Source: an uncultured Flavobacteriaceae bacterium
GTDB taxonomy: Bacteria > Bacteroidota > Bacteroidia > Flavobacteriales > Flavobacteriaceae
Assembly (NCBI GenBank): GCA_937136755.1
Contig: CAKZOR010000083.1
Coordinates: 1-64,000 of the forward strand
DNA length: 64,000 nt
Direction: 5' to 3'
Shown: in pieces, positions 1-64,000 of the stretch
How positions within the stretch are numbered: the first letter of the stretch is position 1
Layout: each line of letters opens with the position of its first letter
The notes under the pieces: model-generated
What the model was told of the DNA's origin: nothing
Seen by the model: the letters and a program-made list of their open reading frames with translations, nothing else
Database searches by the model: none
Position numbers and translations under genes: made by a program

Positions 1-3000
1 GGGCCGCTGGCCGATGCCGCAATGCGGTCCTCTAACTTTAAATCTTCATAAACAGGATCGAATTCTGGACGGCTCTTTACTTCAGAAATACCGTAATTTA
101 AGGGCAATTGTACCCCCCAATCCTCCGGCAATAATTTACCCACATTAATTTGAGTGACCAAGTCATAAGACAAGGCGTCTTCCCTAGCACGCTCGTTGGG
201 CATTTGATCCAAGGCCCCAAAGCCACTACTGCTCGTGGCACCATTGGCTGAAATGGAAACAAGGTCTGCTATATTTGCATCTAAAGCGGCAATAGCCGCC
301 CAGCCCCCTTGATTATCTAGACCAGCGAGACGCAATTCATTGAACCAAACCTCTGCACGCTGGGCTTTATTAGAGACGTTTTTAACCCCCACCATAATAC
401 CCCTGAGATTACCAAGCGAAGGGTTTCCTTTAATACCTATTCTCATCACTCCTGCTGTTCTGGGTGCCAATGGGTCTATAGCAGTTAAGCTACCGCCTAA
501 ATAATCGTAGTAAGTGAGCTGGTTTAAACTTTGATTGGCTATACCCAAAGATTTAATTTGTGCCAAAACAGCTACTGGAATGTCTAATTCGTTGGCAGAA
601 GGCCATACCTCTTCAGGACTATTGGCCCCATGTGGGGTGAAATTCAAAGGCAATTCTATCTGATAGAAATTTTCTGAAAAATCAGTTCCCATCCTTAAAA
701 AACCAACCATTGGCTGCTCGGCAATAGAGAAATCTGTTTCAACAATCTGCTCCGCATGCATAAACATTTTCAATCTTTTGTATTGACGAAGGTCAAACTG
801 GGTATTTTTAAACACCCCTCTAGCGTCTTGGGGAGCCAATTGTTTTACCACCAATGACAAAGACTGTTCGTTTTGCCGTATGATGGTATTGTTGTTATTG
901 AGCTGCTCTCTAAGTACCCCAGGAGGTAAAGTATATGCAATAGGAACTCTTGTGCTATTTTCCTCCACATTAACTGTATTCACCTCCAATTGAGTGCCTA
1001 TTTCTAAGGGGGTATTTAAAGGGTCTGTTTGGAGGGCTCCCTGATACACCCGCCAATCTCCCCTGACCAAATCCAAACTGGCGAAACGCAATAATACTGG
1101 ATTGGAAAAATTGGTCAAATACATGCGAATAAAACTCATAGACCTAAAATCTGCAATTCCACCCACCGCATTAGTAAAGTTACTGAGGGGCACCTTGTAC
1201 TGGATCCACCTCGTGGGCAACTGTTCTCCATTGGGAAGCTTAGGACTCAAGCCTTCCTTAATATCTGTTACATAGGGGTCGTTTATATCTGTACCAGGTT
1301 TAATCTCAATTCTATACTCGTAATAACTGTTCACGGTATTCATGGTTAAATCCCGATCAATATCTTCTACATCTGGAAGCGTCGTGGACCCTCTTTTGGT
1401 ATTGGTTACAGCTACAGGGGCGTTGCCCTGTGGATTATTAAAATCCAGATATCGTTCCGGTATGCTTCCCTGCCTGTCTAAATAATACCTGAAATTATCT
1501 CCGGCAGGATCCTCGCCAGAATTGTTGGTATATACCGCTCTCTCTTCTTGGTCATTCAATCCGTCCAGACCAATATCTTGTTGGGTTCGGTGTTGTGCAT
1601 TAGCGTCAAAAGCATAAACCAAAGACTGGGTCGCCGGAACTTTACCCCAGGAAGAATGCGCTACAAGAGGTTCTTGCCCTTCCAAAGGCAATCCGTTTTC
1701 GTATTGCTTGCGTCCATCTTTTAAAATATCTTCTGAAATATTTCCAATATTCAACACCAGTTCTCCACCGTCACTCCCTATTCCGTCTAGATAAGGATCC
1801 ATGACCCAGAATTGGACGAATTCTATATTGGCTTGTTCAAAATTTGTGGTGGTCAGTGGTCTCATAATTCCACCCCATTTCTGACTTTCCGAAAGCGCAT
1901 TGAAATTTCCATTATTGTTATATGGGCCTTTATCTTGGGGGTAATAAGCTAAATCCAAAGTAGGATTTACGGTGGTTTGCCCCTGGGCAATGTCTGTCTG
2001 AGGAAAAACCTCATCAATAAAAATACGCCTACTGGCTTGGGTAGAAATGTCATTATTATTGACCCCTGAAGGGCGCTGGAGGGTGTAAAAAATAGGATCA
2101 ATGGTGTACCATGCCAATTTACTCCTGCCGTAACCATTTCTGAGATTTTGGGAATCTTCTGGAGAGGCGCCATATAAATTAGCCCCGTCTGGCGCAAACT
2201 CTAAAGGCGTACTAGCGAGAGACCAGCCCAAAGCACTTCTAATATCTATGAGTGATTGTGCTCCTTCAAAATCATCTAAATAGGTGGTGGTCTCTCCCCT
2301 GAAATCTGCATTTCTTGGAGCTCCAGGAGCTAAAAAGGCTACTTCTCCTCTGAGCGAAAGCATAGAAGGTACCTCTGTTTTAACATTGGGAAGGTAATTG
2401 GCCCAACGGGTCAGAAATGGTAGTGAAGTCGTTAAATTGGTGTTGAAACCAAAAATGGTGTTATTTACGGCTTCTGTCCCATAATTAGATTTCTGCGTGA
2501 GTGGTCGTTCATTGAGATTGAGTAATGTTCCCCCTAAGGTAAAATTATCTGAAAACTGGTGAATGACATTTACTCCAGTAAAACGCCTATTCTGTTGGCC
2601 AAAAACTGCGTTGTCTTCTACCGAAATTTCAATAGGCACATTAGAGGCCTGCAAACTTGGATCTAATAACTGAACTGAACCTGCGGTGTAATTTACGGTA
2701 TAATCTAATCCTTCCTGAAGTAATCTACCTCCTGCTGTTACCCGAACAGAACCCCTAGGTACATTTAAAGCACCAATGGGAATTCCATTAAAACCTTCAG
2801 ATTTAAATTGCCCTTTTAAAATAAACTTGTTCTTTTCTGGCTCCTGTAATGCTGCAGCCTTAGTCCCTTTATATAAAGATCTAAAAACATATTTTTTTTG
2901 ATGTGCATTGAAATCTTCTTCTCCCAAAGCATCATAATCTCCACCTCCTAAAACCTTAAAAAGATGATTCCCAAAAGGCTCAACTGTAGTGAAAATAATA

Positions 3001-5057
3001 TGGCCATTTTCTGTATTGACTGTTTTCCCAGGTAGGAAATCAAAGAAACCGTCACCACCCTCTTGTATATCTTGGTAGGCATTTAATCGGTCTAAATTAA
3101 AAACCTCCAATAAAATTCGCTCGTTTAATGGCTTTGGACTTTGGGGCCAATTTGGCGCATTTTCTACTGGGGTAATATAATTTCTTGGACTCGGATCTGC
3201 ATAGATAATGTTAAACCTAAAATCTTCTTGACTTAAAGAATATGCTCCTACTGGATAAATATTTTTCATCATCAAATCCCAAATAGGATCCTTTACTTGC
3301 GTAATATTGCTTTTCAGCAATTTAACTACAAGGGTGTTATTTATAATGGGCTCATTGGTTGTGGCATTATTGCTCGCAGAAACACCTCCGTTGGCAAACT
3401 CACCTACCTGGTATACTTTACCTAGATAAGTATATTGATAAGCCACCCCTAAAACCTCATCAGAAGATAGTTGTTGGTTCAGTGAAATATACCCTAAACT
3501 AGGGTGAAAAGTAAAATCTCTTTGCTCGTCTAATTTTCTAGCATTCTCCAAAATTGCGTAATCAAAGCCTTGATTGGCTTTGTAGCCTGGAATATCGAAA
3601 CCTGCTTCTACTGTAGCTATTTCACGAATATTGTCATTCAAAAACCCACCCCTATTCATTTTTTCAGGATTTAAGGCGTTTTTCTCATTAGAGGGCAACA
3701 AGCTCGATTCAGTGGTATTAATAAAGCCTGAAGCTGGAACACCCAAACGTCCCATCCTTGTCTTTCCTATAGCAGCCTCTCCCAAATCTTGAAGGGCCAC
3801 CACATTTCTAATGTTTTGTGTTTGTTGTGAACGGTTGGTTACCCAAACTTCTATTCTGGTAATTTGCACCTGACTATTGACAAAGGGATATTCTGCTAAT
3901 GCCTGATCGTATTGATCTCTAAAAAAATGAGACAAGAAAAAATGCTTATCCTCTTCATAATCTAATGCGGTTAAAGAGAAATCTGTAAGCGTCCCACCGC
4001 CCCTTGACATTACAGAACTATTTTGAGAACGCTGCTCTGAAAGTACTGCGGTAATTTGGGTGCGACCAAATTGCAGCTGAGTTTTTACCCCAAAAAGACT
4101 TTGTGCTCCAGTAATTAAACTACTGTTGAGGGGCATATTCACATTACCCACCTCAATATTCCTTAAAATATTATCTGCATTTGGATTAAAAAATTGGTCT
4201 TTGGCTGCATTGAGTGCATTCACTGCAGAGGGGTCTTCTAATAATCCCTGGTTTTGGACAGATTGCGCCAAGCCTCCAACCTTAGTTTGTCCTAAGGTGT
4301 TTTTAGCATTGTCTAACAACTCATTTGGCGCCACACCCACTACGTCCTTCACAGTGGGAGGCACATAGGCAATTTTAATCAGATTTTGAAAATCAAAAGT
4401 TGCCTGAGTGTCATAACTCGCATTCACAGAAAGTCGCTCCCCTATTTTTCCCATGAGGCTTAAACTAATCTGCTGTTCAAAATCAAAGGATAAATTGCTT
4501 CTGTTTCGGGGAGACAGTGCGGGATTGTCATTTTTTTGCCATAAAATCCCCATATCTACTCCAACAGATCCTTGGGCGTCAAAACTAATTTCATCTCCCC
4601 CAAAAATAGTTTTCAACAGGTCGTTCTGCAGGCTAAAAGAGGGCAAAAGATTTCTAACAGACAAATCTGCCGCATTTTTATCTCCGCTCATTGCGGCTAT
4701 CTTCTCCTTAAAATAGGCTTGAATATTTTCTTTTTCTACCATGGCCCAATAGGCTTTTGGCGAAAGCACTAATGGGAGGTCAAATTGGTAACCCGCTAAT
4801 CCGCCAACAAGCTCATATACCTGAAGCTGCTCGTTGTATTCGTATTTGCTTTTCAATGAAGCAGGCAAAGGCAATTGTAAGTTTCCTTTGGACTTAAAAA
4901 GGGTGCTGTCCTGAACAGCAAGGGTATCTATGGGAGTAAATGGCAATGATTTTTTTTGGGCAAACAAGCCATTTGACTGAAAAAAAAGCAAACAAAAGAG
5001 CCCAAAAAAAATGGGCTTTATTTGTGTCAAATTCTTTATTAAAAAATAGGTCTTCAA
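1..5057 (-). CDS. sprA: Type IX secretion outer-membrane translocon SprA (C-terminal end beyond left edge)
   Basis: SprA (Sov) is the very large outer-membrane barrel through which type IX secretion cargo leaves the cell, and it is needed for gliding in flavobacteria. The reading frame is open from a TTG at 5057 to the left edge (1685 codons); the family is about 2400 residues, so roughly the last third is missing. It starts 5 bases after the ruvA stop. A start at TTG 5057 gives MKTYFLIKNL followed by a hydrophobic stretch ending in LFAQ, a credible signal peptide; a second TTG at 5030 is the alternative. I identified the family from its size, the secreted long beta-rich sequence and the ruvA neighbour (ruvA-sprA is a known flavobacterial gene order), not from an alignment. 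The frame is continuous: a codon checked near position 59 is in phase with 5057. Confidence 0.88.
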   Translation of the reverse strand, partial: MKTYFLIKNLTQIKPIFFGLFCLLFFQSNGLFAQKKSLPFTPIDTLAVQDSTLFKSKGNLQLPLPASLKSKYEYNEQLQVYELVGGLAGYQFDLPLVLSPKAYWAMVEKENIQAYFKEKIAAMSGDKNAADLSVRNLLPSFSLQNDLLKTIFGGDEISFDAQGSVGVDMGILWQKNDNPALSPRNRSNLSFDFEQQISLSLMGKIGERLSVNASYDTQATFDFQNLIKIAYVPPTVKDVVGVAPNELLDNAKNTLGQTKVGGLAQSVQNQGLLEDPSAVNALNAAKDQFFNPNADNILRNIEVGNVNMPLNSSLITGAQSLFGVKTQLQFGRTQITAVLSEQRSQNSSVMSRGGGTLTDFSLTALDYEEDKHFFLSHFFRDQYDQALAEYPFVNSQVQITRIEVWVTNRSQQTQNIRNVVALQDLGEAAIGKTRMGRLGVPASGFINTTESSLLPSNEKNALNPEKMNRGGFLNDNIREIATVEAGFDIPGYKANQGFDYAILENARKLDEQRDFTFHPSLGYISLNQQLSSDEVLGVAYQYTYLGKVYQVGEFANGGVSASNNATTNEPIINNTLVVKLLKSNITQVKDPIWDLMMKNIYPVGAYSLSQEDFRFNIIYADPSPRNYITPVENAPNWPQSPKPLNERILLEVFNLDRLNAYQDIQEGGDGFFDFLPGKTVNTENGHIIFTTVEPFGNHLFKVLGGGDYDALGEEDFNAHQKKYVFRSLYKGTKAAALQEPEKNKFILKGQFKSEGFNGIPIGALNVPRGSVRVTAGGRLLQEGLDYTVNYTAGSVQLLDPSLQASNVPIEISVEDNAVFGQQNRRFTGVNVIHQFSDNFTLGGTLLNLNERPLTQKSNYGTEAVNNTIFGFNTNLTTSLPFLTRWANYLPNVKTEVPSMLSLRGEVAFLAPGAPRNADFRGETTTYLDDFEGAQSLIDIRSALGWSLASTPLEFAPDGANLYGASPEDSQNLRNGYGRSKLAWYTIDPIFYTLQRPSGVNNNDISTQASRRIFIDEVFPQTDIAQGQTTVNPTLDLAYYPQDKGPYNNNGNFNALSESQKWGGIMRPLTTTNFEQANIEFVQFWVMDPYLDGIGSDGGELVLNIGNISEDILKDGRKQYENGLPLEGQEPLVAHSSWGKVPATQSLVYAFDANAQHRTQQDIGLDGLNDQEERAVYTNNSGEDPAGDNFRYYLDRQGSIPERYLDFNNPQGNAPVAVTNTKRGSTTLPDVEDIDRDLTMNTVNSYYEYRIEIKPGTDINDPYVTDIKEGLSPKLPNGEQLPTRWIQYKVPLSNFTNAVGGIADFRSMSFIRMYLTNFSNPVLLRFASLDLVRGDWRVYQGALQTDPLNTPLEIGTQLEVNTVNVEENSTRVPIAYTLPPGVLREQLNNNNTIIRQNEQSLSLVVKQLAPQDARGVFKNTQFDLRQYKRLKMFMHAEQIVETDFSIAEQPMVGFLRMGTDFSENFYQIELPLNFTPHGANSPEEVWPSANELDIPVAVLAQIKSLGIANQSLNQLTYYDYLGGSLTAIDPLAPRTAGVMRIGIKGNPSLGNLRGIMVGVKNVSNKAQRAEVWFNELRLAGLDNQGGWAAIAALDANIADLVSISANGATSSSGFGALDQMPNERAREDALSYDLVTQINVGKLLPEDWGVQLPLNYGISEVKSRPEFDPVYEDLKLEDRIAASASG

Positions 5058-5062
5058 AAGTG

Positions 5063-5644
5063 TTACAAACCTTTTAGCGTCTGCTTTATAATGTCTTCTA
5101 CAGATAGGCTTGGGCTTGCTTTTAAAATTTTCTCTACCATCTTTTCAGATTGTTTTCTAGCAAAGCCAAGCACTTCTAATGCAGATAACGCTTCTTCTTT
5201 ATTTGTATTGTCTAAAGGCGAAGAAAGTTCTTCTAAATCGTAAATTTTAAGGATCTTATCTTTGAGTTCTATTATAACACGCTGTGCCGTTTTTAATCCA
5301 ATCCCTTTAACAGATTGAATAGCCCCTACATTACTTGCTGCAATGGCATCTCTCAATTCCTCTGGAGACAATGAAGAAAGCATGGTTCTAGCTGTATTAG
5401 CACCAATTCCCGACACTGAGATAAGCAATCTAAAAATAGCCCGTTCTGAAACCTCCATAAAACCGTAAAGGCTGTGGCTGTCTTCTTTAACTTGTAAATG
5501 GGTGTAAATAGACACTGCTTCCTCAGAAGGTAATAATGAATAAGTATGTAGTGAGATATGAACCAAATAGCCCACACCACTACATTCCACCACAATTTCT
5601 GTAGGATTCTTTTCAACTAATTTTCCCCTGAGGTGTGTGATCAT
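5063..5644 (-). CDS. ruvA: Holliday junction branch migration protein RuvA
   Basis: RuvA binds four-way DNA junctions and loads the RuvB motor during recombination repair. The 193-residue protein has the usual three parts: an N-terminal OB-fold (MITHLRGKLVEK onward, residues 1-63), a central helix-hairpin-helix pair (LLISVSGIGANTA near 93-105 and IQSVKGIGLKTAQR near 128-141), and a C-terminal RuvB-contacting three-helix module (about 148-193, EALSALEVLGF). Length is normal for the family. It lies 3 bases after the malic enzyme gene and 5 bases before sprA, so the three are probably co-transcribed. The partner ruvB is about 5 kb away at 10903-11925 rather than adjacent. Confidence 0.97.
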   Translation of the reverse strand: MITHLRGKLVEKNPTEIVVECSGVGYLVHISLHTYSLLPSEEAVSIYTHLQVKEDSHSLYGFMEVSERAIFRLLISVSGIGANTARTMLSSLSPEELRDAIAASNVGAIQSVKGIGLKTAQRVIIELKDKILKIYDLEELSSPLDNTNKEEALSALEVLGFARKQSEKMVEKILKASPSLSVEDIIKQTLKGL

Positions 5645-5647
5645 TTT

Positions 5648-7945
5648 TTACGATTTAGCCATTTTAGCACGCTTTCTTTTTTCCCTTTCTTGGGCATCTA
5701 TTACAGCTACTGCAGCCATATTCACAATTTCGTCTACACTAGCGCCCAATTGTAAAATATGAACAGATTTCCTCAGTCCCATCATAATGGGTCCTATGGA
5801 GTCTGCGCCATTGAGTTCTTTCATGAGCTTGTAAGTAATATTCGCAGATTCTAAGTTTGGAAAAATCAAGGTATTTACTTTTTTCCCTGCCAATTTAGAA
5901 AATGGGAATTTCTCTTGGTGTAATACTTTGTTCAAGGCAAAATCCATTTGAACTTCCCCGTCTGCTATTAAGTCTGGACTCTCCGTATGTAAAATACGTA
6001 CTGCCTGTTTTACTTTGTTTGCATTTGGATGAGAAGAAGAACCAAAGTTAGCATAAGAAAGTAAAGCTGTAACAGATTCAAATCCAAAAGTCTTTGCTAC
6101 ATTGGCCGTCATTTGAGCGGTCTCCGCTATGGTTTCTGCAGAAGGATCTATATTAATTGAGGTATCTGACAAGAACATTGGTCCTCGTTCAGTAATCATA
6201 ATATTGGTTGTAGCTACGCGTTTCACGTTGTTGGCCCTACCAATGACCTCTAGAATTGGTTTTACTACCGTGGGATAAGCCCTTGAATAACCAGAAATCA
6301 TTCCGTCTGCATCTCCCGTTAGCACCATCATAGCACTAAAATAATTACGCTCACGCATTTTTATTTCTGCCTGGTATTGCGTTACCCCTGTCCTTCTTCT
6401 TTGTTCCCAATAAGAAGTTGCATAGGCATTTCGCTGCGCACGGGTAGCATTATCTGTAGGATCAATAATCTCAAGATCTGCTTCAAATTCAATCTCCGCT
6501 TTTAATTCCTCTATAATGGTTTTATTTCCCAAAAGAATTGGAATGGCTATACCTTCATCATAGACAATTTGAGCTGCTTTTAGCACGTCTAAATGATCTG
6601 CTTCTGCAAAGACAATTTTCTTAGCATTCATCTTAGCTCTAGTATGAAGCAAACGCACAATTTTGTTGTCATTCCCTGAGCGTTGCATGAGCGCCTCTTT
6701 ATACTTATCCCAATCTTCTATAGGCTCTTTAGCCACACCACTCTCCATGGCTGCCTTAGCAATGGCTGGGGGAATCTCTGAAATAAGTCTTGGGTCAAAT
6801 GGTTTAGGTATAATATACTCTCTACTAAAAGCCAATCTGGTTTCTCCATAAGCAATATTCACTTGCTCTGGAACAGGTTCTTTAGCCAAATCTGCCAAAG
6901 CTTTCACTGCAGCCATTTTCATAGCTTCATTAATTTTTGTAGCTCGAACATCCAAGGCGCCTCTAAATATAAAAGGAAAACCCAAAACATTGTTTACTTG
7001 GTTTGGATGGTCTGAACGACCCGTAGCCATAATAATATCTTTTCTGGTGTCCATGGCCAAGTCATACGCAATCTCAGGATCTGGATTGGCCATAGCAAAA
7101 ACAATGGGGTTGTTTGCCATGGAAGTAAGCATAGATGGAGTTACAATGTCTGCAATAGATAGTCCCACAAAAACATCTGCATCTACCATTGCCTCATCCA
7201 AAGTATCTATTTTTCTGGCTGTAGCAAACTCCTCTTTTTCTAAAGACAAATTAGGCCTGTCTTTTCTAATCACCCCTTTACTGTCTAACATGACAATATT
7301 TTCTGCTTTTGCACCAAAAGCCTTGTATAGCTTAGTACAAGAAACTGCTGCTGCACCTGCTCCACTAATCACAATACGCACCTTTTCAATAGACTTCTCC
7401 GCTAAATCTAAGGCATTTAAAAGAGCTGCTGCAGAAATAATGGCTGTTCCATGCTGATCGTCATGCATGACAGGAATATCTAGCTCCTCTTTTAGCCTTC
7501 TCTCAATTTCAAAAGCCTCTGGAGCCTTAATGTCTTCTAGATTAATTCCTCCAAAAGTAGGCGCAATGGTTTTAACGGTCTGAATAAAAGTCTCTACGTC
7601 CTTAGTATCCAGCTCTATATCTATACTATCTATGTCTGCAAAAATCTTGAAAAGTAAGCACTTCCCCTCCATCACTGGCTTAGAAGCCATTGGACCTATG
7701 TCTCCCAAACCAAGTACCGCTGTTCCGTTGCTTATTACCGCCACCAAATTACCCTTGGTAGTGTACTTATATACATTCTCTGGATTTTTCTCTATTTCAA
7801 GGCAGGGAGATGCAACTCCAGGAGAATAGGCCAAAGCCAAATCTCTTTGGGTAGCGTAAGGTTTAGTAGGAACAATCTTAATCTTTCCAGGTTGAGGTTT
7901 GGCATGATATACCAACGCTTCTCTCCTAATTTTCTGTTTGCTCAT
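5648..7945 (-). CDS. maeB: NADP-dependent malic enzyme fused to a phosphotransacetylase-like domain
   Basis: Oxidatively decarboxylates malate to pyruvate with reduction of NADP, feeding anaplerosis and NADPH supply. The 765-residue length matches MaeB-type hybrid enzymes. Residues 1 to about 430 are the malic enzyme part: HDDQHGTA at 161-168 carries metal and substrate ligands, and a dinucleotide-binding glycine motif SGAGAAA lies at 194-200. Residues from about 430 to the end resemble phosphate acetyl/butyryltransferase (for example VLTGDADGMISGYSRAYP), which in MaeB proteins is regulatory rather than known to be catalytic. It is the first gene of a likely maeB-ruvA-sprA transcription unit; a TAnnTTTG box lies 18 bases upstream of the start. 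Confidence 0.96.
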   Translation of the reverse strand: MSKQKIRREALVYHAKPQPGKIKIVPTKPYATQRDLALAYSPGVASPCLEIEKNPENVYKYTTKGNLVAVISNGTAVLGLGDIGPMASKPVMEGKCLLFKIFADIDSIDIELDTKDVETFIQTVKTIAPTFGGINLEDIKAPEAFEIERRLKEELDIPVMHDDQHGTAIISAAALLNALDLAEKSIEKVRIVISGAGAAAVSCTKLYKAFGAKAENIVMLDSKGVIRKDRPNLSLEKEEFATARKIDTLDEAMVDADVFVGLSIADIVTPSMLTSMANNPIVFAMANPDPEIAYDLAMDTRKDIIMATGRSDHPNQVNNVLGFPFIFRGALDVRATKINEAMKMAAVKALADLAKEPVPEQVNIAYGETRLAFSREYIIPKPFDPRLISEIPPAIAKAAMESGVAKEPIEDWDKYKEALMQRSGNDNKIVRLLHTRAKMNAKKIVFAEADHLDVLKAAQIVYDEGIAIPILLGNKTIIEELKAEIEFEADLEIIDPTDNATRAQRNAYATSYWEQRRRTGVTQYQAEIKMRERNYFSAMMVLTGDADGMISGYSRAYPTVVKPILEVIGRANNVKRVATTNIMITERGPMFLSDTSINIDPSAETIAETAQMTANVAKTFGFESVTALLSYANFGSSSHPNANKVKQAVRILHTESPDLIADGEVQMDFALNKVLHQEKFPFSKLAGKKVNTLIFPNLESANITYKLMKELNGADSIGPIMMGLRKSVHILQLGASVDEIVNMAAVAVIDAQEREKRKRAKMAKS

Positions 7946-7963
7946 ATGTACTTATTTATGACA

Positions 7964-7971
7964 CAAAGGTA
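7964..7971 (-). promoter_or_regulatory. Candidate -7 box for maeB
   Basis: On the minus strand this reads TACCTTTG, a full match to the Bacteroidota -7 consensus TAnnTTTG, 18 bases before the maeB ATG. I saw no convincing TTTG -33 element at the right distance, so the call rests on one box and position. Confidence 0.35.
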
Positions 7972-7997
7972 AGAGTATTATTTGTGAATTATAACTG

Positions 7998-8033
7998 AAA
8001 AAGGATGCAACTTATGACAAATTGCACCCTTTT
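7998..8033 (-). terminator. Rho-independent terminator of the symporter gene
   Basis: The minus strand reads GGGTGCAA, an 11-base loop, TTGCATCC (8 bp stem including one G-U pair), then TTTTT. It lies 24 bases beyond the stop of the symporter gene and separates it from maeB. Confidence 0.65.
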
Positions 8034-8056
8034 GTAGTTTGAAATAAAATCCAAAT

Positions 8057-9772
8057 TTACCAGAAAAAACCAACTAAAATTGTGGTTACAATCAGTAAAA
8101 TAATAGAGAGTACCCTGTAGTTCTTATACCAAGGCAATGCCTTAAGCTCAATAGTTTCAGCACTGTATATGGATTTTTTATATGTATAATCTGCCACTTT
8201 TTGTGCCTCTGGTAATCCTGTGGCTAAGCTCACGACCACATGAACTAAAACTGCAATCACAAATAATAAATTGGCTTTTGCTAAGAAATGAAATTCATTC
8301 AACGAAGGTACCAAGTCTATAGAAGCAGAAACAATCATAAAAATGGCAAATGCACCTCCTGCCATAAGACTGGCAAAAGCACCATGGGCATTGGCTCGTT
8401 TCCAAAATAAGCCCAATACAAATGCCGCAACCACAGGAGGTGATGTAAAGGCAATCACCAACTGCAAATAGCCCCATAAAGAATCACTTACTTTCTCAAT
8501 AAAAGGAACCCATGCAGAAGCTAATACTACAAGTACTAAGGTCGCTATCTGACCCACTCTAACCAATTGCTTGGAAGTGAGTTCTGGTTTATACTGCTTC
8601 ACAAAATCCATAGTGATTAAAGTAGAAGCTGAGTTAAAAGTAGCAGAAACACTAGACATCATAGCTGCCAACAAACCAGCTACAACCAATCCTAAAATAC
8701 CTGTGGGCAATAATTTAAACAAGAGCACTGGATAAGTCAGGTTAGGACAATCGGATAAATTGGTACAAATACCGTCGCCTACTGGATAGTTTAATGAAGA
8801 AATATCTAAATCATTAAAAAGCAACAACGCCAATACTCCAGGTACAATCATGATGAAAATTACGGGTAACTTTAAAAGACCTGCAAATAAAGCCCCCCAT
8901 CTTCCGTGATTGAGATTTTTTGCCCCCAAAACCCTTTGTACCATAAACTGATTGTTGGCCCAAAAATAAAATCCCAATAAAGGCACTCCTGTGAGCAATC
9001 CCCACCATGGCATAAAATCGTCATTATTAGGACGCACTAAACTAAATACCTCGCCACTATTGGCTGGTATAAACTTACCTTCTGCCAAACGGTTGTCAAA
9101 ATTAACTTCACCGGCAGCAAGCATATTATCTAATTGAGACATCATGGCATCCCAGCCACCTCCCAGTTGTTCGAAAGCAAAGAAAGTCAATAAACAAGAT
9201 CCTATAATTAACAGAACTGCCTGAATAACCTCCGTTTGAATTACAGAGTTTAAACCACCTGGAATGGTATAAGCTGCGGCTGCAATAGCCAGTATAATGA
9301 TAATAATCGTGGAACTCACCTCTGGAAATAACAACTTCAGCACTATACTACCCACATACAAACCAGCAGCAGTGTCTACCATTACATTTCCAAGAATCGT
9401 AATGAAAGAAAAATAATACCTGGACTTTTTATCGTACCTGCGTTCTAAAAACTCCGGCATGGTGTACACACCAGACCTGAGATAAAAAGGCAAAAAGAAT
9501 ATGGCAAAGAAAATAAGTACTACTACTGCATACCATTCATAATTGTACACATTTATATTGGTTTGAAAAGCATCAGAAGCCAAACCTACCAAAGTAGAAC
9601 TAGAAATATTGGCAGAAAATAATGCAATACCTACAATAGGCCACGTCATGGTTCTACCCCCAAGAAAGTAGTCCTCGGAACTACTGCGTTTAGATTTAGA
9701 GATACCATATATTACTATTCCTAAAAGATATATCAGTATTACTGCAATATCTAGCGTAGCTAATCCATTCAT
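8057..9772 (-). CDS. Sodium/solute symporter, SSS (SLC5) family, SGLT-like
   Basis: Inner-membrane carrier that uses the sodium gradient to take up a small solute. The 571-residue protein is almost entirely hydrophobic, with 13-14 predicted membrane helices. Family marks visible are the N-terminal DYFLGGRTMTWP segment after helix 1 (about residues 34-45), the unwound-helix region IALFSANISSSTLVG (about 49-63) and the YTMPEFLERRYDKKSR segment (about 103-118), all typical of SSS proteins. The overall pattern is closest to the sugar-transporting SGLT branch, but the substrate cannot be read from the sequence. It stands alone: a TAnnTTTG box upstream and a terminator at 7998-8033 suggest a single-gene unit. 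Confidence 0.9.
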   Translation of the reverse strand: MNGLATLDIAVILIYLLGIVIYGISKSKRSSSEDYFLGGRTMTWPIVGIALFSANISSSTLVGLASDAFQTNINVYNYEWYAVVVLIFFAIFFLPFYLRSGVYTMPEFLERRYDKKSRYYFSFITILGNVMVDTAAGLYVGSIVLKLLFPEVSSTIIIIILAIAAAAYTIPGGLNSVIQTEVIQAVLLIIGSCLLTFFAFEQLGGGWDAMMSQLDNMLAAGEVNFDNRLAEGKFIPANSGEVFSLVRPNNDDFMPWWGLLTGVPLLGFYFWANNQFMVQRVLGAKNLNHGRWGALFAGLLKLPVIFIMIVPGVLALLLFNDLDISSLNYPVGDGICTNLSDCPNLTYPVLLFKLLPTGILGLVVAGLLAAMMSSVSATFNSASTLITMDFVKQYKPELTSKQLVRVGQIATLVLVVLASAWVPFIEKVSDSLWGYLQLVIAFTSPPVVAAFVLGLFWKRANAHGAFASLMAGGAFAIFMIVSASIDLVPSLNEFHFLAKANLLFVIAVLVHVVVSLATGLPEAQKVADYTYKKSIYSAETIELKALPWYKNYRVLSIILLIVTTILVGFFW

Positions 9773-9837
9773 AAAATTTGATTGTTTTTAAAAACACAAA
9801 GCCAGTAAGCTCTTTTGTTTATTGTTTAGTTGATTTC

Positions 9838-9845
9838 CAAATATA
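9838..9845 (-). promoter_or_regulatory. Candidate -7 box for the symporter gene
   Basis: The minus strand reads TATATTTG, matching TAnnTTTG, 65 bases before the symporter ATG. No clear -33 TTTG was found 17-23 bases upstream, so this is a single-box candidate. Confidence 0.3.
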
Positions 9846-9916
9846 TTAAGAAAATGTTAATTTAAAGAGATAAAATCTTGTTTGTAGCAAAAAGAATCCC
9901 CCAGTAAAATTAAAAA

Positions 9917-10852
9917 TCATTGATTCCTTAAAAAGGCAATATTTCGTTTAAAACCTTCGTACTTAGTTCTTTTTACAGCAGACTTCTTAAAAATTTGCGA
10001 AAATACCTCTTGGGTAATTTCATCCCAATCTTCCTTGGTGTTTTCAAGTAGTCTAGAGTCTGGATTAAACAAAGGCTCACTATGGGACTTAGAAAAACGG
10101 TTCCATGGGCAAACGTCCTGGCAAATATCACAGCCAAATGCCCAATCTTGAAACTGACCTGAAACCTCTTTTGGAATGGCTTCTTTTAATTCAATAGTGA
10201 AATATGAAATACATTTAGAGCCGTCTACCTCATAAGGAGTAATAGCTTTAGTAGGACAGGCGTCTATACAAGCGGTACAACTGCCGCAATGATCTGAGCT
10301 AATAGGGTCTTGAGGTAAATCTATATCGAGAACCAGTTCTGCTATAAAATAAAATGACCCCACCTTTTGGGTCAATAAATTACTGTTTTTACCAATCCAT
10401 CCCAGTCCGCTTTTTGCAGCCCAAGCTTTTTCTAAGATGGGTGCGGAGTCTACAAAAGCCCTCCCTTCAATTTGGCCCAATTGGGCCGACACCCGATCCA
10501 TTAAAACCTTTAATTTTTCCTTAATGACATGATGGTAATCTTGTCCGTACGCATACTTGGCTATTTGATACGAATCCGAGGACTGCTTTTGTTCCGGAAA
10601 GTAGTTATACAAAAGACTCACCACTGATTTGGCTCCAGGGACCAACTTGGTGGGATCCAATCGCTTGTCAAAATGGTTTTCCATATAACGCATCTTTCCT
10701 TGCTTGGCTTCTTTAAGCCACTTTTCTAAACGAGGGGCCTCTTCTTCTAGGAAGCCTGCTCTAGAAATACCACAAGAAATAAACCCAAGATTTGCGGCTT
10801 CTTGCTTAAAAAGCTGTGCGTTATCTTGTTGTATATGATCAGAGCTAGTCAT
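9917..10852 (-). CDS. queG: Epoxyqueuosine reductase QueG
   Basis: Cytoplasmic cobalamin- and iron-sulfur-dependent enzyme that reduces epoxyqueuosine to queuosine in tRNA anticodons, the last step of queuosine synthesis. The 311-residue protein has the expected order: an N-terminal cobalamin-binding region with FVDSAP at 133-138 (D135 is the conserved acid of the family), then two [4Fe-4S] motifs, [12 protein letters not shown] (C189, C192, C195, C199) and [10 protein letters not shown] (C241, C244, C248), with C214 as a probable further ligand. Length suggests the short form without the C-terminal HEAT-like extension. It follows ruvB by 50 bases on the same strand. Confidence 0.95.
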
Positions 10853-10902
10853 TTAACTGATAGGTAATAAGATCTGGTTATGAAAAAACACAGTAAAACA
10901 GA

Positions 10903-11925
10903 CTAAAACAAGCCGCCTTGTTCCGGAGCCTTGGTTCGTCCTAAGTGTGCATAAGCTTCTGACGTTACCTCCCTCCCTCTTGGAGTACGCATAATAAAAC
11001 CTTGCTGAATTAGAAAAGGCTCGTAAACCTCCTCAATGGTCTCTGCACTCTCAGAGACTGCCGTTGCTAAAGTGGTAATACCAACAGGACCCCCTTTGAA
11101 TTTATCTATTAGGGTGGTGAGTATTTTATTGTCCATCTCGTCCAATCCGTGCGCGTCTACATGAAGTGCCCCAAGGCCAAATTGAGCAATCTCTAAATCT
11201 ATTTTACCATTCCCTTTAATCTGAGCAAAATCCCTTACCCTTCTAAGTAATGCATTACAAATCCTAGGAGTTCCCCTACTCCTTCCTGCAATTTCAATGG
11301 CAGCCTCATTTGTAATAGGCACCTTCAATATTTCTGCTGAGCGGGAAACAATAGTGGAGAGTAATTCCGTAGAATAGTACTGAAGACGGCTTTGAATACC
11401 AAAACGAGCGCGCATGGGTGCGGTGAGCAGACCCGAGCGCGTGGTAGCGCCAATTAAAGTAAAAGGATTTAAATGAATCTGTACAGAACGGGCATTTGGA
11501 CCGCTCTCAATCATAATATCAATCTTGAAATCTTCCATAGCAGAATACAGATATTCTTCTACTATAGGGCTTAAACGGTGTATTTCATCTATAAAAAGTA
11601 CATCTCTTGCTTCTAAATTGGTCAATAAACCGGCTAAATCACCAGGTTTGTCCAAGACAGGTCCAGAGGTGATTTTAATTCCTACGCCAAGTTCATTGGC
11701 AAGTATGTGGGCTAAGGTCGTTTTTCCTAGTCCTGGAGGGCCGTGAAAAAGGGTATGGTCTAAGGCTTCTTCTCTTAAATTTGCCGCCTTAACAAAAATA
11801 CTTAAATTCTCAAGCACCTGTTCTTGACCGGTAAAATCATTAAAACTCAGAGGTCTCAAAGCCTTTTCAATGTCAAGAGATTCTGGCGTTAGATGATCAG
11901 ATGTAGGATCTAAGTGTTCATTCAT
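10903..11925 (-). CDS. ruvB: Holliday junction helicase motor RuvB
   Basis: AAA+ ATPase that drives branch migration of Holliday junctions together with RuvA. The 340-residue protein carries the Walker A motif GPPGLGKTT at 62-70, Walker B with LFIDEIHRL near 110-118, the sensor region [18 protein letters not shown], and a C-terminal winged-helix domain ending [17 protein letters not shown]. Normal family length. It sits between the DUF2807 gene upstream (113 bases) and queG downstream (50 bases) on the same strand; ruvA lies separately at 5063-5644. Confidence 0.97.
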
Positions 11926-12037
11926 AAGGTCAAAAAAGGTCTAAATAAGTCTAAATATCTAATTAAATTTAGCAAACCAGTGCTTAATTCATATTCATCA
12001 CTTGTAAAGATAAGATTTAAAAAGCAGTGACAACGGC

Positions 12038-12886
12038 CTATTTCAAAAGCTTTTTTCTCATCATGGATGTTCCTGAAAATTCTAGTAAGTCTATTCTTGG
12101 TGTACCATAAAGATCCAACTGACTTTCCTCTTTAGAAAAATAAGTGAGGTGAGACAAAACATGAAGGTCTAGTGTAGATTTTCCTGAAGCGTGCACACTA
12201 GCCTCACTAATCGAAAGCTCCATGCCGTCTAATTGCGACGCACCTTCAAAAGAAGCCGTTAGAAAAGCTAGAGTACCACCCCATCTTAGAGAAGCCTTAT
12301 CCTGCATATTCAGTTGGGCAGTGTCACTGACATCTCCATATATAGTTGCAGTGGAGCGATCTGTCATTTCCAGCGCTAAAGAACTGAAAGACCCATTGAT
12401 ATTCACAAAAGATTTCTCCTCCCCAGACACACTAAAACTGGGAACTGTCCCAGCAACAGCAACAGTTGCGTTACCAGAAAGGGAAAGCTGTGTTTTTTTA
12501 AAGCGCGGATCCAACGTTAGCCCCAACTCACCGGAAGAAATAACAACGCGGTCCAAAGTTGGTGTGTACAAAGTGATATCTAACTGTTTACTCGCCGTGA
12601 TTCTGTAATAGGTACTAATGAACAACACACTATCTTTTACCTTAAATTTAAATACAGGAGGTAGATTGTCGTCTGCAATCATAGACACCCCTGTGGTGTC
12701 TGAGGCTACTATATTTAACTTGAGATCATTGTCCAAAACTATCGCATTAAATGCCTCTAAGGGGGCATTATAAGGGGCCACAATTCTGTTGCCTTTAATC
12801 TTAGGCAACTTCTGTGCCTGTACATTTGTAAAACCAATAAAAGACAGAAGGATAAATGAGGTGTAAAAACGAGCAAATTGCTTCAT
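12038..12886 (-). CDS. Secreted GIN-domain (DUF2807-like) protein
   Basis: Function unknown. The 282-residue protein starts with a clear signal peptide (MKQFARFYTSFILLSFIGFTNVQAQ) trimmed here as a hydrophobic run ending in QAQ near residue 25. The rest is short repeating beta strands with alternating hydrophobic residues and many S, T, N and G. The pattern SGEEKSFVNINGSF, then ATIYGDVSDTAQLNM, is that of the head GIN domain (DUF2807), a right-handed beta-helix-like fold common in Bacteroidota exported proteins. No catalytic motif is visible. No type IX C-terminal sorting domain is obvious, so it probably stays in the periplasm or on the outer membrane. It may be the first gene of a unit with ruvB and queG. 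Confidence 0.75.
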   Translation of the reverse strand: MKQFARFYTSFILLSFIGFTNVQAQKLPKIKGNRIVAPYNAPLEAFNAIVLDNDLKLNIVASDTTGVSMIADDNLPPVFKFKVKDSVLFISTYYRITASKQLDITLYTPTLDRVVISSGELGLTLDPRFKKTQLSLSGNATVAVAGTVPSFSVSGEEKSFVNINGSFSSLALEMTDRSTATIYGDVSDTAQLNMQDKASLRWGGTLAFLTASFEGASQLDGMELSISEASVHASGKSTLDLHVLSHLTYFSKEESQLDLYGTPRIDLLEFSGTSMMRKKLLK

Positions 12887-12969
12887 AAAATGGGGCTATT
12901 AATAGTGATATTTCATTGCATTAAATTAATAAAAAATGAGTGAAGTAAGCAGTAATACAGTTATAGAAT

Positions 12970-13000
12970 CAAAAAAAAGCCCCAACTAGATGTTAGGGCT
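12970..13000 (-). terminator. Rho-independent terminator of the act-cta respiratory operon
   Basis: The minus strand reads AGCCCTAAC, loop ATCTA, GTTGGGGCT (9 bp stem with one G-U), then a run of eight T. It lies 48 bases after the ctaD stop, which marks the end of the operon and indicates that no subunit III gene is transcribed downstream here. Confidence 0.8.
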
Positions 13001-13047
13001 TTATTATTCAAGCAGTAAAGCTTAAAATTTTTATTGGCAAAGTAAAC

Positions 13048-14868
13048 TTAATGATGGAGTTGCTCTTCATCAGGACCCATAGGTACTGTTTGAGGCACAA
13101 AGTCTTGCTCAGGTATCACATAATTACCTTCCTTATCTGTTTTGGAATAATCATAAGGCCAACGGTGTACTTCAGGAATTGCGCCTGGCCAGTTACCATG
13201 GATATGTTCCACAGGAGTTGTCCACTCTAAAGTGTTAGACTTCCATGGGTTTTGTTCTGCTTTCTTACCGTAGAACATACTACTGATAAAGTTATAGACA
13301 AAAACCAATTGTGCAGCAGCAGTAATGATCGCGAATACCGTGATCAATACCTGAACATTGGTCAATTCGTCGAACATTGGAAAAGCCGTATTCTCGTAAT
13401 ATCTTCTTGGAACTCCAGCCATTCCAACGAAGTGCATTGGAAAGAATACGCCGTAGGCACCTACTGCAGTGACCCAGAAATGTACATACCCAAGATTCTT
13501 GTTCATCATTCTACCAAACATCTTAGGGAACCAATGGTACACCCCAGCAAATAATCCGTAAAGTGCAGATATTCCCATTACTAGGTGGAAATGCGCTACT
13601 ACAAAATACGTATCATGAACGTTAATATCCAAGGTAGAATCTCCCAAGATAATTCCTGTTAGTCCACCAGTAATAAAAGTAGACACCAATCCAATAGAAA
13701 ATAACATTCCTGGATTTAACTGCAAGTTCCCTTTCCAAAGGGTCGTGATATAGTTAAATGCTTTTACCGCAGAAGGGATGGCGATTAATAGGGTTGTAAA
13801 TGTAAATACAGAGCCTAAGAATGGATTCATTCCAGAGATAAACATATGGTGACCCCACACAATGGTAGACAAGAAGGCAATCGCAATAATTGAGGTTACC
13901 ATCGCTCTGTATCCAAAGATTGGCTTACGTGCATTAGTAGACATTACCTCAGAAGTAATCCCTAATGCAGGCAATAATACAATATACACCTCCGGGTGAC
14001 CTAGGAACCAAAAAAGGTGCTCGTAGAGTACAGGTGACCCCCCTTGGTAATGCAATACCTCTCCTTGAATAAAAATATCAGATAAGAAGAAAGAAGTACC
14101 AAAACTTCTATCCATGATAAGTAGTAAAGCGGCAGAAAATAATACAGGAAATGAAATAACACCAATAATAGCTGTTACAAAAAACGCCCATATAGTTAAA
14201 GGCAAACGGGTCATAGACATTCCCTTAGTTCTGAGGTTTATGACCGTAACAATATAGTTAAGAGAACCTAATAAGGAAGAGGCAATAAAAATGGCCATAG
14301 ACACCAACCACAAAGTCATTCCCATTCCAGAACCGGGCTGGGCCATTGGAAGGGCACTTAAAGGTGGGTACACTGTCCATCCTGCTGCAGCTGGTCCTGC
14401 CTCTACAAAAAGAGACATAATCATGATAAATGAAGAAAGGAAGAATAACCAGTAAGATACCATGTTCAAAAACCCTGAAGCCATATCTCTAGCCCCAATT
14501 TGCAATGGAATAAGTAAATTAGAGAAAGTACCACTTAGACCTGCAGTCAATACAAAGAAGACCATGATAGTTCCGTGAATGGTCACTAATGCCAAATAGA
14601 TATCTGCATCCATGACACCGTCTGGCGCCCATTTCCCTAGTAAAGCCTCAAATATTGGAAAACTTTGACCAGGCCATGCAATTTGCATTCTGAATAAAAG
14701 AGACATAGCAATTCCAATGAATCCCATAATAAGCCCTGTAATTAAGTACTGCTTAGCGATCATTTTATGATCCTGGCTAAAGATGTACTTAGTTACAAAG
14801 GTTTCTTTATGATGATGCCCATGATCTTCGTGATGATCCTCTGAATGTGCGTGTGCGTTTGCAGACAT
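13048..14868 (-). CDS. ctaD: Cytochrome c oxidase subunit I (aa3-type, A1-like)
   Basis: Catalytic subunit of a heme-copper oxidase that reduces oxygen to water and pumps protons. The 606-residue protein has about 12 membrane helices. Key residues: H98 (TIHGT) and H428 as heme a ligands, H426 as the heme a3 ligand (VVAHFH), and the CuB ligands H291, H340 and H341. The motif GHPEVY at 290-295 supplies the CuB histidine, the proton-channel glutamate E293 and the cross-linked tyrosine Y295, which places it in the A1 type. The N-terminus is unusual: residues 5-20 contain eight or more histidines. It is the last gene of the act-cta operon, 41 bases after ctaC. Confidence 0.97.
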   Translation of the reverse strand: MSANAHAHSEDHHEDHGHHHKETFVTKYIFSQDHKMIAKQYLITGLIMGFIGIAMSLLFRMQIAWPGQSFPIFEALLGKWAPDGVMDADIYLALVTIHGTIMVFFVLTAGLSGTFSNLLIPLQIGARDMASGFLNMVSYWLFFLSSFIMIMSLFVEAGPAAAGWTVYPPLSALPMAQPGSGMGMTLWLVSMAIFIASSLLGSLNYIVTVINLRTKGMSMTRLPLTIWAFFVTAIIGVISFPVLFSAALLLIMDRSFGTSFFLSDIFIQGEVLHYQGGSPVLYEHLFWFLGHPEVYIVLLPALGITSEVMSTNARKPIFGYRAMVTSIIAIAFLSTIVWGHHMFISGMNPFLGSVFTFTTLLIAIPSAVKAFNYITTLWKGNLQLNPGMLFSIGLVSTFITGGLTGIILGDSTLDINVHDTYFVVAHFHLVMGISALYGLFAGVYHWFPKMFGRMMNKNLGYVHFWVTAVGAYGVFFPMHFVGMAGVPRRYYENTAFPMFDELTNVQVLITVFAIITAAAQLVFVYNFISSMFYGKKAEQNPWKSNTLEWTTPVEHIHGNWPGAIPEVHRWPYDYSKTDKEGNYVIPEQDFVPQTVPMGPDEEQLHH

Positions 14869-14909
14869 ATCTGTAATTTTATTTTTTATTAAGCTATTTT
14901 TTTATTGAT

Positions 14910-15965
14910 CTAGTTGGTAACTACTGTTTGAGCAAAAGTTTTTTGTTTGGCCATCCAGGCGTCATATTCTTCTTGAGTCTCCACAATAATTTTCATTTGC
15001 ATATTGTAATGTGATTTTCCGCAAATTTTATTACACAATAAAATGTAATCAAATTCCCAAGGGTCAGAATTAGGCGCACCATTTAAAGCGCGTTCTGCCC
15101 TGATGGTATTAGTACGTTTTACTTTGTCTATCACATCTGGATCTTGTCTCATTTCCTCTGTGGTGTAGATAGGAGTATATGAAAACTGGGTAATCATACC
15201 TGGTACGCAGTTCATCTGAGCTCTAAAGTGCGGCATATAGGCGGAGTGCAATACATCTTGAGAACGCATTTTAAAGTTTACTTTTCTACCTACAGGTAAA
15301 TGAAGTTCTTTCACAATCACGTCGTCTGAAGCATAGCTATCCGATGTATCTAAACCTAAAACATTCACATTGTCTATATCTATTAAACGAACGTTAGCTT
15401 CTCCAAGCACATTGTCTTCGCCTGCATAACGAGCCGTCCAATTAAATTGTTGGGCGTATAATTCAACAACTATAGGGTCATCTTGATCATTAATATCCAT
15501 AATGTTAACCCAGCTGTATAATCCCCAAAGAATTAAACCAGCTAATACCACTACGGGAATCATAGTCCAAATAACCTCTAACTTATTATTGTCTGCATAG
15601 TATAATGCTTTCTGACCTTTCCTTCCTCTGTATTTGTATGCAAAGTAATGAAGTAATGCTTGTGTGATGGTTTGAACAATAAAAATGATCACAAAAGAAA
15701 CCAACATTAAATTATCATAATCTGCGCCGTGTGCAGAAGCCGCTTTTGGCAATAAGATTTTGGTGTACTTGTAAAAACTAAAGATGGTTATTCCGTAGAT
15801 AAACACCAAGAAAACAAACATAAGGTAACCGTTATACTTATTATCGTTGTCGTTGGCAATCTGAGAAGAATCCTTCTTAATTTGAGACAACTCAAATATT
15901 TTGGTCATCTGCCATATGGCTATGGCTACTAAGACTAATACTCCTATGGTTAAAAATGCTGTCAT
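14910..15965 (-). CDS. ctaC: Cytochrome c oxidase subunit II with CuA site
   Basis: Receives electrons at the binuclear CuA centre and passes them to subunit I. In the 351-residue protein the CuA ligands are H240 (in DVLHSAY), C311 and C315 (CNKIC), H319 and M322. The usual glutamate between the two cysteines is lysine here (K313), which is tolerable because that ligand is a backbone carbonyl. There are four hydrophobic segments (about 3-22, 46-66, 84-106 and 130-150) before the soluble domain, more than the usual two. There is no CxxCH motif, so this is not a fused caa3-type subunit; electrons presumably come from the ActE heme. It lies 27 bases downstream of actF and 41 bases upstream of ctaD. 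Confidence 0.95.
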   Translation of the reverse strand: MTAFLTIGVLVLVAIAIWQMTKIFELSQIKKDSSQIANDNDNKYNGYLMFVFLVFIYGITIFSFYKYTKILLPKAASAHGADYDNLMLVSFVIIFIVQTITQALLHYFAYKYRGRKGQKALYYADNNKLEVIWTMIPVVVLAGLILWGLYSWVNIMDINDQDDPIVVELYAQQFNWTARYAGEDNVLGEANVRLIDIDNVNVLGLDTSDSYASDDVIVKELHLPVGRKVNFKMRSQDVLHSAYMPHFRAQMNCVPGMITQFSYTPIYTTEEMRQDPDVIDKVKRTNTIRAERALNGAPNSDPWEFDYILLCNKICGKSHYNMQMKIIVETQEEYDAWMAKQKTFAQTVVTN

Positions 15966-15992
15966 TTTAATATGCTGTTTACGTAAATAATA

Positions 15993-17444
15993 TTAGTAAT
16001 GAAAGTGCTTACTCTCTTCAATAAATGGGTTGTGTTTTGGTGTAATGGGGGCTTTTGTCAATGCATTAAAGACCGTGTAAATAAACAATCCTGCAAAAAA
16101 CAATACCGCACCAATTTCGGGAATACCAATAAACCACTGATCACCAACTGCAGAGGGCATAATAGCATTAAAGATATCTAAATAGTGCCCTGCAAGTATA
16201 ACAATACCTGTCATCACAACAAACCAATTTACACGCTTGAAATCACTGTTCATTAGCAACAGTAGTGGAAAAATAAAGTTCAGTGCTAACATACCAAAGA
16301 AAGGTAGGTTATAGTCTTGAATTCTAGTCACATAATAAGTTACTTCTTCAGGTATGTTTGAATACCAGATAAGCATAAACTGTGAGAACCATAAATAGGT
16401 CCAGAAAACACTGATACCAAACATAAACTTGGCTAAATCGTGAATATGACTGTCATTTACTTGTTCTAATAAACCTTTTGACTTGAGGTAAATGGTCACT
16501 AGCGCAATTACAGTAATTCCTGAAACGAACATAGAAGCAAAAATATACCATCCAAAAAGCGTAGAGAACCAGTGTGGGTCAATACTCATAATCCAATCCC
16601 AAGACATCATAGATTCAGTCACCAAGTAGAATACTAGGAATGCTGCAGATAACCTAAAGTTTTTTACAAAGTTTGTATTGTCATCTGCGGCATCTTGTGC
16701 CAGAGATAATTTTCTAGAATACCATCTGTAAGCGATCCAGCCAGATAAAAATATGGCTGCTCTAACTAAAAAGAAAGGCCCGTTTAAGTAACCTGACTTT
16801 CCTTCTATTAATGCGTCATGTGCCACCACTTCTGGATCCATCCACACAAACAAATGGTTCATATGGGCTACAGAGGCTACTAATATTAAAAATACAATGA
16901 TTCCTCCAGGTACTAAATAAGCCGTTATTCCTTCCATCACTCTAAACAATAGAGGAGACCATCCTGCCTGAGCAGCACGCTGAATGGCATAAAATGCCAA
17001 GACTCCTAAAGCGATCATAAAGAAAAAGAAAGCCGCCACATAAAGGGCTGCCCAAGGCTTATTCTGTAATTGGTGTAGTACATGTTCATCATGCGCTGCA
17101 CTGTGATCTTCACTATGTGCTTCTGAGGCATGAGGATCTGCTGAGTGGGAAGCCTCCGCTACATGTGCTTCTGTTTCATGAGCATCTGAGGCATGAGCAT
17201 CTGAAGTCATTTCGTGATCGGTCATAGAAGCATGATCCTCGTCATGAGTTTCTGTAGCTCCATCTGAAACGGCGTGATCTTCTGTTGCGTGTGCATCTCC
17301 ATGGCCGTCTGCCTGAGCAGCCACTATAGCTTTGGCCTCTGCTACATTAGATGGAGCAGACATGAATCCAATAGCAATCCCTATTGCACCCACAGCCATT
17401 AGTATAAAAGAAGCGATCTTAAGTCTGTTTGAAAAAGTGTACAT
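15993..17444 (-). CDS. actF: Alternative complex III subunit ActF (NrfD/PsrC-like membrane subunit)
   Basis: Second polytopic NrfD-like subunit of alternative complex III, paralogous to ActC and part of the membrane core thought to couple quinol oxidation to proton movement. The 483-residue protein has one hydrophobic segment at about 10-30, then a long acidic and histidine-rich loop (residues 48-124 hold 16 histidines), followed by about nine further helices from residue 131. The remainder matches the ActF pattern, including the WDWIMSIDPHWFSTLFGWY stretch. It lies between actE (16 bases upstream) and ctaC (27 bases downstream), the order seen in other Bacteroidota ACIII clusters. Confidence 0.92.
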   Translation of the reverse strand: MYTFSNRLKIASFILMAVGAIGIAIGFMSAPSNVAEAKAIVAAQADGHGDAHATEDHAVSDGATETHDEDHASMTDHEMTSDAHASDAHETEAHVAEASHSADPHASEAHSEDHSAAHDEHVLHQLQNKPWAALYVAAFFFFMIALGVLAFYAIQRAAQAGWSPLLFRVMEGITAYLVPGGIIVFLILVASVAHMNHLFVWMDPEVVAHDALIEGKSGYLNGPFFLVRAAIFLSGWIAYRWYSRKLSLAQDAADDNTNFVKNFRLSAAFLVFYLVTESMMSWDWIMSIDPHWFSTLFGWYIFASMFVSGITVIALVTIYLKSKGLLEQVNDSHIHDLAKFMFGISVFWTYLWFSQFMLIWYSNIPEEVTYYVTRIQDYNLPFFGMLALNFIFPLLLLMNSDFKRVNWFVVMTGIVILAGHYLDIFNAIMPSAVGDQWFIGIPEIGAVLFFAGLFIYTVFNALTKAPITPKHNPFIEESKHFHY

Positions 17445-17460
17445 ACTGTCTGTCTTCGTA

Positions 17461-18033
17461 TTATTTAGTTAGGTCTTGCTTTAATTTTATTACATACTCA
17501 GAAACTTGCCAACGCTCTTCAATATTTAATTGACCTGCATAAGACCCCATTGAGTTTAATCCGTAATATATAGTGTGATAAGTACTTCCCTCTGTGATAT
17601 TTCTAGCAGCGTCTGCATAAGAAGGCACCCCTAAAATTTTCTCTCTTGATACTAAGGTTCCATTACCATCTCCCTTTTTACCATGACAGATAGCACAATA
17701 CACGTCATATAGCGCTTTACCTTCACTGAGATTTTCTTCATAAAGAGCGGCGTCTAGTGGACTTTTTTGAACGCGAGCCAATTCTTTGTCCTCAAGATTA
17801 TTTTCAAATTCATAAGGCAACCAACCCCTGTGAATGGTGTTTTCTACAGGTAAACCTGCTTCCATATTAGAAGGTAAGAAGGCTACTTCTTGGTAGGTTT
17901 CATAACCTACAGATTCATACATATTTGGCATATACTGGTAGTTTCTACTGTTCTTGTCTGAACAAGAAGCCAAAACTATCATAGATGCAAGGGCCAAAAA
18001 AGAATATTTTAAATCACTCATAATATTTTGCAA
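17461..18033 (-). CDS. actE: Alternative complex III lipoprotein cytochrome c ActE
   Basis: Membrane-anchored monoheme cytochrome c, the probable exit point for electrons from ACIII towards the oxidase. The 190-residue protein has a lipoprotein signal with lipobox LASC (C24) and one heme site, CAICH at 113-117; M162 in SMGSY is a likely sixth ligand. A start at the fifth codon (MSDLKYS) is equally possible; I keep the upstream ATG. It overlaps no neighbour but is only 1 base from actD and 16 from actF, so translation is probably coupled. Confidence 0.93.
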   Translation of the reverse strand: MQNIMSDLKYSFLALASMIVLASCSDKNSRNYQYMPNMYESVGYETYQEVAFLPSNMEAGLPVENTIHRGWLPYEFENNLEDKELARVQKSPLDAALYEENLSEGKALYDVYCAICHGKKGDGNGTLVSREKILGVPSYADAARNITEGSTYHTIYYGLNSMGSYAGQLNIEERWQVSEYVIKLKQDLTK

Positions 18034-18034
18034 T

Positions 18035-18556
18035 CTACTTTTGGGAAACTTTTATTTCTACTGCGCCAGTCTCTGCCAATAAGGCGTGAAGATCTGCTTC
18101 GTTATCATGGATTTCAATTTCCATTAGGAAAAGGTCGTCCGTAGTTCTAACATCTGGGTTTTCTGCTTTTTTGAATGGCCACAACCTACTTCTCATATAA
18201 AAAGTAATTACCATTAAGTGGGCCGCAAAAAACACGGTAAGCTCAAACATAATAGGTACAAAGGCAGGCATATTTTCTAAATAAGAAAAACTAGGCTTTC
18301 CTCCTATGTCTTGAGGCCAATCCTCAATCATGATATAATTCATCATTGTAATGGCAACTGCCAAACCTACCAAGCCATACATAAAAGCCGTAATGGCTAA
18401 TCTAGTTGGGGCTAAACCCATAGCTTTGTCTAGTCCGTGTACTGGAAAAGGACAATACACTTCCTCTATATGATGCTTTGCCGCTTTTACTTTCTTAACG
18501 GCTAACATGAGCACGTCGTCATCATTGTAAAGCGCCTGAATAACTTTATTTGCCAT
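18035..18556 (-). CDS. actD: Alternative complex III subunit ActD (DUF3341)
   Basis: Small membrane subunit of ACIII that interacts with ActC and ActF. The 173-residue protein has a soluble N-terminal part with EVYCPFPVHGLDKAMG near residues 34-49, typical of DUF3341, then two membrane helices (about 55-75 and 98-122), and a charged C-terminal tail ending IEIHDNEADLHALLAETGA. Standard length. One-base gaps to actC and actE show tight operon packing. Confidence 0.93.
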   Translation of the reverse strand: MANKVIQALYNDDDVLMLAVKKVKAAKHHIEEVYCPFPVHGLDKAMGLAPTRLAITAFMYGLVGLAVAITMMNYIMIEDWPQDIGGKPSFSYLENMPAFVPIMFELTVFFAAHLMVITFYMRSRLWPFKKAENPDVRTTDDLFLMEIEIHDNEADLHALLAETGAVEIKVSQK

Positions 18557-18557
18557 A

Positions 18558-19994
18558 CTATTGATCCTTTTTAGTTTTAGATACTAATGGAGTTACCTCA
18601 TACAATGGTTTTCCAGCATCTCTTAATTTCTTATACTTTTCTCCAGAAGATTTCAATATAGTTTTCACTTCTGCCTGTGCAATTACCGGGAAGGTTCTGG
18701 CATACAAAAGGAATAAAACAAAGAAGAATCCAATGGTTCCTATAAAAATTCCAATATCTACAAAAGTAGGAGAGAACATGGTCCATGAAGAAGGCAAGTA
18801 ATCTCTGTGAAGAGAGGTTACTATAATTACAAAACGCTCAAACCACATACCAATATTTACTACAATAGAGATTCCAAAAGAGAACATGATAGAAGTTCTC
18901 AATCTTTTAGACCACATAAATTGTGGAGAGAAAACATTACAGGTCATCATAGCCCAGTACGCCCAAGCATAAGGCCCTGTAGCCCTATTTAAGAAAGCAT
19001 ACTGCTCATACTCTACTCCAGAGTACCATGCCATAAACAGCTCAGTAATGTAAGCACAGCCAACAATAGAACCCGTAATCATGATCACAATATTCATCAG
19101 CTCAATATGCTGAACCGTAATATAAGCTTCTAAGTTAGAGACCTTTCTCATAATAATAAGAAGCGTGTTTACCATCGCAAAACCAGAGAAAATAGCTCCT
19201 GCCACAAAGTAAGGAGGGAAAATCGTGGTATGCCATCCTGGGATGACCGAAGTAGCAAAGTCAAAAGATACAATCGTGTGAACAGAGAGTACTAATGGAG
19301 TTGCTAAACCAGCTAAGACCAATGAAACTTCTTCAAAACGCTGCCAATCTTTTGCACGACCGGACCATCCAAAACTCAATAAACTGTATATCTTTTTCTG
19401 AAATGGCTTTACTGCTCTATCACGAATCATTGCAAAATCTGGCAATAAACCTGTCCACCAGAATACCAATGAAACTGATAAATAAGTAGAAATCGCAAAT
19501 ACATCCCAAAGTAATGGAGAGTTAAAGTTCACCCACAAAGAACCAAATTGGTTAGGGATAGGCAGTACCCAATACGCTAACCATGGACGGCCCATGTGTA
19601 TAATTGGAAACAAACCAGCTTGTATCACTGAGAAAATAGTCATGGCCTCTGCAGAACGGTTAATAGCCATACGCCATTTCTGTCTAAAGAGTAATAACAC
19701 TGCTGAGATCAAGGTACCGGCATGGCCAATTCCTACCCACCAAACAAAGTTGGTAATATCCCAGGCCCAACCTACAGTCTTATTCAGACCCCAGGTTCCA
19801 ATCCCTGTAGAGACGGTGTATATAATACAACCCAATCCCCATAAAAATGCTACTAGAGCAATTGAAAATGCGATCCACCAATGTTTGTTTGCAGTACCCT
19901 CAACAGGAGCTACAATGTCTAAAGTTACATCGTGGTAACCTTTGTCTCCAACAACAAGTGGTTTTCGTATAGGTGCTTCGTAATGCGACGCCAT
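18558..19994 (-). CDS. actC: Alternative complex III subunit ActC (NrfD-like quinol-binding membrane subunit)
   Basis: Polytopic NrfD/PsrC-family subunit that carries the menaquinol-oxidising site next to the ActB iron-sulfur chain. The 478-residue protein has about ten membrane helices; recognisable stretches include VWWVGIGHAGTLISA (near 87-101) and IQAGLFPIIHMGRPW, which in the family contribute to the quinone pocket. It lies 34 bases after actB and 1 base before actD. Length and spacing are normal. Confidence 0.95.
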   Translation of the reverse strand: MASHYEAPIRKPLVVGDKGYHDVTLDIVAPVEGTANKHWWIAFSIALVAFLWGLGCIIYTVSTGIGTWGLNKTVGWAWDITNFVWWVGIGHAGTLISAVLLLFRQKWRMAINRSAEAMTIFSVIQAGLFPIIHMGRPWLAYWVLPIPNQFGSLWVNFNSPLLWDVFAISTYLSVSLVFWWTGLLPDFAMIRDRAVKPFQKKIYSLLSFGWSGRAKDWQRFEEVSLVLAGLATPLVLSVHTIVSFDFATSVIPGWHTTIFPPYFVAGAIFSGFAMVNTLLIIMRKVSNLEAYITVQHIELMNIVIMITGSIVGCAYITELFMAWYSGVEYEQYAFLNRATGPYAWAYWAMMTCNVFSPQFMWSKRLRTSIMFSFGISIVVNIGMWFERFVIIVTSLHRDYLPSSWTMFSPTFVDIGIFIGTIGFFFVLFLLYARTFPVIAQAEVKTILKSSGEKYKKLRDAGKPLYEVTPLVSKTKKDQ

Positions 19995-20028
19995 AATTTA
20001 TAGTATAGTTATGTTCCTTTATTGTGTG

Positions 20029-23000
20029 TTATGCTTCTGTTGTGTTACGTACTTTCACGTGATAGAATACATTAGGTTTAGTTCCAACGTGCTCTAATAA
20101 ATGATACATACGGTCACTTTCCTTGAGTTCAGATACTTTAGACTGCTTGTCATTCACGTCTCCGAATGCCATTGCACCGTTTCCACAAGCTGCAGAACAA
20201 GCGGTTTGGAATTCTCCGTCTTTAATTTCACGACCATCTCTCTTCGCGTCTAGAATAGTCTTTTGTGTTTTTTGAATACACATAGAACATTTTTCCATCA
20301 CGCCACGAGAACGAACATTTACATCTGGATTCACCACCATTTTACCCAGGTCGTTATTCATGTGATAGTCAAACTCGTCATTGTTATTGTACAAGAACCA
20401 GTTAAAACGTCTCACTTTATAAGGACAGTTATTGGCACAATAACGTGTTCCTACACAACGGTTATACGCCATATGGTTTTGACCTTGTCTAGAGTGCGAT
20501 GTTGCAGCTACAGGACAAACTGTCTCACATGGTGCATGGTTACAGTGTTGACACATTACAGGCTGGAAAGCCACTTGAGGATTGGCAGACGGATCTTCCA
20601 ATTCTCCAAAACCTCCTAGTGAACCATTGTCTCCAGTAAGTCCGTCAAAATTATCTTTCTTCTCATTATCTCCTTCAAAAGTATCTTCTGAAGAGTAATA
20701 TCTGTCAATACGCAACCAGTGCATATCTCTAGATTTTCTAATCTCCTCTTTACCTACTACAGGAACATTGTTCTCTGCATGACATGCAATCACACAAGCT
20801 CCACATCCAGTACAGGCATTTAGATCAATAGATAGGTTAAAATGATGCCCAATAGATCTGTCAAATGAATCCCATAAGTCTACAGAAGTAGCTTCTACTT
20901 CTTGGTGGTCTAAAGACACCATAGGTTGTGGATTCCAATATTTAGCGTCTTTAGTATTAAAGACCTCTAGGGTAGTTTCCTTAATAATGTCGCCACGGCC
21001 CATAAGGGTTTTATGCAACTGAACACAAGCAAACTCATGCATGCCAGCCTCTTTAGAAACCGAAACCTCCTGTGTTTTTGAAAAATCATTGTACAAAGCA
21101 AAAGCATTCACCCCTACCTGCATTTCTTCTTTTAAGCCTGTTGTCTTTCCATAGCCTAAGGCCAAACCAATAGTTCCTGGTGCCTGACCTGGCTGAATAA
21201 TCACGGGTACATTTGAAAGCGTAGTACCATTAACCGTTAGACTGATATAACTACCGTCTAAACCTCCATTGGCTACATTTTCATTCACAAGGCCTAAACT
21301 AGCCGCGTCTGCTTTGGAAACTGTAGCATAATTATCCCAAGAAACTCTGGTGATAGGATCTGGAAATTCTTGTAACCAGGGGTTGTTGGCCTCTTGACCA
21401 TCTCCCATACCTGTTTTAGCATACAACACCAACTCCATGGCAGGAGCAGTAGACGCTTTAAGCGCTTTTAACTGTGCAGAAGTGTCTTGAGCTGCAAGCA
21501 TTTGAGTTGCAACTGAAGTACCCACAAACACACCGTCATGAAGGGCCTTATTCCAAGCGGTACCTCCAAGAAGCTGAGCTTCCCAATGGGTCTTTATATA
21601 ATCGTAATAAGTACCTTCTATTCCAGCCCACTTCATTAATGCCGTCTGGAATTGTCTGGTGTCGAATAATTCTTTTATAGTAGGTTGCGTAAGGCTATAA
21701 TAACCTTTCTTAACTTCCACATCTCCCCAAGACTCTAAATAGTGAGACGCAGCTCCAACCCATTGAACAGATGCAGTTGTTTCATTAGGCATGGTAGAAA
21801 AAGCTACCGTAGTACCTACATTTGAAAGCGCAGATTTAAATTCAGCTGCATTAGGCAAGCTATACACAGGATTAACCCCGTCTACAACCAATAAGCCAAC
21901 TTGACCAGCAGCCATATCTGCAATTAAAGACTGTACCGCCTTATCGCTACCTTGACGCACATATCGAGGTGCTGCAATATCGAAGGCAACACTTTCTATA
22001 GAAGCATTTAGACGCAACACTAAAGATTGCGCTTCTACACTATCAATACCGGTCAATACTACCGCTTTATTACCAGCCTTAACAACCGCTTTAGCAGCTG
22101 ATTTAACGGCAGTCATTATATTTTCAGGAAGTGCTACAGAGGTAGCTCCTGTTGTTACAATTTCATATAGCGCAGCCAAAGCTTGCGCTTGCTGTGCTGA
22201 GTTAGAAGGCACTCTTTTATCTGCAGCAGCACCTGAAAGCGTCATATTAGACTCAAACTGGTAGTGTTGAGACATTTGGCGGGTGCTTGGAATTCTGCCT
22301 TTAGCATAACCTCCGTCAAAACCACCACCTTGCCAATCACCTAAGAAATCTGCACCAAAAGATACAATCACAGTGGCTTTTTCTAAATGGTAATCTGCCA
22401 AAGCCCTTTCACCTGTAACTGCTTCAAAAGCGTCCAGTGCAGCAGACTCAGAAATAGCGTCATAAACCACATGAGAAACCTGATCCTGACCTTGTACAAA
22501 TTCAGCCACTAATTTAGACATGCTTGGACTGGCATAAGTAGGGGTTAAAAAAACCACCTTTTTCCCACTAGTCTTGGCAGCATCTAGCGCAGTAGTAACC
22601 GCATTATCTAGATCCGACCAATCAGCAGGAGCTCCATTAAATGAAGGTCCTTGCAAACGAGCACTGTCGTATAATGACAACACAGAGGCTTGAACCCTTG
22701 CATTGGCCGTTCCTTTTACTTGAGCATCTTTATTATTCTCTACTTTAATAGGTCTTCCTTCTCTTGTTTTTACAAGAATAGAGGCAAAGTCATAACCATT
22801 TGCAATAGTTGTAGCATAAAAATTAGCTACACCAGGGATGATTTGCTCCGGCTGAACTACATAAGGGATAGACTTTATAACTGGACCCTCACAGGCAGCC
22901 AATGAAGCTGCTGCAGTACTAAATCCTACATACTTCAAGAAATCTCTTCTGTTAGTATTGGAAGTAGCTAGGGTTTGCTTGTCAGATAAAAATTCCCCAG

Positions 23001-23103
23001 TAGGGATTTGTTCTACAAACTCGTTTTGTTTTAGCGTCTCAATCATGGCGTCGTTAGCAGAAAGCTCTGCTTCACTCTTCCAGTATTTTTTGTTTGATGA
23101 CAT
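20029..23103 (-). CDS. actB: Alternative complex III iron-sulfur subunit ActB
   Basis: Periplasmic electron-transfer subunit related to molybdopterin oxidoreductases, in which the molybdopterin domain no longer binds a cofactor and a C-terminal ferredoxin-like domain carries the clusters. The 1024-residue protein has an internal twin-arginine motif, NRRDFLKYVG at 51-60, followed by a hydrophobic run ending LAAC (C71), after a roughly 50-residue N-terminal extension usual for Bacteroidota ActB. The iron-sulfur ligands are grouped as CTGCGACVIAC, CQHCNHAPCETVC, CVGTRYCANNC and CSMC...CSAAC near the C-terminus, consistent with three [4Fe-4S] and one [3Fe-4S] cluster described for ActB. It follows actA by 47 bases. 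Confidence 0.95.
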   Translation of the reverse strand: MSSNKKYWKSEAELSANDAMIETLKQNEFVEQIPTGEFLSDKQTLATSNTNRRDFLKYVGFSTAAASLAACEGPVIKSIPYVVQPEQIIPGVANFYATTIANGYDFASILVKTREGRPIKVENNKDAQVKGTANARVQASVLSLYDSARLQGPSFNGAPADWSDLDNAVTTALDAAKTSGKKVVFLTPTYASPSMSKLVAEFVQGQDQVSHVVYDAISESAALDAFEAVTGERALADYHLEKATVIVSFGADFLGDWQGGGFDGGYAKGRIPSTRQMSQHYQFESNMTLSGAAADKRVPSNSAQQAQALAALYEIVTTGATSVALPENIMTAVKSAAKAVVKAGNKAVVLTGIDSVEAQSLVLRLNASIESVAFDIAAPRYVRQGSDKAVQSLIADMAAGQVGLLVVDGVNPVYSLPNAAEFKSALSNVGTTVAFSTMPNETTASVQWVGAASHYLESWGDVEVKKGYYSLTQPTIKELFDTRQFQTALMKWAGIEGTYYDYIKTHWEAQLLGGTAWNKALHDGVFVGTSVATQMLAAQDTSAQLKALKASTAPAMELVLYAKTGMGDGQEANNPWLQEFPDPITRVSWDNYATVSKADAASLGLVNENVANGGLDGSYISLTVNGTTLSNVPVIIQPGQAPGTIGLALGYGKTTGLKEEMQVGVNAFALYNDFSKTQEVSVSKEAGMHEFACVQLHKTLMGRGDIIKETTLEVFNTKDAKYWNPQPMVSLDHQEVEATSVDLWDSFDRSIGHHFNLSIDLNACTGCGACVIACHAENNVPVVGKEEIRKSRDMHWLRIDRYYSSEDTFEGDNEKKDNFDGLTGDNGSLGGFGELEDPSANPQVAFQPVMCQHCNHAPCETVCPVAATSHSRQGQNHMAYNRCVGTRYCANNCPYKVRRFNWFLYNNNDEFDYHMNNDLGKMVVNPDVNVRSRGVMEKCSMCIQKTQKTILDAKRDGREIKDGEFQTACSAACGNGAMAFGDVNDKQSKVSELKESDRMYHLLEHVGTKPNVFYHVKVRNTTEA

Positions 23104-23150
23104 AATATTATCTCTGTAATTAGCTTCTTTTTTTTTCTAAATCTAAATTT

Positions 23151-24467
23151 CTAGTAGTGACACTTACCGCATTCTAAACCACCCATTTGAGCAGCCGTAA
23201 GTTTTTCTACACCGTACTTCTGAGAAAGTGCCTCGTGAATCTTGTCGTAATAAGCATTCCCTTCTACTTTCACATTGGTCTCTCTGTGACAATCAATACA
23301 CCACCCCATAGTCAGTGGACTATACTGATACATAATCTCCATTTCTTCTACTGGACCGTGACAAGTCTGACAAGCTACACCAGCCACAGAAACGTGCTGC
23401 GAGTGATTGAAATAAGCAAAATCTGGAAGGTTGTGGATTCTTACCCACTCTACAGGCTGGCTTTCACCAGTGTATTGTTGATTGTCCTCATCCCATCCAA
23501 CAGCTTTATACAATTTTTTAATCTCTTTGGTATAAAACTCATTAGTGTAACCATTCGCCAAATCTTCTTGAGAAGGACCTTCTGGATTACCCTTGTACTC
23601 ATAAATTGATTTATGGCAATTCATACACACATTCAAAGAAGGTATGCCTGAATGCTTAGATACTCTAGCAGACGAGTGACAGTAAGTACACTCAATCTTG
23701 TTGTCTCCAGCGTGAATTTTGTGAGAGTAGTGTATGGGCTGCACCGGAGCATAACCCTGATCTACACCCACCTGCATTAAAAATCCATACACATAGTAAG
23801 CACTAGAAAGCAATAAGATAATCACCGTAACCAAAACCAAAAATTGATTTTTAGCAAAAGCCAACCAAATTGGCATACGTACTTCTTTCTCTTTAGTTTC
23901 GTAAACAACACCATTGGCCTCTGCAATACTTCTCAGAGTTTTATTGACCAAGAAAAGCATCATTACCAACAAGCCAAACACCAACATTAAAGCACCAAGA
24001 ATCACTTCATTTGAAATTCCTGAGGCAGCTACTGGAGCCGCTACAGTGTTAACTGCAGCTGCAGCAGCTGGAGCGGGTGCAGGTGCGTCTGTATAAGCGA
24101 GAATATTGTCAATATCTTCGTTACTCAAAGTAGGAAAAGCAGTCATTGCTGCCTGATTGTACTCATTGTAAATGGCCAAAGCACGCTCGTCGCCTGCTTT
24201 AATTAAACTGTTGTTGTTTTTAATCCAAGCGTACAACCATTCTTTATCTCCCTCGTACTTAGCCGTAACTCCAGCAAGAGCAGGACCTGTCATTTTCCTA
24301 TTTAAGGCATGACATGCAGCACAGTTTTGATTGAATAATTGCTTCCCTTTAACAGGGTCACCAGCGGACTGGTCTTGAGCAGAAAGATTTTGAGGGATCA
24401 GTGTTAAAGCCACTAAAAACAACCCTAGGAATGAAGAAACGAGATTGCGGTATGTCACCTTTTTCAT
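23151..24467 (-). CDS. actA: Alternative complex III multiheme cytochrome c ActA, with N-terminal monoheme domain
   Basis: Multiheme cytochrome c anchored in the membrane; it takes electrons from ActB and hands them towards ActE. I chose the ATG at 24467 (438 residues), not the more distal in-frame start at 24569, because MKKVTYRNLV and a hydrophobic run ending LSAQ form a proper signal peptide and the likely promoter lies at 24556-24563. The protein has six CxxCH sites: CAACH at 49-53 in an N-terminal class I cytochrome domain, then, after an alanine/proline linker and two membrane helices, CTYCH, CMNCH, CQTCH, CIDCH and a C-terminal CGKCH. The five downstream sites match the pentaheme ActA core. 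First gene of the act-cta operon. Confidence 0.94.
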   Translation of the reverse strand: MKKVTYRNLVSSFLGLFLVALTLIPQNLSAQDQSAGDPVKGKQLFNQNCAACHALNRKMTGPALAGVTAKYEGDKEWLYAWIKNNNSLIKAGDERALAIYNEYNQAAMTAFPTLSNEDIDNILAYTDAPAPAPAAAAAVNTVAAPVAASGISNEVILGALMLVFGLLVMMLFLVNKTLRSIAEANGVVYETKEKEVRMPIWLAFAKNQFLVLVTVIILLLSSAYYVYGFLMQVGVDQGYAPVQPIHYSHKIHAGDNKIECTYCHSSARVSKHSGIPSLNVCMNCHKSIYEYKGNPEGPSQEDLANGYTNEFYTKEIKKLYKAVGWDEDNQQYTGESQPVEWVRIHNLPDFAYFNHSQHVSVAGVACQTCHGPVEEMEIMYQYSPLTMGWCIDCHRETNVKVEGNAYYDKIHEALSQKYGVEKLTAAQMGGLECGKCHY

Positions 24468-24555
24468 ATTATTAGATATTGTAATCTTCAGGTTTGGCAC
24501 GATTTTTACTGATATTAACGAAAAAAAGTAATCATCGGCACAATAAATTTGAGCA

Positions 24556-24563
24556 CAAAAATA
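24556..24563 (-). promoter_or_regulatory. Candidate -7 box for the act-cta operon
   Basis: The minus strand reads TATTTTTG (consensus TAnnTTTG), 88 bases before the ATG at 24467. A TTG lies upstream but at about 25 bases, slightly too far, so the -33 element is uncertain. Its position inside the longer possible actA reading frame favours the shorter start. Confidence 0.4.
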
Positions 24564-24663
24564 CGACATAGAACTTATTTTATTGAGCCAATTCTATGTA
24601 GATTTTACTAATTTATAAACATTCTAAATAACTATTTTTTTTTAGCTTTGATTTGTAATAAGT

Positions 24664-24671
24664 TACCTTTG
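24664..24671 (+). promoter_or_regulatory. Candidate -7 box for the SPOR-like gene
   Basis: Reads TACCTTTG, a full match to TAnnTTTG, 24 bases before the ATG at 24696. TTTG copies at 24647 and 24652 are too close to serve as a standard -33 element. Together with the box at 24556 this makes 24468-24695 a divergent promoter region. Confidence 0.4.
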
Positions 24672-24695
24672 AAAAACACTTTTTCGTGAAACAAA

Positions 24696-25097
24696 ATGAA
24701 ACACAAAGCCTTATATATCCTTCCACTCCTAGCTCTTTTTACTGGATTTTCTACAGCACAAGAAATACCCATTACAGTAGAAAAAGACAGCGTCATTTTA
24801 ACTGATTCTGAAAAACATGCAGCGCTTTTAGAGGCATTTATTAGCTACCAAAAAGGAAGGGGAGATTATCGCATTCAGATCTACTCAGGTCCACTAGAAC
24901 AAACAGAAGAACTTTTGAAAAATCTGGATGAAAGTTTTTCAGAATGGCCCAGGAGTATTGATTTTGAATCTCCTAGTTTTAGGCTGAGAATCGGGACTTT
25001 CAAAACGAGACTTGAAGCGGAGAGAAACCTTATTGCAGTGCGTAAAAAGTACCCTGCTGCCGTACTTTTAAAACCACAGATATTAAAAAACAACTAG
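24696..25097 (+). CDS. Small secreted SPOR-like protein
   Basis: Exported 133-residue protein with a signal peptide (residues 1 to about 21, ending FSTAQ). Residues about 57-128 look like a SPOR fold: YRIQIYSG at the first strand, then EQTEELLKNL, and a second half with FRLRIGTFKTRLEAERNL, a pattern of strand, helix, strand and R-x-G-x-F typical of SPOR repeats. SPOR domains bind denuded peptidoglycan glycan strands, often at division sites; that role is inferred from the family. There is no second domain. It is divergent from actA and convergent with infB, with a shared terminator at 25117-25150. Confidence 0.75.
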   Translation: MKHKALYILPLLALFTGFSTAQEIPITVEKDSVILTDSEKHAALLEAFISYQKGRGDYRIQIYSGPLEQTEELLKNLDESFSEWPRSIDFESPSFRLRIGTFKTRLEAERNLIAVRKKYPAAVLLKPQILKNN

Positions 25098-25116
25098 CGC
25101 TAATTTGAGTTGAGAC

Positions 25117-25150
25117 CAAAAAAAAGAGCCCTTAAAGGCTCTTTTTTTTA
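25117..25150. terminator. Bidirectional terminator between the SPOR-like gene and infB
   Basis: GAGCC, a six-base loop and GGCTC, flanked by A-runs on the left and a nine-T run on the right, so it can stop transcription from both sides. It lies 20 bases after the SPOR-like gene and 22 bases after the infB stop. Confidence 0.8.
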
Positions 25151-25171
25151 TGCGTGGGCCGTAAGGCCGTA

Positions 25172-28021
25172 TTATTTTAATTTCTTTTTAACCGCTACTT
25201 CTTGGAAGGCTTCTATAACGTCTAATTCTCTAATATCGTTGTAATTCTTCACCTGAAGCCCACAGTCATAGCCTTTGGCTACTTCTTTGGCGTCGTCTTT
25301 GAAACGTTTCAAAGAAGACAGTGTTCCGGTGTAAATAACGACACCATCTCTAATTAAACGAATGTTTGAATTCCTGAAGATTTTACCTGTTAGTACCATA
25401 CAACCTGCAATAGTACCCACCTTAGAAATTTTAAAGGTCTCTCTAATTTCAGCAGTACCGGTAATCTCTTCTTTCATCTCTGGAGACAACATACCCTCCA
25501 TGGCATCTTTGAGCTCATTAATAGCGTCGTAGATAATAGAGTACATTCTAATGTCAATTTCTTCCTTATCTGCTATAGACCTAGCATTCCCCATTGGGCG
25601 AACGTTAAATCCAATAATAATCGCATCTGAGGCAGAGGCCAATAAGACGTCGGACTCTGTGATAGGCCCTACCCCTTTGTGGATAATATTTACTTGTATC
25701 TCGTCTGTAGAAAGTTTTTGGAACGAATCTGTCAATGCCTCTACTGAACCATCCACATCTCCTTTTAAAATCACGTTTAACTCCTTGAAATCTCCCAGTG
25801 CAATACGCCTTCCTATTTCGTCTAAGGTAATGTGTCGCTGTGTTCTAACAGATTGCTCTCGCATTAATTGAGAACGCTTTGTCGCAATTTGCTTGGCTTC
25901 ACGTTCGTCTTCGAATACATTGAATTTATCTCCTGCTTGTGGCGCACCATCTAATCCCAATACAGAGATGGGTGTAGAAGGTCCAGCCTCCATAATATTT
26001 TGTCCGCGCTCATCTTGCATGGCTTTTACTTTTCCACTGCAAGTTCCCGCTAGTAAATAATCTCCAATTCTAAGGGTACCCGCCTGAACCAAAACAGTAG
26101 ACACATAACCCCTTCCTTTGTCTAGGAAAGCCTCTACTACTGTACCTACAGCACGTTTTTCAGGGTTGGCTTTTAATTCTAAAAGCTCTGCTTCTAGCAG
26201 GACTTTTTCTAAAAGTTCTTTAATACCCAATCCTGTTTTAGCAGAAATATCGTGGGATTGTATTTTACCTCCCCAGTCTTCTACCAATAAATTCATCTGT
26301 GCCAGTCCTTCTTTAATCTTATCTGGATTGGCAGCAGGTCTATCTATTTTATTAATCGCAAATACAATAGGCACACCAGCAGCTTGCGCATGGCTAATGG
26401 CCTCTTTTGTTTGCGGCATAATGTCGTCGTCGGCAGCTACTACAATAATAGCAATATCAGTCACTTGAGCACCACGAGCACGCATGGCCGTAAAGGCCTC
26501 GTGACCTGGTGTGTCTAAGAAAGCGATTTTCTGACCACCCTCTAAAGTTACCCCGTAGGCACCAAAATGCTGTGTAATTCCCCCACTCTCGCCGGCAATC
26601 ACATTTTCTTTTCTAATATAATCTAAGAGCGACGTTTTACCGTGATCTACGTGACCCATTACCGTTACTATTGGTGCTCTAGACACCAAATCTTCTGCAG
26701 TGTCTTCTACCTCAACAATAGCCTCTTCAATATCTGCAGTGACAAACTCTACTTGGTAACCGAATTCTTCTGCTACTATAGAAAGTGTTTCTGCGTCTAA
26801 ACGTTGGTTCATGGTAACCATGATCCCAAGAGACATACAGGCAGAGATAATCTGAGTGGTAGAAACATCCATCATGGTAGCTACTTCATTTGCCGTAACA
26901 AATTCAGTTACCTTGAGGATTTTGCTTTCTAATTCTTGCTGTTCTAGGTCTTTTTCTGTTTGCTCCCTGTGAGACTCACGTTTGTCTCTTCGGTACTTAG
27001 CCCCTTTTCCTTTTTTGGATTTCCCCTGTAATTTCTCTAGGGTTTCTCGTACTTGCTTTTGTACTTCCTCCTCTGTGGGCTCTACTTTTGGCGCAGCATT
27101 AAATCGTTGGCCCGCCGCAGCAGCTTTCCCTCTTGGTCCTGTCCCTCTCTGTCTTGGTGCGGCTGAAGCTCCAGCGCCAGGACCTCCAGAAGGAGATACT
27201 ATTCTTTTACGTCTTTTTTTATTGTCGTCATTGCTAGAAGAAGCAACAGGTTTTTTCTTGGGCTTATTGAACTGAGACAAATCTATTTTGTCTCCCATAA
27301 TTTTAGGCCCACTTAATTTCTTGTACTGTGTAGTAATAGATCCCGTAGGCTGCTCTGCTTCTGCCAATGGCTTAGCCACTGACGTTTCTTTTTTAGCCTC
27401 TTCAGACTTCTCTGACGCCTCTTTTTTAACCGACTCAGTTGTAGCGGCCACAGTAGCCTCTTTTTCAACAGTTTCTTTTAGTGGTGCTTCTTTTACTGGC
27501 GCTTTGGCTGCTGGCGCAGCCGATACTATTTTAAGTCCAGCTGCTTTTGGCGCAGCTGCCTTAATAACTTCTTGTTTTGGGGCTGCCTTGGACGCTGCTT
27601 CTTTAGGAGTAGCAGGCGTATCGTTTACAGCCTCTGGAGCAGGAATTTCTTTGGCAGTTGGAGCGTCTAAATCAATTTTACCTACCGTAGTTGGCCCACT
27701 AAGAGATCCTTTCGCTTTAACCACCTCGGCAGCTCTTGCTTCCTTAGCCAAACGCTTTTCTTCTTGCTCTTTTTCAAGTTCAATTCTAATAGCCTCCTTT
27801 TCTTTTCTCTTTTCTTCACCCACTTCCTTGGAAGCAACTTTCTTGCTCATATCCGTTTGGAACTGGTCTAAAAGAACCTGATGCACTTCTTCCGATATTT
27901 TAGTAGTAGGCCTTGCCTCAATAGCATGCCCATTAGCCGCTAGGTAGTCTACCGCTCTATCCAGTGAAATGTTTAATTCTCTTAGGACTTTATTAAGCCT
28001 AATGGTTGCATTCTCTGCCAT
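25172..28021 (-). CDS. infB: Translation initiation factor IF-2
   Basis: GTPase that brings initiator tRNA to the small ribosomal subunit. The 949-residue protein has an IF2N motif at the N-terminus (residues 1-55), a long low-complexity linker rich in A, K, E and P (about 60-340), a second IF2N-like region (about 366-420), then the GTPase domain with G1 GHVDHGKT at 456-463, DTPGHE and NKID, followed by the C-terminal domains II, III and IV. Length is in the range for Bacteroidota. Third gene of rimP-nusA-infB; the 97-base gap after nusA holds a small hairpin on the minus strand but no T-run. The translated linker generates long false ORFs on the other strand. Confidence 0.97.
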
Positions 28022-28118
28022 AAAAAAAATTTGTGCTTACTAGTATTTTTCTGCTAATATAAATAATGAAATAGGTTCAAGGATGAAATCCTTTAATTAT
28101 TTGTGTATTACCTACTGC

Positions 28119-29351
28119 TTAATTTTCTAATTCTTCTTTAAGAATTCTAACAACATCTAAAATTGTCTCCTCTTCTAGATCTGTTCTCTTTGCTAAATCT
28201 TCTACATCTTGTTCCAACACCGCTCTCGCTGTATCCAAACCGATCTTAGACAATTCTTCAATAATCCATGACTCTATTTCATCGGAGAATTCTGTCAATT
28301 CAACATCTTCCTCCACCCCTTCTCTAAAGACATCTATTTCATATCCAGTCAATTGACCAGCCAATCTAATATTGTGACCGCCACGACCAATAGCCTTAGA
28401 AACTTCCTCTGGCTTCAGGTAGACTTGAGCAGTCATTTTTTCGTCGTCTAACTTTACAGAAGAAACCCTGGCTGGACTCAAAGCCCTAGTAACCAATAAA
28501 GTAGGGTTATTTGTCCAGTTTATTACATCTATATTCTCGTTGCCCAATTCTTTGACAATCCCATGAATTCTCGATCCTTTCATTCCAACACAGGCGCCCA
28601 CTGGATCTATACGATCGTCATAAGAATCTACCGCAACTTTAGCCTTTTCTCCTGGAATTCGAACTGCCTTTTTAATAGTTATTAACCCGTCAAAAACCTC
28701 TGGAATTTCCTGGAAGAACAGTTGCTCTAAGAATAGTGGCGAAGTCCTGCTCATAATAATAGCAGGCTTGTTTCCTTTTAATTCTACACTTTCAATAATC
28801 CCTCTAACATTGTCACCTTTTCTAAAGAAATCTGCTGGTATTTGCTTGTCTTTCGGGAGGATAATTTCGTTTCCTTCGTCGTCCAATAAAATAATCGCCT
28901 GATGTCTAATATGGTGTACCTCAGCGGTGTATATCTCCCCTTCTAGGTCCTTAAATTGTTTGTAAATCGTAGTGTTGTCATGCTCGTGAATCTTGGCTAT
29001 TAAATTCTGACGCAACGCCAAAATAGCCCTTCTTCCCAAGTCAATTAACTTCACCTCTTCTGAAACATCTTCTCCTACTTCAAAATCTGGCTCAATCTTT
29101 CTAGCTTCGGTAATAGATATCTCCTCATTTGGATCCATCACATCTATATCTTCTACTACCACTCTGTTTCTCCAAATCTCTAAATCCCCTTTGTCTGGGT
29201 TAATGATTATATCAAAATTGTCATCTGATCCAAATTTCTTTTTCAAAGCACTTCTAAAAACCTCTTCTAAAATGGCCATTAGGGTTACTCTGTCAATAAA
29301 CTTGTCATCTTTAAATTCTGAGAAAGATTCAATAAGCGCAATATTTTCCAT
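28119..29351 (-). CDS. nusA: Transcription elongation/termination factor NusA
   Basis: RNA polymerase-binding factor that modulates pausing, termination and antitermination. The 410-residue protein has the N-terminal polymerase-binding domain (1 to about 125), an S1 domain (about 130-200), two KH domains (including DPVGACVGMKGSRI near 231-244 and EVSKAIGRGGHNI near 317-329), and a short acidic C-terminal part (EEDVELTEFSDEIESWII onward). It lacks the second pair of acidic repeats found in enterobacteria. It lies 11 bases after rimP in the conserved rimP-nusA-infB order. Confidence 0.97.
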   Translation of the reverse strand: MENIALIESFSEFKDDKFIDRVTLMAILEEVFRSALKKKFGSDDNFDIIINPDKGDLEIWRNRVVVEDIDVMDPNEEISITEARKIEPDFEVGEDVSEEVKLIDLGRRAILALRQNLIAKIHEHDNTTIYKQFKDLEGEIYTAEVHHIRHQAIILLDDEGNEIILPKDKQIPADFFRKGDNVRGIIESVELKGNKPAIIMSRTSPLFLEQLFFQEIPEVFDGLITIKKAVRIPGEKAKVAVDSYDDRIDPVGACVGMKGSRIHGIVKELGNENIDVINWTNNPTLLVTRALSPARVSSVKLDDEKMTAQVYLKPEEVSKAIGRGGHNIRLAGQLTGYEIDVFREGVEEDVELTEFSDEIESWIIEELSKIGLDTARAVLEQDVEDLAKRTDLEEETILDVVRILKEELEN

Positions 29352-29362
29352 CTTGCTATCTA

Positions 29363-29824
29363 TTAAAATTTAAGGTTCACTTTTGCTTCTTTAATATCTG
29401 TAAAAGCAATCTCTTGCTCTTTAGTCACGGTTATTTTGCCCTTCCCTATTGGTTTGGGCTCTCTGGCTTTCCACTGTAATTTAATTCCGTGATCTAGGAT
29501 TTCTATGAGATTCCCCTCTACCGTTTCATTTTCAGTGCGAACCGTCAGAGAACGGTTCAGGTTTTTTTTGTATTGCCTAGGCATTACCAATGGAGCTGTG
29601 GCGCCTGCAGAGGCTACGTCCAATCCAAAATCTATGATTTCTCTGTCTAAATTGTGCTCAATAGCACGACTTACATTCATGCAATCTTGAAGTGTTACAC
29701 CAGTATCTCCATCTAATACCACGGAGATTTTTTTGTCTGTTGTAATCTTAAAATCTATTAAAAACAGGGATGGATTTTCTTCCAAAGCTGTGTCTAATAA
29801 GGTCCTTACTTCTTTTTCGAACAT
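29363..29824 (-). CDS. rimP: Ribosome maturation factor RimP
   Basis: Needed for assembly of the 30S ribosomal subunit. The 153-residue protein has the expected two-domain plan: N-terminal alpha-beta domain with KISVVLDGDTGVTLQDCMNV (about 32-51) and the conserved LDVASAGATAPL (about 64-75), followed by an SH3-like C-terminal domain. It opens the rimP-nusA-infB operon. Its leader contains a strong hairpin at 29842-29866 and its own promoter at 29890-29919. Confidence 0.95.
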   Translation of the reverse strand: MFEKEVRTLLDTALEENPSLFLIDFKITTDKKISVVLDGDTGVTLQDCMNVSRAIEHNLDREIIDFGLDVASAGATAPLVMPRQYKKNLNRSLTVRTENETVEGNLIEILDHGIKLQWKAREPKPIGKGKITVTKEQEIAFTDIKEAKVNLKF

Positions 29825-29841
29825 AGATTTATAGGTAATAA

Positions 29842-29866
29842 AAGAGGGGACTTTTGGTCCCCTCTT
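29842..29866 (-). promoter_or_regulatory. Leader hairpin directly upstream of rimP
   Basis: On the minus strand AAGAGGGGAC, a five-base loop and GTCCCCTCTT form a perfect 10 bp stem, followed by TTATTA. It ends 17 bases before the rimP start, inside the transcript expected from the promoter at 29890-29919. It could act as an attenuator or as an RNA structure affecting initiation; the short T-run makes it a weak terminator. The function is inferred. Confidence 0.6.
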
Positions 29867-29889
29867 ATTCCTTTATCATTTAATCGCCA

Positions 29890-29919
29890 CAAATATACAA
29901 TATTTTAGGCATTATACAA
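29890..29919 (-). promoter_or_regulatory. Promoter of the rimP-nusA-infB operon
   Basis: The minus strand has TTG (29919-29917), 19 bases, then TATATTTG (29897-29890), matching the Bacteroidota pattern TTTG-N17-23-TAnnTTTG. It lies between the tRNA-Gln terminator and the rimP leader hairpin; transcription would begin near 29883. Confidence 0.7.
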
Positions 29920-29922
29920 TAA

Positions 29923-29950
29923 AAAACCCAAAGCGAAAACTTTGGGTTTT
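29923..29950 (-). terminator. Terminator after tRNA-Gln
   Basis: The minus strand has AAAACCCAAAG, a six-base loop and CTTTGGGTTTT, an 11 bp perfect stem followed by TT. It begins 3 bases after the tRNA-Gln 3' end, so most tRNA transcripts should stop before rimP; some read-through into rimP is possible. Confidence 0.8.
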
Positions 29951-29952
29951 TG

Positions 29953-30024
29953 TTGGTCTACTAGGACTCGAACCTAGAACGACTGGACCAAAACCAGCTG
30001 TGTTGCCAATTACACCATAGACCA
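29953..30024 (-). tRNA. tRNA-Gln (anticodon TTG)
   Basis: A 72-nt cloverleaf on the minus strand. The acceptor stem pairs TGGTCTA with TAGACCA, with A as discriminator at 29953; the anticodon loop TTTTGGT gives TTG (reads CAA); and GGTTCGAGTCC forms the T arm. CCA is not encoded. A full promoter lies at 30043-30072 and a terminator immediately after. It is upstream of, and in the same direction as, rimP-nusA-infB. Confidence 0.95.
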
Positions 30025-30042
30025 CTACCGTATAAGAGGCTG

Positions 30043-30072
30043 CAAATTTAAAACAAAGTTTGTATTATCAAA
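30043..30072 (-). promoter_or_regulatory. Promoter of tRNA-Gln
   Basis: The minus strand has TTTG (30072-30069), 18 bases, then TAAATTTG (30050-30043), both boxes matching the Bacteroidota consensus exactly. The start would be near 30036, about 12 bases before the mature tRNA 5' end. Confidence 0.75.
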
Positions 30073-30240
30073 ACAAAACTTTTCTTTTTTTTAGAATACC
30101 TTTAATGCATGGTAACTACACCGATCTATAAAGTCTTAAATCTACTTTTTAAGTCAGGAAAAGCTGTTAAAGCTTTCAAAATTTAGAGCCCGCATAAACA
30201 TATTAATTAGTAATTTCGCTCTGTTACAAAAAACAAGCAC

Positions 30241-33200
30241 ATGTTTTCAAAAGATTTTGACCTTTGGGACCGCCGTTTGGGGTGGGCAGTTTTCTTTATA
30301 TCACTCATTACTTATGCCTTAACAGTTGAACCTACTGGTAGCTTTTGGGATGCAGGTGAATATATTGCTACTGCAGCCAAACTTCAAATTGGGCATCCGC
30401 CAGGGGCGCCTTTACTTCAAATGATCGGTGCGTTTTTTGCCATGTTTGCCTTGGAGCCAACGCAGATCGCGAGAATGGTGAATTATGTGTCTGGTGTCTC
30501 CTCTGCATTTACTATTTTGTTTATGTTTTGGACCATCACCAATTTACTCAGGAAATTGATAGGTAAAACAGCTGAACTGTCAAATTCACAAGCCATAGCT
30601 GTGTTAGGCAGTGGTGTGGTGGGCTCATTGGCATTTACTTTTTCTGACAGTTTTTGGTTTAATGCTGTTGAAACAGAAGTTTACGCTATGGCCAGTTTAA
30701 TCATGGCAGTACTGCTCTGGCTGGGACTGAAATGGACCGACAACTTAGATAGCGACAGGGGAGATAAATGGCTTGTGCTCATCTCTTTTATTGTGGGACT
30801 TACCTTTGGGATTCAATTCATGGGCTTTCTAGCCATCCCTTCCATTGGCTTGCTTTATTATTTTAAAAAATACAAAACCACCACCATAAAAAACTTTCTC
30901 TTGGCCAATATTACGGTGGTTGGGATTCTAATGCTGGTCTATAAGTTTTCCCTTACCTATGTGCTCAAAGCGTTTGGTTGGTCTGAAGTATTTTTTGTGA
31001 ACACCTTTGGGCTGCCTTTCAATTCTGGCTCTATTATAATGGCAGCAGCTTTCATAGGTTCTTTCTACTACGCTTTAAAGTTTACGAGGTCCAAGCAAAT
31101 GATTGGCGCTAATACGATTGTGCTCTCTCTAATGTTTTTAATTTTAGGCTTTTCGTCTTGGCTTATGCTACCTATTCGGGCAAACGCAGGAGTGATTATT
31201 AACGAAAATGATCCTTCAGATGCTCGTTCCTTATTGGCTTACTACAATAGAGAACAATATCCTGGCGTAGACAGTCCAGTTTATGGCGCCTATTACTCCA
31301 ACGCGTATAGCACTGCCAGTATTGAAAAAGACGACAAACCAAAATACGAAAAAGATTACATTACGGGTAAATATGTTATTGTCAATCATTTTGAAGGAGC
31401 GCTTCAAGGGTCAGATCCTGCACATGAAGGCTTTTTACCTAGAATGTGGAGTGAGCAAAACGCTGAAAACTATATGCGCTATTTTGGGCCATTAAAATTC
31501 AGAATTAAAAGAGATTATCTGGGTAATAAAGAATTGACCTCTACCGTAGGGCAATTTAAAAATGGCTTAGAAAAAGGAGAAATTGACGTAGAGCAGTACA
31601 TCACTTTCTTGAGAGAATTTAGAGATTATATAGACGTAATCCCGCCCAGCCTTATGGACAACATAAATTATATGTTTTCTTTTCAATTCAATTATATGTA
31701 CTGGCGCTATTTCATGTGGAATTTCACAGGTAAACAAGACGACATTCAAGGGCGCTATGACAATCACGGAAACTGGCTCAGTGGCATTTCTTTTATAGAC
31801 AGTCCTAGAGTCGGAAGCCAAGAAAATTTACCCGCAGACCTTTTAAACAACAAAGGAAGAAATACTTATTTTTTCTTACCCCTCATTCTTGGTATTATTG
31901 GTATTCTATTTCAATTCAAAAAAGACAAGAAACAATTTTGGACCTTGTTTGTGTTTTTCATGTTTACTGGGCTGGCCATACAATTTTATACCAATCCTTC
32001 CATTTTTCAACCCAGGGAACGGGATTACTCTTTGGTTGGATCATTTTACATATTCGCAATTTGGATTGGACTGGGCGTTTATGGTCTCTTTAACGAATTA
32101 TCCTCTTTCACTAAAAAGACTTGGCTTTCGCCAGTAGTGGTGGGATTCTGCTTTTTAGCGGTACCTGCTCTAATGGGATTTCAAAACTGGGACGATCATG
32201 ACAGATCTAACAGAAAGACCGCTCAGAGTACTGCTAAAGCCTACCTAAATTCCACTCAAAAAGACAGTGGGGCCATTTTATTTACTATTGGAGACAACGA
32301 CACCTTCCCCCTTTGGTATGCTCAAGAAATTGAGGGGTTCAGAACAGATGTCAGGGTCATTAATACCAGCTTATTTGCTACAGATTGGTATATAGATCAA
32401 ATGAAAAGAAAGGCCTATGAAAGCGATCCTATCCCTTCTCAACTTACCCATGACTTGTACCACTACGGAAATAGAGATGCCATTTACTTCCAGGAAGTGA
32501 CAGACAAACGCTGGGACATTAAGGACTTTATGAGTTGGGTGGGCAGCGACAAGCCCCAAACCAAATTCAAATACCTTTTGGGAGCACAAGGCGCAGATTT
32601 GAGCCAGTATTCTGAAAGCAACTTAGATATTGTGTACTACCCTACTAATAAAATCAGGGTTCCTGTAAACAAAGAAAATGTATTGGCCAGTGGTCTAGTG
32701 AAAGCTAAAGACAGCGCACTTATTGTAGATTATATAGACATTGACCTCCCTAAATCTGCCCTGCCTAAAAACAGGTTACTCATGTTGGATCTTTTAGCCA
32801 ACAATGATTGGAAAAGGCCCATCTACTTTTCAGGAGGAAGTTTTGAAGATGGAGAATATCTTTGGATGAAAGACTACCTCCAATTAGACGGTTTGACCTA
32901 TAAATTGGTGCCTATTAAAACCAAATATGAAAGTGTTTTTGAGATGGGAAGGATAGACACAGACACTATGAGCGAAATAGTAAAAAGCTGGGAATGGGGT
33001 AACTCAGGAGATCCCGATGTGTATATTGACACCCAAACTAGGGTACAAGGATTGTCTTTTAGAAGCAACCTTGCCAGACTAACAGAAACCCTAATTGGAG
33101 AAAACAAACTGAGTGAAGCCAAAGAAATTTTGGATATTGGTATGAAAAATATGCCTGTAAAAGGCTTTGACTACTACAACTTTGTGGTACCTTTTATAGA

Positions 33201-33537
33201 AGGTTATTACGCTGTAGGGGCTCCTGAAGAAGCGAGAGGTATTTTTCGAGAACTCAAAAACATCTATCAAGACTACCTGACTTATTATGCCGCAATGGAC
33301 GTTAGTGATCAGTATAACAGCATTCAAAATATTATTGAAAACTTAGAGGGTTACCGAAGGATATTAGACGTATTGTCTATAGGAGACCGTCCAGAAATCT
33401 CCGAAGAAGAAAGACGTGAATTTGAGCTATTCATGGATAAGTTTTCTCATTTCTATGAAGGGGCAGAAGTGCAAAATAACCCCTTTGAATCCGATAACTC
33501 AATCGAAACCATTCCATTAGATAGTACGTTAGAATAG
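30241..33537 (+). CDS. DUF2723 family multipass membrane protein, candidate protein O-glycosyltransferase
   Basis: A 1098-residue inner-membrane protein. The first half (about 15-330) has many membrane helices and the family hallmark FWDAGEYIATAAKLQIGHPP near residues 35-54: an acidic residue after the first helix and HPPG, an arrangement like that of GT-C glycosyltransferases. Further helices lie around 540-650; the rest (about 690-1098) is soluble with TPR-like helices at the end (LSEAKEILDIGM). Human TMEM260 belongs to the same DUF2723 group and is a protein O-mannosyltransferase, so a role in glycosylating exported Bacteroidota proteins is a reasonable inference, not shown by this sequence. 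Monocistronic, convergent with the cysteine-free thioredoxin gene. Confidence 0.85.
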   Translation: MFSKDFDLWDRRLGWAVFFISLITYALTVEPTGSFWDAGEYIATAAKLQIGHPPGAPLLQMIGAFFAMFALEPTQIARMVNYVSGVSSAFTILFMFWTITNLLRKLIGKTAELSNSQAIAVLGSGVVGSLAFTFSDSFWFNAVETEVYAMASLIMAVLLWLGLKWTDNLDSDRGDKWLVLISFIVGLTFGIQFMGFLAIPSIGLLYYFKKYKTTTIKNFLLANITVVGILMLVYKFSLTYVLKAFGWSEVFFVNTFGLPFNSGSIIMAAAFIGSFYYALKFTRSKQMIGANTIVLSLMFLILGFSSWLMLPIRANAGVIINENDPSDARSLLAYYNREQYPGVDSPVYGAYYSNAYSTASIEKDDKPKYEKDYITGKYVIVNHFEGALQGSDPAHEGFLPRMWSEQNAENYMRYFGPLKFRIKRDYLGNKELTSTVGQFKNGLEKGEIDVEQYITFLREFRDYIDVIPPSLMDNINYMFSFQFNYMYWRYFMWNFTGKQDDIQGRYDNHGNWLSGISFIDSPRVGSQENLPADLLNNKGRNTYFFLPLILGIIGILFQFKKDKKQFWTLFVFFMFTGLAIQFYTNPSIFQPRERDYSLVGSFYIFAIWIGLGVYGLFNELSSFTKKTWLSPVVVGFCFLAVPALMGFQNWDDHDRSNRKTAQSTAKAYLNSTQKDSGAILFTIGDNDTFPLWYAQEIEGFRTDVRVINTSLFATDWYIDQMKRKAYESDPIPSQLTHDLYHYGNRDAIYFQEVTDKRWDIKDFMSWVGSDKPQTKFKYLLGAQGADLSQYSESNLDIVYYPTNKIRVPVNKENVLASGLVKAKDSALIVDYIDIDLPKSALPKNRLLMLDLLANNDWKRPIYFSGGSFEDGEYLWMKDYLQLDGLTYKLVPIKTKYESVFEMGRIDTDTMSEIVKSWEWGNSGDPDVYIDTQTRVQGLSFRSNLARLTETLIGENKLSEAKEILDIGMKNMPVKGFDYYNFVVPFIEGYYAVGAPEEARGIFRELKNIYQDYLTYYAAMDVSDQYNSIQNIIENLEGYRRILDVLSIGDRPEISEEERREFELFMDKFSHFYEGAEVQNNPFESDNSIETIPLDSTLE

Positions 33538-33551
33538 CACTGTTGCAGTGC
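33537..33551. terminator. Weak hairpin at the convergent ends of the DUF2723 and thioredoxin genes
   Basis: GCACTG, loop TTG, CAGTGC: a 6 bp stem that starts at the last base of the DUF2723 stop codon and is followed by AAATTTTT after a few bases. It is the only stem-loop I saw between the two converging genes, and a weak terminator at best. Confidence 0.3.
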
Positions 33552-33569
33552 GCAGAAATTTTTGGGGAA

Positions 33570-33866
33570 TTATACGTATTCTTCTATAACACCCATAAGG
33601 GTTACGGCGTCTTGCTCTCCGCTCTGGCGCCAAACCATCTCACCGGCTTTATACACCATAAGTGTAGGTAAGGTGGTGACCCTTAAAGCGTCTGCTAAAT
33701 CTTTGTTTTTATCTGCGTCTATTTTAATGACTTTACCTTTGTCTCCAATAGCAGCGGCAACACTCCTAAGCACCTCGTGCATAGACTGAGAAGCTTCGTC
33801 CCAGTCTGCATAAAAATCTATGAGAACTGGAATATTTAAGTCTATTAATTCGCCAAATTTTGACAT
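33570..33866 (-). CDS. Thioredoxin-fold protein without the CxxC active site
   Basis: The 98-residue protein follows the thioredoxin plan: VLIDFYADW (14-22) as the central strand, VIKIDADKN as the next, the cis-proline loop TTLPTL, and YKAGEMVWRQSG near the end. The active site WCGPC is replaced by WDEAS at 22-26, and the protein has no cysteine at all, so it cannot be a disulfide reductase. A chaperone-like or protein-binding role is a guess. I recall similar cysteine-free small thioredoxins in other Flavobacteriia, which would argue against recent decay. Last of three minus-strand genes after cutC and the phosphoesterase gene. Confidence 0.85.
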   Translation of the reverse strand: MSKFGELIDLNIPVLIDFYADWDEASQSMHEVLRSVAAAIGDKGKVIKIDADKNKDLADALRVTTLPTLMVYKAGEMVWRQSGEQDAVTLMGVIEEYV

Positions 33867-33917
33867 AGCATATTTTTATAGTATAATCAAATGTAATAAA
33901 AAAACCTAAAAAACTAC

Positions 33918-35138
33918 TTAAACGGCTTTTTTTAGGGTAATCACAGTGATTTCTGGCCAGATACCTACCCTTCCAGGGTAACCTAAAAACCCAAAACCTC
34001 TGTTCACATTTATGTACTGTCCAAATTCCTCATAAATACCGGCCCATTGTTTGTACCGCCATTTTACAGGACTCCATTTAATCCATCCTGGAATCTCAAT
34101 TCCAAATTGCATTCCGTGGGTGTGACCACTCAGAGTTAAGTGAAAATGCTGGGCATGTGGAATAACTTCTGCCTCCCAATGGGAAGGGTCGTGTGACAAC
34201 AATATCTTAAAATCGTTTTCTTGTATCTCAGCAATGGCTTTATTGAGGTCTCCTGCTTTTTTAAATCCTCCTTTTCCCCAATTTTCAACTCCTATAATGG
34301 CTATTTTCTCCCCGTTCCTTTCAATGTATTTGTGTTCATTCAAAAGAAGCTCAAAACCCATTTCTTGTTGAATTTCTTTGAGCCTATTAAGATTGGCCTC
34401 CTTAGCTTCTGGAGAAGGCCATGAAACATAATCTCCGTAATCATGGTTACCCAACACTGAAAAAATCCCATCTTTGGCTTTCAGCTTTGAAAAACTAGAC
34501 ATCCATGGTTCCATCTCACTGGCCGTATTATTGACCAGATCTCCTGTAAAAAAAAGCACATCTGACTGCTGTTGGTTAATCAGGTCTATTCCATAGGCTA
34601 TTTTATCTGGATTGTCAAAACTACCCGAGTGAATGTCTGAAATCTGGCTTATCTTATAGCCGTCAAAAGCCTCTGGTAAATCTTCAAAAGTTAACTCGTA
34701 TTCAAGCACCTTATAACGGTATTTACCCCTGAACATTCCATAGAGTAAAGCCCCAAAAGGGAGGGCCGCAATACCAAGGGCTAAGGCACTAATAAAGCGC
34801 CTTCTTGAGGGGACTACTACAGGTCGCTCCCAATGAAATAACTTCACTATCCCGGCCCACATAAATCTAAAAACGTCTTCAAATAGTAAAAAAATTACTA
34901 CCGCCAAACTAAATAAAAACCAGCTACCCACCAGTCCCATTGCGTAAGACTTATAAGGATTCGAGACCCTTAATTCCGTAGAAGAAAAAGCGAAATGAAA
35001 GAGAAAAAATGCGAGTACTAAAATGGCTGAAATTATATAGAAACCTGAGAATAATGGACTTCTAAAAGTGGTTTTAAAGGCGTAGTAGCAGTACCAAGCA
35101 AAACCCAAATAAAAAAGCACAAAGAACAACCAACGCAT
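33918..35138 (-). CDS. Membrane-anchored metallophosphoesterase (YkuE-like)
   Basis: The 406-residue protein has four hydrophobic segments in its first 135 residues (about 2-17, 28-50, 65-87 and 112-130), then a calcineurin-type phosphoesterase domain. Metal ligands are seen in the motifs ISDIHSG (near 165), GDLVNN, LGNHDYG, LLSHDP and SGHTHGMQ, in the canonical order. Substrate unknown; relatives act on phospholipid-linked or pyrophosphate substrates such as UDP-diacylglucosamine, but nothing here fixes that. It lies 26 bases after cutC and 51 bases before the thioredoxin gene on the same strand. Confidence 0.9.
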   Translation of the reverse strand: MRWLFFVLFYLGFAWYCYYAFKTTFRSPLFSGFYIISAILVLAFFLFHFAFSSTELRVSNPYKSYAMGLVGSWFLFSLAVVIFLLFEDVFRFMWAGIVKLFHWERPVVVPSRRRFISALALGIAALPFGALLYGMFRGKYRYKVLEYELTFEDLPEAFDGYKISQISDIHSGSFDNPDKIAYGIDLINQQQSDVLFFTGDLVNNTASEMEPWMSSFSKLKAKDGIFSVLGNHDYGDYVSWPSPEAKEANLNRLKEIQQEMGFELLLNEHKYIERNGEKIAIIGVENWGKGGFKKAGDLNKAIAEIQENDFKILLSHDPSHWEAEVIPHAQHFHLTLSGHTHGMQFGIEIPGWIKWSPVKWRYKQWAGIYEEFGQYINVNRGFGFLGYPGRVGIWPEITVITLKKAV

Positions 35139-35164
35139 ATATTTTTTTTTACAAAGATAAGATT

Positions 35165-35896
35165 TTAGTAAGGACTTTCTAAGAGAAGCAAAACGTCTTT
35201 AATCCTATCTTCTTGAGTTGTAAACCTATGGGTATCTGACAGTAGTGCAACACTATGCATAGAGACATTGGGCGTCTGATCCAATACTTTTTCTGCAGCT
35301 ACACCAGACATATGAATGGCTTTAAAACCCGCTTTCTTAAAAACAAGGGCATTTTGAACATTTAGCCCACTGCCAGGCATAATTTCTACCGTGGTTCGCA
35401 TTTCTTTTAAAGCCTTTAATTGATCCAATCCTTCCTCAGCTTTTGAAGCAGATCCAGAGGTCAATAGGCTGTGCACCCCTATTTTAGATAATTCCAAGAG
35501 GGTGTTTTGAGGATCTAAAACCCAATCAAAAGCCCTGTGAAAAGTGAACTTCATTCCAGCTGCTGCTGCAACCAAAGCAGCGGTTCTCGTGGAGTCTAAG
35601 CGACCGTCTGGCTGTAAAACGCCAGAAACAACACCTTCAAAACCGAGCTTCTTACACTGGGCAATGTCTTCAAGCATACTTTTAAACTCTGCAGAAGTAT
35701 AAGAAAAATCCCCTCCTCTTGGACGAATCAAAACCCTAGTGGGTACTGATATGAGCTTCACATACTCTTTTAATAAACCTATGGAAGGGGTAAGCCCTCC
35801 TAGGGCAAAGCCAGTGCAAAACTCAATTCTGTGAGCGCCTGCACGTTGCGCGGCTAAAGCCGAGTCTAATGAATTACAACAAACTTCTAAAATCAT
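35165..35896 (-). CDS. cutC: CutC family protein
   Basis: TIM-barrel protein of the CutC family, historically tied to copper homeostasis, although the catalytic role is still unsettled. In the 243-residue protein the family signatures are EVCCNSLDSALAAQRAGAHR (4-23), RPRGGDFSYTSAEF (about 59-72), FHRAFDW (about 118-124) and LTSGSASKAEEGLDQL. Normal length. First of three minus-strand genes; a TATATTTG box lies just 8 bases upstream of its ATG (35905-35912). Confidence 0.92.
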   Translation of the reverse strand: MILEVCCNSLDSALAAQRAGAHRIEFCTGFALGGLTPSIGLLKEYVKLISVPTRVLIRPRGGDFSYTSAEFKSMLEDIAQCKKLGFEGVVSGVLQPDGRLDSTRTAALVAAAAGMKFTFHRAFDWVLDPQNTLLELSKIGVHSLLTSGSASKAEEGLDQLKALKEMRTTVEIMPGSGLNVQNALVFKKAGFKAIHMSGVAAEKVLDQTPNVSMHSVALLSDTHRFTTQEDRIKDVLLLLESPY

Positions 35897-35904
35897 AATT
35901 GATA

Positions 35905-35912
35905 CAAATATA
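35905..35912 (-). promoter_or_regulatory. Candidate -7 box for cutC
   Basis: The minus strand reads TATATTTG (TAnnTTTG). It is 8 bases from the cutC ATG, so the leader would be extremely short or absent. No -33 TTTG was found. Confidence 0.3.
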
Positions 35913-35964
35913 AGCGAAACGTTTCCATTAAAATCTGTATTTTTAAATCCACAAAGAAAACGAA

Positions 35965-36090
35965 ATGAGATACCTCTATATTATTTTGGGATGTGCCGCA
36001 TTTATTGGTCTTATTAAATATTGGATTCCCATGGTAGACCGTATTATTCTATGGATTGAAAAATTGTGGTCTAAATTGTTTCGTTCCTAA
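35965..36090 (+). CDS. Possible 41-residue single-pass membrane protein
   Basis: ATG at 35965 opens a 41-codon frame ending TAA at 36088-36090. The product begins MRYLYIILGCAAFIGLIKYW, a single hydrophobic helix, followed by an amphipathic basic tail with W and K residues. It stops 13 bases before the asparaginase ATG, in operon-like spacing. I do not recognise the family. The membrane-helix pattern and position support a real small gene, but codon evidence alone is thin. Confidence 0.45.
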   Translation: MRYLYIILGCAAFIGLIKYWIPMVDRIILWIEKLWSKLFRS

Positions 36091-36103
36091 ATCTACCGAC
36101 CCA

Positions 36104-37075
36104 ATGCAAAGAAGAAAATTTCTCCAAACTGCTGGACTCAGTGCTACAGCAATAGTTACCCAGCCACTACTGGCCAAAGAACACAAAAGAGCACCCAAGC
36201 GCAATGTGGCTATAAAGCCACTGACCCTATGTACTTGGAATTTTCATCGCGCTAGCGCTAAATCCTGGGAGGTACTCTCCAGTGGTGGAACTGCACTAGA
36301 TGCCGTAGAACAAGGGGTTATGGTAGAGGAATCTGATTTGTCTAATCAGACCGTAGGAAAAGGCGGAAGACCAGACAGGGATGGAGCCGTAACCTTAGAC
36401 GCTTGCATCATGGACTCCAATGGAAACTGCGGTTCGGTGGTTTATTTACAAAACATCGCACACCCCATTCAGGTCGCTAGAAAAGTGATGGAAGAAACGC
36501 CGCACGCTATGCTAGCAGGAAAAGGAGCCGAGCAATTTGCGTATGAAATGGGATTCAAAAAAGAAAACTTACTCACCCCCCAATCAAAAGCAGAATGGGA
36601 AGCCTGGAAAATTACAGCGCAATACAAACCGATAATAAATATTGAAAATCACGATACTATCGGTATGCTAGCGATAGATAAAAACGGAGACTTAGCAGGA
36701 GCTTGTACCACCTCTGGTATGGCTTATAAAATGGCAGGACGCGTAGGAGATTCTCCCATTATTGGTGCTGGACTTTTTATAGATAATGACATTGGTGGCG
36801 CTACTGCTACAGGAGTGGGAGAAGAGGTAATGAAAACAGTGGGAAGTTTCTTAATTGTAGAACTCATGAGGCAAGGAATGAGCCCACAAGAAGCCTGTGA
36901 AGAAGCCGTAAATCGCATTGTGAAAAAAAATCCTGATTACGCCAATTTTCAGGTGGGCTTTATTGCCTTAAACAAAGCAGGAGAAACGGGGGCTTATTGT
37001 ATTCAACCAGGTTTTTCCTACAGTTATTACGACCAGAACGGCCAAGAAAACAGACCAGCTGCCTCCCATATTTAA
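36104..37075 (+). CDS. N4-(beta-N-acetylglucosaminyl)-L-asparaginase (glycosylasparaginase)
   Basis: Ntn-hydrolase that cleaves the bond between asparagine and N-acetylglucosamine in glycopeptides; the proenzyme cuts itself to expose a threonine. I use the ATG at 36104 (323 residues) rather than a TTG at 36056, because MQRRKFLQTAGLSA is a twin-arginine signal. Self-cleavage site HD-TIG: T185 is the expected nucleophile, preceded by D184. The downstream motifs TTSGMAYKMAGRVGDSPIIG and GAGLFIDNDIGGATATG carry substrate residues as in the Elizabethkingia enzyme. Export by the Tat route fits periplasmic breakdown of glycoproteins. It lies 73 bases upstream of polA on the same strand. Confidence 0.9.
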   Translation: MQRRKFLQTAGLSATAIVTQPLLAKEHKRAPKRNVAIKPLTLCTWNFHRASAKSWEVLSSGGTALDAVEQGVMVEESDLSNQTVGKGGRPDRDGAVTLDACIMDSNGNCGSVVYLQNIAHPIQVARKVMEETPHAMLAGKGAEQFAYEMGFKKENLLTPQSKAEWEAWKITAQYKPIINIENHDTIGMLAIDKNGDLAGACTTSGMAYKMAGRVGDSPIIGAGLFIDNDIGGATATGVGEEVMKTVGSFLIVELMRQGMSPQEACEEAVNRIVKKNPDYANFQVGFIALNKAGETGAYCIQPGFSYSYYDQNGQENRPAASHI

Positions 37076-37148
37076 CGAACCATTGTTTGGATAAAACATA
37101 CATTAAAACGGACCTAACATTTACAGTCCTACATAATTTTTCTTCAAT

Positions 37149-39974
37149 ATGTCAAAAAAAAGACTTTTCCTATTAGATGCTTATGCCTTGATATTCAGAG
37201 GCTATTACGCGTTAATTAAAAATCCAAGAATTAATTCAAAAGGAGAAGATACCTCTGCCATCATGGGATTTATGAATTCCTTATTCGATGTAATAAAAAG
37301 AGAGCAACCAGATCATTTAGCGGTATGTTTTGACAAAGGCGGTAGCAGTGAACGTACCGAATTATTTCCAGCTTACAAAGCCAATAGAGCAGAAACACCA
37401 GACGCCATAAGACTCGCAGTACCTTACATTCAAGAAATTCTTAGGGCCATGCACATTCCCGTAGTTGTTTTAGAAGGCTTAGAAGCAGACGACATTATTG
37501 GCACTCTGGCCAAACAGGCAGAAAAAGAAGACTACCAAGTATTTATGGTCACCCCAGACAAAGACTTTGGCCAATTGGTTTCTGAAAACATTTTTATGTA
37601 CCGACCCGCAAGAATGGGTAATGGGATTGAAATATGGGGTATTCCAGAGATCCAAAAAAGATTTGGCGTAGAGCGTCCCGAACAAGTCATAGATTACTTA
37701 GGAATGATGGGAGATGCCAGTGACAATATACCAGGACTTCCTGGTGTGGGTGAAAAAACAGCCAAGAAATTTTTAGCCGAATTTGGAAGTATGGAAAACC
37801 TTTTAGCCAACACAGACCAGCTCAAAGGGAAAATGAAGGAAAAGGTTTCTGAAAATGCAGCGCTTGGTTTACTGTCAAAAAAATTAGCCACCATTAATAT
37901 TCATTGCGATGTTACTTTTAATGCAGCTGCCTATGAGCTCAGTACACCAGATAGCGAAAAGGTCCAAGCCATTTTTGAAAAACTGGAATTTAGACGGCTT
38001 ACCGAGCAGTTTTTAAGGTTGTTTTTCGCGCCCAAAGAAACCCCCAATACTACAGAATCCAACACCCTTAAAAAAGCAGAACCAACTACTGCTGGAAGTG
38101 GACAATTTGGACTTTTTGACAGTGCAGAAAACAACTCAGAGGGAGGGCAAATATTCTCCTCAAGAAAGACTATAAATGAGGTTTCCCACCACTACCAATT
38201 GGTAGGTCCTGGCTTGGGTATGAAACTGTTTATCCAAAAATTATTACAACAACCTCAGGTGTGTTTTAACACTGAAACAACCAGCTTAGACCCTTTAGAA
38301 GCGAGCCTTGTAGGTATAGCATTTAGCTGGGAAGCCCATAAAGGATTCTACATATCCCTCCCAGAAGACCAGGAAGAAATAAGTGAAATCTTATCTGAAC
38401 TCAAGGCATTTTTCCAAAGCGAAGGCATTGAAAAGATAGGGCAAAACCTCAAATATGACCTTAAAGTACTCCACCGTTATGGCATTGAAGTAAAAGGCCC
38501 TTGTTTTGACACTATGCTAGCCCATTACCTCATCAATCCAGACATGAGGCACAACCTAAGTGTTCTAAGCGAAACTTATTTAAACTATACGCCTACAGCT
38601 ATTGAAACATTAACAGGTAAAGGCAAGCAAAAAATAAGCATGCGGGAAGTGGCGCTGGAACAGCAAGTAGCATACACGGTAGAAAGCGCAGACCTTTGTT
38701 TTCAGTTGGCCCAACAATTCAAAAAAGAATTGGCCGCAGCTGGAAATGAATCCCTCTTTACAGATATGGAAGCGCCCCTTCTAAGGGTATTGGCAGGCAT
38801 GGAATTAGAAGGCATTAATCTAGATGTGGCCTTTTTAAAAGAACTATCTGTCACTTTAGACAAGGATATTCTACAATTAGAAACAGATATTTACGAAGCC
38901 GCAGGAGAAACCTTTAATATTGCTTCTCCCAAACAATTGGGAGACATACTATTTGGAAAGATGCAATTGGTAGAAAAACCCAAAAAAACCAAGACAGGGC
39001 AATACTCTACTGCAGAAGATGTACTGTCTTATTTGGCCAAAGAACACAAAATAATTGCCGATGTTCTGGAATACCGTGGGCTAGCTAAACTTAAAAGTAC
39101 TTATGTAGACTCACTTCCGCTGCAAGTGTCTAAACAAACAGGAAGGGTACATACGGACTATATGCAAACCGTAGCAGCCACCGGAAGATTGAGTAGTAAC
39201 AATCCAAATTTACAGAACATCCCCATTAGAACCGAAAGAGGAAAACAGATCCGAAAAGCCTTTATTCCGAGAGACCAAGAGCATGTACTGCTGGCAGCAG
39301 ATTACTCACAAATAGAATTGAGGATCATAGCAGCACTCAGTGAAGAAGACAATATGATCGCAGCCTTTAAAGAAGGTGCAGATATTCATGCCGCCACTGC
39401 AGCAAAAGTATTTAATGTACCCCTAGCGTCAGTCACTAGGGAACAAAGGAGCCATGCCAAGACGGTGAATTTTGGTATTATCTATGGCGTATCTGCCTTT
39501 GGACTCAGCAATCAAACAGATTTGAGTAGGGCAGAATCCAAAGTACTCATAGACACTTATTATGAAAGCTACCCAAAGCTCAAGGCTTATATGAACAATC
39601 AAGTGAATTTCGCTAGAGAAAATGGCTATGTAGAAACGGTACTAGGACGTAGAAGGTATCTCAAAGACATTAATGCCAACAATGCTATTGTAAGGGGTGC
39701 CGCGGAACGAAATGCTGTTAACGCTCCTATTCAGGGAAGTGCCGCAGATATTATAAAGTTGGCCATGATTGCAGTTCAAAAGACACTAGACCAACAAAAG
39801 TTACGTACAAAAATGCTCCTACAAGTGCATGATGAATTGGTCTTTGATGTGTATAAACCAGAGTTGGAACAGGTCAAAGAACTCGTTAAATCTGCCATGG
39901 AAAACGCCTTTAAACTCATCGTACCTTTGGACGTAGAATTAGGGGTAGGCGAAAACTGGCTAGAAGCCCATTAA
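37149..39974 (+). CDS. polA: DNA polymerase I with degenerate proofreading domain
   Basis: Repair and Okazaki-fragment polymerase. The 941-residue protein has an intact 5' nuclease domain (1 to about 290; acidic residues in CFDKGG, EADD, TPDKDFG and GDASDNIPG), a 3'-5' exonuclease-like domain (about 345-540) and the polymerase domain (about 560-941; motif A LAADYSQIELR, O-helix RSHAKTVNFGIIYG, motif C QVHDELVFD). In the exonuclease domain, motif I reads FNTET with N374 where E. coli has D355; motif II NLKYD (N433, D437) is kept; motif III reads YTVESAD with S513 where D501 is expected. Loss of two of the metal-binding aspartates predicts weak or no proofreading. Confidence 0.96.
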   Translation: MSKKRLFLLDAYALIFRGYYALIKNPRINSKGEDTSAIMGFMNSLFDVIKREQPDHLAVCFDKGGSSERTELFPAYKANRAETPDAIRLAVPYIQEILRAMHIPVVVLEGLEADDIIGTLAKQAEKEDYQVFMVTPDKDFGQLVSENIFMYRPARMGNGIEIWGIPEIQKRFGVERPEQVIDYLGMMGDASDNIPGLPGVGEKTAKKFLAEFGSMENLLANTDQLKGKMKEKVSENAALGLLSKKLATINIHCDVTFNAAAYELSTPDSEKVQAIFEKLEFRRLTEQFLRLFFAPKETPNTTESNTLKKAEPTTAGSGQFGLFDSAENNSEGGQIFSSRKTINEVSHHYQLVGPGLGMKLFIQKLLQQPQVCFNTETTSLDPLEASLVGIAFSWEAHKGFYISLPEDQEEISEILSELKAFFQSEGIEKIGQNLKYDLKVLHRYGIEVKGPCFDTMLAHYLINPDMRHNLSVLSETYLNYTPTAIETLTGKGKQKISMREVALEQQVAYTVESADLCFQLAQQFKKELAAAGNESLFTDMEAPLLRVLAGMELEGINLDVAFLKELSVTLDKDILQLETDIYEAAGETFNIASPKQLGDILFGKMQLVEKPKKTKTGQYSTAEDVLSYLAKEHKIIADVLEYRGLAKLKSTYVDSLPLQVSKQTGRVHTDYMQTVAATGRLSSNNPNLQNIPIRTERGKQIRKAFIPRDQEHVLLAADYSQIELRIIAALSEEDNMIAAFKEGADIHAATAAKVFNVPLASVTREQRSHAKTVNFGIIYGVSAFGLSNQTDLSRAESKVLIDTYYESYPKLKAYMNNQVNFARENGYVETVLGRRRYLKDINANNAIVRGAAERNAVNAPIQGSAADIIKLAMIAVQKTLDQQKLRTKMLLQVHDELVFDVYKPELEQVKELVKSAMENAFKLIVPLDVELGVGENWLEAH

Positions 39975-40023
39975 AACAATAGGCAAACACAGGCTTATTA
40001 AGTGAGCGTTTATGACACATCAT

Positions 40024-42666
40024 TTATCTGGCAAACCTGTAGGTAGCCTTTATTAGAAAAGTATTTTCTAGTTTTTGATTTAAGATCTGATCTCTCAGGC
40101 TGTACCCCAACCTATCCATAGGATTAGCAAAGCCTGTAGCGCCTTGTGACCAAACCAAAAACAGTTCAGATCCAGGAATATACTCCCATCGCATGACAAG
40201 ATTAGACCTAAATTGGACAAAAGAAAAGTCGGGATCATCGAAAGAGAAATCAGTAGTACCATTGCGATCTTGATCAATTAAATATTGGCCATTTTCTTTT
40301 GTAATCTGCTGTTGGTCGTACCAAGCTACCCTGTTGTCCAAGCGCTTGGCAGCAGCATTAGTCACATAGTTAAAATCTGAATAGACCCCATTGGCAATAA
40401 AAGGCTGTCCGTAATACTGAAGGGTGAGGTTTGGATTAATCGTATAATTTAAACGCATAGAAGTCACAAAAGAAGTCTGATCAATCGCTGCAGTAATATA
40501 ATAAGGAAGGCTATTGGCCAATCCTTGAGTTACATACTGTGTTCTTGAAGGGTTCACCTCATACTCTAACGCCAAAGACATACTCAAAGCATCTAAAGGT
40601 TGGTAGGTAAGATCTAGCCCATAACGGTCCAAAGAGAAATTATTGTCCTTTGCCTGACTCTTTACAAATCCAGCACCAACAGCCAATTTTTTACGATCGT
40701 CAGAGCCTACAGAGAAAAACATAAAATTCTCCTCAGAAAAACGCCACCTTGGCCCTCCCCTTAAAAACGCGTTGATGTTAATTAAAGGTTTATGGGTAAG
40801 CCCCATCTCAAAATTCCAATTATTAATGAAATTAACTTCACCCCTAAAGTCGTATTGAAGGCGGTTGTTATTGCCTTGAAAATCATATGTACTACTTTGA
40901 GAAAAACGAAGGGACGCACTTCTGTACCAGGAAGTTGGATTCAAAAACTGGGCCCTTAAATTAGCGAACTGTCTAATGAGGTCCGTCTCCCTTAAAAAAC
41001 CCACATCATTGAGCTCTAATTCAGGAGAGCGCCAATTCCCCCCCATACTGTATTGCCAAACACCTGCACCTTTTCCAAAAACCAACTTACCACCGGTTCC
41101 AGACAAACTGGTTTTTTCAGGATCTACACTCACATGCGTAGCGTCTGAACGCTGAAACATATGGACAATACTTTCTTGGGTTTCCCTAATAGCCTCAGGA
41201 GTTCCTTGCACCCTCGAGCCAATCACATTACCCTCAATATAATAGGTCCGGTCCTTCCATTGGTGTAAAAAATCTATACCTCCCGTATAAGCTGCCTTGT
41301 GTAAAGAAACCGCCAATGGATCTGATTGTCTATTGGTCGCTGTAAACATGGCTCCCACAAAAGACATGCGATTGTTAAAATCTTTCTGTGCACGACCCAC
41401 CAAGTAATTAGTCATAGGTTCCACCAAAGTCTCCGATCTTTGTCCATTAAGGTCAGATTCCGCATACATCCCATTGGTCACACTCTCTAAAAGACCTAGA
41501 GACCAACCGTTTTTAGTCTTACCAGAAAACTTAGCCGCTCCAAGAATAGTCGTATTATTAGGTCTATTAATATGGCCCCCTTCGGGCGCCGATGCCCCCA
41601 ACTGTGGACTCCTACCAATTCTCCTAGAATAAAAAAGATTGTCATTCCCATTGGCAAATCTAAAATCAAAGATGTTTTTGTTCTCTATAAAAAAGGGTCT
41701 TTGCTCTCTAAAAAATATCTGAAACCCATCTAAAGCAATCGCGCCCGGATCTGCCTCTACTTGACCAAAATCAGGATTTACTGTAAGGTCTAAAGTAAGG
41801 TCATTGGTAATACCAATTTTAGCGTCCAACCCTAGGTTGAGTTTAGGATCTTTTCCATCTCTGTAAGGATTGCCCTTTTGGGCTTGATAAGTATCGTATT
41901 GGCCCACTATAAAGGGCTGTATCTCTAACTGTCTTTGCGGCTCAATGTCTATAAGACCTCTTAAAGCACCAAATTCACTCACCATACCGGCAGCATTTTG
42001 AGGAATTCTATCCCATGCAGAGCGTTCTTGCGCTCTAAACAACATCCTGGAGAGTTGTAGGCCCCAAAGCTGCTCCTTAGCGTTACCAAATTTTAATTGG
42101 CTAAAGGGTATTTTCATTTCTGCAGTCCAACCTAGGCTGTCAATATTGGTGGCCACATACCAGATGGGGTTCCAGGAGTCGTCCCAATTATTACCATTCT
42201 CAGAAACAAACTCATCCCCTTTCACTCCAGCGGCAGTAACAGAAAAAGCAAATGCCGTTCTTTTATCTAAATAACTATCCAGTATAAAAGCCACTCGGTC
42301 GCCCTGAAAGCCGTCACGTCTTGAAAGACGCTTTTCAATTTTATCTGGTTCGGTGTCAAAACAACGCACCGCAACGTAAAGGTATTTAGAATCGTAGGCA
42401 ATTTTAAATTGTGTTTCTTGAGCAGGAGAAGTATTCTCATCGGGCATTTGCTCAATAAAGTCTGCTGTCCATGGAACAATATCCCAAATAGATTCTTTAA
42501 TAAGTCCGTCAATATCAGGGACTTTATTTAAAGGTAACCGCTGGGTCACATAAGTTTTTTGGTCATATTTAGAGGGGATAGGCACTTTTGAAACTGCAGC
42601 TCCGTCTTGTGAAAAAACTGAGAAATTAACTAGAAAAAAAAGTGCAAATAAGTATTTAAAGTGCAT
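40024..42666 (-). CDS. DUF5916 protein with N-terminal CBM9-like domain
   Basis: An exported 880-residue protein, probably outer-membrane. I use the ATG at 42666, not 42726, because MHFKYLFALFFLVNFSVFSQ is a clean signal peptide. After it, residues of about 35-230 form a CBM9-like beta-sandwich (LNKVPDIDGLIKESIWD, YVAVRCFD), then DUF5916 with DFGQVEADPGAIALDGFQIF and RRPFFIEN-type motifs, ending in alternating beta strands typical of a barrel (LTLQYYGQPFIANGVYSD, LENTFLIKATYRFAR). The ligand is unknown; family members are often near proteases or amidohydrolases. Stands alone, divergent from rplM and convergent with polA. Confidence 0.85.
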   Translation of the reverse strand: MHFKYLFALFFLVNFSVFSQDGAAVSKVPIPSKYDQKTYVTQRLPLNKVPDIDGLIKESIWDIVPWTADFIEQMPDENTSPAQETQFKIAYDSKYLYVAVRCFDTEPDKIEKRLSRRDGFQGDRVAFILDSYLDKRTAFAFSVTAAGVKGDEFVSENGNNWDDSWNPIWYVATNIDSLGWTAEMKIPFSQLKFGNAKEQLWGLQLSRMLFRAQERSAWDRIPQNAAGMVSEFGALRGLIDIEPQRQLEIQPFIVGQYDTYQAQKGNPYRDGKDPKLNLGLDAKIGITNDLTLDLTVNPDFGQVEADPGAIALDGFQIFFREQRPFFIENKNIFDFRFANGNDNLFYSRRIGRSPQLGASAPEGGHINRPNNTTILGAAKFSGKTKNGWSLGLLESVTNGMYAESDLNGQRSETLVEPMTNYLVGRAQKDFNNRMSFVGAMFTATNRQSDPLAVSLHKAAYTGGIDFLHQWKDRTYYIEGNVIGSRVQGTPEAIRETQESIVHMFQRSDATHVSVDPEKTSLSGTGGKLVFGKGAGVWQYSMGGNWRSPELELNDVGFLRETDLIRQFANLRAQFLNPTSWYRSASLRFSQSSTYDFQGNNNRLQYDFRGEVNFINNWNFEMGLTHKPLININAFLRGGPRWRFSEENFMFFSVGSDDRKKLAVGAGFVKSQAKDNNFSLDRYGLDLTYQPLDALSMSLALEYEVNPSRTQYVTQGLANSLPYYITAAIDQTSFVTSMRLNYTINPNLTLQYYGQPFIANGVYSDFNYVTNAAAKRLDNRVAWYDQQQITKENGQYLIDQDRNGTTDFSFDDPDFSFVQFRSNLVMRWEYIPGSELFLVWSQGATGFANPMDRLGYSLRDQILNQKLENTFLIKATYRFAR

Positions 42667-42803
42667 GAAACTAGGGTAGGTTAAGCGGTAAAAATACCCC
42701 CCTGAATTGTAATAGGAGCAGGACACAAGAGTTTTAACATTTCCTTAAGAGTGTGAAAAATAAAAAAAAATGAACTAATTATAAAAATAATCAAAAAACA
42801 GCA

Positions 42804-42834
42804 TTTGGAATTCAACTAATTAGTTGTACATTTG
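42804..42834 (+). promoter_or_regulatory. Promoter of the rplM-rpsI operon
   Basis: TTTG (42804-42807), 19 bases, TACATTTG (42827-42834): both elements match the Bacteroidota consensus with ideal spacing. The start would be near 42841, giving a leader of about 40 bases before the rplM GTG. Confidence 0.8.
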
Positions 42835-42881
42835 CAGCCCGATTATCGGGATTATAGTGTTTAATCAATAAAAATATTAGT

Positions 42882-43334
42882 GTGGACACATTAAGTTACA
42901 AAACTGTTTCAGCTAACAAAGCTACAGTTAACAAACAGTGGGTACTGGTAGATGCAGAAGGACAAACTTTAGGACGTTTGGCTTCTAAAATAGCTATTAT
43001 GCTTAGAGGTAAAAACAAACCTAACTACACCCCTCACGTAGATTGTGGGGACAATGTAATAGTTGTAAATGCAGAGAAAGTTACCATGACTGGTAATAAG
43101 ATGCAGACTAAAACTTACATAAGACACACTGGTTTTCCAGGGGGTCAGCGTTCTCTAACTGCTAGTGAATTATTAGCAAAGAAACCAATTGGTCTTGTAG
43201 AGAAAGCAGTAAAAGGGATGTTGCCTAAAAATAAATTGGGTGCTGATCTTTTCAGAAACTTAAAAGTATACGAAGGTACAGCGCACGGTCAAGAGGCGCA
43301 AAAACCTGTAGTAATAAACTTAGAATCATTTTAG
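42882..43334 (+). CDS. rplM: 50S ribosomal protein L13
   Basis: Core large-subunit protein of 150 residues. It begins with [19 protein letters not shown] is the normal flavobacterial N-terminus, which fixes the start. Family motif LGRLASKIA near residues 31-39, [10 protein letters not shown] in the middle, and [12 protein letters not shown] near 110-121. First gene of an operon with rpsI, 2 bases downstream. The upstream promoter at 42804-42834 is of the Bacteroidota type. Confidence 0.97.
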
Positions 43335-43336
43335 CG

Positions 43337-43723
43337 ATGGAAGTAATTCACAAAATAGGAAGAAGAAAAACAGCGGTTGCTCGTGTATACCTTACACCAG
43401 GAAACGGTAAAGTTACGATCAACAAAAGAGATCTAGAAAACTACTTTCCAACAGCTACCTTGCAGTACAAAGTGCAACAGCCTTTCGCACTTACAGGAAC
43501 AGAAGGAACTTATGACGTAAAAGTAAATGTATATGGTGGTGGTATCACTGGCCAAGCAGAAGCAGTGCGTTTAGCGATCTCTAGAGCCTTGTGTGACATT
43601 GATGCTGAAAACAGATTGACACTTAAGCCAGAAGGACTCTTAACTAGAGACCCAAGAATGGTAGAGCGTAAGAAATTCGGACAGAAGAAAGCCCGTAAGA
43701 AATTCCAATTCTCTAAACGTTAA
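43337..43723 (+). CDS. rpsI: 30S ribosomal protein S9
   Basis: 128-residue small-subunit protein. It carries the N-terminal [16 protein letters not shown] (about 6-21), [19 protein letters not shown] in the middle, and the basic C-terminal tail [16 protein letters not shown] ending in K-R, whose last residues contact P-site tRNA. Normal length. It is followed by two hairpins that separate this operon from rpsB-tsf. Confidence 0.98.
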
Positions 43724-43742
43724 TCGTTTATACTATAAATTT

Positions 43743-43768
43743 AAGGCCTTATTCGTAAGGCCTTTATA
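43743..43768 (+). terminator. First terminator after rpsI
   Basis: AAGGCCTTA, loop TTCG, TAAGGCCTT: a 9 bp perfect stem with a UUCG-type tetraloop, followed by TATAT. It starts 20 bases after the rpsI stop. Confidence 0.6.
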
Positions 43769-43783
43769 TGTTCTTAAAAGTAT

Positions 43784-43808
43784 CCTCCCATCTTGGGAGG
43801 TCTTTATT
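43784..43808 (+). terminator. Second terminator after rpsI
   Basis: CCTCCCA, three bases, TGGGAGG (7 bp stem), followed by TCTTTATT. Placed in tandem with the hairpin at 43743. Confidence 0.6.
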
Positions 43809-43817
43809 ATAAATAAG

Positions 43818-43849
43818 TTGTTATCTGGATAAACCAGAAACTAGTTTAG
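43818..43849 (+). promoter_or_regulatory. Possible promoter of rpsB-tsf
   Basis: TTG (43818-43820), 21 bases, TAGTTTAG (43842-43849): the -7 box differs from TAnnTTTG at one base. A hairpin AATGCT-N7-AGCATT (43856-43874) follows in the leader. A modest match, but sited after the tandem terminators. Confidence 0.4.
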
Positions 43850-43906
43850 CATCTAAATGCTGCTTTGTAGCATTGCTAATCCAACAGAAAGTAAACTAAG
43901 TAAAAA

Positions 43907-44818
43907 ATGGCAAACAAAATTGAAGTTAAAGACCTATTAGAGGCTGGGGTGCATTTCGGTCACCTTACAAGAAAATGGAATCCAAGCATGGCTCCCTACA
44001 TCTACATGGAGCGTAATGGGATTCACGTAATTAACCTTTACAAAACTGCTGCTAAAATTGAAGAAGCTAACGAAGCATTAAAGAAAATTGCTGCCTCTGG
44101 TAGAAAAATTCTTTTCGTAGCAACTAAAAAACAAGCAAAAGACATTGTGGCTGAAAAAGCGGCTAATGTAAATATGCCTTACATCACAGAAAGATGGCCA
44201 GGCGGTATGTTAACTAACTTTGTGACTATTAGAAAAGCTGTTAAAAAAATGGCTACTATTGATCGCATGAAAAAAGACGGTACCTTTTTAACCCTTTCTA
44301 AGAAAGAGCGTTTACAGGTAGATCGTTTAAGAGCAAAATTAGAGAAAAACTTAGGGTCTATCTCAGACATGACTCGTTTACCAGGAGCGCTATTTGTTGT
44401 AGACACCATGAGAGAGCACATTGCAGTGAAAGAAGCTTTAAAGCTTAACATTCCAATCTTTGCCATGGTAGATACCAACTCTGACCCAAAACAAATAGAC
44501 TACGTGATTCCATCTAACGATGACGCATCTAAATCTATCGAAGCAATCTTAAGCCATGTTACTGGTGCTGTTGCAGAAGGTTTATCTGAAAGAAAATCAG
44601 AAAAGACTGCAGAAAAAGAAGGTGCATCTGAAGCAAAAGAAGCAGCTCCAAAAGCTGAAGCAGCTCCAAAAACTGAGGCCGCTCCAAAAGCTGAAGCAGC
44701 TCCTGCAGAAGATCTAAACAGCAAAACTGTTGCTGAATTAAAAGAAATGGCCACTGCAAAAGGAGTTCAAGGTATTTCTAGCATGAAGAAAGCAGATTTA
44801 GTAGCTGCATTAAGTTAA
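43907..44818 (+). CDS. rpsB: 30S ribosomal protein S2 with C-terminal Rho_N/SAP-like extension
   Basis: Residues 1 to about 226 are ordinary S2: VKDLLEAGVHFGHLTRKWNP, GRKILFVATKKQAKDIV, RWPGGMLTNFVT, and PIFAMVDTNSDP with the conserved end of the fold. S2 is usually 230-270 residues; here it is 303. The extra part has a repeat-rich A/E/K/P linker (about 227-268, three near copies of KAEAAP) and a 35-residue end, LNSKTVAELKEMATAKG then SSMKKADLVAAL, resembling the helix-extended-loop-helix module of Rho_N/SAP domains, which binds nucleic acid. It is co-transcribed with tsf 21 bases later. Confidence 0.95.
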   Translation: MANKIEVKDLLEAGVHFGHLTRKWNPSMAPYIYMERNGIHVINLYKTAAKIEEANEALKKIAASGRKILFVATKKQAKDIVAEKAANVNMPYITERWPGGMLTNFVTIRKAVKKMATIDRMKKDGTFLTLSKKERLQVDRLRAKLEKNLGSISDMTRLPGALFVVDTMREHIAVKEALKLNIPIFAMVDTNSDPKQIDYVIPSNDDASKSIEAILSHVTGAVAEGLSERKSEKTAEKEGASEAKEAAPKAEAAPKTEAAPKAEAAPAEDLNSKTVAELKEMATAKGVQGISSMKKADLVAALS

Positions 44819-44839
44819 TCTAAAGTAAATCATAAGAAC

Positions 44840-45664
44840 ATGGCAAATATTACTGCTGCAGAAGTAAACAAATTAAGAAAAACTACCGGTGCCGGTATGA
44901 TGGACTGTAAGAAAGCCTTAGTAGAAGCTGAGGGTAACTTTGATACAGCTATTGAAATATTACGTAAAAAAGGACAAAAAGTAGCGGCCAAAAGAGCAGA
45001 CAGAGAATCTTCTGAAGGGGCTGCTATTGCAGTGCTAAATGCAGACAACACTCAAGGGGTTGCTATTTCATTAAACTGTGAGACTGACTTTGTTGCTAAA
45101 AATGATTCTTTTGTATCATTGGCAACTGAATTGGCTTCTCTAGCCCTAAACTTTGATTCAAAAGAGGCCTTTTTAGCCACTGAATTCAAAGGAATGACTG
45201 TTCAGGAAAAATTAACTGAACAAACTGGTGTTATTGGGGAGAAAATAGAAGTGGGTAGCTTTGAAAAATTAAGTGCACCTTTCGTTGGAAGCTATATTCA
45301 CGCTGGTAACAAAATTGCTACATTAGTAGGATTGTCTGCTGCCCCTGCCGGAGCAGATGTTATTGCTAAAGACGTAGCCATGCAAGCAGCTGCTATGAAT
45401 CCAGTAGCCTTGAACGAAGATGGAGTAGACCAATCTATCATTGATAAAGAAATTGAGATTGCTAAGGATCAATTGCGTGAAGAAGGAAAGCCAGAAGCCA
45501 TGTTAGACAACATTGCTAAAGGTAAAATCAAAAGGTTCATGAAAGACAATACTTTGATCAATCAAGATTTTATTAAAGATTCTAAAATGAGTGTTGCACA
45601 GTATGTAAAAACTGGAGATGCAGCCTTAGAGGTTGTTTCTTTTGCTCGTGTAGCATTGGGATAA
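44840..45664 (+). CDS. tsf: Elongation factor Ts
   Basis: Nucleotide exchange factor that regenerates EF-Tu-GTP. The 274-residue protein has an N-terminal UBA-like domain (TAAEVNKLRKTTGAGMMDCK, residues 4-23), then the core motif VAISLNCETDFVAKNDSF (near 74-91), which contacts EF-Tu, and the C-terminal half containing KIATLVGLS and AMQAAAMNP. Normal for the family. Second gene of rpsB-tsf; a strong terminator follows at 45690. Confidence 0.98.
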   Translation: MANITAAEVNKLRKTTGAGMMDCKKALVEAEGNFDTAIEILRKKGQKVAAKRADRESSEGAAIAVLNADNTQGVAISLNCETDFVAKNDSFVSLATELASLALNFDSKEAFLATEFKGMTVQEKLTEQTGVIGEKIEVGSFEKLSAPFVGSYIHAGNKIATLVGLSAAPAGADVIAKDVAMQAAAMNPVALNEDGVDQSIIDKEIEIAKDQLREEGKPEAMLDNIAKGKIKRFMKDNTLINQDFIKDSKMSVAQYVKTGDAALEVVSFARVALG

Positions 45665-45689
45665 TCAATCCTCATTTCTTATTTAAAAA

Positions 45690-45719
45690 CCCGCGTTCTC
45701 CGAACGCGGGTTTTTTTTT
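45690..45719 (+). terminator. Rho-independent terminator of rpsB-tsf
   Basis: CCCGCGTTC, loop TCC, GAACGCGGG (9 bp perfect GC-rich stem) followed by nine T. It lies 25 bases after the tsf stop. Confidence 0.92.
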
Positions 45720-45763
45720 GACTCTCATTCCATACTTAATCGTTATGCCTAAATAAATTTGAT

Positions 45764-45771
45764 TATTTTTG
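45764..45771 (+). promoter_or_regulatory. Candidate -7 box for pyrH
   Basis: Reads TATTTTTG (TAnnTTTG), 22 bases before the pyrH ATG and downstream of the tsf terminator. No exact TTTG at the -33 position. Confidence 0.4.
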
Positions 45772-45793
45772 TGAAACGATATTTCTCAAAAAA

Positions 45794-46501
45794 ATGCCTT
45801 ACAAAAGAATTTTACTAAAATTAAGCGGAGAAGCCCTTATGGGAGACAAGCAATACGGAATTGATCCAAAGCGTATTGCAGATTACGCTCAAGAGATCAA
45901 AGCTGTTGTAGAAAAAGGCATTGAAGTAGCCATTGTGATAGGTGGTGGTAATATTTTTAGAGGATTGGCAGCAGCGAGTAACGGAATGGATAGAGTTCAA
46001 GGAGACCATATGGGCATGCTTGCCACTGTCATAAACGGATTAGCCCTACAAAGTGCGCTAGAAGAAATTGCCGTACAAACACGCCTACAATCAGCCATTC
46101 AAATCAATGAAGTAGCAGAACCTTTTATCAGAAGACGCGCCATGAGACACTTAGAGAAAGGTCGTGTTGTTATTTTTGGAGGAGGCACTGGAAATCCATA
46201 TTTTACCACAGATTCTGCAGCCGTGCTCAGGGCCATTGAAATAGAGGCAGACGTAATTATCAAAGGAACACGTGTAGATGGTATTTACACTGCAGATCCA
46301 GAAAAAGATGTAAATGCCACTAAATTTGACAAAATTTCTTTCAATGAAGTACTGTCAAAAGGGCTGAAAGTAATGGACACCACCGCGTTTACCTTAAGTC
46401 AGGAAAATGAACTTCCGATCATTGTATTTGATATGAACAAAAAAGGAAACCTTTTAAAAATTGTTTCTGGAGAAGCCATAGGAACAGTTGTAAACTTATA
46501 A
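45794..46501 (+). CDS. pyrH: UMP kinase
   Basis: Phosphorylates UMP to UDP in pyrimidine nucleotide synthesis. The 235-residue amino-acid-kinase-fold protein begins [15 protein letters not shown] (3-17), with the glycine loop [10 protein letters not shown] (about 48-57), [17 protein letters not shown] (about 144-160) with the nucleotide site, and DGIYTADP. Length is normal. It is followed by frr 16 bases later, the common pyrH-frr order. Confidence 0.97.
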
Positions 46502-46517
46502 AAACATCGCTTTAAAG

Positions 46518-47072
46518 ATGAATGAAGAAGTAGATTTTGTATTAGACAGCGCAAAAGAAAACATGGACAAAGCCATGGTGCATTTAGAAAAATCATTTGC
46601 TAAAATCAGGGCTGGAAAAGCGAGTCCTATTATGCTTTCTACCGTTAAGGTGGATTATTATGGGTCACCCACACCTCTCTCACAAGTAGCCAATGTGAAC
46701 ACCACAGATGCCAGAACTATTTCGGTTCAGCCCTGGGAAAAGAACATGCTTCAAGAAATTGAAAAAGCCATTACAAACGCTAACTTAGGCTTTAATCCTA
46801 TGAATAATGGCGACCTAATCATAATAAACGTACCTCCATTAACAGAGGAGCGAAGAAGGGATTTGGTCAAACAAGCCAAAGCAGAAGCAGAAGATGCTAA
46901 GATTGGAGTTAGAAACGCTAGACAGGAAGCCAATAAAGAAATTAAAGTATTAGAGCTCCCGGAAGACGTAGCTAAAGATGCTGAGGCTTCGGTGCAGGAG
47001 TTGACCAACAAATACAGCAAAAAAATTGACGAACTGCTCACCGTTAAAGAAGCAGAAATCATGAAGGTGTAA
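46518..47072 (+). CDS. frr: Ribosome recycling factor
   Basis: Splits post-termination ribosomes together with EF-G. The 184-residue, helix-rich protein has KSFAKIRAGKASPIMLSTVKVDYYGSPTPLSQ in pieces near residues 25-56, and PPLTEERRRDLVKQAK near 111-126, the family signature. Normal length. The neighbours pyrH (16 bases upstream) and the RND transporter gene (21 bases downstream) suggest one transcription unit. Confidence 0.97.
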   Translation: MNEEVDFVLDSAKENMDKAMVHLEKSFAKIRAGKASPIMLSTVKVDYYGSPTPLSQVANVNTTDARTISVQPWEKNMLQEIEKAITNANLGFNPMNNGDLIIINVPPLTEERRRDLVKQAKAEAEDAKIGVRNARQEANKEIKVLELPEDVAKDAEASVQELTNKYSKKIDELLTVKEAEIMKV

Positions 47073-47093
47073 GGCCTTTAATAAAAAAACCTC

Positions 47094-49478
47094 ATGATAG
47101 GATTCAGTACCCAAAACTTTTGGGCTACCACTGCTAGAATTATTCTTAGAAATAGGATCACTATCCTTATTGGGGTATTTCTCTTCACTATTTTTATGGC
47201 CATGCAATGGAAAAACATGCGTTTTTCCAATACAGAAGCCAACTTACTACCAGACAACCATCCTGTTAACCTAGCTTATAAAGACTTTGTTTCACGCTTT
47301 GGTGAAGAGGGCAACATTATAGCCATTGCCATAAAGGACAGCGCATTATTTGAGCTGAATAATTTTAAAAAATGGAATAGATTAAGCAAGCAATTGGCGG
47401 CATTCCCCGAGGTTATTGCCGTGCTTTCCACAGACAACTTAAAGCTATTAGAGCGATCGGAAACAGAAGGGAAGTTTGTTTTTTCTCCTTTTAAAGGAAG
47501 CCAGGCAAAAGATCAGAAAAGTTTAGATAAACACCTACAAGACCTTTATCAAAACCAGCCTTTTTATGACCAATTGCTCTTTAACAAAGAGACTGGCACA
47601 TTGAGAACTCTGGTCTATTTAGACAAGGAAATCATCAATACTTCTGTTAGGAAAGACTTTGTCCTTAGAGACCTTAAAATACTCTTAGAAGACTTCGAAG
47701 AAGACAGTGGATTAGTTCCTCATATTTCAGGCATGCCTTACATCAGGACTATGAATGCCCAAAGCATTATTGACGAAATTGGTTTATTTATATTAGGCGC
47801 CCTTGGGGTTACCTCCATCATATTTTTCTTCTTTTTCAGAAGTGTTAGGGCCACAATAATCTCCATGGTAGTGGTTATTATTGGAGTAATGTGGTCTTTT
47901 GGGGTATTGGGATTACTTGAATATGAAATCACTGTGCTTACCGCATTAATTCCTCCTTTAATCATTGTAATAGGAATTCCAAATTGTATTTTCCTCATCA
48001 ACAAATACCAACAAGAAGCGCAGAAACACGGTAATAAAGCACTCTCCTTACAGCGTGTTATTGCTAAGATTGGAAACGCCACTCTAATGACCAATGTAAC
48101 GACCGCTTCTGGATTTGCTACTTTTATCATTACAGAGAGCACCCTGTTAAAAGAGTTTGGAATTGTTGCTTCTATTAACATCATTGGAATATTTATTCTC
48201 TCCTTACTCATCATTCCTATCGTTTACTCATTCATGTCTATGCCAAAGGAAAAACACTTAAGGCATTTGAATAAAAAATGGATTGATGGCTTTGTTGGGA
48301 GCATGGAAAAAATCGTAAAAGAGCACAGAATTGCAGTTTATATTGTGTCTATCTTACTACTGATTACTAGCATTATAGGAATATATCAAATAAAAACTTC
48401 TGGAAGCCCTATCGAAGACATGCCAAAGGACAAGGCTTTCTTTAAAGATATACGCTTTTTTGAACAAGAATTCAACGCTATTATGCCCATTGAAATTGTC
48501 ATAGACACGAAGAGACCCAATGGCGTATTGAGACCTAGCAATCTCAAGCAAATGGACGCTTTAAGTCAGTTCATAGAAGAAACACCAGAGCTTTCAAAAC
48601 CTATATCGGTAGTGAATTTGGCTAAATACGCTAAACAAGCCTACTACAATAATTTACCTAAATACTACCAACTCCCTACCTCCCAAGAGAGGGGTTTTAT
48701 TTTATCTGCCGCTCAAGGTGCCAATACAGATCAGGATATACTCGAAAATTTTACAGATTCCACAGGTCAAGTGGCCAGACTTTCTACCGCAATTAAAGAT
48801 GTGGAGACCGATCAAATGGAACAGGTTGAATTAGACTTGTTAGAGAAAATAGATAAATTGTTCCCCAAAGAGCGCTACAATGTAATGCTAACAGGAAAAG
48901 CACTGCTTTTTTTAAAAGGAACAAAATACCTGATTAAAAATCTAATCATGTCATTGGCATTAGCCATCTTTCTGATCGCCTTATTTATGGCTTACCTATT
49001 TAGGTCTTTTAGAATGATTGTGATCTCTCTTATTCCTAACCTCCTCCCTTTACTGATCACTGCGGGAATGATGGGGTTTATTGGGGTACCTATAAAACCC
49101 TCTACCATATTAGTATTTAGTATTGCCTTTGGGATATCTGTAGACGACACCATTCACTTTTTAGCCAAATACCGACAAGAACTCATCGCCAATAAATGGC
49201 GCATAAAACCTTCCGTTTACGCTGCATTGAAGGAAACAGGCGTAAGTATGTTTTACACTTCAATTGTGCTGTTCTTTGGATTTTCTGTTTTTACCGTATC
49301 TAGCTTTGGCGGAACAATAGCTTTGGGGGGGCTTGTATCTGCTACATTACTTTTTGCCATGCTATCTAACTTAATCTTATTACCGGCTCTTTTATTGTCT
49401 TTGGAAAAGAGTATAGCCAATAAGCAGACACTCAAAAAACCTCAAATAGATATTTTACCAAAAGAAAGTGAAACTTAA
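47094..49478 (+). CDS. RND superfamily transporter, MMPL/HAE3-like
   Basis: Inner-membrane protein of 794 residues with duplicated RND halves. Each half has one helix, a large extracytoplasmic loop (about 45-215 and 415-620), and five more helices (about 220-375 and 625-775). The conserved helix 4 region reads FGISVDDTIHFLAKY in the second half, with the acidic residues used in proton coupling in MMPL relatives, and IVIGIPNCIFLINKYQQEA in the first, where the DD pair is absent. MMPL/HAE3 proteins move lipids or hydrophobic molecules; no substrate can be given. It lacks a visible membrane-fusion partner or outer-membrane channel gene nearby. Confidence 0.88.
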   Translation: MIGFSTQNFWATTARIILRNRITILIGVFLFTIFMAMQWKNMRFSNTEANLLPDNHPVNLAYKDFVSRFGEEGNIIAIAIKDSALFELNNFKKWNRLSKQLAAFPEVIAVLSTDNLKLLERSETEGKFVFSPFKGSQAKDQKSLDKHLQDLYQNQPFYDQLLFNKETGTLRTLVYLDKEIINTSVRKDFVLRDLKILLEDFEEDSGLVPHISGMPYIRTMNAQSIIDEIGLFILGALGVTSIIFFFFFRSVRATIISMVVVIIGVMWSFGVLGLLEYEITVLTALIPPLIIVIGIPNCIFLINKYQQEAQKHGNKALSLQRVIAKIGNATLMTNVTTASGFATFIITESTLLKEFGIVASINIIGIFILSLLIIPIVYSFMSMPKEKHLRHLNKKWIDGFVGSMEKIVKEHRIAVYIVSILLLITSIIGIYQIKTSGSPIEDMPKDKAFFKDIRFFEQEFNAIMPIEIVIDTKRPNGVLRPSNLKQMDALSQFIEETPELSKPISVVNLAKYAKQAYYNNLPKYYQLPTSQERGFILSAAQGANTDQDILENFTDSTGQVARLSTAIKDVETDQMEQVELDLLEKIDKLFPKERYNVMLTGKALLFLKGTKYLIKNLIMSLALAIFLIALFMAYLFRSFRMIVISLIPNLLPLLITAGMMGFIGVPIKPSTILVFSIAFGISVDDTIHFLAKYRQELIANKWRIKPSVYAALKETGVSMFYTSIVLFFGFSVFTVSSFGGTIALGGLVSATLLFAMLSNLILLPALLLSLEKSIANKQTLKKPQIDILPKESET

Positions 49479-49488
49479 GTGATTAAAC

Positions 49489-49496
49489 TATCTTTG
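49489..49496 (+). promoter_or_regulatory. Candidate -7 box for asnS
   Basis: Reads TATCTTTG (TAnnTTTG), 30 bases before the asnS ATG. It suggests that asnS has its own start site after the transporter gene. No TTTG at -33 was found. Confidence 0.4.
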
Positions 49497-49526
49497 CCTT
49501 TTAACTGAATAGGAATACAAACAACC

Positions 49527-50960
49527 ATGATTACACCGAGAATTAAAACCATTTTACAAGATGTAGCCCCATTGACCAACCTAACGGTTCAAGGATGGGT
49601 AAGAAGTTTTAGAAGCAACCGTTTTATTGCATTAAACGACGGATCTTGTTTGGAAAATTTACAATGTGTCATAGACTTTGACTCTTTATCAGAAGAGCTA
49701 TTAAAGAAAATCACTGTTGGGGCAGCATTAAAAATAACTGGTACACTTCAAGAAAGTGAAGGAAAAGGCCAGCGTGTGGAAATTCAAGCAACTGAAGTAG
49801 TTATTTTGGGGGTATCTGATCCAGAAACATATCCTATTCAGCCCAAAAAACACTCTCTTGAATTTTTAAGACAAAACGCACACCTCAGAGTAAGAACCAA
49901 CACATTTAGTGCTATTATGCGCGTTAGGTCTGCCCTGTCGTTTGCTGTACACCAATACTTTAGGAGCCAAGATTTTAACTACGTGCACACGCCTATTGTC
50001 ACTGGGTCAGATGCTGAAGGTGCAGGAGAAATGTTCCGCGTAAGTACCTTGGACGCGAAAAACCCACCTTTAGATGATAATGGTGCAATAGACTATCGTG
50101 AAGATTTCTTTGGGAAAGAAACAAATTTGACTGTTTCAGGACAACTAGAAGCTGAAACCTATGCTATGGCTCTAGGTAAAGTATATACTTTTGGGCCAAC
50201 TTTTAGAGCTGAAAATTCAAATACTTCTAGGCATTTAGCAGAATTTTGGATGATAGAACCAGAAATGGCTTTTTATGATTTAGATGCGAATATGGATCTG
50301 GCAGAAGACTTTATTCAAAATGTCATTCAATACGTTTTAACCCATTGCGAAGAAGACTTGGTGTTTTTAGAAAAAAGACTTTTAGAGGAAGAAAAACAAA
50401 AGCCTCAAAATGAACGCAGTGAAATGCCTCTGTTAGAAAAATTAAAATTTGTGGTAGACCAAAACTTTGTGAGATTGAGCTACACAGAGGCTATTGAGAT
50501 ACTTCAAAACAGCACCCCAAATAAGAAAAAGAAGTTCAAGTATCCCATTACAGGTTGGGGAGTAGATCTACAAAGTGAGCACGAAAGATTCTTGGTTGAA
50601 AAACACTTTAAGTGCCCTGTAATTTTATTCGATTACCCAGCAGACATTAAAGCCTTTTATATGCGTCTTAATGAGGACAAGAAAACCGTTAGAGCCATGG
50701 ATATTTTATTTCCTGGTATTGGGGAGATTGTGGGAGGTTCTCAAAGAGAAGAGCGCTTAGAGGTGCTAGAAGAGAGAATGACCTCTATGGGTGTTGACCA
50801 TAAAGAACTGTGGTGGTATAAAGACCTCAGAAAATACGGTTCAGCAGTACATTCAGGTTTCGGATTAGGATTTGAACGCCTAGTGTTATTTACAACAGGC
50901 ATGGGAAACATTAGAGATGTAATCCCCTTTCCAAGAACACCACAGAACGCAGAATTTTAA
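49527..50960 (+). CDS. asnS: Asparaginyl-tRNA synthetase
   Basis: Class II synthetase charging tRNA-Asn. The 477-residue protein has an N-terminal OB-fold anticodon domain ([20 protein letters not shown] at 18-37), then the catalytic domain with [20 protein letters not shown]-type motif 2 (about 230-249), an AsnRS-typical insertion (about 275-340) and motif 3 [13 protein letters not shown] near 450-462. Its presence suggests that Asn-tRNA is made directly, without the amidotransferase route being essential. It lies 48 bases after the transporter gene and 55 bases before rpoN. Confidence 0.97.
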
Positions 50961-51015
50961 AAAATTTCTCCATTACTTTTTTTGTAACTTAAGGTATTGA
51001 ATTCTACAGTAACTC

Positions 51016-52479
51016 ATGCTTAAACAATATCTTCAATATAAACTTTCTCAAAAGCTATCTCCACAACAGATTCAGCTCATGAAGCTCATCCAATTGCCTA
51101 CACAGGCATTTGAGCAACGCCTCAGACAAGAACTAGAAGATAATCCGGCCTTAGAACCAGGTAAAGAAATAGTAGAAGGTGCTGAAGATATCTATGAGGA
51201 CAATTACGAGGAAGATTTCAAAGAAGATAGTGAACACATAGAGGCAGAAGATATTAATATCGATGAATATCTAAGTGACGACGAAATCCCTGACTACAAA
51301 ACACAGTCTAACAATTACTCAGAAGACCAAGACGATAAGGTTATTCCTTATGCAGCTGCAACCACTTTCTACCAACACTTATTAGCCCAGCTACAACAAC
51401 AATTTATTCCAGAACAGGATTGGGCAATTGCAGAATTTTTGATTGGAAGTGTAGACGAAACAGGCTATATAAGAAGACCCCTACCAGACTTAGTAGACGA
51501 CCTCGCATTTACAGAAAATTTATATACAGATGAGCAACAAGTTAAAAAAGTGCTCAGAAATATACAACAATTAGATCCAGCTGGTGTGGGAGCAACAAGT
51601 TTACAAGAATGCTTGTTACTACAATTAGAAAGAAAGACTCCAACTAAGGCTGTCCAGTTAGCCCAAGAAATACTAGGACGCTCATTTGAGGCTTTTTCTA
51701 AGAAACATTACGACAAACTTATTGTAAAGCACAACCTTTCTGAAAACAACTTAAAAGAGGCTCTACTGGTGATAGAGAAGCTTAATCCAAAACCTGGAAG
51801 TGCTTTTTCAGATGGTGCAAAGATCATCTCACACATTGTGCCAGATTTTACTTTAAAAATAGTAGATGGTACCTTGGAACTTTTGCTCAATGGGAGAAAT
51901 GCTCCTGAGCTTCACGTCTCAAGATCCTACAACGACATGTTAGCAGGATACAAAGAAACCAAGCAAAAGACCCATGCTCAAAAAGAAACCGTTAGTTTCA
52001 TTAAGCAAAAATTAGATGCTGCAAAATGGTTTATTGAAGCGATTAAACAGCGTCAACAAACCCTTTACCTCACCATGAGAGCCATAGTAGACTTTCAAGA
52101 AGCCTATTTTTTAAGTGGTGATGAGCGAAAGCTCAAACCGATGATCTTAAAGGATATTGCAGATCTAATTGATATGGATATTTCTACAGTGTCTCGAGTG
52201 GCAAATAGTAAATACATAGACACTCCCTATGGAACTAAACTAGTGAAAAGCTACTTTTCAGAAGGCATGAAAAATGAAAAAGGAGAAGATGTTTCTACCC
52301 GAGAGATTAAAAAAATTGTAGAACAACTCATTCACAAAGAGGATAAGAAAAAACCCCTCACAGATGACAAGCTGGCTTTAATTCTCAAAGAAAAAGGCTA
52401 CCCTATTGCCAGGAGAACTGTCGCAAAATACCGAGAGCAATTAGACCTCCCTGTAGCCAGATTAAGGAAAGAAATCTAA
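51016..52479 (+). CDS. rpoN: RNA polymerase sigma-54 factor
   Basis: Alternative sigma factor that needs AAA+ activators and reads GG/GC (-24/-12) promoters. The 487-residue protein has the glutamine-rich N-terminal activator-contact region (QKLSPQQIQLMKLIQLPTQA, about 11-30), an acidic segment (about 45-110), the core-binding domain, the helix-turn-helix region (MILKDIADLIDMDISTVSRV, about 374-393) and the RpoN box ARRTVAKYRE near 465-474. Complete. The activator genes are not in the window. It is followed by a bidirectional terminator shared with the ExbD operon. Confidence 0.97.
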   Translation: MLKQYLQYKLSQKLSPQQIQLMKLIQLPTQAFEQRLRQELEDNPALEPGKEIVEGAEDIYEDNYEEDFKEDSEHIEAEDINIDEYLSDDEIPDYKTQSNNYSEDQDDKVIPYAAATTFYQHLLAQLQQQFIPEQDWAIAEFLIGSVDETGYIRRPLPDLVDDLAFTENLYTDEQQVKKVLRNIQQLDPAGVGATSLQECLLLQLERKTPTKAVQLAQEILGRSFEAFSKKHYDKLIVKHNLSENNLKEALLVIEKLNPKPGSAFSDGAKIISHIVPDFTLKIVDGTLELLLNGRNAPELHVSRSYNDMLAGYKETKQKTHAQKETVSFIKQKLDAAKWFIEAIKQRQQTLYLTMRAIVDFQEAYFLSGDERKLKPMILKDIADLIDMDISTVSRVANSKYIDTPYGTKLVKSYFSEGMKNEKGEDVSTREIKKIVEQLIHKEDKKKPLTDDKLALILKEKGYPIARRTVAKYREQLDLPVARLRKEI

Positions 52480-52494
52480 CACATAACCATAAAA

Positions 52495-52523
52495 AAAAAG
52501 CCCGCACAATGTGCGGGCTTTTT
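52495..52523. terminator. Bidirectional terminator between rpoN and the ExbB/ExbD operon
   Basis: AAAAAGCCCGCAC, loop AAT, GTGCGGGCTTTTT: a 13 bp symmetric stem with A- and T-runs on both sides, stopping rpoN from the left and the exbD gene from the right (18 bases from its stop). Confidence 0.92.
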
Positions 52524-52541
52524 TTATGAATTAGCTAACTG

Positions 52542-53024
52542 TTATTGTAAGTTTCTAAAAGCGTCCCCCTCGTAAGTGGTGTAATTCACTTTAAGTGCAT
52601 TTACTTTTCTGAGTTCTAACTTAATGTCAGATATAATACCCATATTGGCATTCTTATCTACTTTAAGCGCAGTAGTTAATACATTCTGTAGTTCTTGCGG
52701 CTTTTTAGCACGCTCAGATAAAATGTAATCTCCTACATCAGTGGCATTAGCAAACTTATCATTCAATTGAATTTTAGTTTCTGTTCCAAAAACTTTCTGG
52801 TACTCCTGAGTGGGTGCTCCAGCATAGATGTATATAATTCTGTCCTTTTTCTCTAACTTCTTAATCTCGTTAGCGTTTGGAAGAATATTATCTACTTTTA
52901 AAGAACTGTCTTTCATTACGGTTACCGTCATGAAAAAGAACAAAAGCATAAATACAATATCTGGTAAAGAAGCTGTAGATACCGCTGGTATATCACCGTC
53001 TTTCTTTTTACTAAACTTAGACAT
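52542..53024 (-). CDS. exbD: ExbD/TolR-type biopolymer transport protein (second copy)
   Basis: Proton-channel accessory subunit that converts the proton gradient into motion for TonB-type energy transfer. The 160-residue protein has a short cytoplasmic N-terminus, one membrane helix (LPDIVFMLLFFFMTVTV, about 20-36) with the essential aspartate D22, and a periplasmic domain. It shares the plan of the neighbouring larger ExbD gene (23 bases apart) but differs in sequence, so this is a heteromeric pair. Last gene of the operon. Confidence 0.92.
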   Translation of the reverse strand: MSKFSKKKDGDIPAVSTASLPDIVFMLLFFFMTVTVMKDSSLKVDNILPNANEIKKLEKKDRIIYIYAGAPTQEYQKVFGTETKIQLNDKFANATDVGDYILSERAKKPQELQNVLTTALKVDKNANMGIISDIKLELRKVNALKVNYTTYEGDAFRNLQ

Positions 53025-53047
53025 ATTTAATGTGTTTTGCTTTGTTA

Positions 53048-53668
53048 TTAATTATTTGACGTTTCCGCTTCAGAGAACTTCTGAGGAAATAAATCCTGAA
53101 TAGTCTTTACTTTCTCTTTCAGATCATCCTTTAAACTCGCAGGAGTTTCCGGGTTTAAGTAAGCCGCCTCCATATCAGTGAAGTCACGTCTGTATAAACG
53201 TTGTGCTTCTCTGTTTCTAAGGTCGTTATAAGCACCTACAATCTCGTTTTGAACCGTAATGTAAGTTCCATATGGGGTTTCTCTGTCGTTCTTTAAAGAT
53301 ATAATAGCCTTTGAAGGGTTATCTGAAGAAGATGTATTTCTTGCACCCTGACAATAGTTACAGTAGTCAGCAGTTCCAGAGGCAGCGCCTCCATTGTCTA
53401 GAAAAGCCATAGCTTTTTCTCTTAATTGAGATACTTCTAACAACTCTTCATCTGCAAATAACTGTCCGTTCTTATTGATAATTACTTCAAAGATATTTTT
53501 CTGTTTAATGACCACATCCGTTTCTGGCGGCTCAATAGGTGGCAACATTCTGTCCAAACCTGCATCTGTTTCAATAGTAGTTGTTACTAAGAAAAAGATC
53601 AGCAGCAAGAAAGCGATGTCTGCCATAGACCCGGCATTAACTTCTGGTGGTGCTCCTCTTTTTGGCAT
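53048..53668 (-). CDS. exbD: ExbD/TolR-type biopolymer transport protein (first copy, with CxxC insertion)
   Basis: A 206-residue ExbD with a membrane helix SMADIAFLLLIFFLVTT at about 14-30 containing the essential aspartate D17. The periplasmic domain is longer than in the second copy: an insert near residues 92-120 carries CNYC (C103, C106), rich in G, S and N around it, and a long charged C-terminal tail follows (about 150-206). The cysteine pair could form a disulfide; its purpose is unknown. It is 11 bases downstream of the unknown four-helix gene. Confidence 0.92.
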   Translation of the reverse strand: MPKRGAPPEVNAGSMADIAFLLLIFFLVTTTIETDAGLDRMLPPIEPPETDVVIKQKNIFEVIINKNGQLFADEELLEVSQLREKAMAFLDNGGAASGTADYCNYCQGARNTSSSDNPSKAIISLKNDRETPYGTYITVQNEIVGAYNDLRNREAQRLYRRDFTDMEAAYLNPETPASLKDDLKEKVKTIQDLFPQKFSEAETSNN

Positions 53669-53679
53669 ACTTCAGTTAT

Positions 53680-54123
53680 TTATTTAGTGAAAAATCTCTT
53701 TATTCCTGGGATCACCATTAAAGCAACTGCTATAATAGTTAATAAGAAAAACATATTTAATCCCATACCAATGTTTTTTACTGTGCCTTCAGTGGTTGGA
53801 TTACCATTGTCTGCCATAGCAGTCAAATCAATATCCGTACCAGAAGCAGCAATGTAAGAAACAAGTACTAAGGCTAAAAAACCACCTATTGAAAATAAGG
53901 CTTTTTTAAGACTCTCTTTGGTTGAAAAAAGTTTTTTAAAGGCAAAGATGAAGCTAGAGACTACAGCTACCGCTAAAAGTAAGTAAGTAATCGTGAACAT
54001 CAACGACATTGCCGTACTGTTTACCGCTTCAGAAGCGGGTGCATCTGCGCTGGGCAATTGGAACCATAAAATAGCGCCAATCAGTCCAAAAACGGCCAAT
54101 GCAATTTTTAATATTTTGTGCAT
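53680..54123 (-). CDS. Unknown four-helix membrane protein in the ExbB/ExbD operon
   Basis: I do not recognise a named family. The 147-residue product has four hydrophobic segments (about 5-21, 40-63, 74-92 and 118-140) separated by short loops; one periplasmic-type loop (about 22-38) is rich in A, S and D, and another (about 95-115) in D, N and T. The C-terminus is short and basic (PGIKRFFTK). Its place between exbB and exbD, 25 and 11 bases from them, makes it a likely accessory partner of the channel. Confidence 0.75.
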   Translation of the reverse strand: MHKILKIALAVFGLIGAILWFQLPSADAPASEAVNSTAMSLMFTITYLLLAVAVVSSFIFAFKKLFSTKESLKKALFSIGGFLALVLVSYIAASGTDIDLTAMADNGNPTTEGTVKNIGMGLNMFFLLTIIAVALMVIPGIKRFFTK

Positions 54124-54148
54124 AATATTGCGTATTTAATGGTTCTTA

Positions 54149-54877
54149 TTATTTTTTGTGGTCTACCAGCATATCAATTAATGCGATAGAAGAATCTTCC
54201 ATATCATTTACAATACCATCGATCTTAGCAATAATGTAGTTGTAAAAAATCTGTAAGATAATAGCCGTAATAAGACCAAATACAGTAGTTAAAAGTGCTA
54301 CCTGAATATCACCTGCAATAAGAGAGGCACTCAAGTTACCAACTGCTGCAATTTTCTGGAAGGCCTGGATCATACCAATTACCGTACCCATGAAACCAAG
54401 CATTGGTGCAATAGCGATAAATAAAGACAACCAGGAAACATTTTTCTCTAATTGACCCATTTGAACACCACCGTATGCAACAACTGCTTTCTCAGCAGAC
54501 TCAACACTTTCACCAGCTCTGTCTAATCCTTGGTAAAAAATAGAAGCAACAGGTCCTTTTGTGTCTCTACATAATTCTTTAGCAGCGTTTACACCGCCAG
54601 ATTTTAAAGCTTCTTCAACAGCTTCTTTTAATTTTGTTGTATTTGTTGTAGCCAAGTTTAAAAAGATAATTCTTTCAATTGCTACAGCCAATCCTAAGAT
54701 TAAACAAAGCAATACAATCCCCATGAAGGATGCACCCCCTTGGATAAATTGTTCTTTAAGAACTTGAGTGAAACCTTTTTCGGCAGCAGCTTCCTGAACT
54801 AGTGTTACTGCACTTGCTGTACTTGTACTTAATACAAATAACCCAGACATGGCTAGGATAGAGAATGATCTTTTCAT
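54149..54877 (-). CDS. exbB: ExbB/TolQ/MotA-type proton channel protein
   Basis: Forms the membrane channel through which protons drive the ExbD subunits. The 242-residue protein has an N-terminal hydrophobic signal-like segment (ending about residue 25, ASA), then three further helices: FMGIVLLCLILGLAVAIERI (about 51-70), WLSLFIAIAPMLGFMGTVIGM (about 149-169) and a last one near 190-215. The motif APMLGFMGTVIGMI is the MotA/TolQ/ExbB signature. First of four minus-strand genes in this operon. Confidence 0.95.
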   Translation of the reverse strand: MKRSFSILAMSGLFVLSTSTASAVTLVQEAAAEKGFTQVLKEQFIQGGASFMGIVLLCLILGLAVAIERIIFLNLATTNTTKLKEAVEEALKSGGVNAAKELCRDTKGPVASIFYQGLDRAGESVESAEKAVVAYGGVQMGQLEKNVSWLSLFIAIAPMLGFMGTVIGMIQAFQKIAAVGNLSASLIAGDIQVALLTTVFGLITAIILQIFYNYIIAKIDGIVNDMEDSSIALIDMLVDHKK

Positions 54878-54956
54878 TTTTTAAAAACTTAAATTTAGTT
54901 AGTTAATGGGTTAAAGATAAAAAAATTTTGTAATTATTGAACGTAAAACTTCAAAG

Positions 54957-55044
54957 CAGAGAGGAAGGGATTCGAACCCTCGATACACTTTTGGTGTATA
55001 CACGCTTTCCAGGCGTGCGCCTTCGACCGCTCGGCCACCTCTCT
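54957..55044 (-). tRNA. tRNA-Ser (anticodon GGA)
   Basis: An 88-nt class II tRNA on the minus strand. The acceptor stem pairs AGAGAGG with CCTCTCT, discriminator G at 54957. The anticodon stem CACGC/GCGTG encloses CTGGAAA, giving GGA. The long variable arm TATACAC-N5-GTGTATC and the T arm GGGTTCGAATCCC complete the fold. CCA is not encoded. It sits between ansA and exbB on the same strand. Confidence 0.95.
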
Positions 55045-55109
55045 ATTGATGTTTTAGGCAGGGCAAATAACAAAAAAAATGCTAATTAATGAAATTCTAA
55101 TCGTTAATT

Positions 55110-56135
55110 TTATTGCATTTCTCCCCTTAAAGAAGTTTCAAATATGGTCTTAAAAGTTCCTTTAGAAACACCACTCCCAAGCAGATACATGAGCTTGGCC
55201 AAAGCAGCTTCTGTGCTAATATCCTTACCGTTAAGTAGTTGTATTTTTTCCAATCCTTTACTGGCCTCATAATGTCCCATTAAAACACTGCCTCCAGAGC
55301 ACTGTGTTACATTAACAATAATCAAGTCATTTTGAATAGCCTCAGATAAAATTGCTATAAACCAAGGTGCCGTTGGAGCATTTCCAGCCCCATAAGTTTC
55401 CAAAACAACGGCTTTTAAGCCTTCTGAAAACAAAACAGACCGCATAAAAGAGGGGGAAATACCAGGAAATAGTTTCAAAACCCCTACACTCTGGTCCATT
55501 TTTTTATGGAATTTTGGCTGTTTTCCTTTTTGGGGCTTCAAAAGTAATGACTTAGACACCTCTAAAGAAACGCCAGACTGAGCTAAAGGAGCGTAATTTA
55601 AAGACTCAAACGCCTCAAAATGCGCTGCATTAATTTTTGTGGTTCTGTTGCCACGGTATAGCTTATATTCAAAATAAAGGCCTACCTCCTGTATCACTGG
55701 TTGTCCATTTTCTTTTAGCGCAGCCAATTGAATGGAGGTGATTAAATTTTCTTTGGCATCTGTTCTTAAATCTCCAATGGGCAACTGGGATCCTGTAAAA
55801 ATAACTGGTTTAGAAAGATTCTCACACATAAAACTCAGCGCCGCAGCACTATAACTCATGGTGTCACTCCCGTGAAGGATCACAAAACCATCAAATGACT
55901 CATATTGGGTTTCGATCATATCTACCATAGTAACCCACAAACTTGGATCAATATCACTAGAGTCTATAGGCGTTTCAAACGAAATGCATTCCGTATCACA
56001 ATCGAGCAGTTTTAGTTCTGGGATTTGCTCCGCTATAGCGTCAAAGTTAAAGGCTTTTAAGGTACCTGTTTCCGGATGTTTTACCATCCCTATAGTACCA
56101 CCGGTATACAGAAGAAGTATTTTTGATCTGGCCAT
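55110..56135 (-). CDS. ansA: Type I L-asparaginase
   Basis: Hydrolyses asparagine to aspartate and ammonia in the cytoplasm. The 341-residue protein has no signal peptide. The two active-site motifs are LYTGGTIGM (9-17), with T14 as the nucleophile, and HGSDTMSYS (88-96), with T92, D91 as the second triad elements. Length suits type I asparaginase. It lies 110 bases downstream of tatD on the same strand; the gap holds no visible feature. Confidence 0.95.
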   Translation of the reverse strand: MARSKILLLYTGGTIGMVKHPETGTLKAFNFDAIAEQIPELKLLDCDTECISFETPIDSSDIDPSLWVTMVDMIETQYESFDGFVILHGSDTMSYSAAALSFMCENLSKPVIFTGSQLPIGDLRTDAKENLITSIQLAALKENGQPVIQEVGLYFEYKLYRGNRTTKINAAHFEAFESLNYAPLAQSGVSLEVSKSLLLKPQKGKQPKFHKKMDQSVGVLKLFPGISPSFMRSVLFSEGLKAVVLETYGAGNAPTAPWFIAILSEAIQNDLIIVNVTQCSGGSVLMGHYEASKGLEKIQLLNGKDISTEAALAKLMYLLGSGVSKGTFKTIFETSLRGEMQ

Positions 56136-56245
56136 AAAGAAATAGAGTACTTAGTGAAGCTTATTACAATATTAAAGCACAACATTACGCAATATAAAGG
56201 ACATTCAAAAAACAATATTTTAAAGTAAGACCGCCTCCTTAAGTC

Positions 56246-57013
56246 TTAGACCCCAAATACAGCCCTTGAATTTTCGGTAGTAATGGCTGCAATGTCCTCA
56301 AGAGATTTTCCAGTGAGAAACGCTAATTTTTCTGCCACCAAAGGAAGGTAGGCAGACGTATTTCTCTTCCCTCTGTAAGGCACTGGTGCCAGGTAAGGGG
56401 CATCGGTTTCTAAAACCAAATGAGACAAGTCAATCTGATCTATAAAACGATCCAAACCACCATTTTTAAAAGTGAGCACCCCGCCTATCCCAAGTTTCAT
56501 CCCGAGAGATATGGCCCTATTGGCCTGAGATAAGTCTCCAGTAAAACAGTGAAAAATCCCTCTCAATAATGGGCCTTTATGCGACTCCAATACCTCAAAA
56601 ACGGCATCAAAAGCATCTCTACAATGAATAACGATAGGAAGCCGACGCTTTTTAGCCCACTCTATTTGCAAGTGAAAGGCCTCTTGCTGCTGCTTTAAAA
56701 AAGTCTTGTCCCAGTAAAGATCCATTCCTATTTCTCCCACGGCAACTGCTTGGGCCTCATCCAAAAAAGACTCTAGCACTGCTAGCTCTTCTCGAAAATT
56801 TTCTTTGACATGGGTGGGATGAAGACCACTCATCAAAAACATATTCAACGGAAAAGCGTTTTTTAATTCCCGCATATCAGACAGATATGTACTGTCTATG
56901 GCAGGAAGAAAAAAACGCTCTACGCCGTTATTAATTGCTTCTTGAACTACCTCATCCCTGTCTTCAGCAAAAGATTCACTGTACAAATGGGTATGGGTGT
57001 CCGTGAATACCAC
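56246..57013 (-). CDS. tatD: TatD family metal-dependent hydrolase
   Basis: TIM-barrel metallohydrolase of the TatD/YcfH group; known members are 3'-5' DNA exonucleases or have DNase activity. In the 255-residue protein metal ligands are in DTHTHLY (H7, H9), GEIGMD (about 91-96), VIHCRDA (about 128-134), HCFTG (about 154-158) and ETDAPYL (about 203-209). It overlaps the sucB stop by one base (TAATG), so translation is probably coupled to sucB. Confidence 0.94.
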   Translation of the reverse strand: MVFTDTHTHLYSESFAEDRDEVVQEAINNGVERFFLPAIDSTYLSDMRELKNAFPLNMFLMSGLHPTHVKENFREELAVLESFLDEAQAVAVGEIGMDLYWDKTFLKQQQEAFHLQIEWAKKRRLPIVIHCRDAFDAVFEVLESHKGPLLRGIFHCFTGDLSQANRAISLGMKLGIGGVLTFKNGGLDRFIDQIDLSHLVLETDAPYLAPVPYRGKRNTSAYLPLVAEKLAFLTGKSLEDIAAITTENSRAVFGV

Positions 57014-58242
57014 TATAGTTCTAAGGCTTTCTTTTGATCACCGTCCATTAAGAAAGTCGTTGGATCTTCCAAGGCTTCTTTAACAGCCACCAAGAAACCT
57101 ACAGACTCTTTCCCATCAATGATTCTGTGGTCATATGAAAGGGCTACATACATAATAGGTGCTACTACAATTTCTCCGTTTTTCACAACAGGACGCTCCA
57201 CAATATTGTGCATTCCTAAAATAGCAGACTGAGGAGGGTTAATAATTGGAGTAGACAACATAGAGCCAAACACGCCACCATTGGTTATGGTAAAGGTTCC
57301 GCCAGTCATTTCGTCTACCGTAATTTCTCCGTCACGAGCGCGAATAGCCAAACGTTTTACCTCTGCCTCTACGCCTCTAAAACTCAAGTTTTCTGCGTTT
57401 CTAATCACAGGAACCATTAAACCTTTTGGTCCAGATACAGCAATAGAAATATCACAGAAATCATAAGTGACCATCTCTTTTTCATCGATCATAGAATTTA
57501 CCGCTGGGTAAAGTTCTAAGGCACGAATAACAGCTTTTGTAAAGAATGACATGAACCCAAGACCTACACCATGCTTTTCTGTAAAAGCTTCCTTATACTG
57601 TTTTCGCAAGGCAAAAATGGGCCCCATATCTACCTCATTAAAGGTAGTAAGCATAGCTGTTTCGTTCTTGGCAGACACCAAACGCTCTGCTACTTTTCTT
57701 CTCAACATAGACAACTTACTTCTAGTAGTGCCTCTTGCTCCACCAGTAGAATTTGTCCCCATGGAAGGCACTGCTTTTACAGCGTCTTCTTTGGTTACCC
57801 TACCGTCTTTTCCTGTCCCCACAATCTCAGCGGCAGATATGCCTTTTTCTGCTAATATTTTTTTAGCAGCTGGAGAAGCAGTTCCTGTGGCATAGCTAGT
57901 GGTGGCTGCAGGCGCCTCTTTAACAGGAGCTGGCGCAGCAGCCTTAGGAGCGGCCTCTGGTGCCTCTTCAATAGCCTTGGCTGGACTGTCTCCCTCTGGC
58001 TTCACAGCCGACGTATCTATTAAACAAACCACAGCACCCACGGCAACAGCGTCACCTTCTTCTGCCTTAAGGGTAATTATACCACTCATTTCAGCAGGTA
58101 ATTCCAATGTTGCCTTGTCTGAGTCTACCTCTGCAATGGCTTGGTCTTTTTCTACATAATCACCATCTTGAACCAACCAAGTGGCAATTTCTACTTCTGT
58201 GATGGACTCCCCTGGAGAGGGCACTTTCATTTCTAAAATCAT
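57013..58242 (-). CDS. sucB: 2-oxoglutarate dehydrogenase E2, dihydrolipoamide succinyltransferase
   Basis: Transfers the succinyl group to CoA in the TCA cycle. The 409-residue protein has one N-terminal lipoyl domain with lipoylated K43 in DSDKA (40-44), an A/P/E-rich linker (about 85-115), a peripheral subunit-binding domain ([12 protein letters not shown] near 123-134), and the catalytic domain with H372 and D376 in the HRIIDG motif. It lies 31 bases after sucA and overlaps tatD by 1 base. Confidence 0.97.
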
Positions 58243-58273
58243 CGTGTATAATTTATGAGATCTCTTTAATTTA

Positions 58274-61045
58274 TTATCTAATCATATTGTCTTTGGAAGC
58301 ATCGAATACATAATCAATGACTTCTTGGTGCCTCCTTTTGGAACGCACCGCACTTCCCGCTGCTGGAGAAGCGTAAAAACGCCTAGAAGCTACTCTAAAT
58401 TTAGAGGCCATTGGCAAATGCATCAGCAGGTGACTCCATGCCCCCATGTTTCTAGGCTCTTCTTGAGCCCATACAATGTCTTTTGCATTTTTATATTGGT
58501 CTAATTGTGCCTGAATTTGATCTACGGCTAAAGGAAACAGTTGCTCTATTCTCACCAAGGCTACATCTTCTCTTTGAAGGTTTTCTCTTGCCTCCAATAA
58601 ATCATAGTAGAATTTACCCGTACAAAAAACCAATGTTTTAACCTGGTTCTTTACCGCTGTTGCGTCTCCTATAACTTCTTGAAAATGACCATTTGCAAAA
58701 TCTTCCACTCCGGAAACTGCCTTTGGGTGCCTCAATAAACTCTTAGGTGTAAACACCACTAGAGGTTTTCTATAAGTGGCTTTCAATTGCCTTCTCAACA
58801 AATGAAACATATTGGCTGGTGTAGTACAGTCTGCTATAAACATATTGTCTTTGGCACACATTTGCAAATACCTTTCCATTCTGGCGGAAGAGTGCTCTGC
58901 TCCTTGCCCCTCATATCCATGAGGCAATAACATGACCAAACCGTTTTGCAATTTCCACTTGTCTTCTGCGGCAGAAATATATTGGTCAATCATAATTTGG
59001 GCCCCATTACTGAAATCTCCAAATTGCGCTTCCCAAATGGTTAATGTGTTGGGGCTTGCCATAGCATAGCCATAATCAAAACCTACTACTCCGTACTCCG
59101 ACAGTAAGGAGTTAAAAATATGTAATTTGCCTTGCTGGTCATTTAACTGATTTAAAAGCAATACTTCTTCTTCACTCGCCTCAACTTTCAATACTGCATG
59201 TCTGTGAGAAAAAGTCCCTCGCTCTACATCTTGACCAGAAATTCTCACATCAAATCCTTCTTCTAAAAGTGATCCATATGCCAAGAGTTCTCCCATGGCC
59301 CAATCCAGGGTATTGTTTTCGAAAAACATCTTACGCCTATCTTCAATGAGCTTGTCTATCTTTCTCAAGAATTTCTTGTCAGATGGCAAGGTGGTAATGA
59401 CCTTCGCAATAGCTGTAAGCTTATCTGCTGGGTATGCCGTGGCTACTTTTAAAGCCATGGTGTCTTCTTGAGCAGGAGCCAAGCCTTTCCATGCCTCAGA
59501 CATGAATGGTGTAATGACGGTTTTATCTTCTTTTCTGGAGTCTTCTAAATCTACTTCTAAACTGTCTTTATAAGCCTGTTCTAAACCTTTGACAAAATCT
59601 GGTGTAATAACCCCTTCTTCTAGGAGTCTTGCCGTGTAAATTTCTTTAGGGTTTTGGTGTTTGGCAATAGCCTTATACAATTTAGGCTGTGTAAATCTTG
59701 GTTCATCTCCTTCGTTATGACCGTATTTCCTGTAACCCAATAGGTCTATAAAAACATCTCTTTGAAACCTCATGCGGTATTCTAAAGCAAATAATGCAGC
59801 GTGAACTACTGCTTCTACGTCGTCTGCATTTACATGAAGCACTGGACTCAAAGTCACTTTACCTACATCTGTGCAATAGGTAGAAGATCTCGCATCTAAA
59901 TAGTTGGTGGTAAAACCAATCTGATTATTTACTACAATATGTATGGTTCCATTGGTTTTATAACCGTCTAACTGGGCCATTTGTACCACTTCATACACCA
60001 GACCTTGACCAGCTATAGCGGCATCTCCATGCAATACTATAGGCAGTACTTTAGAAAAGTCATCTGGGTATAGATTATCTTGTTTGGCTCGAGCAATACC
60101 CTCAACCACGGCACCTACCGTTTCTAGGTGGGATGGGTTGGGCGCAATATTCATCACTATTTTGTTGCCGTTGTCTGACATTCTATCAGAGGTCCATCCT
60201 AAGTGATATTTTACGTCTCCGTCAAAAACTACCTGCTCGTAATCTTTACCGTCAAACTCACTAAAAATATCTTTTGCAGACTTTCCAAAAATATTTGTCA
60301 ACACGTTTAAACGTCCCCTATGGGCCATTCCCATAACAAACTCAGCAACCCCTTTGGCTGCAGCAGCTTCTACAATGGCGTCTAAAGCTGGAATTAAAGA
60401 TTCATTTCCCTCTAAAGAGAAACGCTTCTGACCAACGTATTTGGTATGTAAAAAACTTTCAAAACTCACTGCTTGAGTAAGCTTTTTAAGAATATGTTTT
60501 TTCTGATCTATTGAAAAAGACGGGTGATTGTCATTGACATTCAACCAGTTCTGTATCCATGCAACACGCTCAGGATTTCTAATGTACATGTACTCTACTC
60601 CAATAGCGTCACAATAAATGCGTTTTAAGTGTGCCACAATGTCTGTAAGCGAAGCAGCACCAATACCAATAATTTCCCCTGCAGAAAAAACGGTATTTAA
60701 ATCTGCTTCAGTCAGTCCAAAGTTTTCTAAATCCAATGTTGGACTGTATTTTCTTCGCTCTCTAACCGGGTTGGTTTCCGTGAATAAATGCCCCCTGCTT
60801 CTGTAACCATCAATCAATCTAATGACTTGAAATTCTTTCTGCATGCTTTCTGGCATTTCAGAAATGTCGGCAGTGGAAACAACGGCTTCTTCATTAAAAA
60901 AACCATGGGATTCTGAACCAAAGTCGTAGCCTTGAAAAAAAGCACGCCATGAAGGTTCAACACTGTCTGGGTTTTTTAAATATTTATCGTAAAGATCCGC
61001 AAAGAATGAAGTATGTGCGGCGTTTAAAAAGGAATATGGATCCAT
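58274..61045 (-). CDS. sucA: 2-oxoglutarate dehydrogenase E1 component
   Basis: Thiamine diphosphate enzyme that decarboxylates 2-oxoglutarate in the TCA cycle. The 923-residue protein has the N-terminal E2-binding helix ([19 protein letters not shown], residues 5-23), the active-site region [10 protein letters not shown] (about 249-258), GDAAIAGQG with the ThDP-binding motif (about 342-350 through NNQIGFTT), and [10 protein letters not shown] near the end. Length is normal. First gene of sucA-sucB-tatD. A TATTTTTG box lies 40 bases upstream of its ATG (61085-61092); no matching -33 was seen. Confidence 0.96.
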
Positions 61046-61219
61046 CTATAAATTGGAATATGGGTCTTTTACACAAAATTTATTCAAAAATACAACATTT
61101 GCCTAATTTGAGCCTTGGGTTTTACTCATAATTACAAAAAAATACGAAAACGTTGTATAAAATTATCATTCCTTAAAAAAAACCCTATAAAGTATTACTT
61201 TTCAATACTTTAATGCCTT

Positions 61220-61243
61220 AAAAAAAGAGGGCTTTATGCCCTC
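61220..61243 (-). terminator. Rho-independent terminator of the amidohydrolase gene
   Basis: The minus strand has GAGGGC, loop ATAAA, GCCCTC, then six T. It lies 31 bases beyond the amidohydrolase stop and separates it from sucA. Confidence 0.75.
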
Positions 61244-61273
61244 CTTCTTATATTAATTAGGCTTTCGTTGTTA

Positions 61274-62575
61274 TTAGTAGTCGTGCAATACTTCTTTGTT
61301 TTGTTCCTTAAAAACTGTGCCTTCTTTCATGACAAAAATCACTTGCTCTAAAGTAGTTACATTTTTTTCTGGATGCTCATTTACAGCGACTATGTCTGCA
61401 GTATAGCCGGCCTTTAATTGGCCCAAACTATCTGCATAACCTAACAAATTAGCATTGGTGACTGTTGCTGCTGCAATGGCCTCCATTACAGGCATCCCTG
61501 CTGCTACCATAAATCCGAATTCTTTAGCATTGTCTCCATGAGGAGACACTCCTGCATCTGTTCCAAAAGCAATTTTAACCCCTTTTTTATAGGCCATTGC
61601 AAAGTTAGATTGACTTCTAGGCCCTATCTCTAATGCCTTTTTTGCAATGACCTCTGGGAAATAACCTGGTATGGTGGCATTGGCTGCTGCTGCTTTACCA
61701 GCAGATATTGTTGGTACCAAATAAGCGTCGTGTTTTACCATTAAATCCATGGTAGACGGCTCCATAAGGGTCCCATGCTCTATGGTCTTAATCCCAGCTA
61801 TAATAGCCCTTCTCATTCCTTCATCTCCATGGGCATGTGCCGCTGTAAGCATGCCGTAATCTTTTGCAGTACTCACTATGGCTGCCAATTCATCTGCCGT
61901 AAACTGTGGGTTTTGACCATTTTTAGCCACACTGAGCACCCCTCCTGTCGCTGTAATTTTAATGACGTCTGCTCCATCTTTATAACGTTGTCTCACGGCT
62001 TTTCTGGCATCTGTAGGAGAGTTCACCACTCCTTCTCTAGGGCCTGGGTCTCCCATGAGGTCATAGCTTCTTCCGTTGGTGGGGTCTGCATGACCCCCTG
62101 TGGTACCTATCGCCTTACCTGCAGTAAAAATTCTAGGCCCCATTACAGTTCCTTTAGCTATGGCTTTTCTCAAGGCTATATTTACCCCACTACCCCCTAA
62201 ATCTCTAACCGTTGTAAAACCTGCCATAAGGGTTCTTTTAGCATATACAGTAGCTCCCAAAGCAACATCGGCCTCGTTTTCTGTAAAGCGATTCATATAA
62301 GTTCTCGGATTTGACTCATGCTCAATATGCACATGCATATCTATAAAACCAGGCATAACCACCTGCTTTTTTAAATCAATATGGGTGTCCTTATCTGATC
62401 CATTTACATAACCATTCAGAATGGATTCAATGGTATTTCCAGATACAACAATTGTTTTTTCGTTGAGTGTCTTAGCCTTGGCAACGTCTATTATCTGACC
62501 GCAATGCAAGTAAGTTTTTTGAGCGTGAAGATTTAAGCCACAGAGTAATAGGAGGCTAAAAAAGAGTTTTTTCAT
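61274..62575 (-). CDS. Exported metal-dependent amidohydrolase (imidazolonepropionase-like)
   Basis: The 433-residue protein has a signal peptide MKKLFFSLLLLCGLNLHAQ (1-19), so the enzyme acts in the periplasm or outside. It has the amidohydrolase TIM-barrel marks: HVH at 81-83 (metal), a lysine in DVIKITATGG (about 208-217) likely carboxylated, HAHGDEG (about 249-255), EHGT (about 273-276) and FGTDAGVSPHG (about 339-349, catalytic Asp). Relatives include prolidase-like and Xaa-Pro dipeptidases of Bacteroidota. The substrate is unknown. It lies 74 bases after galE on the same strand. Confidence 0.9.
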   Translation of the reverse strand: MKKLFFSLLLLCGLNLHAQKTYLHCGQIIDVAKAKTLNEKTIVVSGNTIESILNGYVNGSDKDTHIDLKKQVVMPGFIDMHVHIEHESNPRTYMNRFTENEADVALGATVYAKRTLMAGFTTVRDLGGSGVNIALRKAIAKGTVMGPRIFTAGKAIGTTGGHADPTNGRSYDLMGDPGPREGVVNSPTDARKAVRQRYKDGADVIKITATGGVLSVAKNGQNPQFTADELAAIVSTAKDYGMLTAAHAHGDEGMRRAIIAGIKTIEHGTLMEPSTMDLMVKHDAYLVPTISAGKAAAANATIPGYFPEVIAKKALEIGPRSQSNFAMAYKKGVKIAFGTDAGVSPHGDNAKEFGFMVAAGMPVMEAIAAATVTNANLLGYADSLGQLKAGYTADIVAVNEHPEKNVTTLEQVIFVMKEGTVFKEQNKEVLHDY

Positions 62576-62649
62576 GATGCGAAATACTTTATAGGTTTGG
62601 TTATTTAAAATTCAAAACAATACCTAGAATCTAAGTACTATTTTGCATC

Positions 62650-63666
62650 CTAAGATAGTAATTTATTTTCCCATGCCCATGCAGAAGCCATAGCTTCTTC
62701 TAAAGAAAAGCGTGCCTGCCAACCTAAAACTGTACTGGCTTTATGGGTGTTGGCGTAGGCAGCTGTGACATCGCCCTGTCTTGGCGGAGCAAAGACAAAG
62801 GGCAAAGAACGTCCACTGACTTTTTCATAGGCTTTAATCACTTCTAAAACAGAACTCCCTTTGCCCGTACCCACATTAAAAACTTCAAATGAAGCTTTTG
62901 ACGTAAGGTTGAGCAATCTATTCATAGCGGCCATATGTGCTTCTGCGAGATCTACCACGTGAATATAATCCCTGATGCAAGTGCCGTCTGGGGTGGGGTA
63001 ATCATTCCCAAATACAGACAATTGCGCTCTTTTACCAACCCCCGTTTGGGTAATAAAAGGGACTAGATTTTGAGGGACTCCAATGGGAAGCTCGCCAATA
63101 AGTGCAGATTCGTGTGCCCCTATGGGATTAAAATACCTCAGTGCAGTGACCTTTAAATGAGGATATGCCAGGCAGCAATCCTGTAGTATTTCTTCTCCAA
63201 TTTGCTTGGTATTTCCATAGGGAGACATGGCTTTCAAGACCGGAGCGGTCTCTAGAATAGGCAATTCAAGGGCTTGGCCATATACGGTGCATGAAGAACT
63301 AAAAATAAATGCTATGGGTTTTTTTACGACCTCCTGAAGTAAATACACTAAGGTGTTTAGGTTGTTTTGATAGTAATCTAAGGGTTTTTCCACAGACTCC
63401 CCTACTGCCTTAAAAGCAGCAAAGTGAATAACTGCATGAATGTCTGGATGCTTAGAAAATAACATTGAAGCAGTTTCAGGCTGCCTTAAATCCAAGGGGT
63501 AAAACTGGGGTTTTTTGCCTGTTATAGCGGTAATTCCATCTAGTACAGCAGCGTTGGTATTCACCAGATTGTCTACTACTATGACTTTATGACCCGCTTC
63601 TAACAAACTTACCACGGTATGTGATCCTATATACCCTAGACCGCCTGTTACCAATACCGTTGCCAT
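62650..63666 (-). CDS. galE: UDP-glucose 4-epimerase
   Basis: Interconverts UDP-glucose and UDP-galactose, supplying sugars for surface glycans. The 338-residue extended short-chain dehydrogenase has the Rossmann motif TGGLGYIGS (7-15), a catalytic S125 in SSSCTVYG, and the Y-x3-K pair Y150/K154 in YGNTK. The substrate region includes RYFNPIGAH and GTCIRDYIHV, typical of GalE. It starts 1 base after the aminotransferase stop, so the two are probably translated together, pointing to nucleotide-sugar metabolism. Confidence 0.95.
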   Translation of the reverse strand: MATVLVTGGLGYIGSHTVVSLLEAGHKVIVVDNLVNTNAAVLDGITAITGKKPQFYPLDLRQPETASMLFSKHPDIHAVIHFAAFKAVGESVEKPLDYYQNNLNTLVYLLQEVVKKPIAFIFSSSCTVYGQALELPILETAPVLKAMSPYGNTKQIGEEILQDCCLAYPHLKVTALRYFNPIGAHESALIGELPIGVPQNLVPFITQTGVGKRAQLSVFGNDYPTPDGTCIRDYIHVVDLAEAHMAAMNRLLNLTSKASFEVFNVGTGKGSSVLEVIKAYEKVSGRSLPFVFAPPRQGDVTAAYANTHKASTVLGWQARFSLEEAMASAWAWENKLLS

Positions 63667-63667
63667 C

Positions 63668-64000
63668 TTATGAATTTAGAAAATTGAGAATGGTTTTTGT
63701 GATATGCGAAATTTGCGCATCATCTAATTCAGTATGCATGGGCAATGAGATGACCTGTTCACTCAAGGTATTAGTCACTGTAAAATCTGCTTCTTTATAA
63801 CTGTCCTTGGCATAGGCTTTTTGCCTGTGTAATGGGATGGGATAGTACACCCCACAAGGAATTGCTTCTGAGGCCAAATGAGCCACCAGTGCATCTCTTT
63901 TCCCATGGGTGATTTTTAAGGTGTATTGGTGAAATACATGGCAATCACAGCTGTCGCAAATCCCTTGGCAACCATTGACTGTTTTTGGTAATTCAATATC
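63668..64000 (-). CDS. DegT/DnrJ/EryC1/StrS-family sugar aminotransferase (N-terminal part beyond right edge)
   Basis: Only the C-terminal 110 residues are in the window; the frame is open to the right edge. The family end pattern is clear: CHVFHQYTLKI, then ALVAHLASEAIPCGVYYPIPLHRQKAY, and LSEQVISLPMHTELDDAQ. DegT enzymes are PLP-dependent transaminases that make amino sugars for polysaccharides. Immediately before CHVFHQY is a cysteine cluster, CQGICDSCDC (63941-63970). A GTG at 63886 inside the frame is not the true start. The catalytic lysine is outside the window. Confidence 0.9.
   Translation of the reverse strand, partial: DIELPKTVNGCQGICDSCDCHVFHQYTLKITHGKRDALVAHLASEAIPCGVYYPIPLHRQKAYAKDSYKEADFTVTNTLSEQVISLPMHTELDDAQISHITKTILNFLNS

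Follow-up and report, generated by a model that had tools for sequence, protein, structure and literature searches.

The window (the whole 64,000-nucleotide stretch that we analysed) lies on contig C83 of a 1.96 Mb MAG with a completeness of 88.8%, whose nearest named relative on record is Sediminicola sp. Ww92 (itself a MAG), with Flavobacteriaceae bacterium LSUCC0859 more distant. It carries a polA gene with a reading frame unbroken across 941 aa, in which Pfam places PF02739, PF01367, PF01612 and PF00476 within one chain—the domain content of a bacterial PolA1 (Table 1). No other full-length family A polymerase turned up in that assembly; a second PolA was considered and rejected, the candidate being only a 58-position phage-like fragment on contig C110. 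The reading frame concerned (L002:459-1256, minus strand) starts as a family 2 glycosyltransferase and matches a phage-like family A polymerase over its last 58 positions, and is probably a contig mis-join. The asparaginase-like gene upstream of polA and the gene downstream are the same in the sister genomes G008 and G004, so that the window polA is the vertically inherited copy; horizontal replacement was rejected on the same grounds.

Table 1. The polA gene of the window, its domains and the residues of its 3'-5' exonuclease site (window positions).
Feature	Position	Strand	Remark	Basis
polA, DNA polymerase I, 941 aa	37149..39974	+	sole full-length copy found in genome assembly	
5'-3' nuclease domains (PF02739 + PF01367)	37161..37955	+	7 checked metal-ligand acids intact	
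3'-5' exonuclease domain (PF01612)	38223..38732	+	site altered, fold predicted to be kept; AlphaFold pLDDT mostly 80-94	
Codon AAC, N374 = E. coli D355	38268..38270	+	metal ligand lost; exo motif I FNTET	sequence + alignment
Codon GAA, E376 = E. coli E357	38274..38276	+	kept	sequence + alignment
Codon GAC, D437 = E. coli D424	38457..38459	+	kept	sequence + alignment
Codon TAC, Y509 = E. coli Y497	38673..38675	+	kept	sequence + alignment
Codon AGC, S513 = E. coli D501	38685..38687	+	metal ligand lost; exo motif III YTVESAD	sequence + alignment
Polymerase domain (PF00476)	38832..39965	+	12 checked catalytic positions = E. coli	

With residue equivalences taken from alignments to E. coli Pol I and its Klenow fragment (MAFFT, phmmer), the proofreading ‘DEDDy’ set (D355, E357, D424, Y497, D501) is seen to read N, E, D, Y and S in the window protein. 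Mutagenesis of Klenow has shown the metals to be anchored by Asp355, Asp424 and Asp501, all of them crucial (PMC9629493); the loss of two of these three anchors should, judged from the residues, abolish proofreading or very nearly so. A preliminary description of this DNA had reported both substitutions and proposed that the enzyme probably does not proofread, a proposal now supported by the residues, by faster change in the domain and by the predicted fold. The two codons are present and align on D355 and D501, and the catalytic residues it listed as remaining (E376, D437 and Y509) are indeed there; N433, which it counted with them, is also present (equivalent to E. coli N420) but is not a metal ligand. 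Its view that the polymerase and 5' nuclease motifs look intact holds at all 12 and 7 catalytic positions compared, every one identical to E. coli. A neighbouring Asp able to restore the metal site had been named as one observation that could overturn its reading; at sequence level, no replacement acid was found in the exonuclease domain of the window protein, and the only acid gained within the altered clade, besides neutral surface exchanges, is a Glu at 501 in its sisters.

One might still imagine that some exonuclease activity survives, reduced or changed in character, if E376, D437 and the new side chains (or Mn2+) keep the metal site together; the kept equivalents of E357, D424 and Y497 and the sisters’ Glu at 501 would be in keeping with this. 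We consider it quite improbable, since the window protein has only one of the three metal-anchoring Asps left and no acid in place of the others, and since another lineage of the same genus (L008/L009, below) is without nearly the whole site. For the sisters, D-to-N and D-to-E are milder changes than D-to-A, and trace exonuclease activity may persist.

The AlphaFold2 model of the window protein, built on an alignment of 24 relatives, is mediocre as a whole (pLDDT 72.9, pTM 0.61); the exonuclease domain mostly reaches 80-94, falling lower around residues 461-510. Compared by Foldseek with Klenow structures, the model gives TM-scores of 0.84-0.86 (normalised to the target), and the exonuclease fold is thus predicted to be kept, as the preliminary description had supposed. 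With its DEDDy set substituted and this fold predicted, the window protein groups, by sequence and model, with the Pol I enzymes of inactivated site.

Turning to close relatives, D355N is also found at the same locus in G008 and G004, whose PolA proteins are 96% and 95% identical to that of the window and which both have Glu at 501; G010 (94% identical, and with a motif I reading FDAET, not FDTET) and G006 (84%) retain Asp at the two positions. The alignment with other Flavobacteriaceae that had been suggested as a check returns Asp at 355 and 501 in all 78 loci L024-L101. In a nucleotide tree the three altered genes cluster with the intact L006 outside (SH-aLRT 94.9, UFBoot 87); an amino-acid tree from which the exonuclease domain was left out does not recover this grouping with any resolution. 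We infer an order of two steps: a single G-to-A transition (GAC to AAC) at 355 would have occurred in the common ancestor of the window and its two sisters, followed by separate drift at 501, to Glu in the sisters (GAA/GAG) and to Ser in the window (AGC). By these comparisons the loss in the window clade is recent, among the youngest in the family. That D355N/D501S reflects an assembly or sequencing error is a concern raised by the incompleteness of the MAG, but one we find hardly credible: D355N is present in three separate assemblies, the frame is intact, and, although D501S is seen in one assembly only, position 501 is changed in both sisters too. Within the window’s own GTDB genus, L008/L009 read A, L, Q, D, Y and L (‘ALQDYL’) at E. 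coli positions 355, 357, 420, 424, 497 and 501; they represent a second, independent and deeper erosion.

Rates of change point the same way. In three pairs from the altered clade, dN/dS for the exonuclease domain is 0.20, 0.38 and 0.14, and for the polymerase domain 0.06, 0.09 and 0.04 (respective Fisher p values of 0.006, 0.001 and 0.011, on small codon counts and with pairwise tests that share branches). In the altered genes the exonuclease domain has outpaced the polymerase domain by a factor of two to four. No significant rise was seen in the exonuclease domain of three intact control pairs. In every pair measured, dN/dS for this domain lies below 1, indicating that constraint is relaxed, not absent; well below 1 in the altered clade, it suggests a domain still under some constraint there. 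Taken with the residues, this leads us to regard the window protein as, very probably, an ordinary Pol I whose 3'-5' proofreading site has recently been inactivated by point substitutions under relaxed constraint.

To place the window within its family, 301 genomes were screened with a nucleotide pattern for FD-E...Y--ED. The intact motif was matched in 264; among PolA sequences from the pattern-negative genomes, 29 had the site substituted, and so, once read, did those of three pattern-positive genomes (that of the window, G000, together with G064 and G302). The site is therefore substituted in at least 32 of the 301 sampled genomes, a lower bound because the pattern gives false positives (the window genome matched once). 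Mapped by Fitch parsimony onto a PolA tree from which the exonuclease domain had been excluded, the site requires 19 changes, or 20 events if maximal ‘loser’ clades are counted; placing the window together with its sisters removes one event, leaving about 18-20 in all, a count made approximate by gene-tree error and long branches. Losses well supported by intact close sisters are those of L102, L157, L123/L124, L108, L119 and L008/L009. Erosion ranges from a single residue (L157 of G064, where D355N arose independently and every other ligand is kept) to nearly the whole site (L116). In G064 a second, partial match to PolA lies at C1:86684-87892, and a Y-family match is lacking; in G302 (C5:241429-244222) the polA matches fall in two abutting frames, which suggests a frameshift in the assembly or in the gene. 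More broadly, Pol I proofreading may have been lost repeatedly in the Flavobacteriaceae by a route on which D355N can be the first step (it stands alone in L157 and beside changes at 501 in the window clade), with closely related species that keep or lack proofreading forming a natural experiment on its worth in Pol I, and some losses perhaps selected; we offer this tentatively, and would sooner doubt it than assert it.

Loss of the Pol I 3'-5' site is, as such, already well known, and the window case is itself ordinary. According to a 2026 survey of more than 3000 bacterial species, the DEDDy set is substituted in roughly half of the Pol I orthologs, for the most part phylum by phylum and with no relation to genome size (PMC12926913); like the window protein, these substituted enzymes have three domains, with 5' nuclease and polymerase intact and the 3'-5' site substituted. 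Here, in contrast, loss is recent and recurs within one family whose members mostly keep the site, which qualifies the published view of inactivation as mainly phylum-specific; we found no description of such fine-scale recurrence within one family in the openly available literature. Taq and Bst (Geobacillus) Pol I likewise have a vestigial exonuclease domain beside a working polymerase (PMC13207698), but theirs are old and deeply changed, whereas the window protein is without only two catalytic residues. Pol I enzymes that are nearly identical yet carry D/D, N/E or N/S at 355/501 make both the worth of proofreading and the order of its loss directly measurable.

The closest functional precedent also frames an alternative. 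H. pylori Pol I (HP1470) is without all three Asps and shows no 3'-5' exonuclease activity in vitro (PMC3121766); as in the window protein, the equivalents of D355 and D501 are missing and the domain fold is thought to be kept (PMC3121766), although the window protein retains its D424 equivalent. Since the H. pylori enzyme performs translesion synthesis and promotes mutation (PMC3121766), loss could have been adaptive here, as has been proposed for H. pylori Pol I, an enzyme without proofreading bypassing lesions and raising the mutation supply, and the 18-20 or so recurrences would fit such an account. It nevertheless seems unlikely: H. pylori is without translesion polymerases, whereas Y-family members are kept in the window genome and in every other tested loser but one, and dN/dS below 1 throughout, with erosion going further in other lineages, is the pattern of relaxed constraint. 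The idea of a stand-in for missing translesion polymerases was rejected because G064 is the one tested loser without a Y-family match. A strong DinB-type match, which the window clade keeps, is absent from 20 of 36 losers versus 15 of 44 keepers (a hand tally; weak, and uncorrected for ancestry).

Other correlates fared no better. When each genus is represented by a single genome, losers have the smaller genomes (median 1.95 versus 3.35 Mb, Mann-Whitney p 2e-6), but the trend is gone across 16 loser/sister comparisons (9 of 16 smaller, p 0.80, with sizes rounded and many MAGs incomplete); the raw link thus probably stems from the shared ancestry of small-genome clades, and genome size was rejected as a cause. 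Loss of mismatch repair was also rejected, MutS1 lying above the cut-off in every tested loser.

Returning to relaxed constraint as the preferred reading, we propose a near-neutral cause of loss. The window Pol I would go on filling gaps and removing RNA primers, and the mispaired ends that it made would be left to mismatch repair (MutS), MutS1 being above the cut-off in the window genome also. The dead exonuclease domain would persist because it folds as the central portion of an enzyme that the cell cannot do without. Replicative proofreading would fall to DnaE, to which an intact exonuclease domain is fused: in the window genome this protein (G000:C58, L240:3-3029, minus strand) has an N-terminal DEDDh-type exonuclease with DxE and HxxxxD motifs intact, alongside other DnaQ-like proteins encoded in the same genome, and DnaE with such an N-terminal exonuclease is likewise seen in G003 and G006.
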